A stretch of DNA of 38,471 nucleotides from Lachnospiraceae bacterium (GTDB lineage Bacteria; Bacillota_A; Clostridia; Lachnospirales; Lachnospiraceae), in contig JAEEXJ010000017.1 of assembly GCA_016291475.1 (NCBI GenBank), positions 1 through 38,471 of the forward strand. The letters are read 5' to 3'. Within the stretch, counting starts at the first letter, position 1, and every line of letters begins with the position of its first letter. The notes below the pieces were generated by a model. The model searched no databases, had not been told where the DNA came from, and saw only the letters and a list, made by a program, of their open reading frames with translations. Below, piece after piece: positions 1 to 38,471 of the stretch. The position numbers were made by a program, and so were the translations under genes.

Positions 1-1807
1 GCGTTCTCGGAAGTTTGTCGAACATAGCTTTTCTGATATCCGCAAGTGTATTGAAAGTTGCTTTATGGCTGATGCCAAGTCCCGCGGAATAGAACAGACA
101 CTTTATAACAAATCCCGACGCTCCTATAACGCACCATCTCATATACTCGGACAGATCGGTTACCCCTGCCAGAAGTTTAGTGATCACCTGAGCCGCTGCA
201 ATATAGGGAAGCATATTTCCAAGAACACCTATTACCGCAAGGATTATTGAAACAATAAGCTTGGAATGTTCTTTATAAGCAAGCTGCCACAAACGTTTAA
301 GTGAAGTGAGCTGATCATCTTTAGGTTTTCTCCTCTTCTCCTTAAGAGTACTGGTTCTGTACAGCCACCTGTCATACATATCCTGAGTAAGTTTCCCATA
401 TTCAAGAACCTTACCGCCCTGCATATAGATTAGTTCATCACAGCACTCGGCTATAAGTTCGGGATCGTGGGTAACCAGGAATATTGTCTTACCTTTATCC
501 TTTAATCCTTTGATGAGTTCCGATACCGCCTTCATATGGCGATAGTCCAAACCGCTGGTGGGTTCATCGAAAACAATTATGTCCCTTTCCGATACCACGG
601 CACTTCCTATGGCCACCCTTTGCTTTTCTCCTCCGGAAAGCGAATGAGGATGTCTTTCTTCTTTATCTGAAAGATCCAGTTCCTTAAGAACTTCTCTTAT
701 CTTCTCCTCAGAATCCTCTTCCTCCTTAACCAGGCTGAAGACCATTTCTTCCATAACTTCATCGGTAAAGAGCTGATGCCCCACATCCTGCATTACCATG
801 AATGTATTCTTAAGTCTTCTTCGTCTTGCGAATACTTCTCCACGGAATTCTATATTTCCGGTTGCCCTTCTTTCCAATCCGCAAAGAGCTCTTGCAAAAG
901 TTGACTTGCCCGCACCGTTATCTCCGACAAGTCCTATTACGGCATTGCGAGATACTCTCACGTACGGAACATTAAGAGCCTCCTGAAGTGTTCCGGGATA
1001 AATATAGTGATAGTTCGAAAGAATTATCTTCTCGTTATCTCCGACATCAAGTCCCTTAAGAGGAAGATTCATTATGTCGGAACTTCTGAGCCCCATCTCA
1101 GCCATCTTAGTGCTTCCCAGATCCGTGAGTTGTTTCGGAGTACACTCCAGTTCTATTTTCCCTTTGTTCATATAAAGAACACGGTCCGCAATGGGAAGTA
1201 CATAATACAGTCTGTGCTCCGCTATAACAACAGTCTTACCCTCCTTCTTCCAGATCTTGATTATCTCGGCCAGTTCCCTGATTGAATGGAGATCGAGATT
1301 CGAAGAAGGTTCATCCAGAACGATTATCGGCGCACCCGATGTATCGGCACATGCACAGGCCACCTTCTGCTTCTCTCCGCCGGACATCTTAAACAGATTT
1401 CTTCCAAGGAGATATTCCATTCTGAATTTATCCACGGTCCTTTCCAGTCTTTTTCTCATATCATCACGGCTCACCCCGCGATTCTCAAGAGAAAAGACCA
1501 TCTCTTCGGTGGAATCTATGTTATAGAATTGTGTTTTGGGATTTTGGAATACCGAAGCTACAAAAGGAGCCAGATCATGCAGCATGGTTTTCTGCGTATC
1601 AAGTCCGTTTACCGTTACGCATCCTGTCATCTTTCCTTTGTAATAATTCGGGATCAGGCCGTTGATCATTCGGATAAGCGTAGATTTACCGCATCCGGAT
1701 TCTCCGCACAGGAGTACCACCTCTCCCTCATTGATATGAAGGTTAAGGTCCCTGATATTATCGGCTCCGCCCTCATATTCAAAGGACACATTTTTGAAAT
1801 TGATCAT
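1..1807 (-). CDS. ECF-type duplicated ABC ATPase fused to an ABC-exporter-type membrane domain (3' end outside window)
   Basis: The reading frame starts with ATG at 1807 behind an AAAGGTG ribosome site and stays open for 602 codons to the window edge, so the C-terminus is missing. Domain 1 (about residues 1-235) has Walker A GESGCGKST (35-43), signature MSGGE (141-145) and Walker B IIVLDEP. Domain 2 (about 265-495) has GDNGAGKST near 294, LSGGEKQR near 388 and IIVFDEPTSGLD. This duplicated layout matches the EcfA/EcfA' ATPases that energise ECF importers. From about residue 499 the chain turns into a hydrophobic stretch beginning LKRLWQLAYKEHSK with at least two predicted helices, resembling the first helices of type-IV (exporter-fold) ABC membrane domains. 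The gene follows the T and S components with a 15-bp gap, so it should power them. The fusion to a half-exporter is the odd point. ATPase assignment is firm; the membrane-domain identity rests on about 100 residues. Confidence 0.85.
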   Translation of the reverse strand, partial: MINFKNVSFEYEGGADNIRDLNLHINEGEVVLLCGESGCGKSTLIRMINGLIPNYYKGKMTGCVTVNGLDTQKTMLHDLAPFVASVFQNPKTQFYNIDSTEEMVFSLENRGVSRDDMRKRLERTVDKFRMEYLLGRNLFKMSGGEKQKVACACADTSGAPIIVLDEPSSNLDLHSIRELAEIIKIWKKEGKTVVIAEHRLYYVLPIADRVLYMNKGKIELECTPKQLTDLGSTKMAEMGLRSSDIMNLPLKGLDVGDNEKIILSNYHYIYPGTLQEALNVPYVRVSRNAVIGLVGDNGAGKSTFARALCGLERRATGNIEFRGEVFARRRRLKNTFMVMQDVGHQLFTDEVMEEMVFSLVKEEEDSEEKIREVLKELDLSDKEERHPHSLSGGEKQRVAIGSAVVSERDIIVFDEPTSGLDYRHMKAVSELIKGLKDKGKTIFLVTHDPELIAECCDELIYMQGGKVLEYGKLTQDMYDRWLYRTSTLKEKRRKPKDDQLTSLKRLWQLAYKEHSKLIVSIILAVIGVLGNMLPYIAAAQVITKLLAGVTDLSEYMRWCVIGASGFVIKCLFYSAGLGISHKATFNTLADIRKAMFDKLPRT

Positions 1808-1822
1808 TTATATCACCTTTGA

Positions 1823-2539
1823 TCATCGGGATATCAGATATACCGATGTTAAAAATATAACCATAAACAAAACAGCAAAAAGATCCCTGCCCGTAAACTT
1901 AACATCCGCATAGGTTGTATGCTCCACAGGATTATCCAGGCCTCTTGAAAGTGCAGCAGCGGACAGATCATCTCCGGTATTTGCAATGGATATCATCAGG
2001 GGAACAACTCTGTATTCAATGGCTCGCATAGGATTTTCCCAGAATTTTTTTCTCGCGATGATGATCCCTCGCATAGCTGCCGCATCGTGTATTGCATGTC
2101 TTTCCTGATTCATAGTCGGAAAAAATCTGAAGATAACGGATAAGGGAATTGTGAATTTACGGCTCACTTTCATCTTGCCCAGCGCTGCTATAACTTCACT
2201 TACACTTGTGGATTTAATGATGTAATCACCACACGTGAACGCGGGTGCAAGTTTTAGTACAAGTCCTCCGAGCAGGACAACTATCATATTCAGGAACATG
2301 TTCAGCTGTATCGAAACGCGGTGCACATGTATAAACGCTGCAAGCGAAAATAAAACAAAATATTTAATCGCTCCGAGATACTGCCTGTTGCTGAGAAAAA
2401 GCAGGAAGGGTATAGTGCCCACCGCAACTGTAAACCATATATTTATATCCACCATCTCAAGAGTAGCGATGACTATGATGATGAGCAGTTTCGTTCTCGG
2501 ATCCAGTTTGAATTTTTTCTTTTCGACATATCCGTTCAT
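1823..2539 (-). CDS. ECF transporter transmembrane (T) component, EcfT/CbiQ family
   Basis: A 238-residue membrane protein with five to six hydrophobic segments, starting near residue 15 (LLIIIVIATLEMV) and ending with FAVLFMVIFLTSVYLI. Two Ala-Arg-Gly-type motifs, AAMRG (about 153-157) and AALSRG (about 196-201), sit in the cytoplasmic part. In EcfT proteins these coupling-helix motifs bind the grooves of the two ATPases. The start codon overlaps the stop of the upstream S-component gene (TAATG), implying translational coupling, and the ATPase gene follows after 15 bp. Length is near the usual 230-270 residues. The family is clear; the substrate is set by the S component and cannot be read from this protein. 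Confidence 0.88.
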   Translation of the reverse strand: MNGYVEKKKFKLDPRTKLLIIIVIATLEMVDINIWFTVAVGTIPFLLFLSNRQYLGAIKYFVLFSLAAFIHVHRVSIQLNMFLNMIVVLLGGLVLKLAPAFTCGDYIIKSTSVSEVIAALGKMKVSRKFTIPLSVIFRFFPTMNQERHAIHDAAAMRGIIIARKKFWENPMRAIEYRVVPLMISIANTGDDLSAAALSRGLDNPVEHTTYADVKFTGRDLFAVLFMVIFLTSVYLISR

Positions 2540-3123
2540 TATGCAATACCGGCTTTCTTGAAGTGCTTTTTCATCATCTTCTTAGCGAGGAAAGCTCCGC
2601 ATACGGAACCAAGAATGATCATAACGATCGCGATCGGCATAAACCATGTGGGCATGTACTTTGCAAGCTGCTCCGCATACTGATCACCCATGGATTCTCT
2701 TATACCGTCCCAATATGAAACACCTGCAAACCAGAGGTTAGCGGGACCTGCAAGTAATCCCAAAGAAAAGACAGGGTAACTTACTGCGAAACTTTTGAAC
2801 TTTTTATATCCGATGGCTTTCAGCAAAACATCAGCAAGAATGGATGCGGGAACTATGCAGATCGTACTGATGAATGTATAGCCTGAAACATACCAAAACG
2901 CTGCCATGATAAGGCCGCTTATGGTGATCATTCCGAATTTCTCTATCTTGATGTAATAAAGGCTCATGGGAATAGCGGTTATAACAGGCCCCAGAAACAT
3001 GAAGATGGGATAAAAGATCGGAATCGCATTAAACATCCCCGTAATAAATACGCAGATCGTATACAAAGCCGTATATATACCTACGGTGATCAGATCCTTA
3101 CCTGTAAGTTTATTGTTATTCAT
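2539..3123 (-). CDS. ECF transporter substrate-binding (S) component, MptD/Trep_Strep-like
   Basis: A 194-residue, strongly hydrophobic protein with about six membrane segments and a basic C-terminal tail (KKMMKKHFKK). Size, the N-terminal KLTGKDLITVGIYTALY stretch and the position directly before an EcfT gene fit the small S components of the MptD family (older name Trep_Strep, about 190 residues). The AGGAGG ribosome site at 3131-3136 is excellent. S components bind the substrate in the membrane and dock on the T/ATPase module. Substrates of this family are not well settled. A DtxR-like palindrome just upstream (3139-3156) and the exporter-type domain downstream make iron, siderophore or tetrapyrrole plausible, but that is inference. 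The ECF S-component call is likely; the exact family is moderately sure. Confidence 0.75.
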   Translation of the reverse strand: MNNNKLTGKDLITVGIYTALYTICVFITGMFNAIPIFYPIFMFLGPVITAIPMSLYYIKIEKFGMITISGLIMAAFWYVSGYTFISTICIVPASILADVLLKAIGYKKFKSFAVSYPVFSLGLLAGPANLWFAGVSYWDGIRESMGDQYAEQLAKYMPTWFMPIAIVMIILGSVCGAFLAKKMMKKHFKKAGIA

Positions 3124-3138
3124 AATATGTCCTCCTTT

Positions 3139-3156
3139 GGTTAGTTTTGCCTAACC
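3139..3156. promoter_or_regulatory. Palindrome between tetR and the S-component gene, possible DtxR-type metalloregulator site
   Basis: GGTTAG and CTAACC form a perfect 6-bp inverted repeat around TTTTGC, only a few bases upstream of the AGGAGG ribosome site of the S-component gene. The core TTAG-N6-CTAA resembles DtxR/IdeR-type boxes (TTAGG...CCTAA). A repressor here would block transcription or translation entry into the transporter genes while sparing tetR. The similarity is by eye and the site is short, so it could equally be a small RNA hairpin that hides the ribosome site. Confidence 0.35.
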
Positions 3157-3170
3157 TATGCTTATTATTT

Positions 3171-3191
3171 TAGGCCCTTATTAAGGGCCTA
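3171..3191. repeat. Perfect inverted repeat just after the tetR stop codon
   Basis: Arms TAGGCCCTTA and TAAGGGCCTA flank a single T, giving a 10-bp perfect inverted repeat about 5 bp downstream of the tetR stop. On the minus strand the stem is followed by AAAATAATAAG rather than a T-run, so it is not a standard intrinsic terminator. It may act as a protein site, an mRNA 3'-end stabiliser for tetR, or an attenuator that lowers the transporter-to-repressor ratio. Confidence 0.5.
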
Positions 3192-3195
3192 TTGA

Positions 3196-3813
3196 TCAAA
3201 TACCCAGTAAATGTCTGTATCCGGCAATGCAATAGTCGCTTACAAGCTTGGTTTCCCGGGAAATCTCTTCGGCGCTTTTACCGTTCCTCAGGCCTTCAAA
3301 AACCGTCTTGATGAGAAAAGAAGATCCGATCTTGATGATGTTATCTGAAATTACATCCGGATTTTTGACATACTTTCCGCTAAGCTTCAGAAAGCTGATC
3401 ATACTCTTTGCTTCTTCTTCGATAAGCGAATCGATGAAGTTCTCATACCCGGTTCCCACGGAAGAATCCGCTATAAGCAAAAACACATCCCGGTTCTTAC
3501 ACACATATCGTATAAGCGATTCCGAGGAACTGAAGGTTTCTTCGAAAGCCCTGATGATATCCGCCGAAGACTTTATTTTCAGAAAGTCTTTTTTCTCCGA
3601 AGAATACATATCCGACCATTTGTCCAATACCGGCCTTACCAGACTGTCAAAAAGATCTTCCTTGCTCTCAAAATGCGCATAGAAAGCTCCGTTGGTAACT
3701 CCCGCGTCCGTACATATCTTTCTGACCGACGCATCACGGAAGCCCTTTTCCCTGAATTGAACCATGGCACTTTTCAGGATATTCTCATGTGTTTGCTTAT
3801 AATCGTATGACAT
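3196..3813 (-). CDS. TetR-family transcriptional regulator of the ECF transporter operon
   Basis: A 205-residue protein with a classic N-terminal TetR DNA-binding domain: ILKSAMVQFREKGFRDAS, then the helix-turn-helix VRKICTDAGVTNGAFYAHF (about residues 29-47) and the SKEDLF continuation. The C-terminal 140 residues are a helical ligand-binding/dimerisation domain with no recognisable ligand signature. It is the first gene of the unit that contains the S, T and ATPase genes, starts about 20 bp from a double palindrome, and is therefore very probably autoregulated through it. The inducing ligand may be the transported compound. Confidence 0.9.
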   Translation of the reverse strand: MSYDYKQTHENILKSAMVQFREKGFRDASVRKICTDAGVTNGAFYAHFESKEDLFDSLVRPVLDKWSDMYSSEKKDFLKIKSSADIIRAFEETFSSSESLIRYVCKNRDVFLLIADSSVGTGYENFIDSLIEEEAKSMISFLKLSGKYVKNPDVISDNIIKIGSSFLIKTVFEGLRNGKSAEEISRETKLVSDYCIAGYRHLLGI

Positions 3814-3832
3814 TTTGAATCAACCGTCCTCA

Positions 3833-3864
3833 AATATTACTGTGTAATATTACAACGTAATATT
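3833..3864. promoter_or_regulatory. Two overlapping palindromic operators for the adjacent TetR regulator
   Basis: AATATTAC-TGT-GTAATATT occupies 3833-3851 and AATATTAC-AAC-GTAATATT occupies 3846-3864. Each has perfect 8-bp arms and a 3-bp spacer, and the two share the middle arm. The array covers the expected transcription start and touches the -10 box of the TTGACA promoter just upstream. Overlapping palindromes of this size suit cooperative binding by two TetR dimers, as known for QacR-like members. Assignment to this TetR is by position. Confidence 0.8.
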
Positions 3865-3892
3865 ATTTACACCCAAAAGGAATCCGTGTCAA
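3864..3892 (-). promoter_or_regulatory. SigA-type promoter of the tetR-ECF operon
   Basis: On the minus strand a perfect -35 TTGACA (3887-3892) is followed after exactly 17 bp by TAAATA (3864-3869). The -10 box abuts the double TetR palindrome. The promoter lies in the gap after the upstream dehydrogenase gene, which fits an independent transcription unit. Confidence 0.75.
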
Positions 3893-3922
3893 GTATAATC
3901 CTATAATTTTTGTGGGTTTATA

Positions 3923-4909
3923 TTATGATCTGATCTCAAAGGGGTTTTCTTTTCCCTCATCCATCTCAAGAATTCCCTCGACGCAATGCTCCACCATCTC
4001 TCTTACCGCGACATCCGTATAGAATGCCATGTGAGATGTGAGAAGAACATTGGGATATGATTTAAGGACAGCCATATCGTGGTTATCCAGGATATCACCT
4101 TTTCTGTCCAGATAATAAAGACCTGCCTCATGCTCAATGGTATCGAGGCCGGCGAATCCGATCTTGCCGGATTCGATGCCTTCTATCATGGCCTGAGTAT
4201 CGATGAGCATTCCTCTTGCGCAGTTTATGATCATGACTCCGTCTTTCATCATCCCGATCTGGTCCTTACCTATCATGTGATAGTTTGCATCAAGGCCGGG
4301 TACATGAAGTGAGATGATGTCACAGTTTTTATAAATGGTATCAAGATCGGTATACTCTGCGTATTTAGCTGCTGAGTCATTTTGTCTGATATCATAACAA
4401 AGCATCCTGCATCCGAATCCGGAGAGATGCTCTATTACTTTCGTACCGATCCTTCCTGTTCCGATGATGCCTACGGTGCAGTCCTGAATATGTCTTCCCA
4501 GTTTTCCTTTTAACGTATAATCCTGGATATTTCCTCTTTCGATGATGGGCATGATCTTACGCAGACCCATGAGCATCATCATAATGGAATAGTCGGCAAC
4601 TCCGGTAGGATCGTATGAAATGGATGCGGTGCGGATCCCGATCTTATGGGCATATGCATTGTCGATATGGTCGTAGCCTATGGTACGGGTGGAGATATAC
4701 CTGATACCCAACTCCCTGAACTTATCGAGAAGCGCGGGATCCATGGTATTCGTGAGAATACTTAATGCATCATAGCCCTCACACAGATATGCATTTTCAA
4801 GAGAAGGATATTCGGATGTAAATCCGTATTCTATTCCTTTTCTCTTACAGATATCTTCGAAAAATCCCTGCTCGTCATAAGGTCTTAATGAATATGCAAA
4901 TATCTTCAC
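3923..4909 (-). CDS. D-isomer-specific 2-hydroxyacid dehydrogenase, D-lactate dehydrogenase/VanH-like
   Basis: A cytoplasmic, NAD-dependent enzyme of 328 residues expected to interconvert 2-oxoacids such as pyruvate with D-2-hydroxyacids. The Rossmann glycine motif GTGRIG is at 150-155, and the catalytic triad appears as Arg232 (NCARG), Glu261 (IEHEAG) and His293 (TSHMAFYTD). The stretch YDPTGVADYSIMMMLM (99-114) is typical of the D-LDH/VanH branch. Length matches the family (about 330). No VanA-type ligase or VanX peptidase lies nearby, so a vancomycin role is unlikely and fermentative D-lactate formation is the simplest reading. It starts 13 bp after the amylase gene and appears to be the last gene of the metal-transport unit. 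No clear terminator follows before the next promoter. Confidence 0.88.
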   Translation of the reverse strand: MKIFAYSLRPYDEQGFFEDICKRKGIEYGFTSEYPSLENAYLCEGYDALSILTNTMDPALLDKFRELGIRYISTRTIGYDHIDNAYAHKIGIRTASISYDPTGVADYSIMMMLMGLRKIMPIIERGNIQDYTLKGKLGRHIQDCTVGIIGTGRIGTKVIEHLSGFGCRMLCYDIRQNDSAAKYAEYTDLDTIYKNCDIISLHVPGLDANYHMIGKDQIGMMKDGVMIINCARGMLIDTQAMIEGIESGKIGFAGLDTIEHEAGLYYLDRKGDILDNHDMAVLKSYPNVLLTSHMAFYTDVAVREMVEHCVEGILEMDEGKENPFEIRS

Positions 4910-4922
4910 GTCCTTAGTTCTC

Positions 4923-6530
4923 CTATCCTTGAATCATGACAGCTATGTCATATGCAGGAAGAGTTATCTTTCCTCCTCCCAGTTTTATTTTATCCTTAGA
5001 TGTATTAAGCACACCGCCCAGTACGGAATAAGATGAATAATCCTGAGGTATTTCTATAACCGCTTTATCGGAAGAAAAATTTATCGCGATAAGAACCGGC
5101 TCTAATCCTTCAGCTTCTTTCAGATACAGCACGTAAGTATCGGATGATGCGATCACTTCCGTTATCTGTCCTCTCGATATTGCAGGGAAGATTCTTCTGA
5201 GTCTTACTGCCTGTCTGAAGTAATTATATATGGACAGTTCATCCTTAACCTGCTCTTCGTAAGTGCCGTATTTCATGGCAAAAGAATCCATGTCGGCAGG
5301 TCCCGCGCACATACCATCTCCACCGGGATCGGTACTCCACTGCATGGGTGCACGCTTGTTTTCATCTTTTCCGGACCCCTTCATCCCAAGTTCTTCACCG
5401 TAATATACGAATGAACTTCCGCTCATGAGAAGGTTAAGCGCTCCCGCCAGCTTTACCATGCTTTCCGCATCTTCTCCGGTGTAGTATCCTGCACTTCTTC
5501 CCATGTCGTGATTGGTATAGAACGGGGCATTGATATATGAAGGATTGTAGTTCGCATATAATTCATCTTCAGCAATCTGAGAAGCGATGAATCTATCCGG
5601 TGATACGATCCCTCTTACAGCACCTGCTATCAGCCCGTCCGAATCCGCAAAGGCAAAATCAAACATGCTGTCTGCTCCGCTCTCATAATACTTGGAATAA
5701 TCAGCCTGGGATGCCCAGCCTTCGCATACTATGTATGCATCCGGATCTATGCTCTTAACATCCTCTGCAAATCTTCCGAGGGCCGCGGTGCTGCTTGCAG
5801 TATCATTTGTATAGTAACTTGTTACCGCATCCATCCTGAAACCGTCGCATCCCTCACCCAGCCAGAATGCGGCAATATCTTTGAATTCCGCGCGGACCTC
5901 TTCGTTGTCCAGATTAAAGTCCGGCATTCCGCTCCAGAATCTGGCTTCATAGAACCAGTCTGTTCCCGGAACCCTGCTGTATCCTCCAGATTCTTTATCG
6001 GTGAAATTGTAATAATCCAGGTATCTGCACTCATTTGCATCGGGCTCTTCACCGGGAGTAAGGGACTTCAGATAATCGCATGCTTCCTTAAACCATGGAT
6101 GATCCGACGAAGAATGATTCATGACCATGTCATTATAGACGTGAATATTTCTCGCGTGGCACGCCTCGATAAGCGCTTCGTAATCCGCAAGAGTTCCGTA
6201 CTCCGGATCTATATCCTTATAATCCGTAACATCGTATTTATGATATGTGGGGGAAGGACATATGGGGCTCAGCCAAATGGCATCAAATCCCATATCTTCT
6301 ATATAATCAAGCTTTGAGATGATCCCCTGCAGGTCCCCTACCCCGTCTCCGTTGCTGTCGCAAAAAGAATACACGAAGACTTCGTATACGGTTCTGTAAT
6401 TGTCATCCGATGAATAAAGGTCATGTGCGTCATTTACCTTGCTCATCTGAAGCGAGCAGGCACTTAAAATGACGGACATGACCGTTGCGGTTATGGCAGA
6501 TACTATTTTGTTATATTTGAATTTACCCAT
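4923..6530 (-). CDS. GH13 alpha-amylase-family lipoprotein
   Basis: A 535-residue extracytoplasmic glycoside hydrolase expected to cut alpha-glucans or malto-oligosaccharides at the cell surface. The N-terminus is a lipoprotein signal with lipobox LSAC (Cys25). GH13 conserved regions are present: DAIWLSP, NDMVMNHSS, GFRMDAV with nucleophile Asp234, VCEGWA with acid/base Glu270, and TNHDMGR with Asp342. An insertion at about 155-190 forms domain B, and a beta-sandwich C-terminal domain follows from about 445. It lies 19 bp downstream of the ABC ATPase gene and 13 bp before the dehydrogenase gene. No good ribosome site precedes the first ATG, so initiation may depend on translation of the preceding gene. 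Exact specificity (alpha-amylase, alpha-glucosidase or neopullulanase-like) is unresolved. A carbohydrate enzyme behind a metal-type transporter is unexpected. Confidence 0.9.
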   Translation of the reverse strand: MGKFKYNKIVSAITATVMSVILSACSLQMSKVNDAHDLYSSDDNYRTVYEVFVYSFCDSNGDGVGDLQGIISKLDYIEDMGFDAIWLSPICPSPTYHKYDVTDYKDIDPEYGTLADYEALIEACHARNIHVYNDMVMNHSSSDHPWFKEACDYLKSLTPGEEPDANECRYLDYYNFTDKESGGYSRVPGTDWFYEARFWSGMPDFNLDNEEVRAEFKDIAAFWLGEGCDGFRMDAVTSYYTNDTASSTAALGRFAEDVKSIDPDAYIVCEGWASQADYSKYYESGADSMFDFAFADSDGLIAGAVRGIVSPDRFIASQIAEDELYANYNPSYINAPFYTNHDMGRSAGYYTGEDAESMVKLAGALNLLMSGSSFVYYGEELGMKGSGKDENKRAPMQWSTDPGGDGMCAGPADMDSFAMKYGTYEEQVKDELSIYNYFRQAVRLRRIFPAISRGQITEVIASSDTYVLYLKEAEGLEPVLIAINFSSDKAVIEIPQDYSSYSVLGGVLNTSKDKIKLGGGKITLPAYDIAVMIQG

Positions 6531-6549
6531 GCAGGTATTTTACCACAAA

Positions 6550-7998
6550 TCATACCCTGCAGGTTAGTTTCTCAAGATCAACAATACGGTCGCATAATTT
6601 TTCCGCCAGCGCCATATTGTGGGTAATGACCAGGAGTCCTAGCTTTCTCCTTTTTACTTCTTCCATCAAAACCTTCCAGATCTGAGCCTGGGTTATGGCA
6701 TCAAGCATGGTACTCATCTCATCGGCAATGATGAGTTCAGTCTCAGGTCCCAATACTCTCGCCACACAAAATCTCTGGAGTTCTCCGCCGGAGAGTTCAG
6801 CCGGCCATCTGTTAAACCAGAGTTCCTTTTTTATATAAAGCTTTTCAAGGAGGCTATCATCCGGCATATAACCCTCCGCCAGAGAATCCGATATCTTCAT
6901 CCCGGGATCAAGCGCCTTTTCCGGATGCTGGTAGATCATCTGAATGGGACAATATCCTTTTAGTGGTAGTCTTCCACCCTTCCAGGTAACCTGACCTTCA
7001 TCCGGTTTTTCATATCCCGAGATTATCTTGGCAAGTGTACTCTTACCCAATCCGGAAGGTCCCACAAGGCCTACTACCTCTCCACGAGAGATCTTAAAAT
7101 TCAGACCGCTTAATATTTTCTTCCCCTTAACATATCCGAAAGAAACTTCTTTACATTCGATCAAAGTATCAGTGTCCGTCAGCTCCGCAGTTTCCGATGG
7201 TTTATGATAAGCATCCGCAAAGCCGTTCTGGGGAAGCGCCTCCCAAAGTGCCCGGGTATAAGGATGTTTTATATATTCTCCCCCCTTTGCAAAATCTTCG
7301 CTGCTCAGAACATCCACAACTTCTCCATCGTAAAACACCGCTATGGTATCCGCATACTTTGCCGCAAGATCTATATCGTGGGTGATCATAAGGATCGCCC
7401 TTCCCTCTCCGGTCAAAGCCTTAAAATTCTCCATGGTCTCACGTGCAAGATCTTCACTCAGACCCGGAGTCGGTTCATCGGCCAGGATAACCTTAGCATC
7501 CGAAGTGACCGCAGTGGAGATCAGTATTCTTCTGGCCATTCCGCCGGACAGTTCAAAGGGATAAAGATCCGCTACCTCAGTTTTAAGACCGTATCTTTCA
7601 AAAACTTCCTTCTGCTTCTCTAAGCTTCCGCGCACGCCTCTTACCTGCTTTCCCACCTTCATTAACGGATCCAGGTATGTAAGAGACTGGGGAATCATGA
7701 TCAGATCTTTTCCCAGTGTCTTTCTGCGGAGTTTTTTATCCAGTCTTTTCCCGTTCAGCAGTATTTCTCCGCCAGCTACCGCATTTTTCGGGAGCAGTCC
7801 GAGAGCCGCGTGTGCCAGGATACTTTTTCCGCTTCCGCTTGCTCCGACAACGGCAAGCATCTCTCCTTCACGAAGTGATATATTCATCTTTTTGATAACA
7901 TCAAGCCTGACCTGCTTAAGCCCGCGGCGGTACATATTAAAGCTTACGGACAGGTCCCTGACTTCAAGAACTGTTTTTTTATTTTCATTCATATCCAT
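6550..7998 (-). CDS. Duplicated ABC ATPase of an Opp/Dpp/Nik-type importer
   Basis: One 482-residue polypeptide carries both ATPase domains usually split into DppD/DppF or NikD/NikE. Domain 1 (about 8-255) has Walker A GASGSGKS (52-59), signature LSGGMARR (150-157) and Walker B VILADEPTPGL. Domain 2 (about 278-482) has GPSGLGKST (313-321), LSGGELQR (402-409) and LIIADEMSTMLD, where the residue after Asp-Glu is Met rather than the usual Pro. The HPYTRALWEALP segment after domain 1 is typical of peptide/nickel ATPases. It follows the two permease genes closely and should form a heterotrimeric importer with them. A GAGGTGA ribosome site lies about 13 bp before the first ATG, a little far. Confidence 0.92.
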   Translation of the reverse strand: MDMNENKKTVLEVRDLSVSFNMYRRGLKQVRLDVIKKMNISLREGEMLAVVGASGSGKSILAHAALGLLPKNAVAGGEILLNGKRLDKKLRRKTLGKDLIMIPQSLTYLDPLMKVGKQVRGVRGSLEKQKEVFERYGLKTEVADLYPFELSGGMARRILISTAVTSDAKVILADEPTPGLSEDLARETMENFKALTGEGRAILMITHDIDLAAKYADTIAVFYDGEVVDVLSSEDFAKGGEYIKHPYTRALWEALPQNGFADAYHKPSETAELTDTDTLIECKEVSFGYVKGKKILSGLNFKISRGEVVGLVGPSGLGKSTLAKIISGYEKPDEGQVTWKGGRLPLKGYCPIQMIYQHPEKALDPGMKISDSLAEGYMPDDSLLEKLYIKKELWFNRWPAELSGGELQRFCVARVLGPETELIIADEMSTMLDAITQAQIWKVLMEEVKRRKLGLLVITHNMALAEKLCDRIVDLEKLTCRV

Positions 7999-8019
7999 AA
8001 TCTTAAGTCCGTCACCTCT

Positions 8020-8841
8020 TTACAACTGACCGTTTGCGGGATCAAGAAGCAGTCTTAAGTTATTACCGAGGGCTTCAAACAGCACTACGATAAAAAGAAG
8101 ACACACTCCCGGAAACACCGCAAGCCACCACATTCCGGTAGTCAGATACTGCATTGATTCGGACAATATAATACCGACCGCCGGCTGTTCTGCCGGAAGT
8201 CCGAACCCCAGGAATGTTATTGATGCTTCATGCATGATGGCATGAGGGAACATAAGCACAAGTCCTACCACAAATTGCGGGAGAACATTCGGTATGATAT
8301 GGTGCATCGCAACCCATCTTATGCTATGTCCGAATCTGTATGAGGCATGAACAAAATGTGATTCCTTAAGGGATAATATTTCCGCCTGTACTATACGTCC
8401 CAGACTGCACCAGTGAGTCAGGATAACTCCTATGGCAACACCTTTTGCACCTTTTCCGAGAAGAATGGAAATAAGGATCAGCAGGATCAGATGTGGTATT
8501 CCCATGAACAGATCCACCATCCAATTAAACGCTGCTCTGGCCTTCCCTCCGATCATTCCGGCGAAAGTCCCAAGGAACAATCCGATGACCGATGAAAAGA
8601 TCGAAGCAAGAAGTCCGATATAGATGCTTACGGATAAGCCTTTGATGGTTCTGCAAAACATGTCACGCCCCATCCAGTCCGTTCCGAACAGGTGTGATAT
8701 CGACGGTCCGAGGTTTTTGTCGGCAAACTTTGGAGCATAACTTTCAGGATCCATTATGCATCCCGCTATGGTAATAATTGCGATCAAGAAGACTGTTAAG
8801 GATATAATGATCATAGTTCTTGTTCTTCTGTTTCCCTTCAC
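8020..8841 (-). CDS. ABC transporter permease, DppC/NikC-like
   Basis: A 273-residue inner-membrane subunit. One N-terminal helix (IIISLTVFLIAIITIAG) is followed by the HLFGTDWMGRDMFCRTIKG signature typical of OppC/DppC/NikC permeases, then five more membrane segments. The cytoplasmic coupling loop that contacts the ATPase lies around residues 150-185 (HASYRFGHSIRWVAMHHIIPN). The gene start overlaps the stop of the partner permease by 4 bp (ATGA), so the two are translationally coupled. Substrate cannot be told from this subunit; metals, metallophores and peptides are all handled by the family. Confidence 0.92.
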   Translation of the reverse strand: MKGNRRTRTMIIISLTVFLIAIITIAGCIMDPESYAPKFADKNLGPSISHLFGTDWMGRDMFCRTIKGLSVSIYIGLLASIFSSVIGLFLGTFAGMIGGKARAAFNWMVDLFMGIPHLILLILISILLGKGAKGVAIGVILTHWCSLGRIVQAEILSLKESHFVHASYRFGHSIRWVAMHHIIPNVLPQFVVGLVLMFPHAIMHEASITFLGFGLPAEQPAVGIILSESMQYLTTGMWWLAVFPGVCLLFIVVLFEALGNNLRLLLDPANGQL

Positions 8842-9809
8842 CTGACCGCCCCCTCTCTGATACGGGGATCTGCCACCGTATACAAAATATTCGCAAGAAG
8901 GTTTCCTCCGAATACAAACAGAGCGGAAAACAGCGCTATTCCGAGAAACAGCGGTATGTCCCCTTTTAGTGCAGACTGAACCGTTGCATTTCCGAGGCCG
9001 GGATAAGTAAATACCGTCTCCGCCAAAACAGAACCGCCAAACAGTTCACTTATGGAACCGAACTGAAGTGTGATAAACGGAAGCATGATATTTCTGAGTC
9101 CGTGTCTTATCACAAAAGTCCACTTTCCCTCTCCCCGGGAAGTAGCAAATAGAGCATAGTCACTGTCCAGTGCCTGTCTCATTTTCTCGGCTGTCTGAAG
9201 CGTGATCTTGGATACACCGGTAAGCCCCAGAGTAAGCGCGGGTAGTATCATATGCTGTATACGTTGTGCAAAGGTCGCTTCATCAAAGGGGATACCTGCG
9301 GGTGATGCCAGTCCCATGGGGAGGAGCCTGAGCTTTACTGAAAAAAGAAGGAGCAGAAGCATCCCCACCCAGAATGCGGGTGAGGATTCAAGCGCAAGAC
9401 AATATGTTCTGATCACCTTATCCGCAATACCACCTCTGTAAACAGCCATGATTATTCCGAGAACAAGCCCGATCACTCCGCTTAGGATCCAGGAGACGAC
9501 CATAAGAGTAAGTGATAGTCTGAATCTTTCTCCGATAACCTGCGTAACAGGTTTTCTGTAGATCATGGACACGCCCATATCTCCGCGTATAAAATTGGTG
9601 ATCCATTTGAAATATCTGGTAACAGGGGGTTCGTTCAGTCCCCAGTATTCTTCGATCCTTTCTCTCTGATCGTTAGTCACACCGGCTTCACCGACATAGC
9701 TTTCTACGGCATCTATCGGTGAAACCTCAACCATTGCAAATGTAACTATACTGACTGTGATAAGAAGAAGGATCGCTTTTAAAATACTCGCGATGATTTT
9801 CTTATACAT
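8838..9809 (-). CDS. ABC transporter permease, DppB/NikB-like
   Basis: A 323-residue inner-membrane subunit beginning with one helix (IIASILKAILLLITVSIVTFAM), then the external loop ending in RYFKWITNFIRGDMGVS, which is the normal NikB/DppB layout. Five further helices follow, with the conserved permease segment TSRGEGKWTFVIRHGLRN (about 225-242) and a C-terminal VADPRIREG, the usual family ending. It starts 6 bp downstream of the solute-binding lipoprotein gene and overlaps the next permease gene by 4 bp. With these neighbours it forms a complete importer. Confidence 0.92.
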   Translation of the reverse strand: MYKKIIASILKAILLLITVSIVTFAMVEVSPIDAVESYVGEAGVTNDQRERIEEYWGLNEPPVTRYFKWITNFIRGDMGVSMIYRKPVTQVIGERFRLSLTLMVVSWILSGVIGLVLGIIMAVYRGGIADKVIRTYCLALESSPAFWVGMLLLLLFSVKLRLLPMGLASPAGIPFDEATFAQRIQHMILPALTLGLTGVSKITLQTAEKMRQALDSDYALFATSRGEGKWTFVIRHGLRNIMLPFITLQFGSISELFGGSVLAETVFTYPGLGNATVQSALKGDIPLFLGIALFSALFVFGGNLLANILYTVADPRIREGAVR

Positions 9810-9815
9810 AAGAGC

Positions 9816-11486
9816 TTATTCCCACTTCCAGTCACAGATGTTACTGAGTACAACCTGTCCGTTTGCGCAATGAGGCTGGACGGGCTGTTCGCCTATATTA
9901 AGTCCGTCACGTACAAAATAGCAGTGATCCGCACGTACATACCATGCTGCGGGAACATCACCAATAAGACTTGCTCCGGACTCACCGTCCCACTGTGCAA
10001 GCTTATAATATTTATATACATCCTCGATATTATCCGAAGCCATGGCAAGGGACATGTACTCATCTACGGAAGGATTTGAATAAAAGCTTGAATTACTCCA
10101 GCCCGCGCCCCTTGTGTTAGTTGAGTTCATAAGATAAAACTCATTGGGTGTATAATCTCCTCTTCCGAACATATAAGGAGTCGAGAAAAGCCTTGGAGTT
10201 ATATCGGAATTTGCGGCACCTTCCGGAAGGATTGAAATACCAAGCGCCTTAGCCTGCTCTGCAATAGCCATTGCCATTGCCTGGCGGTTTGCGTTATTGG
10301 AGGTATAAAGAAGCGTAAACTCTGCCTTTACCCCGTCCTTCTCACGGATCCCATCACCGTCCTCATCGGTCCATCCGCCCTCTTCAAGCATGCCGATTGC
10401 CACATCAAGGCCCGAATTGGATCCATCAAGTGCGGTCTCTTCATTGAACCAGGGCATGGTATCACACATGGAGTAAGAGGCAATTCCGTATCCGTTGAAT
10501 ACGTCTCTTATAAGAGCTTCTCTATCGATTCCCACAGCAAGAGCCCGGCGGATGACCACATCACCGGTAACATTGTTTCCGATAGGGCGTCCGTCTTCGG
10601 ATGTCTTTCCTTCATCATATGTAGTGGGGAAAATAATACCGTAATTATCGATGGATTCTATGGGAACCATACGATATCCGTCAATAGACTGGGTTGCAAG
10701 ATTCTGATTGGTATAGATGATATCAACATCACCTCGCTGAGCAGCCATAAATGATGCATCATCATCCATAAAGAGGAGGATGATCTTTTTGATCTGAGGC
10801 TCTTTGCCATAGTAGTACTCATTGTACTCCCATACGCACTGCTGCCCCTTCTCCCATTCGGTCATCTTAAAGAGACCGGATCCGATGGGATTTTCTCCAT
10901 AATTGTCATCGTAATATTTTTCGGGAACAATACCGACCTTATAGGTCATGTAAAGAAATGTATAGTCGGGCTCTGATAGATGAAAAACGACGGTAGTGTC
11001 ATCGACCGTTTCGGCGTCTCTGATATTGCTAAGATCAAGGCTGGTCCCTCCGTCGCGGACCGCCTCATAAGTAAATTCAACATCACTTGCAAGAACCTTT
11101 TCTCCGTTGCTGTAGTATGCATCGTCACGGATAACAAATGTCCAGTCAAGTCCGTCTTCACTTACGTAATACTCATTGGCAAGATCGTTTGTGATCTCAC
11201 CGCCGTAAGCTTTGGTAAGAGTGCTCTGCAAGATGGGATCGAATCTCTGGCCGTATCCGGTTATGGGATTCCAGCCCGAGCTCGATTCCGAATTAACGGC
11301 TACGATAACCGTATCTTTAACCTCTCCGGAATCAACCGCGGGTGCAGCTCCCTCTCCGAATGTCACAGCATCACTTACGCTGCTCTCTGCGGTTGCACCT
11401 GCATTTGATACAGTGTTTCCGCATCCTGAGAGCGCACTTAAACAAAGCGCCATTGCAGCCGCCAAAATCTTCTTATTCAATTTCAT
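9816..11486 (-). CDS. Family 5 extracellular solute-binding lipoprotein of an Opp/Nik-type importer
   Basis: A 556-residue lipoprotein: signal MKLNKKILAAAMALCLSALSGC with lipid-modified Cys22, an acidic Ser/Ala linker to about residue 55, then an SBP_bac_5 fold. Family hallmarks are WTFVIRDDAYYSNGEKVLASDVEFTYE, the VFHLSEPDYTFLYMT region, NPIGSGLFKMTEWEKGQ, VVIRRALAVGIDREALI, and MLEEGGWTDEDGDGIREKDGVKAEF. It captures the ligand outside the cell and delivers it to the two permeases that follow. The ligand is unknown: the neighbouring ZnuA-like protein and Fur-type box point to a metal or metallophore, while the family at large mostly binds peptides. The upstream gap carries a small hairpin just before the ribosome site. 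Confidence 0.9.
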   Translation of the reverse strand: MKLNKKILAAAMALCLSALSGCGNTVSNAGATAESSVSDAVTFGEGAAPAVDSGEVKDTVIVAVNSESSSGWNPITGYGQRFDPILQSTLTKAYGGEITNDLANEYYVSEDGLDWTFVIRDDAYYSNGEKVLASDVEFTYEAVRDGGTSLDLSNIRDAETVDDTTVVFHLSEPDYTFLYMTYKVGIVPEKYYDDNYGENPIGSGLFKMTEWEKGQQCVWEYNEYYYGKEPQIKKIILLFMDDDASFMAAQRGDVDIIYTNQNLATQSIDGYRMVPIESIDNYGIIFPTTYDEGKTSEDGRPIGNNVTGDVVIRRALAVGIDREALIRDVFNGYGIASYSMCDTMPWFNEETALDGSNSGLDVAIGMLEEGGWTDEDGDGIREKDGVKAEFTLLYTSNNANRQAMAMAIAEQAKALGISILPEGAANSDITPRLFSTPYMFGRGDYTPNEFYLMNSTNTRGAGWSNSSFYSNPSVDEYMSLAMASDNIEDVYKYYKLAQWDGESGASLIGDVPAAWYVRADHCYFVRDGLNIGEQPVQPHCANGQVVLSNICDWKWE

Positions 11487-11498
11487 TTTTTATCTCCG

Positions 11499-11518
11499 AT
11501 GCGTGTCTGAGCACGCAT
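11499..11518 (-). other. Small hairpin before the solute-binding-protein gene
   Basis: ATGCGTG and CACGCAT form a perfect 7-bp stem around a 6-base loop, ending 3 bases before the GGAGAT ribosome site of the gene starting at 11486. There is no T-run, so it is not a terminator. A 5' hairpin of this kind can stabilise or process the mRNA and raise the level of the binding protein relative to the upstream gene. That role is inference. Confidence 0.45.
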
Positions 11519-11546
11519 TAATTGTTTTGATTATGTATTAAAAGTA

Positions 11547-12590
11547 TCAGTTAAGAGCCTTCTTAAGAATCTCCAGATTTGAAGTCATTACGGAAAGGTA
11601 GGTAGCTCCGTTCTTAACATCTTCGGATGTGGTTGCCTGCATTGAATCAAGTGCATAGATCTCCTGATCCTTATCCGCAGTATTGTCACGGATGGTCTGT
11701 GCGATCTTGCCGTCACTGTTTTCGATGGTAAGGATAGCATTAAGGCCGAGTTCATCTGTCTTGGTCGCCAGGAACACTACGGTCTCAAAGCTTGCTTCGG
11801 TTTCAGCGGAGCAACCTACGAATGCGGCATAATAATTTATATCATAATCATCGGTCAGATATCTGAAAGGGAATCTGTCACCGAATAAAACAGTATCGAA
11901 TGCTGAACCGTTTACAGCTTCTTTGTACTGTTCATCAAGAGCGGAAAGCTGTGCTTTGTAAGCATCGTTATTAGCCTGATAAACAGATGCATTATCGGGA
12001 TCTGCCTTTGCAAGTCCCTCTGCTATTGCATCGCATAATACGGATGCATTTCTGAGAGAAAGCCATACATGCTCATCGTACTCTACTTCCTCTTCCTCAT
12101 GATCGTGGTCGTGATCTTCATCCTCATCATGATCTCCGTCTTCATCATGGTGATCGTGATCATGTTCATCCTCTTCCTGCATTCCCTCGACTACCTCTTC
12201 CTCTTTAACGCTGTCGCCGAGAACTTCCAGGAGATTGATAACTACCATATCGGGATTAACAGCCTCTTTAAGAGCATCATCCACCCATCCGTCGGACTCA
12301 CCGCCGACATATATGAAGACATCGCAATTTGCGATCTTTAAGATATCGTCCGCAACGGGCTGGTAGCTGTGAAGATCCACACCGTTGTCAAGAAGCATGG
12401 TAACCTCTGCATCAGGCGCTTTATCTCCCAGGATCTGCATTACCCAGTCATACTCGGGGAAAATGGTTGTGACGATGGAAAGCTTATCCGAGCCTGATGT
12501 ATGTGAAGAAGCGGTGCCCTGTCCCGCGCAGGCTGTAAGAGTAAGTACGGCACAAATAATAGCAGCGATCTTTGTAAGCATTTTTTTCAT
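11547..12590 (-). CDS. Zinc/manganese-type solute-binding lipoprotein (ZnuA/AdcA-like) with His/Asp-rich loop
   Basis: A 347-residue cluster A-I metal-binding lipoprotein with signal and lipobox LTAC (Cys21). Expected metal ligands include His74 (DLHSYQP) and His174 (DEHVWLS). Between them, residues 139-170 form the acidic, His-rich loop characteristic of zinc-binding ZnuA proteins, with eight His among Asp/Glu. Where many relatives have a third His (HxAFxYL), this protein reads GDRFPFRYL (237-245), followed by DINYYAAFVGCSAETEASFET. No ZnuB permease or ZnuC ATPase is nearby; the next genes are an Opp/Nik-type transporter instead. It is co-oriented, 53 bp after the small membrane protein, behind a Fur-family box. 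It probably traps Zn(II) outside the cell; its permease partner is unclear. Confidence 0.9.
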   Translation of the reverse strand: MKKMLTKIAAIICAVLTLTACAGQGTASSHTSGSDKLSIVTTIFPEYDWVMQILGDKAPDAEVTMLLDNGVDLHSYQPVADDILKIANCDVFIYVGGESDGWVDDALKEAVNPDMVVINLLEVLGDSVKEEEVVEGMQEEDEHDHDHHDEDGDHDEDEDHDHDHEEEEVEYDEHVWLSLRNASVLCDAIAEGLAKADPDNASVYQANNDAYKAQLSALDEQYKEAVNGSAFDTVLFGDRFPFRYLTDDYDINYYAAFVGCSAETEASFETVVFLATKTDELGLNAILTIENSDGKIAQTIRDNTADKDQEIYALDSMQATTSEDVKNGATYLSVMTSNLEILKKALN

Positions 12591-12643
12591 AATTCAAAAT
12601 TCCTCCATGAACAAAAAACATATATAGACTGATCCGGACAGGA

Positions 12644-12955
12644 TCAATTATTCATCCGGATCTTTTCTTCAACCGGTGAAAGCACGGTGACGAAAGGCAT
12701 TACCGTCTTCACGCACAGAGCCATAACCATATAAGCTATCGAAGCAATGCATGCAATGGGCATTGCACCTCCGATGCGGTTCAGTACCGCCTCACAAACC
12801 TCAAGAGTGGCACATACGGGGCAATCCTCTTCGTGACACTCATGAATGCTTTCCGCCGCAACAAAATAAGCGGACATGAGAGTGAGGATCAGCAGCAGCG
12901 CACAGACAGGGAGGGAAACAAGCGCTGTGAACTTGAATATTTTATTGTCCGTCAC
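12644..12955 (-). CDS. Small Cys/His-motif membrane protein heading the metal operon
   Basis: I take the start as GTG at 12955, because a strong AGGAGGT ribosome site (12963-12969) lies 7 bases upstream; the in-frame ATG at 13003 has no such site and falls on the promoter. This gives 103 residues: a first membrane helix (about 10-35), an extracytoplasmic loop with His38, Cys40, His41, Cys45, Cys48 and Cys54 (HECHEEDCPVC and EVC), a second helix (about 62-85) and a short tail. The two helices with a Cys/His cluster between them suggest metal or thiol-disulfide sensing or metal hand-over at the membrane. I do not recognise a named family. It is the first gene behind the Fur-type box, so it is probably metal-regulated with the ZnuA-like gene that follows. 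Confidence 0.75.
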   Translation of the reverse strand: MTDNKIFKFTALVSLPVCALLLILTLMSAYFVAAESIHECHEEDCPVCATLEVCEAVLNRIGGAMPIACIASIAYMVMALCVKTVMPFVTVLSPVEEKIRMNN

Positions 12956-12962
12956 TGCCGCT

Positions 12963-12969
12963 ACCTCCT
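12963..12969 (-). promoter_or_regulatory. Ribosome binding site that fixes a GTG start
   Basis: AGGAGGT on the minus strand, 7 bases before GTG at 12955. It decides the start of the small membrane protein in favour of the GTG over the upstream ATG at 13003. Confidence 0.8.
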
Positions 12970-13002
12970 CGGTTAGTAATGCAAAACTGAAAACCATTCC
13001 CA

Positions 13003-13031
13003 ATTTTAACCGTGAGCCCCTTTTCTGTCAA
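13003..13031 (-). promoter_or_regulatory. SigA-type promoter of the metal-transport operon
   Basis: Minus-strand -35 TTGACA (13026-13031) and -10 TAAAAT (13003-13008) are separated by exactly 17 bp. Transcription would start near 12996, about 40 bases before the GTG start of the small membrane protein. A Fur-family palindrome lies 6 bp upstream of the -35 box. Confidence 0.75.
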
Positions 13032-13037
13032 TAAGAA

Positions 13038-13054
13038 TTGAAAATCATTTTCAA
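13038..13054. promoter_or_regulatory. Fur-family (Fur/Zur-like) operator
   Basis: TTGAAAATCATTTTCAA is a perfect 8-1-8 palindrome. Its 7-1-7 core TGAAAAT-C-ATTTTCA differs from the classic Fur core (TGATAAT-N-ATTATCA) at one symmetric position. It sits immediately upstream of the TTGACA promoter of the operon containing the ZnuA-like gene. Gene content argues for a zinc-sensing member (Zur), while the motif itself looks more Fur-like. Which family member binds cannot be decided here. Confidence 0.75.
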
Positions 13055-13077
13055 ATTTTACATTTATCCTTCCGGGC

Positions 13078-13115
13078 AAAAAAAAATCCCCTCAGAGCTT
13101 TGAGCCCGAGGGGAT
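13078..13115 (-). terminator. Intrinsic terminator of the galactoside operon
   Basis: On the minus strand ATCCCCTC and GAGGGGAT pair around a 14-base loop and are followed directly by nine T. It lies about 13 bp after the stop of the alpha-galactosidase gene and separates that operon from the metal operon. Confidence 0.9.
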
Positions 13116-13128
13116 CTGTACAACGGTT

Positions 13129-15525
13129 TTATTCTTTTTCCATAAAATAGATCCTGGATGCGAAATCGGGGAAATGCCTGACTTCGGAATTAAATCCCGT
13201 ACCTCCGAAAGCCGCTTTCAAATGAACTCCCGAATACATCAGGGCAGATCCCGAAGTAACGATATCTTCGTTTTCCGTATCCATCTTCACGAATTTTGCG
13301 ACTATATCGATGAGCATACCGTCCTGCTTGAGATGAACCGGCGAAACGGTATTGACCAGATCTCCGAATTCCCTGACATCGATCTTAAGAGATCTGTTAT
13401 AGAAGTGATACATCTCATCTTCATCCAGTCCCTTCGCAAAATATGTGTGGAACTGCGAATTGGGAACCACCAGTTTCTGCATAAGGAATCCCACAGCCTT
13501 ATCGCGGTCCTTGGAAACAACGGTCCACTCGGTAAGATTGCCCTCAGCACCCGGATCGGGTGATACACCGTTTACAGGAAGTGAGCCCGCGCTCCGCCCG
13601 CGGTTAAATTCACCGAACTGCATGGTATATCTCCACTTTTTGTAAAGTTCGATCTGAGCCTTTATCGCCGCAAGGTCTTCTTTTCTCATATCACAGAGAT
13701 TGAGTTCATATCCGAAGACTCCGAAAGCAGCAACGTTGAATCTGGTCTCAAGGGATGTCTCGCGAAGTGTCTGATGGTTGGGGCTTGCGGATACATGTGC
13801 GGAAACCGTCGACATAGGATATCCGTAGCTGTAACCTGTCTGAATGGCTGCCCTGCACACGGGATCCGTATCGTCACTAGCCCAGATCTGAGGGAAGTAA
13901 CTGAGTATTCCGAGGTCGAACCTGTTTCCGCCGGATGCACATCCTTCAAAAAGAATACGGGGAAACTTTTCGGTGAGTCTCTTCAAAACGGAGTACAGGC
14001 CGCAGATATATCTGTGGAATACCTCACCCTGCTTTTCTGCGGGAAGGTTCTGTGAATATACATCAGTAAAAGTTCTGTTCATATCCCACTTTACATAAGA
14101 GATATCTGCGGATGAAAATACTTTACTGAGTTTATCTACGATGTAATCGCAGACCTCGGGATTGGTAAGATCAAGGATCCTCTGCCATCTTCCTTCGGAA
14201 TGATCTCTTCCGGGTATCTCTATCGCCCAATCGGGATGAGCCTTATATAATCCGGAATTCTCGGAGATCATCTCGGGCTCTACCCAGATACCGAATCTCA
14301 TTCCGAGGGCAGTGATCTTATCCGCAAGGGATTTAAGGCCTCCGGGAAGTTTCTTGGGATTAACATCCCAGTCTCCAAGACTGGAATGATCGTCGTTTCT
14401 TTCTCCAAACCAGCCATCATCCATTACAAGAAGTTCTATTCCGACTTCCTTACCGGCTTTTGCAAGTTTTACGAGTTTTCTTTCATCGATATCAAAATAT
14501 GCCGCTTCCCAGCTGTTTAAGAGAACGGGACGCTCTTTCTTCTTCCATTCGCCTCTTACTACATGCTCACGTACGAAGCGGTGCATATGATGACTAAGTC
14601 CGTTAAAGCCTTCCGAAGAATATGACATAACGGCCTCGGGTGATTCGAATTTTTCTCCCGGTGATAATCTGAATTCAAAACCGTCGGGATTGATACCCGA
14701 TATAAATCTTGTTTTTCCGAAAGGAGATATTTCCGCAGCTTCGTAATGGTTACCGCTGTAGATCAGGTTAAATCCGTATACCTCACCCGCATCTTCCGAA
14801 GTATGCACCGGATGCAGCATTACGAATGGATTAGCCCTGTGGGATGATTCACCGCTTCTTGAAGAGTTAATATACTTGCCCCTTACAAGAGGAATCGAAG
14901 ACTTCTGCATCTCCCTTGCCCAGGCACCTCCGAAAGTGGTCATCATATAACCCATTCTGTCAAAATCGATCTGAGTGCTCATGAGTTTTTTGAGAACTAT
15001 CCCTGAGTCCGATGTATTTTCAAGCACGGACATTCTGCAGATGCAGTCGGAATCCTCATACACATAATAGTGAAGGTGCAGTTTAACGCCTTTTATTTTC
15101 TCAACAAGGGTAATGCAAAGATGCTCGCACTTTCCGCTCTCATCATAGGAAACCGGAAGCGTATCCGAGACAGGCTCCTTATCATCGATAACAAAACTGT
15201 CATACTGAAAATCACATGTGGATGAACCGTCATCAAAAGTAATATCCACAAAGGGATCCCTCAGATCTCCTTTTCCGTAAGAGCTCATTTCAAGTCTTAC
15301 ATCCTCAAGGGAATATCCGCAGTGATCATTGTCATACACACAAGTATTGCCCGGTGCAAAGGCATGTTTTTCTATAAGAGAATCAAGTGCTCCAACGCCT
15401 TCTCCCAGCTTTATCCGGCGTCCGTAATACAAATGCTCGAGCTGACCTGTAGGAAGAAGCGTAATTGCATAAGTGGTCTTTGGTGTATCAAGCACCCACG
15501 CATGATCATATATATGACGAATCAT
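13129..15525 (-). CDS. GH36 alpha-galactosidase
   Basis: A 798-residue retaining exo-enzyme that removes terminal alpha-linked galactose, for example from melibiose, raffinose-family sugars or galactomannan side chains. The N-terminal beta-sandwich runs to about residue 330 and is followed by the (beta/alpha)8 barrel with NSWEAAYFDI, LLVMDDGWFGERNDD, WVEPEMISENS, the nucleophile Asp481 in VKWDMNR, and the acid/base Asp551/552 in WASDDTDP. CASGGNRFD (529-537) is the typical GH36 substrate-binding loop. No signal peptide is visible, so it is intracellular. It is somewhat longer than the usual 730-750 residues. An AGGAG site precedes the ATG, 12 bp after the preceding gene, and an intrinsic terminator follows, making it the last gene of the operon. 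Confidence 0.95.
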   Translation of the reverse strand: MIRHIYDHAWVLDTPKTTYAITLLPTGQLEHLYYGRRIKLGEGVGALDSLIEKHAFAPGNTCVYDNDHCGYSLEDVRLEMSSYGKGDLRDPFVDITFDDGSSTCDFQYDSFVIDDKEPVSDTLPVSYDESGKCEHLCITLVEKIKGVKLHLHYYVYEDSDCICRMSVLENTSDSGIVLKKLMSTQIDFDRMGYMMTTFGGAWAREMQKSSIPLVRGKYINSSRSGESSHRANPFVMLHPVHTSEDAGEVYGFNLIYSGNHYEAAEISPFGKTRFISGINPDGFEFRLSPGEKFESPEAVMSYSSEGFNGLSHHMHRFVREHVVRGEWKKKERPVLLNSWEAAYFDIDERKLVKLAKAGKEVGIELLVMDDGWFGERNDDHSSLGDWDVNPKKLPGGLKSLADKITALGMRFGIWVEPEMISENSGLYKAHPDWAIEIPGRDHSEGRWQRILDLTNPEVCDYIVDKLSKVFSSADISYVKWDMNRTFTDVYSQNLPAEKQGEVFHRYICGLYSVLKRLTEKFPRILFEGCASGGNRFDLGILSYFPQIWASDDTDPVCRAAIQTGYSYGYPMSTVSAHVSASPNHQTLRETSLETRFNVAAFGVFGYELNLCDMRKEDLAAIKAQIELYKKWRYTMQFGEFNRGRSAGSLPVNGVSPDPGAEGNLTEWTVVSKDRDKAVGFLMQKLVVPNSQFHTYFAKGLDEDEMYHFYNRSLKIDVREFGDLVNTVSPVHLKQDGMLIDIVAKFVKMDTENEDIVTSGSALMYSGVHLKAAFGGTGFNSEVRHFPDFASRIYFMEKE

Positions 15526-15537
15526 AAGAATCTCCTT

Positions 15538-17043
15538 TTAGTGCGAAGCAATTTTCCTCATTCCCATAGCTGTCTCAACAACCTTATATGCACCATCATA
15601 GATGCCTGCCTTCTTATTTGCGATTATCTGTCTGCTCATATCATCAAGAAGTGATGTGGCAAGGAATCTGTCTATCATCTGCAGTGTATGCGGAATATCC
15701 CTGCACTCGAGAGTGCCGTCTCCGATCTCCGCCGAATGGATCGCGCCCCACATCTCATGCTTGCCGACCCTCCTGATAAACAATTTGGGAACGGGATAAA
15801 ATGCCAGTTCGGAAGGTTTTGTGACAAGCACGTCACATCCTCTCATGAGAAGATTTGTGCAATAAACCGCTTCGAAGATATTCTTATGCCAGAATCCGTG
15901 AATGCCCGCTATATTGCACTCAGGATCAAGTATCTTAGCGGCAAATTTCTCCGTATCTTCCCAGTTATCCATATGCTCGGTGCAAAGAGTTTCCATTCCC
16001 GGGATTTCCTTTTTGAGTTCGTCCCAGACATTCTTATAATCTCCCACATTCACAAACAGAGATGCTTTTCCGGCTCTTACCTTTGGAAGGAGATAATCGA
16101 TTATAGCCGCAAATATTTCTTTCTGTGCTCCCGCACCTCCTATGGTAAGAAGGAAACGCATGGGTTTCCCCTGCGCTCTTCTCTTCATTCTCGCTTCGCA
16201 ATCAGTCTCTATACCTTCAACAAGTTCGTGATCGATGTAATGACCGGTATATTTAAGAGAATCCTCAGGCATGGGATTGCATACTTTGTCTTTATTCATT
16301 CCGTTTAAAATGCTGTAGCCCATATATGCGTTGTGGCACTGGATCGTATGGATAGCACCTTCCGCAAAATGAAGTGCCATGGGCCAGTTATCGGGAATGG
16401 CGTTTACCACATATTTCATTCCCGCATGTAGAGCTGCCTGTGCCGGCCACACATGGGTTCCCACAACCGGAATATCCTTGGGAACATTTTTAAAGACAGG
16501 AGCCATAAGCTCCGCGTTCTTCTGATCGGATGCATTGTAAGAGATTGCCCTGAAACCTTCATAGTTCATCGGTTCCCACACAAATCTGTTGAATATGGGA
16601 TTCTTGGATAATCTGGATCCCAGGGAATACAGATCGTTCTGTGCTCCGATGACCTTGGTACAGGTCGTCTCGCCGTATGAATTAAGATCCATCCAATAAG
16701 GAACATAACCCATGGCCTTAGCCGCAGATGCGATGGCCATGGATATACGATAATGGCCGAATCCCATACGGATATTTCCTACGATGATCCCTTTTTGCAT
16801 ATCCCAGTCCAGAGCCTCGGCATTTCTCGAAGGATCATAATGGGCGTTTTGCGACAGATCACCCACAAGTACATTGTTTACTCCCAGGCTGTCGCCTATG
16901 TATTTATTCTTCTCGATCCTTACGGGATAATCCTTATCCGAATCGTCACCGAATTTTTTGATGAATTTCTCTTTGGACTTAAGCGCTTTTTTATAATCAC
17001 GGGAACTGATCTTATTCCCGAATATCACTTTTGATCTGTCCAT
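15538..17043 (-). CDS. GT-B-fold glycosyltransferase-like protein of unknown function
   Basis: A 501-residue cytoplasmic protein I cannot name. The N-terminal half has IVGNIRMGFGHYRISMAIASA (residues 87-107), a Gly-x-Gly-His turn like that at the start of MurG- and MGDG-synthase-type GT-B enzymes. The middle has WPAQAALHAGMKYVVNAIP. The C-terminal half has a second Rossmann-like start, LLTIGGAGAQKEIF (298-311), and a TKPSELAFYPVPKLFIRR segment (408-425), placed where nucleotide-sugar GT-B enzymes hold the donor. The classic KxGGxT-E donor motif is replaced. It sits between the GPH symporter and the alpha-galactosidase with gaps of 24 and 12 bp, so its substrate is probably a galactoside or galactose derivative. 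It could be a transferase, a phosphorylase-like enzyme or a regulatory relic. The fold call is by motif only. Confidence 0.7.
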   Translation of the reverse strand: MDRSKVIFGNKISSRDYKKALKSKEKFIKKFGDDSDKDYPVRIEKNKYIGDSLGVNNVLVGDLSQNAHYDPSRNAEALDWDMQKGIIVGNIRMGFGHYRISMAIASAAKAMGYVPYWMDLNSYGETTCTKVIGAQNDLYSLGSRLSKNPIFNRFVWEPMNYEGFRAISYNASDQKNAELMAPVFKNVPKDIPVVGTHVWPAQAALHAGMKYVVNAIPDNWPMALHFAEGAIHTIQCHNAYMGYSILNGMNKDKVCNPMPEDSLKYTGHYIDHELVEGIETDCEARMKRRAQGKPMRFLLTIGGAGAQKEIFAAIIDYLLPKVRAGKASLFVNVGDYKNVWDELKKEIPGMETLCTEHMDNWEDTEKFAAKILDPECNIAGIHGFWHKNIFEAVYCTNLLMRGCDVLVTKPSELAFYPVPKLFIRRVGKHEMWGAIHSAEIGDGTLECRDIPHTLQMIDRFLATSLLDDMSRQIIANKKAGIYDGAYKVVETAMGMRKIASH

Positions 17044-17067
17044 ATCACGCGTCTCCTTAAAAGATCA

Positions 17068-18522
17068 TTATTCGAATTTATCCGGCCAGTGATCCTTATT
17101 CTTATTTCCTTCGAGTCTGCTTGTGATATCAGCAAGCTTTTCATCGTTAAGGATGTACTTTTTGCAGAAAACAACAAGCGCGATTATAAGCCCCGCAACG
17201 GGAATAATGGCCATTGTCATTCTGAGTCCCAGTTTGGCGGATGCGGCCACGGAGAGCGAATAATCTATTGCTTCTCCCGTATCCTCCACGTCTTTCTGTA
17301 GATTGTTGATCTGAAGGCAGAGTGACGCCGCAAAAGCCGCAATACCGCTGGCAAGCTTTACCACAAATGTCTGCATGGAGAAAATGACGCTCTCGTCACG
17401 TCTTCCGTTTTTCAGTTCACCGTAATCAACGGTATTTGCCAGGAACACGGTAGTGATAACCTGAAGGACTCCGTTTGCGGCAAAGATGAAAAATCCGGGA
17501 ATGAAGAGTATAAATACGGAGCTCATATTGGTAAATGAGATAACAAACAACGTCGCATATCCGGTTATGGCACTGATGATACATACATAGAAGATCTTCA
17601 CATTGCTCAGGAATCTTCTGAGGAGGGGATAGAATGCCATCATGGATATGATCTGTACTCCGCCTCCGAACATGTTAAACAGAGTGTAACTGTCGCCCCA
17701 TTTTATTCCGCCGAAATCATATTTAAAGAAATAAATGACCAGATTGGAAGTAAGATAGATTGATGAATTTATCAGCACAATGGCAATAACTACCGTCATA
17801 GCCTGATCGTTTGTTATCAGAGCCTTGAACATGTCGCCGACTGATGCGGTCTTCATATCGACAAGGCTCTGTTCCTTGACTGCTACGCATGTGATGATGA
17901 TGAATATGACAAACAGTACCGCTATGATAAGTGAGAAATACTTAAAACCCAGAATTTCCTTAACGGTATCGCTTGCTCCGGTTCCTGCAAATCTGTTACC
18001 GAGTGTCTGCACAAACTTAACGGTAAAGATGGTAACAAGTGCACTTCCGACGCCGGCGCAGCTTCTTGCAAGAGTTGTGAGTCCTTCTCTTTCCTTGCCG
18101 CCCTTGGTAAAAGCGGGGATCATGGACCAGTAAGGAATATCCATCATGGTATAAGTAACGCCCCAGAGGATATATGTAACCGCCGCATATGCCACAAGTC
18201 CCTGTGCATCAAGGCCGGGCGGGCAGGCAAACATCGCAAAAAGCACGACCGCATTTGTTACGGTTCCGATAATAAGCCAGGGGCGAAATCTTCCCCATCT
18301 TGTATGTGTCTTGGCTACAACAACTCCCATAATGGGATCGTTGAAAGCGTCGAACACTCTTGCGATGAGAAGTATTAATCCCATCGCAACGGAGTTGACT
18401 CCCAAAAGATCCTGAAAATAATACAAAACATAGCTTGCGGAAAGCATGTATACCATATCTTTTCCGACTGCCCCAATACCGTATGCGGCTTTTTCGCCTA
18501 TAGAAAGTTCCCTGTTATTCAT
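17068..18522 (-). CDS. GPH-family (MelB-like) sugar:cation symporter
   Basis: A 484-residue, twelve-helix inner-membrane carrier. GPH hallmarks are an N-terminal GEKAAYGIGAVGKDMVY, the cation-binding helix pattern ARVFDAFNDPIMG (about 54-66), the loop HTRWGRFRPWLIIG, and the mid-protein YWSMIPAF after TMMDIPYWS. Members such as MelB, XynB-type and GusB-type carriers bring in galactosides, xylosides or glucuronides with Na+ or H+. Position between a beta-galactosidase-like gene and the GT-like/alpha-galactosidase genes makes a galactoside the likely substrate. The C-terminal cytoplasmic tail carries KKYILNDEKLADIT. Confidence 0.92.
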   Translation of the reverse strand: MNNRELSIGEKAAYGIGAVGKDMVYMLSASYVLYYFQDLLGVNSVAMGLILLIARVFDAFNDPIMGVVVAKTHTRWGRFRPWLIIGTVTNAVVLFAMFACPPGLDAQGLVAYAAVTYILWGVTYTMMDIPYWSMIPAFTKGGKEREGLTTLARSCAGVGSALVTIFTVKFVQTLGNRFAGTGASDTVKEILGFKYFSLIIAVLFVIFIIITCVAVKEQSLVDMKTASVGDMFKALITNDQAMTVVIAIVLINSSIYLTSNLVIYFFKYDFGGIKWGDSYTLFNMFGGGVQIISMMAFYPLLRRFLSNVKIFYVCIISAITGYATLFVISFTNMSSVFILFIPGFFIFAANGVLQVITTVFLANTVDYGELKNGRRDESVIFSMQTFVVKLASGIAAFAASLCLQINNLQKDVEDTGEAIDYSLSVAASAKLGLRMTMAIIPVAGLIIALVVFCKKYILNDEKLADITSRLEGNKNKDHWPDKFE

Positions 18523-18536
18523 AATGCCTCCTTTGA

Positions 18537-20963
18537 TCAGATCTGTGGTACTCTGTCCACCTTGATATCGAAAGCTATTTTGATCTCTCCGGCCTGCATA
18601 TTAACTATATGAAGTACTGCTTCTCCTTCTTCCCCTATGGTCTTAATATACGTGCCGCCCATTCCGCCTTTCAACGAAATAGCCGAAGGTCCGATTATCT
18701 GTGCGGGGCCTTCCATCTTCAGAAGAACCGGCTCGTTGAAGTAAGGAATATGATTTCCGTTTTGATCTTCCGCCATTATCCTAATGGCTGCTACGTCGTA
18801 GGTCTCATTCTCCACAAGATCGGTCCTGTAACACTCGGCTGCGAGTCTGATCTGTCTTACGACTTCTTTGGTCACGCTCTTAACGACTTCGCCGCCCTTT
18901 AAAGCATCGAATCTGTAGCTGACGGCATCTCCGCCCCAGTTGCCCACATATTTCCCGTAGAGCTGGTTAGCCTGCTCCATGGTCATTCTGTAAACGGTCA
19001 GACACTTGGCAGCAATAGCTTTTGCCTTGGGTCCGAGGTCATCCATTCCGTAAAGAGCGTACTGATTGAGAAGAAATTTTACATCCTCAGCCTGAGCCGG
19101 TGTGAAATCTTCTCCCTTTCTGACAGCATCACCGACATAGTCATCTATCAGGATAGGACCATGCGTCAGATACTTATAAGGTGAATCCGAAGGGAAATAC
19201 TCCTTGATAAGGATGTCATTCTTATACATCTTTACGCTGTCGGCGTTGGTATATATCCACGATTCACCTATCCTGCTCTCGGGATGTTCTCCGATATCCA
19301 TGGATGATGAGATCTCAAGAACAGGTTCGCGAGATCCGAGTGATGCATAGACATATGCCGCAAGCTTCGGATTTCTGAACATATCGGTAACACCGTGATA
19401 GCAGATACGGTCACCGCTTCCGAAATCCTTATGTGTATTGTAATCGAACATGCACCATGCAAAAGATCCGGCGATATCGCCTTCGGATGCAACCGCATCA
19501 AGTACATTTGCATGTCTCAAAGAATGTTCTTTTCTATGCTCCTCATCATCGAATGCTTTGGTGGGATAAATATGTCCGCCGTATTCTGTGACGATATAAG
19601 GCTTGGTCACATCCGATGTGACTGCCTTCTTGGGATTACATCCGCCGGTCTTTCCGCCGGTATGTGAGAAATCGTTAAAGGTGTATACGTCCTCTAACAG
19701 TTCACTCTTCTTAAAGCACCTTACTCCTCCGGTTTGTCTCGAAGGATCAAGGCTTCTTGCACAGGAGTTTGTCTCAACATAGAAATCGTGATCGTCTCCC
19801 GATTCATTTATTCTTACACCCCAGAGGATTATGGAGGGATGGTTTCTGTACTGAAGCACCATCTCCTTGGTATTTTCAACAGCCTGCTTCTTCCAATCTT
19901 CTCCGCCGATATGCTGCCATCCGGGTATCTCAGTAAATACCAGAAGTCCTATCTTATCGCACTCCGAGATGAATGCCTGTGACTGGGGATAATGGGAAGT
20001 CCTTACCGCATTTACACCCAGCTCATCCTTAAGTATCCTTGCATCTTCTCTCTGAACGGAATCCGGCATTGCATATCCGACATAAGGGAAACTCTGATGA
20101 CGGTTAAGTCCCCTGATGAGATACTTCTCACCGTTAAGGTAAAATCCGTCAGTCTTCCATACCGCGCTTCTGATACCTGTTGTTACGGTCTGCTCGTCGA
20201 GAAGCTTTCCGTTTTTATCCAGAAGCCTTACCTTGATATCGTAAAGAACAGGAGCTTCGGGATACCACTTTTCAACCTCACCGGGATCGCATTCAAGGAA
20301 TACAGCTGATGTATCCGCAGGCATTTCCCGGGAAGCGATCTCTTTTTCGGATTCTTCCGAATCATGCTTTTTGATGAATTCTTTGACTACGGTGCCACCT
20401 TCCAATTCGCCTTCAACATAAGCGGAGGTAATAAGTTTGACATCGGTGTCATTTATCTCGGAGTATATAAAGAGCTTTTCCATGTGGGGAGCATCATATA
20501 CATCCAGAAATACGTTTCTGTAAAGTCCGCCATAAGTCATGTAGTCTATTACATGACCGAAGGGAGGCTGGTCCAGTTCTTCCCTGCTGTCCAGCTTAAC
20601 CGAGATAAGGTTTTCACATCCGTATTTGAGAAGTGAAGAAATGTCTATGGTAAATGCGGTATATCCGCAGTAATGTCTTCCCGCCCTGTCACCGTTTACA
20701 TATACATCCGCATAATGGGCAGCTCCGTCAAAAGTAAGTTTTATGCACTTTCCTTCCCAGTCCGCGGGAACATCTATATGCTTTCTGTAAAGGGTTAGCA
20801 GCTGGTATTCGGATTCATCGAAATAGTTAAACGGAGTTTCTTTAACCGTGTGAGGAATCCTTACGGTTTCAAACGCAGAATCGTCATACTCCGGAAAAAG
20901 CATCCTGTCTTCATAAACGGAAGTAAATTTCCAGTTTTCGCTTAAGTAAAATCTTTCCTTCAT
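18537..20963 (-). CDS. GH2-family glycoside hydrolase, beta-galactosidase-like
   Basis: An 808-residue cytoplasmic enzyme without signal peptide. Domain order is the usual GH2 one: a sugar-binding jelly roll (about 1-155, with YVNGDRAGRHYCGYTAF), an Ig-like domain (about 165-265), a (beta/alpha)8 barrel from about 270 (YLIRGLNRHQSFP, VNAVRTSHYPQS) and a C-terminal region of two further beta-domains from about 555. The acid/base is Glu387 in GVRINES and the nucleophile is Glu460 in IVTEYGGH. GVRINES, where many relatives have GxxNE with other neighbours, fits the beta-galactosidase/beta-glucuronidase side of the family without fixing the sugar. The operon partners (GPH carrier, alpha-galactosidase) favour beta-galactosides. 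It is 12 bp downstream of tetR. Confidence 0.9.
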   Translation of the reverse strand: MKERFYLSENWKFTSVYEDRMLFPEYDDSAFETVRIPHTVKETPFNYFDESEYQLLTLYRKHIDVPADWEGKCIKLTFDGAAHYADVYVNGDRAGRHYCGYTAFTIDISSLLKYGCENLISVKLDSREELDQPPFGHVIDYMTYGGLYRNVFLDVYDAPHMEKLFIYSEINDTDVKLITSAYVEGELEGGTVVKEFIKKHDSEESEKEIASREMPADTSAVFLECDPGEVEKWYPEAPVLYDIKVRLLDKNGKLLDEQTVTTGIRSAVWKTDGFYLNGEKYLIRGLNRHQSFPYVGYAMPDSVQREDARILKDELGVNAVRTSHYPQSQAFISECDKIGLLVFTEIPGWQHIGGEDWKKQAVENTKEMVLQYRNHPSIILWGVRINESGDDHDFYVETNSCARSLDPSRQTGGVRCFKKSELLEDVYTFNDFSHTGGKTGGCNPKKAVTSDVTKPYIVTEYGGHIYPTKAFDDEEHRKEHSLRHANVLDAVASEGDIAGSFAWCMFDYNTHKDFGSGDRICYHGVTDMFRNPKLAAYVYASLGSREPVLEISSSMDIGEHPESRIGESWIYTNADSVKMYKNDILIKEYFPSDSPYKYLTHGPILIDDYVGDAVRKGEDFTPAQAEDVKFLLNQYALYGMDDLGPKAKAIAAKCLTVYRMTMEQANQLYGKYVGNWGGDAVSYRFDALKGGEVVKSVTKEVVRQIRLAAECYRTDLVENETYDVAAIRIMAEDQNGNHIPYFNEPVLLKMEGPAQIIGPSAISLKGGMGGTYIKTIGEEGEAVLHIVNMQAGEIKIAFDIKVDRVPQI

Positions 20964-20975
20964 ATTCCGCCTCCG

Positions 20976-21548
20976 TTATCTCACACTGATCCCGTCAACG
21001 ATGATGTCCACAACTTCATTAAGTGCATCGATATAACTGATATCGTTTCTGACAAGGATATCCCTTGAGAAGAACTGTTCCAGCGAGGCTTCAAACATCA
21101 TCTTAACAAGGGAGATGTTTACGGGTCTTATAACACCTTCACGTATTCCCTGCTCGATGAGTGAAATGGTAAGATCCCATCCGGTCTCCAGCCTTTCTTC
21201 GACTTTTACATAAATATCGGGATATTTTTCTCTCAGGATGTAGAGCTGGTTAAGGTCCACATTCTTATAGCTGTCGGGAAGAACCCCGAGGATCTTTCTG
21301 ATCTTCTCTACGGTTGAAAGTGTAGAATCTTCAACCACCGATCTTTCGCTCTCTTTGATGGAATCAAAGACATAGTCGACCATCGCCATGAACAGCGTTT
21401 TCTTTTCGCGATAGACCGTGTAAATGGTCTTCTTGCTCATGCCAAGGTGCTTAGCCAGATCGTCCATTGTGAATTTGATACCCTTTTCACCGTATACTTC
21501 GATACAACCTTCCAATATGGTTTTTCTGAGTTTTGCGTAATCCTGCAT
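20976..21548 (-). CDS. TetR-family regulator of the galactoside operon
   Basis: A 190-residue regulator with the TetR N-terminal domain: ILEGCIEVYGEKGIKFT, then the helix-turn-helix MDDLAKHLGMSKKTIYTVYR (about residues 28-47) and REKKTLFMAMVDYVFD. The C-terminal domain is all-helical with no evident ligand motif. As first gene of the operon with a long inverted repeat over its promoter it is probably an autoregulated repressor relieved by an imported sugar or its product. TetR control of a glycosidase operon is less common than LacI or AraC control. Confidence 0.9.
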   Translation of the reverse strand: MQDYAKLRKTILEGCIEVYGEKGIKFTMDDLAKHLGMSKKTIYTVYREKKTLFMAMVDYVFDSIKESERSVVEDSTLSTVEKIRKILGVLPDSYKNVDLNQLYILREKYPDIYVKVEERLETGWDLTISLIEQGIREGVIRPVNISLVKMMFEASLEQFFSRDILVRNDISYIDALNEVVDIIVDGISVR

Positions 21549-21633
21549 AATTACCTGCCTTTCCGATAAGAAAGAGAACTGATACAGTTACTGAAAATGA
21601 AACACCGAAACCGGGATAGATCTTTTTGAACTG

Positions 21634-21663
21634 TGGAAACGATTTTTAGTTTTCACGTTTCCA
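21634..21663. promoter_or_regulatory. Inverted repeat, probable operator of the galactoside-operon TetR
   Basis: TGGAAACG and CGTTTCCA are perfect 8-bp arms separated by 14 bp, spanning the expected transcription start and touching the -10 box. An additional GTTTCC half-site lies at 21713-21718 and a CTAAATTTAG palindrome at 21704-21713, upstream of the -35. Assignment to the adjacent TetR is by position. Confidence 0.65.
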
Positions 21664-21691
21664 TTATAGGACAAGGATTTTTCCTGTACAA
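21663..21691 (-). promoter_or_regulatory. SigA-type promoter of the tetR-GH2-GPH-GT-GH36 operon
   Basis: Minus-strand -10 TATAAT (21663-21668) lies 17 bp after TTGTAC (21686-21691), a fair -35. No other convincing promoter is seen before the genes that follow, whose gaps are 12 to 24 bp, so the five genes probably form one transcript ending at 13078. Confidence 0.7.
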
Positions 21692-21741
21692 GAAGACCAT
21701 TTGCTAAATTTAGTTTCCGTCTTTTGTGCAATTCGGCCAAC

Positions 21742-21779
21742 AAAAAAACTCTGTACCGATCGCACGGATCGGTACAGAG
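21742..21779 (-). terminator. Intrinsic terminator of the secreted repeat-protein gene
   Basis: On the minus strand CTCTGTACCGATC and GATCGGTACAGAG form a perfect 13-bp stem around a 5-base loop, followed by seven T. It lies about 30 bp after the stop at 21809, and separates this gene from the galactoside-operon promoter. Confidence 0.93.
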
Positions 21780-21808
21780 CCTGTGGTATCAATTATTTAT
21801 ACGGCCTT

Positions 21809-22954
21809 TTACAGCCAAAGGGCATATACACCCATTCCCGAAACATTTGCATACGCGCTGTCCCAGTCAAATATGCCGAGACCTACGATCTGTCCCTGTA
21901 CGGTGATGTTACTGGATGTGCAATATCCGCCGGGTGCCGCTCCCGAATAGCTGGTAGCGATACCTGCGTTGGTGCTCTGAGTCTGCCAGAAGAATACTCT
22001 GTCACCGGAAGTATTGGAAGTTCCGGGCTTCTTAAATCTTACGTTGGAGAAATTAGCGACAACCGTATCTCCATCGATTCTTGCGGCACCCTCAACGCAT
22101 GCGCTGAGCTGGCCCTGAAGAAGGTTGGTATTTGCAACCTGGCCTACGAGGGTTCCGTTAACATACAGATCGACCATACCGGTCTGGGTATCAAGAACGA
22201 TCATGATGTTGGTGGGAACGCCAAGATTAGCATATCCGTGTCTGGTATAAACCTGTCCGCCGGGAAGGTTATTTACTACGTTCTCACAGATATAAACAGT
22301 CTTTCCGTTGTAAGGCTTAGCTCCGAAGAGGTCATACTGGATACCGAATGAAACCGCACTTCCGATTCCGTTCATGAGGGAGATCTTAGCGTGATATCCG
22401 GTTCCTGTTCCGTTAAGCATCATATCTGCGGAAACTGCGGCATATCTGGATCCGAGACTGGAAATGGTAACTCCTGCGGTAGGAGTTGCAGCGGAAGGTG
22501 CCACAGAAGCGGTAACTGAAGCTGCATTTGCGGCATTCTCGGCTGCGGCATTGGGGAATCTTCCCTCTGCCTTACCGTACAGATCATAGTGAAGCTTAAG
22601 AACAGCGGGATCATATCCGAGAATTCCTGCTACATCGGGATATTTGGATGCATAATATGCGGCATCAAAATCTGTAGCGGCTGTTGCTCCGGTAGCAAGT
22701 GAAGGTGCTGCGGATGAAGGAGCTACCGCAAGTCTTCCTTCAGCCTTTCCGCAAAGCTGGTAGTGCATATACAGCAGATCGGCATTGTTTCCGAATACTG
22801 CTGCAACATCGGGATAAGCCGATGCATAATAGGCTGCGTCAAACATGGTTCCGTCGGCCATCTTGACAGGCGCTGCCTGTACCTCAAAAGCCGATATTCC
22901 TATCACCATCAGTGCCGAAGCCATGGCAATTACAAGATTCCTTATAATTTTCAT
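21809..22954 (-). CDS. Secreted protein with two YPDV/GKAEGR repeats and a lectin-like domain
   Basis: The start is taken as ATG at 22954, preceded by AAAGGGGG; an in-frame ATG at 22972 is less well placed. The 381-residue product begins with a signal peptide (MKIIRNLVIAMASALMVIGISA) cleaved near AAP. Two 37-residue repeats follow (about 38-74 and 96-132) of the form FDAAYYAxxYPDVA...HY..xGKAEGR. A low-complexity Ala/Ser/Thr linker comes next, then a beta-rich region (about 165-310) with a VDLYVNGTLVGQVA strand pair like concanavalin-type lectin domains, and an aromatic C-terminus. No sortase or S-layer signal is seen. It is transcribed alone. The repeats are of a kind often found in surface or peptidoglycan-associated proteins; function is unknown. 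Confidence 0.8.
   Translation of the reverse strand: MKIIRNLVIAMASALMVIGISAFEVQAAPVKMADGTMFDAAYYASAYPDVAAVFGNNADLLYMHYQLCGKAEGRLAVAPSSAAPSLATGATAATDFDAAYYASKYPDVAGILGYDPAVLKLHYDLYGKAEGRFPNAAAENAANAASVTASVAPSAATPTAGVTISSLGSRYAAVSADMMLNGTGTGYHAKISLMNGIGSAVSFGIQYDLFGAKPYNGKTVYICENVVNNLPGGQVYTRHGYANLGVPTNIMIVLDTQTGMVDLYVNGTLVGQVANTNLLQGQLSACVEGAARIDGDTVVANFSNVRFKKPGTSNTSGDRVFFWQTQSTNAGIATSYSGAAPGGYCTSSNITVQGQIVGLGIFDWDSAYANVSGMGVYALWL
22559..22669 (-). repeat. Protein repeat unit 2 (YPDV...GKAEGR)
   Basis: Encodes the second 37-residue unit, beginning FDAAYYASKYPDVAGILG and ending LYGKAEGR. About half of its residues match the first unit, most strongly at both ends. Confidence 0.85.
22733..22843 (-). 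repeat. Protein repeat unit 1 (YPDV...GKAEGR)
   Basis: Encodes the first 37-residue unit, beginning FDAAYYASAYPDVAAVFG and ending LCGKAEGR. The two units have identical length and are separated by a Ser/Ala/Thr-rich linker, indicating an internal duplication. Confidence 0.85.
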
Positions 22955-22998
22955 AGAACCCCCTTTCAACACATAAAGGTTATTTAATTGGTTAACAT

Positions 22999-23027
22999 AT
23001 TATAACAAACCGGAGCTTTTCTTTCAA
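22999..23027 (-). promoter_or_regulatory. SigA-type promoter of the secreted repeat-protein gene
   Basis: Minus-strand -35 TTGAAA (23022-23027) and -10 TATAAT (22999-23004) are 17 bp apart. The -35 box contains the TGA stop codon of mfd, so gene end and promoter overlap. A bulged inverted repeat (AAACCGGAGC at 23007-23016 with GCTCGGTTT at 23032-23040) folds across the same place and might slow transcription arriving from mfd, though it lacks a good T-run. Confidence 0.7.
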
Positions 23028-26000
23028 ACCTGCTCGGTTTTCATGACCTGCATGTCCGTAAGCAGCATCTCGGTCAGGGCCATCAGGTTCTGTTCTTCTT
23101 TTTCCACCAGTGTCTCAGGCGTGTAAAGATATCTGAACATGGGAACCTTTCCGTTTGCAGAGAAACTCAGATGCTTCTTATGCTTGGCCAGGATCTCGGG
23201 GATCTTATTAGGATCCACTTTGGCATCCGCCTTAAAAGAAAACGTGATCTCGCCCTTTCCTCCCTTGATCTCGGTCATGTAGATATTGTGGCCAAGTCTT
23301 CTCATATAAGCGACCCTGAGGAGATTTTCCGCAGAAAGAGGGATCTTTCCGAATCTGTCCAAAAGCTCGTCCTTCATATCACCCAGGTCCGCCTGAGTCT
23401 CCACCGATGCGATCCTCTTGTACATATCAAGCTTCTGCTCTTCGTTAAAGATATATTCCTGAGGGATGTAAGCATCTATGTCCAGATTGATGACGGTGGA
23501 AAAATCATCATAGACTTCTTCACCCTTAAGTCTTCCGACAGCTTCTCCCAGCATCTTGCAGTACAGATCGTATCCTACCGCTTCCATATGTCCGTGCTGG
23601 GTCTTTCCGAGAAGATTTCCCGCACCTCTTATCTCCAGATCCCTGAGTGCGATCCTGTAGCCGCTCCCCAGGTCCGTGAACTCCCTTACCGCTCCCAGTC
23701 TCTTTTCCGCGATCTCGGAAAGGATCTTGTTCTTCCTGTACATAAGGAAAGCAAAAGCAACTCTGGATGATCTTCCGACACGGCCTCTTAACTGGTAGAG
23801 CTGTGAAAGTCCGAAGTTGTCCGCATCATAGATGATCAAAGTATTTACGTTCGGAATATCCATACCGGTTTCGATGATGGTGGTGCTTACCAGAACATCG
23901 ATGTCCCCGTTTACGAAATCGTACATGACATCTTCAAGTTCCTTTTCTTTCATCTGACCGTGTGCAAATTCGATCCTTGCATTCGGAAGCATTTCACGCA
24001 GTGCGTCCGTGTGCTCGGGGATAGTCCTGACATTGTTGTATAGATAATAGACCTGTCCGCCTCTTGCAAGTTCCCTGCTTATGGCTTCCCTTACCATCTC
24101 CTCATTGTATTCGCATACAAAGGTCTGGATGGGCTGTCTGTCCGTGGGAGGCTCTTCCAGAAGGCTCATGTCCCTTATCCCCGCAAGGCTCATCTCCAGG
24201 GTTCTGGGAATGGGCGTTGCGGAAAGCGTAAGTACATCCACGTTCTCACGGAGCTTTTTGATCTTCTCCTTGTGAGAAACACCGAATCTCTGCTCCTCAT
24301 CTATTATCAGGAGTCCGAGATCTTTGAAAGCAACATCGTTCGATAAAAGTCTGTGGGTTCCAATGACGATATCAACAAGTCCCTTTCTCAGATCGTCGAT
24401 GGTCTTTTTGATCTCCCTGGTGGATCTGAATCTTGATAAGAGACCGATGCCCACCGGGAAATCCTTCATTCTCTGAGTAAACGTAGCATAGTGCTGCTGG
24501 GCAAGTATCGTGGTAGGAACAAGGCACGCAACCTGCTTTCCCTCCTGAACCGCCTTGAATGCGGCGCGAATCGCAATCTCCGTTTTGCCGAAACCGACGT
24601 CGCCGCAGATCAGTCTGTCCATCACCTTGCCGCTTTCCATGTCGGCCTTGGTATCCCTGATGGCATCAAGCTGATCTTCCGTTTCTTCGAAAGGAAATGT
24701 CTCTTCGAATTCTCTCTGCCACACGGTATCAGGTCCGTATATAAAGCCCGGCGCAGCCTGACGTTTTGCGTACAGCTCCACAAGGTCTCTTGCTATGCCT
24801 TCCGCAGATTCCCTTGCCCTTGTCTTGGTCTTCTCCCACTCTTTGGTTCCGAGTCTGTTTATCTTGGGCTTTTTATCTATGTCGGCGGATGCGTACTTCT
24901 GAACCATATCAAGTTCCGTGGCAAGGACATACAATACTCCGCCGCCGGAATATTCAAGCTTGATATAGTCTTTAACGGAATCTCCGGACGATATCTTCTC
25001 GATTCCCTTATACACGCCAAGACCGTATGTCTCGTGAACAACATAATCACCGGGATGGAGATCTTCCAGTGCCGCTATCCTGCTTCCCGTATAGGTCGAA
25101 GATCTTTTCTTTTTTTTCTTCCTGATACGTCCGCCGAAAATATCATTTTCCGCGATAACCGCAAAACCGAGCATGGGATATTCGAAGCCGCGCTCCACAT
25201 ATCCGTGCATTATGGTAATGCTGCCCTCCGCCAACGATTCTGCCGGCTCTTCCGCATATGCACAGGGTATTCCGTCCTTCTCCAGCTCCTGACGCATGCG
25301 GTCCGCTCTGGTTCTTGACTGTGAGAATATAACTACCTTATAGCCCCTTTTCCTGAAAGAAAGAAGATCCTTTTCGAGAAGCTCCGCATTTCCGTTATAT
25401 GACTGAACATTTCTGCCGCTTATATCCGTTTTGTAGACGGGAGAAAAACCTTCCTTGGTGGAATCGAATACCGAAAGTCCCACAAGTCCCGCACTTTCCA
25501 TCTCTTCCATTATCAGACCGGTTCCGAAAATAAGGTCTGCCTGACCGGGAAGCGCATAACCCTTCTCAAGCCTGGAGGATACACTTTCCCTGAATTCCAT
25601 CTCCACGGCTTTGCCCTGTCCGATACATCTTACGGGCTCGTCCGCAAAATATCTGACGTCATCCCCGAAAAGAGATCTAATCCACGCGGGAAAAGAAAGA
25701 GTCTCCTCCGGATAAAAATACAGCAGATAGCTTTCAAGGTTTAGTTTTCTTCCGATCTCGGTAAGATCTTCCTTAAGTCTGTTTGCATCGGCTAATACTC
25801 TTGCGCCCTCTTCGGTCCTGAATTCTTTTTTGAGCTTTGCGCTTCTGGCCTCGGCATCTTTCATGATGCGCTCAAGACCCTGCATGAGTCTTTCATCATC
25901 CATCAGCATCTCGGATGCAGGATAGATATTAATGCTCTGCAGTTGCTCTATAGACCTTTGGGAATAAGGATCGAAGGTTCTGATGGATTCGATATCATCG

Positions 26001-26605
26001 CCCCATACCTCGATACGGTAGGGATTGTCCTCCGTAAGATCGTAAATATCTATGATGTCCCCGCGGATTGCAAACTGCCCCGGACTCTGAGCCTGGGCAC
26101 ATCTTTCGTATCCGAGAAAAGTAAGCTTCTTTGCAAGCTTTTGCGAATCTACGGTTCCGCCTGATTTTAAGTTTATGACAGCCATGTCATTGTTGACAGG
26201 GATCTGTCTTGTCATAAGCGCGGCAAAGGTTGTGACAACGGTAACATCTTCTTTTTCCAGAAGTCCTCTGTAGGTTCTGACCCTGTCCCTTATAAGATCG
26301 TTACTGTTAATATCCGACTGGAAAAAAATAAGGTCCTTTGCGGGGAAATAATAGGTATTCTCATCATAGAGCCTGAATTCGTCCGCAACTGCCCTTGCCC
26401 TTAAATCATCATATGTCAGGATGATACGGCACTTAACTTCCCCCGAGATACCTGCTATCAGGTGGAGTTTCTGTGAATCTCCGCAGCCTGCGATAGATAC
26501 GGTACCCTTGGGAAGTCTCACGCTTTTTCCCGAAATGATCGTTTTTATGTTGTCGATTTCCGCAAGCCCCTGTATGGGCTCCAAAAGTGCATTGTTAAGC
26601 TTCAT
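23024..26605 (-). CDS. mfd: Transcription-repair coupling factor Mfd
   Basis: A 1193-residue ATP-driven DNA translocase that removes stalled RNA polymerase and recruits the UvrA excision machinery. The N-terminal UvrB-like region (about 1-340, with FAIRGDIIDIYDLTEDNPYRIEVWGDDIESIR) is followed by the RNA-polymerase-interacting domain (LHPGDYVVHETYGLGVYKGIE), the helicase core with Walker A CGDVGFGKTE, motif II LLIIDEEQRFGVSHKEK, the RecG-like SATPIPRTLEMSL, and the TRG region with QLYQLRGRVGRSSR. A C-terminal regulatory domain ends the protein. Length matches homologues (about 1150-1180). It overlaps the 3' end of pth by 11 bp. DEEQ instead of DEEH in motif II is normal for Mfd. Confidence 0.97.
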   Translation of the reverse strand: MKLNNALLEPIQGLAEIDNIKTIISGKSVRLPKGTVSIAGCGDSQKLHLIAGISGEVKCRIILTYDDLRARAVADEFRLYDENTYYFPAKDLIFFQSDINSNDLIRDRVRTYRGLLEKEDVTVVTTFAALMTRQIPVNNDMAVINLKSGGTVDSQKLAKKLTFLGYERCAQAQSPGQFAIRGDIIDIYDLTEDNPYRIEVWGDDIESIRTFDPYSQRSIEQLQSINIYPASEMLMDDERLMQGLERIMKDAEARSAKLKKEFRTEEGARVLADANRLKEDLTEIGRKLNLESYLLYFYPEETLSFPAWIRSLFGDDVRYFADEPVRCIGQGKAVEMEFRESVSSRLEKGYALPGQADLIFGTGLIMEEMESAGLVGLSVFDSTKEGFSPVYKTDISGRNVQSYNGNAELLEKDLLSFRKRGYKVVIFSQSRTRADRMRQELEKDGIPCAYAEEPAESLAEGSITIMHGYVERGFEYPMLGFAVIAENDIFGGRIRKKKKKRSSTYTGSRIAALEDLHPGDYVVHETYGLGVYKGIEKISSGDSVKDYIKLEYSGGGVLYVLATELDMVQKYASADIDKKPKINRLGTKEWEKTKTRARESAEGIARDLVELYAKRQAAPGFIYGPDTVWQREFEETFPFEETEDQLDAIRDTKADMESGKVMDRLICGDVGFGKTEIAIRAAFKAVQEGKQVACLVPTTILAQQHYATFTQRMKDFPVGIGLLSRFRSTREIKKTIDDLRKGLVDIVIGTHRLLSNDVAFKDLGLLIIDEEQRFGVSHKEKIKKLRENVDVLTLSATPIPRTLEMSLAGIRDMSLLEEPPTDRQPIQTFVCEYNEEMVREAISRELARGGQVYYLYNNVRTIPEHTDALREMLPNARIEFAHGQMKEKELEDVMYDFVNGDIDVLVSTTIIETGMDIPNVNTLIIYDADNFGLSQLYQLRGRVGRSSRVAFAFLMYRKNKILSEIAEKRLGAVREFTDLGSGYRIALRDLEIRGAGNLLGKTQHGHMEAVGYDLYCKMLGEAVGRLKGEEVYDDFSTVINLDIDAYIPQEYIFNEEQKLDMYKRIASVETQADLGDMKDELLDRFGKIPLSAENLLRVAYMRRLGHNIYMTEIKGGKGEITFSFKADAKVDPNKIPEILAKHKKHLSFSANGKVPMFRYLYTPETLVEKEEQNLMALTEMLLTDMQVMKTEQV

Positions 26606-27173
26606 CTTTTTTCGTATTAAACCTAGTCATTGCAAGCTCGGGACCGTCGGTCACCAGACACTTTACGGCATCCGCAGCCTTGGCTATTGCTTCATCCATC
26701 TTCCCTGCATCTTCCGAAGAAAATCTTCCGAGTACATGTCCCACCATGTCTCCGCCTGATTCTCCCACCCCTACTCTTACTCTTGTAAAGGCTTCGCTTC
26801 CCATGTGCTGGATGATGTTCTTAAGTCCGTTATGTCCTCCTGCGCTTCCCTTTACACGGATCCTTATATGACCGGTAGGAAGTGCCACATCATCCGATAT
26901 GACGATAAGATTGCTTACGCCTTCAAGCTTGTAATAATCATTCAGTGCTCTTACCGCTTCACCCGACAGGTTCATATATGTCTGGGGCTTTACGAGAATA
27001 ACCTTCTCGGTTCCTATCATAGCTCTCGCGGTATGCGCCCTGTGCTCTGCCTTCCACGCGCCGGCACCCAGTCCCAAGTCCGCTGCCAGCTTTGTGATAA
27101 CGTCAAAGCCCACATTATGTCTTGTATGTTCATAATCCTTACCCGGGTTTCCGAGTCCGACTATCATCTTCAT
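26595..27173 (-). CDS. pth: Peptidyl-tRNA hydrolase
   Basis: A 192-residue cytoplasmic esterase that frees tRNA from prematurely released peptidyl-tRNA. Conserved residues are all visible: Asn in GLGNPGKDYEHTRHNVGFD together with the catalytic His (about 20), the VISDDVALPTGHIRIRVKGSAG stretch with the catalytic-network Asp, and GGHNGLKNIIQHMGS with the substrate-binding Asn. The size is standard. It is followed by mfd with an 11-bp overlap, an arrangement common in Firmicutes. Confidence 0.96.
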   Translation of the reverse strand: MKMIVGLGNPGKDYEHTRHNVGFDVITKLAADLGLGAGAWKAEHRAHTARAMIGTEKVILVKPQTYMNLSGEAVRALNDYYKLEGVSNLIVISDDVALPTGHIRIRVKGSAGGHNGLKNIIQHMGSEAFTRVRVGVGESGGDMVGHVLGRFSSEDAGKMDEAIAKAADAVKCLVTDGPELAMTRFNTKKDEA

Positions 27174-27226
27174 ATCAACTGTCTCCGATCGATTGGTTTT
27201 TCCGCTGTATTTATATCGGGTTTATT

Positions 27227-27232
27227 ATTATA
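27227..27232 (-). promoter_or_regulatory. Possible -10 box for pth-mfd
   Basis: TATAAT on the minus strand about 54 bases before the pth start, downstream of the glgD terminator. The matching -35 position falls in the T-run of that terminator (TTTTTT), which is a poor match, so this is tentative. Confidence 0.4.
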
Positions 27233-27248
27233 GAGTATTTTTACGCAT

Positions 27249-27291
27249 AAAAAAAGCCTTTGGCAAGTGCGTTTCCACGCTTGCCAAAGAC
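27249..27291 (-). terminator. Intrinsic terminator of the glgC-glgD operon
   Basis: CTTTGGCAAG (27258-27267) pairs with CTTGCCAAAG (27280-27289), and on the minus strand the stem is followed by seven T. The plus-strand side also reads TTTTCTTCC, so weak activity in the other direction is possible. Confidence 0.9.
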
Positions 27292-27334
27292 TTTTCTTCC
27301 CCCTCATCCAGCTTCTTGAAACAGACCCTGAATG

Positions 27335-28456
27335 TTACATAACAAACCGTTCTCTTTGTTCCACCACGACTTTGATCCGTCCCCCCTCGCCCTTGTGGAC
27401 TTCTCCGCCGTTTATGGTACTGTGACTTTCAACGATGCAGTTTTCTATGACGGCATTGTCACCAATATAGACATCGTTGAGGATGATGGAATTTCGGATC
27501 ACGGTATTGTTTCCGATGTAGCTCGATTTGAAGAGTATCGAGTTCTCTACGCTTCCGTTTACTATACATCCGCTCGATACAAGGGCATTTCTTAAATTGG
27601 CACCCGGATTGTATTTTGCGGGAGGAAGGTCATCAACCTTGGAATAGATATTCGGATACTGATTGAAGTAATAATCTCTGATCTCGGGATTGAGGAAATC
27701 CATATTGGTATCGTAATAATCCTCAACCGATGCGATGTTCTTCCAATAGGAAGTGATCTTGTATCCGAAAAGTCTCTTTACATCTTTATATCTGATGATA
27801 ACGTCTCTGACGAAATCATATCTGTCTTCTTCCGCACACTTCTCGATGACATCGATAAGAAGTCTTCTGCGGATGATGTAGATACCGCAGGAGATGGTCT
27901 TTGATTTGGGCTGAAGAGGCTTCTCTTCAAAACCGACAACCCTCATCTCCTCGTTCATCATGAGCGTACCGTATCTGGACATATCGGTACCCTCGGGCAT
28001 ATCCTTACAAACCACGGTAATGTCAGCCTTCTTATCAACGTGATACTCAAGAAGAGTATTGAAATCCATCTTATATACGCAATCGCCGGGAGCGATTATA
28101 ACGTAAGGCTCGTGGCTTTCTTTAAGAAATCCCAGATTCTGATAAATGGCATCGGCGGTTCCTCTGTACAAGCTGCTGTTTGCACATGTCATGGCCGGAG
28201 TCAGGACAAAGAGTCCGCCCTGCTTTCGTCCGAAGTCCCACCACTTGGATGAATTCATATGTCTGTTGAGGCTTCCTGCATTGTACTGCGTAAAGACCGC
28301 TACTTTCTGAACATGTGAATTGGACATGTTGCTGAGAGTAAAATCAATGGCCCTGTAACTTCCCGCAATGGGCATAGCGCATACCGCTCTCTTTTGCGAA
28401 AGCTCGGCCATTCTGTGATTTTTTCCGCCGGCAAGTATAATTCCGATTGCTCTCAT
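27335..28456 (-). CDS. glgD: GlgD, non-catalytic-type subunit of ADP-glucose pyrophosphorylase
   Basis: A 373-residue partner of GlgC. The nucleotidyltransferase fold is kept (LAGGKNHRMAELSQKRAVCAMPIAG, then AIDFTLSNMSNS), but the glycine- and arginine-rich GGxGxRL loop of the active enzyme is degraded to GGKNHRM. This is the known GlgD feature and suggests it tunes its partner rather than catalyses. The C-terminal left-handed beta-helix is visible as repeated hexapeptide-like turns (NSIILNDVYIGDNAVIENCIVE). It follows glgC with a 10-bp gap, has a good AAGGAG site and ends at a strong terminator. Confidence 0.93.
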   Translation of the reverse strand: MRAIGIILAGGKNHRMAELSQKRAVCAMPIAGSYRAIDFTLSNMSNSHVQKVAVFTQYNAGSLNRHMNSSKWWDFGRKQGGLFVLTPAMTCANSSLYRGTADAIYQNLGFLKESHEPYVIIAPGDCVYKMDFNTLLEYHVDKKADITVVCKDMPEGTDMSRYGTLMMNEEMRVVGFEEKPLQPKSKTISCGIYIIRRRLLIDVIEKCAEEDRYDFVRDVIIRYKDVKRLFGYKITSYWKNIASVEDYYDTNMDFLNPEIRDYYFNQYPNIYSKVDDLPPAKYNPGANLRNALVSSGCIVNGSVENSILFKSSYIGNNTVIRNSIILNDVYIGDNAVIENCIVESHSTINGGEVHKGEGGRIKVVVEQRERFVM

Positions 28457-28466
28457 ATCCTACTCC

Positions 28467-29735
28467 TTACTCTTCTGCAGTGATAAGGGACTTTCCGCAT
28501 CCGAGATAATCATCCTCATAATCTTCGTGAGTCGTTATTCCGTATACTACGGAGTTCTTGCCTATTCTCACTCCGTCGGGAATTACGCTTCTTTCACCGA
28601 TGGTGACGATTCCGTCGGTATAGATCTGAGGTGCGGTGTCATTGGGAACTTCGTCTCCGAATCCCATCACGATATTATTTCCTACCTTGACGCGTTCTGC
28701 GATGATGGCCTTTGTGATGTCGCAGCCCTCACCGATAACGGTCTCATTCATGATTATCGAATCCCTGACCACCGTATTTTTGCCGATCCTTACACCACAT
28801 CCGATTACGGAGTTGTAGACCTTGCCGCAGATCTCACTTCCGACACCGATGATACATTTGGATACTTCCGATTCCGGACCGAAATACTGAGGAGGCTGGA
28901 TGTCACTCTTGGTATAGATCTTCCAATACTCTTCATAGAGATTGAACTCGGGAACTATATCAATGAGCTCCATATTTGCCTGCCAATAGGAATGAAGAGT
29001 TCCTACATCCTTCCAATATGAATTAAATTCATAGGCATATAATCCGGCACCCCTGTCCCTGCAATAAGGAATGATGTGCTTTCCGAAATCCAGGCCGGCC
29101 TGATCTTTGAGTGCGATCAGCCCCTGACGAAGAGTTTCCCAATTGAAAATATAGATACCCATGGAAGCCAGATTGGAACGGGGCTTCTTGGGCTTTTCCT
29201 CAAAGTCGATGATTCTCTTGTCTTCATCGGTTATCATGATACCGAATCGGCTTGCCTCATCAAGAGGAACCGGCATGACGGCGATGGTAAGATCCGCACC
29301 CTTTGCCTTATGGAAATCAAGCATGACCTCATAATCCATTTTATAGATGTGGTCACCCGACAGGATAAGGACATAATCCGGATTGTAATTCTCGATATAT
29401 TCCATGTTTTGATAGATCGCATTTGCGGTACCCGAATACCACTCACTTCCCTGAACACTTTCGTAGGGAGGAAGTACGCTGACACCACCGATGTTTCTGT
29501 CAAGATCCCAGGGAATACCGATGCCGATATGGGAGTTTAATCTGAGCGGCTGATACTGGGTAAGAACACCTACAGTATCAACACCGGAGTTGATACAGTT
29601 CGACAAGGGGAAATCGATTATTCTGTATTTTCCTCCGAAAGATACGGCGGGCTTAGCGACTTTGGATGTAAGAACTCCAAGTCTGGAACCCTGTCCGCCG
29701 GCCAGAAGCATGGCTATCATTTCTTTTTTTACCAT
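28467..29735 (-). CDS. glgC: Glucose-1-phosphate adenylyltransferase GlgC
   Basis: The start is taken as ATG at 29735 with GGAGG 8 bases upstream, giving 422 residues, the normal GlgC size; a longer in-frame ATG at 29822 would add 29 unrelated residues. The enzyme makes ADP-glucose from glucose-1-phosphate and ATP, the committed step of glycogen synthesis. Key segments are [24 protein letters not shown] (active-site loop), [38 protein letters not shown] (catalytic Asp) and GFEEKP-like DFEEKPKKP, followed by a C-terminal beta-helix. It precedes glgD. I see no convincing promoter boxes in the AT-rich leader, though TATAGT near 29860 is a candidate. Confidence 0.95.
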
Positions 29736-29967
29736 GTATAGAGCCTCCCGCTTAGTACTTGATGATGCTTTTATGCCAAAATGAGCGAAGTTTACGAGAA
29801 TACGTTTTCTCGTAGTCCCCATCGGGCATTCGGAACTTTTATATAAAGTACTATATCACTATAATCTGAAAAATTGAAGAGTTTTCGCTAAAATTATCAA
29901 ACAATTTATTAAATTTCACATAATTTACAATATTTTGTGGCATATCTGTCAAATAAACACAATTCGA

Positions 29968-30020
29968 AACGGTATTTATAACGAGCGTTTCCTGCCGGAT
30001 TCCGGCGCCACGATACCGTT
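29968..30020. repeat. Nested inverted repeats, possible structured RNA or protein site
   Basis: Outer arms AACGGTAT (29968-29975) and ATACCGTT (30013-30020) are perfect 8-bp complements. Inside them GCCGGA (29994-29999) and TCCGGC (30001-30006) form a second, tight palindrome. The element is GC-rich in AT-rich surroundings and lies upstream of both divergent genes. No T-run follows on either strand, so it is not a standard terminator. Confidence 0.45.
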
Positions 30021-30074
30021 CAAAGCCGCATAAATACAGAAGCGCGTACATATTGGCATCCTTGACCGCATGCA

Positions 30075-30105
30075 TTGTTAACCCATGTGCAAATATGGTT
30101 GACAA
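30075..30105. promoter_or_regulatory. BirA operator 1 upstream of bioY
   Basis: TTGTTAAC (30075-30082) and GTTGACAA (30098-30105) flank 15 bp, the spacing and half-sites of the Firmicute biotin-repressor box (TGTTAAC-N15-GTTAACA), with one mismatch. The right half contains the TTGACA -35 box of bioY. Confidence 0.8.
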
Positions 30106-30127
30106 TTCATCGAGGGAATGTTAACAT
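30099..30127 (+). promoter_or_regulatory. SigA-type promoter of bioY
   Basis: TTGACA (30099-30104), 17 bp, TAACAT (30122-30127). The -35 lies inside the right half of BirA operator 1 and the -10 inside the left half of operator 2, so bound BirA would block RNA polymerase completely. Confidence 0.75.
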
Positions 30128-30149
30128 CATCATCGTTTGAGTTAACAAT
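30118..30149. promoter_or_regulatory. BirA operator 2 upstream of bioY
   Basis: TGTTAAC (30119-30125) and GTTAACA (30141-30147) are perfect complements separated by 15 bp, matching the Firmicute biotin-repressor consensus exactly. It ends two bases before the GGAGG ribosome site of bioY (30152-30156). Confidence 0.9.
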
Positions 30150-30166
30150 TCGGAGGCACTACAGAA

Positions 30167-30715
30167 ATGAAAAACAGTAAACTTACACAAACAATATTTA
30201 TAGGCTTATTTGCGGCGCTCATCGCTGTCTGTTCACAGATACAGATACCCGGTGCGGTTCCCTTTACCCTTCAGACATTTGCGATCTTCCTGGCAGGCGG
30301 ACTCCTGGGCGGAAAACGCGGAACCATATCCGTTCTCGTATACATTCTTCTCGGAGCCATAGGGCTTCCCGTATTTGCCGGTTTTAAAGGCGGCATCGGA
30401 GCACTTCTCGGAACAACGGGAGGATATATAATCGGTTTTATTTTCTCCATGCTCGTATTCGTAGTTTTTGAGTTACTGCTGAAGGAAAAGGCCAAAAAAA
30501 TAATCCCTCTCGGGATTGCAATGGTCGTGGGACTTATTATCTGCTATGCCTTCGGAACGGCATGGTTCATGATCGTTTATACCAATACCAAAGAGCCCAT
30601 AGGACTTATCACAGCTCTTTCATGGTGCGTATTTCCTTTTATCATTCCCGATATCGTAAAGATCGCACTCGCACTCACACTTACATCGAGACTAAAGAAA
30701 TATATACCCTTTTAA
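30167..30715 (+). CDS. bioY: Biotin transporter BioY
   Basis: A 182-residue S component of the biotin ECF importer with six membrane helices. The family core is clear: QIQIPGAVPFTLQTFAIFLAG (about 25-45), LLGGKRGTISVLVYILLGAIGLPVFAGF (about 46-73), GGIGALLGTTGGYIIGF, and WCVFPFIIPDIVKIALA near the C-terminus. GGAGG lies 10 bases upstream of the ATG. Twin BirA boxes on its promoter confirm biotin control. No dedicated ATPase or T subunit is adjacent, so it probably shares a general EcfAA'T module. It is the only plus-strand gene of the window. Confidence 0.95.
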   Translation: MKNSKLTQTIFIGLFAALIAVCSQIQIPGAVPFTLQTFAIFLAGGLLGGKRGTISVLVYILLGAIGLPVFAGFKGGIGALLGTTGGYIIGFIFSMLVFVVFELLLKEKAKKIIPLGIAMVVGLIICYAFGTAWFMIVYTNTKEPIGLITALSWCVFPFIIPDIVKIALALTLTSRLKKYIPF

Positions 30716-30732
30716 GCTTACAATGGTAAAAG

Positions 30733-30761
30733 TGGGGACGCTTCGTTTTGAAGCGTCCCCA
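30733..30761. repeat. GTGGGGACG-type hairpin element 1 between converging bioY and histidine-kinase genes
   Basis: TGGGGACGCTTC and GAAGCGTCCCCA form a perfect 12-bp stem around GTTTT. On the minus strand it continues as CTTTTACC, a short T-run, so it can terminate transcription coming from the kinase gene; on the plus strand there is no T-run after bioY. Its ends match the hairpin at 36743-36777 (AAAAGTGGGGACG on the left, CGTCCCCA then TGT on the right) while the inner stem differs. Confidence 0.7.
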
Positions 30762-30769
30762 TTGTCATA

Positions 30770-31771
30770 TCAAAATATAATTTTAATCTTTGTCCCTTCA
30801 TCTTCTTTCGCTTCGATCGCGATCTCATGGCCGAGTCTCGAACAAAGCTTTCTGCACAGGTATAATCCGATACCCGTTGATGCTTTTCCCGTTCTTCCGT
30901 TAGTTCCGGTAAAGCCCTTTTCAAAAGCTCTCGGGATTTCCGCCGCCTTCATACCGACTCCGTTATCTTCAAGATTCAGGATCTGTTTTCCGTCCTCATC
31001 CGTCAGATAAAACGATAATTTCAGATTACGGTCGGGTGCTGAATATTTAATGCTGTTATCAACTATCTGACCTATGATAAAGGTAAGCCACTTTCCGTCA
31101 CTGAGCACCTTCTTATCACCCTGAAGGTTTCCTATATTGATGGAAGCATGCATGGGGATAAGTGTTTTTCTTCTCTTGGAAACTATGCCTTTGATTATAT
31201 CCGCAAGATCAACTTCCTTGATAAAGAAATCTTTCTCAACATAGGAGCTTCTGGCATAAAAAAGTGCCTGCTCAACATATCCTTCAAGTCTGTCCAGTTC
31301 ATCGGCTATCCCGCTTTCCGATACCTTATCATCACCGTGATTTTCGATGATCATTCTGGATGCGGATATCGGGATCTTTATCTCATGAACCCATGTCTCG
31401 ATATAATCCCTGTATTCCTCTGAGCCCCTGCGATATTTTGCAACGTTATCGCTCATGGATACTTCCGCTTTCTTAAGTACGGACAAAAGGCACTCGCTTT
31501 CCTGGGTCCCCTGATCTTCCAAAACTTCCGACACCAGATATTTCTTATCCAGTGCTTCAATCTTTTCCACTGCATCATCGAATACATTTTTTAGTTTTCT
31601 GTAATCGATGTACATACATATAAGACAGGTAACGGCACATACTGCAGCGATATAGATCATAAGCGCCGATGATCCGTGAATCGTCATCAGTAAGATATCC
31701 GTGGTCACAATGGTGAAGATACACGAAAAGACTGTCGGCATATGTTCTTTTATATATCTCAGGAAATTCAA
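30770..31771 (-). CDS. Intramembrane-sensing-type histidine kinase (BceS-like)
   Basis: A 333-residue membrane kinase. Two N-terminal helices (about 10-30 and 36-55) are separated by only a few residues, so there is no extracellular sensor domain, the layout of BceS-type kinases that are informed by a partner ABC transporter. The phosphorylated His129 lies in YIETWVHEIKIPIS. The ATPase domain shows the N-box QIVDNSIKYSAP, G1 NLEDNGVGM and G2 GKASTGIGLYLC. It overlaps the response regulator gene by 4 bp (ATGA), and the transporter genes lie immediately upstream in the same unit. Likely role: relay of peptide-antibiotic stress to the response regulator. Confidence 0.93.
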   Translation of the reverse strand: MNFLRYIKEHMPTVFSCIFTIVTTDILLMTIHGSSALMIYIAAVCAVTCLICMYIDYRKLKNVFDDAVEKIEALDKKYLVSEVLEDQGTQESECLLSVLKKAEVSMSDNVAKYRRGSEEYRDYIETWVHEIKIPISASRMIIENHGDDKVSESGIADELDRLEGYVEQALFYARSSYVEKDFFIKEVDLADIIKGIVSKRRKTLIPMHASINIGNLQGDKKVLSDGKWLTFIIGQIVDNSIKYSAPDRNLKLSFYLTDEDGKQILNLEDNGVGMKAAEIPRAFEKGFTGTNGRTGKASTGIGLYLCRKLCSRLGHEIAIEAKEDEGTKIKIIF

Positions 31772-32481
31772 TTCAGAATATACCCCATTCCTCTCCTGGT
31801 TGTAATGGCATTGCTTATGCCTATCTGTTCAAGCTTGCCCTTAAGACGCGTCATATTAACCGTAAGAGTATTGTCATCCACAAATGCTTCGTTGTCCCAA
31901 AGTTCTTCCATTATCCTGTCTCTCGAAACTATCTCTCCCTGCCCCGATACCAGCAGCCTGAGAATATGGAATTCATTCTTGGTAAGTTCGGCTTCCTCTC
32001 CGCTCTCGGATCTGATCTTTCCCTTCGACATATCTATCATAAAAATATTACCGTCTGCGGTCTGAACGGATTTGGTCTCCGATGCCGATGAAGCTGCAGC
32101 GTAAACTCTTCTCAAGACATTTTCGATCCTCGCAAGAAGTATTCTCGTATTAAACGGTTTCGGAACAAAATCGTCCGCACCGTTTTGAATACTCATAAGT
32201 TCGGTGAGTTCACTGTTGTCGCTGGTGATCATGATGACGGGAATACCGCTTCGTTCTCTGAAGGCTTTACATATCCTTATTCCGTCAAATCCGGGAAGAG
32301 AAATATCAAGCAGCAAAAGTGACAGATCCGCTCCGAGCAGCAGATCTGTCATCTTATCTTCGCTTATTCCGGCGTAACTGTCGGGAGTTATAAACTCCGC
32401 TTCATACCCGTTTTTTTCAAGAAAAATTTTTAATTCGGAACCGATCTTAAGATCATCTTCCAAAATTCCGATCCGGTACAT
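31768..32481 (-). CDS. OmpR-family response regulator (BceR-like)
   Basis: A 237-residue regulator with a receiver domain (phosphoacceptor Asp59 in LLLLDISLPG, Lys108 in FVPKPFN, acidic pocket LEDD at 7-10) and a C-terminal winged helix (ELTKNEFHILRLL, then VDDNTLTVNMTRLKGKLEQIG and TRRGMGYIL). It is translationally coupled to the kinase. A TTACA-N4-TGTAA site matching the consensus of BceR-type regulators lies far upstream at 36717-36730, at the head of the gene cluster, so it may switch on the whole unit. Confidence 0.94.
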   Translation of the reverse strand: MYRIGILEDDLKIGSELKIFLEKNGYEAEFITPDSYAGISEDKMTDLLLGADLSLLLLDISLPGFDGIRICKAFRERSGIPVIMITSDNSELTELMSIQNGADDFVPKPFNTRILLARIENVLRRVYAAASSASETKSVQTADGNIFMIDMSKGKIRSESGEEAELTKNEFHILRLLVSGQGEIVSRDRIMEELWDNEAFVDDNTLTVNMTRLKGKLEQIGISNAITTRRGMGYILN

Positions 32482-32499
32482 AGGTACATCTCCATCTTT

Positions 32500-34479
32500 T
32501 TATATACCGACTATTTTTCTACATCCCTCGTAGGTTGTCAAGAAATAGCCGCCATATATCAGTACCATTATGATAAGGGAGAGTATTATGCCCTGTCCCA
32601 TATTTATCATTCCGAGGGAACTCATGAAGCCTTTTACAAATCGTACGCCGAATATCGTATTCAGGATCGCAAGTGCAAGAGGAAGCATGAAGAAAGAAAA
32701 CACTCTTGTAAACAAAGCTTTCTTTCTCGCGGGACCGCCCGCACCGATATATTTGAGGATCCTGAATTGTGATGCGGAGTCTATGGAATCGGAAAGCATC
32801 TTAAGTCCGATTATCGCAGCACCGGATATTACAAATACGATTCCAAGATACAGTACTACGAATACGATTATTACCGTCATGCTTATACTGCTTGATCTGA
32901 TGGCTTTCTTCGTAGTGTAGAATACATCGTCTGTAAGCTCACTCAAAACGGCATCCGCTTTTTCACCCGCTTCTTCGCTTGAGTAATTGGCTGCTATAAA
33001 ATTACTGATATTTTCAAGCGTGCATTCCGGTGAATCGATCACTGCGTCCGGAAGAACCACAATACCGAGATTGGCCTCCATTCCCGACATGAGTACACAC
33101 TCCGGAATGACATGGTCGTAAGCGGGAGTAAGATCCGTGCCTGATACAGTCAGGACATTTCCGTCCTTAAGGGCTTTGTTTGCAATGGATCCCATCATAT
33201 CGAAATCCAGAATGAATGCATACTGATCATCGGTCATATCCAGTCTGTCACGGCCGTACAGATCCTCGATGAGGTTATATTCGGAAAGGCGCATGACTCC
33301 GACCATGGAATCCCATTCCGCCATTCTGAACGTTTCCGAAGCTTCTTCCAGATGATCTCCCAAAAGAGTCCTTAATGTCACTTCGGATCCTTTATAGACA
33401 GGTATCGTAAGGCAGTCAGATGACCACTCTTCCATGGGAATATCATGCTCCTCAAAAAAGCCTGCGGGATCAAGTGAAAACAGATCCATGGTTATATCCA
33501 CGGGAGTAAAATTCCCGAGCCTTTCATTAAAGTAATTCCTTATGGAAAAACCTGTGGAGAAAAATAAAAGGGCAAGGAACAGAAGCAGGGATATTACCGC
33601 CATTGAAAAAGATGAAGTGTTAACACCCGAGCTGAACTGTCTTACCACGAAAGCATTAAGTCCCTTAGCATAAAACTTCTTGCAGGAAGAGCACGCACTT
33701 TGCAAAAAGCCGCCTGCCGAGCGGAAGAATAAAAACGTGCATATAAATCCGAGGATAATACATACAAAAAATTCGTTTCTCGACAGGTAAGCTCCGTAAA
33801 AACCAATCCGGATCCATGCATATACGAACCCGATAAGTGAAACGATAAAAAGCACCAGTGACAAAGTCGAATTTTTAAGAACTGTCTTCTCACTCTTTTT
33901 CGAAGCGGTGAGAAGATCTATGAGCTTGTTCTTCCTGACCGATCTTTTGTTGAGCAAAAAGACCACTACATATATTCCCACAAAACAAAGAAGTGTCTTT
34001 TCAAGAGCCTCTACGGAAATATCAAATCTGAATCCGGAAAGATCCATCACAAACATCTTCGCCACGATCACAGAAAGGCACTGGGATAAAACGATCCCGA
34101 ACAGAATTCCGATCACAAGAGAGAAGAATCCCACTATACAGGTTTCGTACAGAAGAATTCTTGATACCTTTGAAGGGCTCATCCCAAGCAGCATGTAAAT
34201 GCCGAATTCTTTTTTTCGTCTCTTGATCAGGAAATTATTCGCATATATGATGAGCAGTCCGAATATGATCGCAACGGCTATCGATACCATTCCGATCACG
34301 GTGACGAAATTATCAACCGCCACGTTTGAGGAACACATTGCTTCTTTCATGATCCCCTGTGTTCCCACCGCATTGAACATGTAGAAAATGGTCACACCCA
34401 GTATCAGTGTGAAGAAATATATGGAATAGTCACTGCGGCTCTTTTTGATATTTTTACGTGCTATATCAAACGATCTCAT
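32500..34479 (-). CDS. FtsX-like ABC permease, BceB-type
   Basis: I take ATG at 34479 (GGAGGTGA five bases upstream) as the start, giving 659 residues and a 14-bp overlap with the ATPase gene; an in-frame ATG at 34512 is possible but has no ribosome site. The protein has about ten helices: one near residue 20, three around 45-160, two around 195-245, two around 275-320, and three at the C-terminus. A large external domain lies between about 325 and 510. This topology is that of BceB permeases, which sense and detoxify cell-wall-active peptides such as bacitracin, and whose external domain contacts the peptide. Confidence 0.92.
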   Translation of the reverse strand: MRSFDIARKNIKKSRSDYSIYFFTLILGVTIFYMFNAVGTQGIMKEAMCSSNVAVDNFVTVIGMVSIAVAIIFGLLIIYANNFLIKRRKKEFGIYMLLGMSPSKVSRILLYETCIVGFFSLVIGILFGIVLSQCLSVIVAKMFVMDLSGFRFDISVEALEKTLLCFVGIYVVVFLLNKRSVRKNKLIDLLTASKKSEKTVLKNSTLSLVLFIVSLIGFVYAWIRIGFYGAYLSRNEFFVCIILGFICTFLFFRSAGGFLQSACSSCKKFYAKGLNAFVVRQFSSGVNTSSFSMAVISLLLFLALLFFSTGFSIRNYFNERLGNFTPVDITMDLFSLDPAGFFEEHDIPMEEWSSDCLTIPVYKGSEVTLRTLLGDHLEEASETFRMAEWDSMVGVMRLSEYNLIEDLYGRDRLDMTDDQYAFILDFDMMGSIANKALKDGNVLTVSGTDLTPAYDHVIPECVLMSGMEANLGIVVLPDAVIDSPECTLENISNFIAANYSSEEAGEKADAVLSELTDDVFYTTKKAIRSSSISMTVIIVFVVLYLGIVFVISGAAIIGLKMLSDSIDSASQFRILKYIGAGGPARKKALFTRVFSFFMLPLALAILNTIFGVRFVKGFMSSLGMINMGQGIILSLIIMVLIYGGYFLTTYEGCRKIVGI

Positions 34480-35236
34480 CAAGTTCACCTCCGAGAACCG
34501 TGGTAACATCAACTATCCTTCTGAAGAAATCCTTTCTGGTCTCATTTTCGTCTTTGACTATCTCGGTGAAGATCTTACCGTCCTTGATAAAAAGAATCCG
34601 GCCTGCATAGCTGGCAGAAAATGTATCGTGTGTAACCATAAGGATCGTGGAATGTCTTTCGGAATTTAACCTGCCGAGGCTTTCCATGAGAGCTTTCGAT
34701 GATTTGGAATCAAGAGCACCGGTGGGCTCGTCTGCAAGGACAAGTTCGGGATCGGTGACAACGGCTCTTGCGGCGGCAACTCTCTGCTTCTGTCCTCCGC
34801 TCATCTCATAAGGGAATTTATCAAGAACATCCACAATGCCCAGAAGCCCTGCGATATCTTCTATCTTAGGATTGATCCTGCTTTCTTCCTCACCTCTTAA
34901 GGAAAGGGCAAGTGCGATGTTTTCACGGGCCGTCATGGTATCTAAGAGATTGAAATCCTGAAAAATAAAACCGAGACTCTCTGCGCGGAACCTGTCCAAT
35001 TCTTTGCCTTTGAGAATTGCGATATTTTTATCCTTTATAAGAACCCTTCCCGCGGAAAGTGTATCGATCGTTGAAATACAATTAAGAAGCGTTGTTTTAC
35101 CGCTTCCGCTTGCACCCATGATCCCGACAAATTCTCCTTCGCTTACGGTAAAACTCAAGTCATTTAACGCCGGGGAGATGTTCCCTTTGTTTCCGTAATA
35201 CTTCTCTGCATTTTGTACTTCCAGGATAACTGACAT
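34466..35236 (-). CDS. ABC ATPase, BceA-type
   Basis: A 256-residue MacB/LolD-branch ATPase: Walker A GASGSGKTT (41-49), Q-loop FIFQDFNLLD, signature MSGGQKQRVAAARAVV, Walker B LVLADEPTGALD and His-switch TILMVTHD. A C-terminal tail of about 25 residues (ENETRKDFFRRIVDVTTVLGG) extends beyond the core, as in many BceA proteins. GGAGG precedes the ATG. It forms the transporter with the overlapping permease gene; the pair should respond to and remove peptide antibiotics from their lipid targets. Confidence 0.94.
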   Translation of the reverse strand: MSVILEVQNAEKYYGNKGNISPALNDLSFTVSEGEFVGIMGASGSGKTTLLNCISTIDTLSAGRVLIKDKNIAILKGKELDRFRAESLGFIFQDFNLLDTMTARENIALALSLRGEEESRINPKIEDIAGLLGIVDVLDKFPYEMSGGQKQRVAAARAVVTDPELVLADEPTGALDSKSSKALMESLGRLNSERHSTILMVTHDTFSASYAGRILFIKDGKIFTEIVKDENETRKDFFRRIVDVTTVLGGELDEIV

Positions 35237-35253
35237 TTATTCCTCCAAATAAC

Positions 35254-35279
35254 GGCCTGCCGGTGCTATCCGGCAGGCC
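35254..35279. other. Strong hairpin between the DUF4003-like and ABC ATPase genes
   Basis: GGCCTGCCGG and CCGGCAGGCC form a perfect 10-bp, GC-rich stem around a 6-base loop. On the minus strand the sequence after it is GTTATTTGGAGG, without a T-run, leading straight into the ribosome site of the ATPase gene. It may partly stop or process the transcript so that the two upstream genes and the transporter are made in different amounts. Confidence 0.6.
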
Positions 35280-35295
35280 CTGATCAAACTGATTA

Positions 35296-36279
35296 TTAAC
35301 GGCCTGAAGAGTTTGCGGCAGCGGATGCGGCAACTGCAACAAGCATAACTTCCATCGCAATGATGGTCTGAAGAGTTTCAACAATTACGGGGTTCTTCAT
35401 ATCGTTTCCGGCATAACCTTCGGAATCCGCTACGATAAGGGCTGCAAACATAAGTCTGTCGGATTTGCCCATGATGGACATTCCCATACCCTTCTGACTT
35501 GCAAGATACCTTTCTGTCTCACAGATTTCTTTTACAAGAGTATCGATATCTTTCTTACTTCCTATGAGCGCTCCGAGAGAAGCAAGTCCGTACTCTCTGC
35601 TGTATCTTCTGTGATTGGCTTTGAAGGTTTTGTAGATATCGATAACCTTACCGGCCTTATCTGCGGGAGATCCCTCCTGAAGAGTAAGAACCTCTGCAAG
35701 TCCCTGAACGGAATCGGAATTCCCCCTGAAAAAGGTCTTTAAGATCTTATAGTTTTCTTCAAGTTCTGCTGCGATATCCTCTACTTTTCTGTCGGTCATT
35801 GCAAGGCTGATCGCAAGAGGCATATCCTCTCTTCCGGTAAGCACGGGATGATCCTTCTTCATAGCCTTAAGAAGTCTGTTGAATTTCTCCACGATCTTAT
35901 CGGCGTCACCCTGACGGCCCGCATCTACGATATTGGCTGCGGCAACGACCATGAATGAATCCGGAAAGAGGCGGCCTTCCTTGATCTTACCATATACCGA
36001 GACAACATCCTTAATATACTTCTCGGGATCCGAAGAAAGTGCCATCTTGGTTACGATGAAAAGTCTGTCACCGGTTCTGAAGGGAGAAAACAACTCTGTA
36101 TTCTTCTTGAGAACTTTAAGGCTGTTCTTCATCGCATCAATATCGGCTTCCCTGTTATCCATGGTATAAATCATGCCGGAAAGCAGGCTCATAAGATGAA
36201 AATCCCATACGAATTTCTTATGGATCAGATTCTTATTGGAAGCAAACAGTTCTACTTTTCTCATTACATTTTCGGTCAT
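35296..36279 (-). CDS. DUF4003-like soluble protein
   Basis: A 327-residue, mostly alpha-helical protein with no signal peptide; its only strongly hydrophobic stretch is near the C-terminus (VETLQTIIAMEVMLVAVAASAAA). Features such as LMSLLSGMIYTMDNREAD, an SPFR turn, and the YASLGALIGSK-like segment EYGLASLGALIGSKKD fit the DUF4003 proteins of Firmicutes, a family without known function. It lies 28 bp after a small unknown gene and upstream of the BceAB-type transporter in the same orientation, behind a BceR-type site. I infer a role linked to the peptide-stress response but cannot define it. Confidence 0.7.
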   Translation of the reverse strand: MTENVMRKVELFASNKNLIHKKFVWDFHLMSLLSGMIYTMDNREADIDAMKNSLKVLKKNTELFSPFRTGDRLFIVTKMALSSDPEKYIKDVVSVYGKIKEGRLFPDSFMVVAAANIVDAGRQGDADKIVEKFNRLLKAMKKDHPVLTGREDMPLAISLAMTDRKVEDIAAELEENYKILKTFFRGNSDSVQGLAEVLTLQEGSPADKAGKVIDIYKTFKANHRRYSREYGLASLGALIGSKKDIDTLVKEICETERYLASQKGMGMSIMGKSDRLMFAALIVADSEGYAGNDMKNPVIVETLQTIIAMEVMLVAVAASAAANSSGR

Positions 36280-36307
36280 CTTAAATTCTCCTCTTACATT
36301 AAATTCA

Positions 36308-36634
36308 TCAGTTGATAGGGAATGCGGGCATTAACCAGATCATTCTGTACGCGATCCTGCGGATAAGGCTGTCGCCGCCATCTTCAAGATCCACTCCGTC
36401 GGAAGCACTTCTCAGGATTTTCCTTAAAAGGTTCTTTTCACGTAATTTCGCGGGAACAAATCTTGAATTATAGAAGACATAAGCATGTGCGAATATCTCG
36501 CATGAAAGCTGACTTTCGGTCATACCGTCGATCCTTCCGGATTCGAGAAGCTTTTCCGCTATAACCTTGCATTCTCTCCTTACGTATAACCTTTCGTTCA
36601 TCGGTATTCTTAATGTCTTTTTCTTAATGCTCAT
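36308..36634 (-). CDS. Small basic protein of unknown function heading the Bce-type cluster
   Basis: The start is taken as the second of two adjacent ATG codons (36634), 8 bases after AGGAG (36643-36647); a longer frame from 36694 lacks a ribosome site. The 108-residue product is basic and helical (MSIKKKTLRIPMNERLYVRREC...), with an amphipathic middle and an aromatic, hydrophobic end (RRIAYRMIWLMPAFPIN). No membrane helix or named domain is evident. It is followed after 28 bp by the DUF4003-like gene and preceded by the TTACA-N4-TGTAA palindrome. Confidence 0.65.
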   Translation of the reverse strand: MSIKKKTLRIPMNERLYVRRECKVIAEKLLESGRIDGMTESQLSCEIFAHAYVFYNSRFVPAKLREKNLLRKILRSASDGVDLEDGGDSLIRRIAYRMIWLMPAFPIN

Positions 36635-36705
36635 CATATGGTCTCCTATCGCCTGTCTGTGATCATAGGATACCAATACAAGAGCTTTGGTCACATCGAA
36701 TTATC

Positions 36706-36734
36706 TTACAGTAACCTTACAGTTTTGTAAGGTT
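36706..36734. promoter_or_regulatory. BceR-type response-regulator operator
   Basis: AACCTTACA (36713-36721) and TGTAAGGTT (36726-36734) are perfect 9-bp arms with a 4-bp spacer. The core TTACA-N4-TGTAA equals the consensus described for BceR-type regulators of Bacillus (TNACA-N4-TGTAA). A further direct TTACA lies at 36706-36710, 11 bp from the next copy, one helical turn. A -10-like TATGAT (36662-36667, minus) lacks a decent -35, as expected for an activator-dependent promoter. The cluster below it contains the matching regulator, kinase and transporter. Confidence 0.7.
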
Positions 36735-36742
36735 AAGATAAA

Positions 36743-36777
36743 AGTGGGGACGAAGACCTCCGGTCTTCGTCCCCACT
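36743..36777 (-). terminator. GTGGGGACG-type hairpin element 2, probable terminator of the PRPP-synthase gene
   Basis: AGTGGGGACGAAGACC and GGTCTTCGTCCCCACT form a perfect 16-bp stem with a 3-base loop, followed on the minus strand by TTTATC. It lies 22 bp after the stop at 36800. Its outer sequence matches the element at 30733-30761, but the inner stem is different. Confidence 0.75.
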
Positions 36778-36799
36778 GTAATATATATTAATTATTTGA

Positions 36800-37996
36800 T
36801 CACTCCGACATCTCAAGCTCGCCGGAATTATATCTGCGAACTATGCTCTGGATCCTCTCATTGGGATTGAGGAGATCCGAGATTGATGAATCGTGATTGA
36901 GAGTATCGATGATATATGCGATATACTTGCTCAGATCACAGCTGATGTACCACTCCTTCTTAAGAAGCTCGGGAGTCTGATAGATCAGGTTGGTGGTAAG
37001 GACTCTTGAGATGAGGCCCTTCTCGTAAGCTTCGTCAAATCTTGAAAGACCGCCGGTGAAAAGACCGAAGGTAGCAAATACGAAGATCTCACCTGCATTT
37101 CTCTTCTTAAGTTCTGCGGCAACCTCGAGAACTGAATCTCCGGATGAGATCATGTCATCGATGATGATCATATCCTTGCCGGCAACATCACTTCCCAAAA
37201 ACTCATGGGAGATGATGGGATTTCTGCCGTTTACGATCCTTCTGTAATCACGTCTCTTATAGAACATACCCATATCAAGGCCGAGAACGTTTGCAATATA
37301 GATAGCTCTTCTCATTCCGCCTTCATCGGGGGAAATTACCATCATGTGGTCCGCATCGATCTTAAGACCCTTAACATGCTTTAAGAGGCCTTTGATGAAC
37401 TGATAAGGAGTCTGAACGGTCTCGAATCCGTTTAAGGGAATTGCGTTCTGAACTCTGGGCTCATGTGCGTCGAAAGTGATGATATTATCAACACCCATAC
37501 GCACAAGCTCCTGAAGAGCTATCGCACAGTCCAGTGATTCTCTGGAAGTACGTCTGTCCTGGCGGCTCTCATAGAGGAAAGGCATAATAACGGTGATTCT
37601 TCTAGCCTTACCGCCTACGGCTGCGATGATCCTCTTAAGATCCTGATAGTGATCATCGGGGGACATGTGATTCTCATGTCCGCAAAGTGAATAAGTCTCG
37701 GAATAGTTAAGGACATCCACAAGGATGTAAAGATCGGCACCTCTTACGGATTCAAGGATCTCTCCTTTTCCTTCACCGGATCCGAATCTGGGTACTCTTG
37801 CTTTGAGAAGATACGAGTCTCTCTGATATCCCGAAAAAGCAAGCGATCCTTTGTGCTCGCTCTCTCTTTCGAAACGCCACTTGACCAGATAAGAGTCTAC
37901 TTTCTGGGCAAGATTCCTGCATCCGTCGAGGGAAATGATCCCCAGACTTCCTACGGGAATGCTTTCAAGATTTCTTTTCTCTTCACGCTTGGGCAT
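36800..37996 (-). CDS. prs: Ribose-phosphate pyrophosphokinase, long divergent form
   Basis: Start chosen at ATG 37996 with AGGAG 8 bases upstream (an ATG at 38014 is also in frame), giving 398 residues. It should make PRPP from ribose-5-phosphate and ATP. The PRPP-binding loop IIIDDMISSGDS, the DAHEPRVQ region, the catalytic flexible loop as YESRQDRRTSRESLD, and SPDEGGMRRA are present. It is about 80 residues longer than the usual 315-residue enzyme, with a divergent N-terminus (SLGIISLDGCRNLAQKVDSYL in place of FSGxxNxxLA) and a C-terminal extension ending in an acidic tail. The longer form appears in clostridial genomes. It follows the helicase-loader gene by about 14 bp. Confidence 0.9.
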   Translation of the reverse strand: MPKREEKRNLESIPVGSLGIISLDGCRNLAQKVDSYLVKWRFERESEHKGSLAFSGYQRDSYLLKARVPRFGSGEGKGEILESVRGADLYILVDVLNYSETYSLCGHENHMSPDDHYQDLKRIIAAVGGKARRITVIMPFLYESRQDRRTSRESLDCAIALQELVRMGVDNIITFDAHEPRVQNAIPLNGFETVQTPYQFIKGLLKHVKGLKIDADHMMVISPDEGGMRRAIYIANVLGLDMGMFYKRRDYRRIVNGRNPIISHEFLGSDVAGKDMIIIDDMISSGDSVLEVAAELKKRNAGEIFVFATFGLFTGGLSRFDEAYEKGLISRVLTTNLIYQTPELLKKEWYISCDLSKYIAYIIDTLNHDSSISDLLNPNERIQSIVRRYNSGELEMSE

Positions 37997-38010
37997 ATTA
38001 TATTCTCCTG

Positions 38011-38471
38011 TCATAAAACGCTCCGTAGATCCGGACCGTATAATCTCAAGACATCATATGAACCCGTTATTCGCGAAAAAACTCTGTCGGAATAACGGTC
38101 TCTTAACTGAGCCAGTTCCAGATTGGTGGATATGATCACAGACCTTCTGGAATTGTATCTCTCCGTTATGATCGAAAACAGTTCAGTTCCCACAAAAGAA
38201 TTCGTCATCTCGGTGCCCAGATCGTCCACGATCAGAAGATCGCAGTCATATATCCTCTCTCTTACGGCAGCCGCTTCGGGAAGTTTTTCCCTCGAAAACT
38301 GTGCCTCTGCCAGTGTATCGAAGAGAGTCTTGGCACTCATATAGACCACGCTGTGGTATGTTGCAATAAGATCCGATGCTATACAACAGCTCAGGAACGA
38401 TTTGCCGGTACCTACTGTACCACAAAAAAGGATATTTCGGTAGTAAGTCGGATCGTAGCCATGTCGTTCCT
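38011..38471 (-). CDS. dnaC: DnaC/DnaI-type replicative helicase loader (5' end outside window)
   Basis: The last 152 codons of a gene that enters from the right edge. Visible AAA+ motifs are Walker A FCGTVGTGKSF, Walker B LLIVDDLGTE, the sensor/arginine-finger region ISTNLELAQLRDRYSDRVFSRITGSY, and the C-terminal DVLRLYGPDLR. These match the ATPase domain of DnaC/DnaI loaders that place the replicative helicase on DNA; IstB-type transposition ATPases are related. Position next to a PRPP-synthase gene and the absence of an IstA transposase favour the chromosomal loader. The ATG inside the frame at 38349 is internal, because Walker A lies upstream of it. Confidence 0.85.
   Translation of the reverse strand, partial: ERHGYDPTYYRNILFCGTVGTGKSFLSCCIASDLIATYHSVVYMSAKTLFDTLAEAQFSREKLPEAAAVRERIYDCDLLIVDDLGTEMTNSFVGTELFSIITERYNSRRSVIISTNLELAQLRDRYSDRVFSRITGSYDVLRLYGPDLRSVL

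Follow-up and report, generated by a model that had tools for sequence, protein, structure and literature searches.

A described parallel to the operon analysed here is the equibactin (eqb) locus of Streptococcus equi. In a published table (PMC8754150), eqbH is listed as an S component, eqbI as a T component, and eqbJ as a ‘Duplicated ATPase’, with eqbK and eqbL as a heterodimeric efflux ABC transporter and eqbA as an iron-dependent repressor. According to excerpts from the 2008 study of the locus, eqbHIJ are required for most equibactin-linked 55Fe accumulation, and EqbK and EqbL are ~29% identical to YbtP and YbtQ (PMC3672683). Deletion of eqbKL left iron toxicity still present and the supernatant twofold less active, from which the authors suggested efflux; the role of this second transporter pair was left open in the same excerpts (PMC3672683), and we noticed no later test of it in a listing of the open-licence literature.

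Here, we describe an operon in which two transporters that are usually encoded by neighbouring genes are tied into one chain. It lies at the left end of a 38,471-nucleotide stretch of a Lachnospiraceae bacterium contig, the whole of which is referred to below as ‘the window’.

The fused gene and its operon

The operon is transcribed in the order tetR, S, T, fused gene, and its features, with the two regulatory sites listed without strand, are as follows:

2..1807, minus strand: fused gene (EcfA-EcfA′-TMD-NBD), 5′ part, 602 codons, open at the window edge
1064..1804, minus strand: ECF ATPase domain 1, residues 2–248 (TIGR04520/TIGR04521 match 2–248)
368..1030, minus strand: ECF ATPase domain 2, residues ~260–480 (PF00005 at 284–418; TIGR02673 at 263–465)
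305..349, minus strand: linker, ~residues 487–501, about 15 residues, without a stop in five relatives
2..304, minus strand: exporter-fold TMD, beginning (first helices) only, by homology to the complete homologue P0001, cut by the window edge
1823..2539, minus strand: EcfT component, CbiQ-type (PF02361, 51.6 bits), with two RG motifs
2539..3123, minus strand: S component, MptD family (TIGR02185, 105.6 bits, cut-off 76.45; PF09605, 161 bits)
3140..3155: iron box, the palindrome GTTAG-N6-CTAAC, 16 nt before the S start
3196..3813, minus strand: TetR-family regulator (PF00440)
3836..3861: likely (predicted) TetR operator, ATTAC-N3-GTAATATTAC-N3-GTAAT, 22 nt before tetR

A preliminary description of the window had read its left end as two EcfA-like ATPases continuing, without a stop codon, through a linker into the start of an exporter-type membrane domain, with the frame still open at the window edge and with S, T, and TetR genes in the same unit. 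HMM matches and relatives confirm this reading, and the three further genes stand at the positions listed. Pfam finds two PF00005 stretches in the 602-aa frame, and TIGR04520 scores 297 bits over two stretches, which does not reach that model's full-protein cut-off of 315. At the gene length found in relatives, ~473 codons remain past the window edge. The linker is disordered in the predicted model of P0001 (pLDDT <50 at 492–497).

When 40 fused proteins were aligned, the Walker A lysine, Q-loop glutamine, signature SGG, Walker B aspartate–glutamate, and switch histidine columns were invariant in all three ATPases, and the same catalytic columns were invariant in 22 proteins of the second half-transporter (X2; the first, joined in the fused chain, is X1). 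This invariance in both partners predicts a complex with four complete ATPase domains.

The RG motifs of the T component (AMRG at 157 and LSRG at 199) are presumably its coupling motifs; among 90 surveyed T proteins, 66 have two or more xRG motifs, 22 have one, and 2 have none. Against TIGR02454 (cobalt CbiQ), the T component scores 19.9 (cut-off 111.8). The predicted TetR operator stands 21–23 nt ahead of tetR in all six loci compared (the window and L002–L006). Elsewhere in the window, a ZnuA-type metal-binding protein gene (11550–12590; PF01297, E 2e-64) adjoins peptide-type transporter genes (SBP_bac_5, BPD_transp_1).

The complete gene in relatives

Scanning genome contigs with the window protein returned nine loci (L001–L009). 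Five of them (L001–L005; three labelled Saccharofermentans, two Lachnospiraceae) hold an uninterrupted fused gene of 1075 aa with the architecture EcfA-EcfA′-TMD-third ATPase, 73–78% identical to the window protein in the best segment, which spans query residues 1–601. The earlier proposal of a single polypeptide combining an ECF motor with an exporter-fold half-transporter is borne out by these genes. A search for an ABC_membrane domain and a third ATPase found both in P0001, which has three PF00005 stretches and PF00664 at 516–787 (model positions 1–273 of 274), and the predicted model of this protein aligns with IrtA and YbtP across 499–1070.

Whether a second half-exporter gene follows, as the preliminary description had asked, is answered by all five loci, where such a gene lies 3′ of the fused gene. 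Its product (P0002) matches PF00664 and PF00005, and at its likely start (L004:8046) it overlaps the fused gene by 4 nt, with AGGAGG 10 nt before. S and T precede the fused gene in the four loci whose contig reaches that far (all but L001). Of the remaining loci, L007 and L008 have a separate double-ATPase gene of 490–499 aa with half-transporter pairs close by, L006, on a short contig, encodes a double ATPase of 472 aa, and the match in L009 is a distant ABC protein.

Searching proteins with residues 1–640 of P0001 returned 657 at E 1e-30 among the best 7996 candidates, and among the best 120 of these 657, 116 are 1069–1156 aa long. Sources named among the matches listed include Lachnospiraceae, Butyrivibrio, Saccharofermentans, Ruminococcus, and one Treponemataceae bin. 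No protein name among these matches mentions the fusion, nor did we find a paper reporting it in a search of the open-licence literature.

Distribution and history of the fusion

With the double-ATPase part as query, we screened genomes of the family (299) and of the class (391) to which L004's genome belongs, scoring four or five candidates in each. A match at E 1e-80 was obtained in 52 and 44 genomes, respectively, and frames of at least 1000 aa under the match, counted as fusions, in five family genomes (G004, G018, G186, G211, and G274) and two class genomes (G004 and G506). Eighty regions, taken by hand from the better-scoring rows with the others left out, were combined with L001–L008 and the window; the resulting set contains 95 ORFs that are either double ATPases or fusions, including a few truncated or uncertain ones. 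Eleven are fused, 50 have a half-transporter downstream, 21 have one upstream only, 12 have none, and one is the cut window; a half-transporter is fused or in the same-strand neighbourhood in 82 of the 95.

The preliminary description took stand-alone EcfA and EcfA′ as the norm. This did not hold here: the double EcfA-EcfA′ chain is the form in the surveyed loci and, as tabulated, in eqbJ. Since the survey query was itself a double ATPase, the survey shows only that the double chain is common. What is unusual is that a half-transporter is joined on as well.

How often this joint changed was read from three trees. For the first, 55 double-ATPase parts were hand-chosen from 110, omitting near-copies as well as seven rows on long branches, of which two were fused. 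Its 18 fused rows need seven changes, at least six of which are forced by well-supported branches; a single origin appears in 0% of 200 bootstrap trees, and forcing the fused rows to be monophyletic costs 472 log-likelihood units (AU p 0.000143). In the 110-row tree, 28 fused rows need nine changes, at least six forced. A fast tree of 149 half-transporters places all 21 fused ones in the X1 clade, with at least seven forced changes. Because the AU test rejects a single clade of fused proteins, the joint was, on these trees, made or lost several times, always with the first half-transporter in the cases examined. Each change could be a gain or a loss, and genes could have passed from one species to another.

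A neutral origin is quite possible, if on balance not what we expect: a stop codon would have been lost between adjacent genes, and the joined proteins would work like separate ones. The order AA′-X1-X2 is common, as the 50 ORFs with a downstream half-transporter illustrate, and 10 of 30 tight split pairs share a frame at a distance of 0–15 nt (L071, L075, L081, L086, L088, L091, L094, L105, L106, and L135), so that read-through would yield the fusion, although we do not argue for it. Three fusions of other lineages (L107, L080, and L109) keep a ribosome-site-like sequence and a start codon at the joint, and both a fused and a free half-transporter could therefore be made. In contrast, no shared internal start was found in the linker of the window clade, and the fusion persists in many diverged proteins while its state changed several times; both observations are nevertheless compatible with neutrality. 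Such compaction can hold alongside any of the functional readings below.

Kinship of the half-transporters

The preliminary description had likened the exporter-fold part to importers of the IrtAB type, and the comparison holds: the best half-size solved relatives of P0001 are IrtA (274.1 bits) and YbtP (273.7 bits). A profile of 29 X1 proteins scores 514.7 bits with YbtP, 462.7 with IrtA, 462.2 with YbtQ, 435.9 with Sav1866, and 417.0 with TM288; full-length P-glycoprotein-type chains outscore these half-size ones, with two matched stretches summed. For three other half-exporters of the L004 genome, used as a control, the best half-size matches are TM288 (521 bits), TM287 (514), and TM288 (373), and YbtP and IrtA are absent among the best 60 matches of each. 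The X2 profile gives a near tie (YbtQ 441 vs. Sav1866 440 bits), and the single X2 protein P0002 scores 275.9 bits with YbtP, 260.7 with YbtQ, and 248.5 with Sav1866. With the predicted P0001 model, the first half-size Foldseek match is IrtAB (9fw3_A), at rank 49 among the best 50 (target TM 0.84, 4.0 Å, 30% identity). By profile score, then, X1 is closer to the siderophore importers YbtP and IrtA than to drug exporters, among solved half-size transporters.

The iron box and box-linked genes

The iron box, whose chance expectation in the window is 0.01, was first noticed in the window and in L002–L008. Within 200 nt upstream of each surveyed S gene, or in its first 30 nt, an exact box is present for 49 of 90 distinct S genes; excluding the eight in which the box was initially noticed gives 42 of 82. 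Counted per S-gene reading (n = 93), 50 are exact, 10 have one mismatch, 2 have two, and 31 have three or more; 29 permuted arms gave a mean of 0.03 hits per 93 readings, and at most 1. Across eight genomes, the box occurs 2–22 times per genome vs. 0–4 for the reversed pattern.

Box-linked genes were read in L004–L007 and 40 further regions of six genomes, with boxes taken from an incomplete list. This gave 77 boxes, three of which are counted twice because L137 and L138 duplicate stretches of L004; the 71 distinct proteins read come in part from closely related genomes. Their Pfam families include ABC_tran (15), ABC_membrane (10), the S component (6), FeoA (5), FeoB (4), DtxR (4), TetR (3), ZIP (2), enolase (2), and phosphoglycerate-mutase-type (2), besides others. 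The box thus also precedes feoA/feoB and dtxR genes in relatives, and a short DtxR-type repressor accounts for 4 of the 71 proteins (e.g. the L139 gene of 118 aa).

Several further box-linked genes are recorded here in their own right. Boxes stand before enolase and phosphoglycerate-mutase-type genes (L005:5934–5949 and 14639–14729; L174:3906–4043), so glycolytic genes may belong to the iron regulon. A leucine-carboxyl-methyltransferase-like gene lies under a box at L145:2077–2913 (PF04072), and a frame before the L004 operon (1308–2153) has a start similar to it. After the fused operon of L004 follow a second TetR gene and a half-transporter pair with its own box (10644–14215). X1-type genes also stand beside a box in nine loci (L143, L146, L149, L151, L159, L169, L170, L172, and L176); we found no S or T gene in the 2–7 kb around them, beyond which one may lie.

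As reported in excerpts from the S. equi study, the eqbB operator has the same core, GTTAG-N6-CTAAC, and is bound by EqbA, a DtxR-like repressor, in gel shifts that depended on the palindrome; Fe2+ and Zn2+ strengthened the shifts, Mn2+ less so (PMC3672683). The shared operator core, together with the box before S, feoA/feoB, and dtxR genes, makes it most likely that the unit imports an iron chelate under iron control, and the iron link of the operon is well supported.

Interpretation

At a probability of roughly 0.7, we regard the operon as an iron-repressed uptake operon of the EqbHIJKL type for an iron chelate, presumably siderophore or haem-like, in which the counterparts of eqbJ and eqbK have become one gene. 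Under iron limitation, the short DtxR-type repressor would leave the box before the S gene, assuming that it binds there in this organism. Within the membrane, the S protein would capture the iron chelate, which the ECF motor, made of T and the paired ATPase domains 1 and 2, would then move inward. The TMD and third ATPase of the fused chain would pair with the product of the next gene to form a YbtPQ-like heterodimeric transporter, which the linker of about 15 residues may hold beside the ECF complex, and this pair most likely handles the same ligand as a second inward route.

As for direction, we give inward transport by the half-transporters somewhat better than an even chance and consider outward transport or recycling appreciably less probable. 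The eqbKL deletion phenotype is the main evidence against the inward role. The two-stage metal or haem importer proposed in the preliminary description stays conceivable: the iron link is well supported, but the same deletion speaks against the half-transporters being needed for import.

The deletion phenotype speaks for a rival reading in which import and export are coupled, with the ECF part importing a ferric siderophore and the tethered half-transporter pair exporting the iron-free siderophore (recycling) or a self-made one. Biosynthetic genes bear on this arrangement in both directions. NRPS condensation domains over the cut-off occur in two of the five surveyed genomes whose fusions belong to other lineages (one 462-aa frame in G018, several NRPS frames in G211), and one unfused S-T-AA′ unit in G211 adjoins a downstream NRPS gene with condensation, AMP-binding, and carrier domains (L100:5714–9082); against this, none of the five genomes with the window-type fusion (G001–G005; completeness not stated) has one over the cut-off, G004 and G005 giving one weak match each under it. 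Overall, such domains were found in 5 of 18 genomes (completeness not stated). The closeness of X1 to importers and the nine box-linked X1-type regions in which no S or T gene was found also count against coupling, which we judge rather unlikely.

More speculatively, the ECF importer and the YbtPQ-like transporter could form one covalent machine with four ATPases that passes the ligand between its two parts, or shuttles a siderophore not made by the cell in and out, and that was assembled several times independently; we think this improbable. Natural covalent fusion in several lineages, always with the first half-transporter in the cases examined, suggests that working in close contact is possible, and the fusion provides a single construct for testing complex formation, hand-over, and direction.

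Less probable still is a role in haem traffic, in which the ECF part would import haem, the half-transporters would export excess porphyrin or haem, and TetR would be a haem sensor. A haem ECF importer is known in Staphylococcus lugdunensis (PMC7299338), and the conserved site before tetR allows a ligand-sensing role, but the box groups the unit with feo and dtxR genes, indicating iron starvation rather than haem excess. Finally, a sequencing error at 340–420, a frameshift, or an assembly chimera, and with them a membrane domain of another kind at the C-terminus, is practically ruled out by the same open frame in the assemblies of five relatives, whose complete genes have neither stop nor frameshift in the linker, by PF00664 in P0001, and by the full size of 116 of the 120 listed proteins.

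Returning to the preferred reading of an iron-repressed chelate uptake operon, the survey brings into view a widespread, little-characterised rumen and gut transporter set that is linked to iron via one operator motif.

Comparison with known systems

YbtPQ, the yersiniabactin importer, resembles X1X2 in consisting of exporter-fold half-transporters, and YbtP scores highest among the half-size matches to the X1 profile; unlike the window protein, it has no fused ECF ATPases and, to our knowledge, no ECF partner. IrtAB, the mycobactin importer, shares an exporter-fold half with the fused chain. IrtA carries an N-terminal siderophore-interaction domain (the title of the IrtA structure 6tej includes ‘devoid SID’), whereas the N-terminus of the fused chain (P0001 residues 1–480) consists of two ECF ATPases, and a siderophore-interaction domain is absent from P0001 among 25 of 27 Pfam families listed.

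LhaSTA of S. lugdunensis is, like the window unit, an ECF importer under iron regulation that comprises S, T, and A genes; it differs in that its demonstrated substrate is haem and in that the excerpted account names three genes and no half-transporter (PMC7299338). The equibactin-like cluster of Clostridioides difficile 023_CTn1, as excerpted, is similar in having two ABC ATP-binding proteins and an ECF protein, along with an AraC regulator, a further ABC protein, and a membrane protein beside siderophore genes, but its genes are separate and in another order (PMC6814731).

The S. equi locus shares with the window operon the order S, T, double ATPase, half-transporter, half-transporter (EqbHIJ, EqbK, EqbL; PMC8754150) and the box core GTTAG-N6-CTAAC under a DtxR-like repressor (PMC3672683). 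In the excerpts, EqbJ and EqbK are separate genes within an NRPS siderophore locus, whereas the window operon joins their counterparts and adds a TetR gene; the likeness is one of order, annotation, and box. The architecture is real and recurrent, and the best reading of it is a fused form of the iron-chelate uptake gene set known from S. equi.
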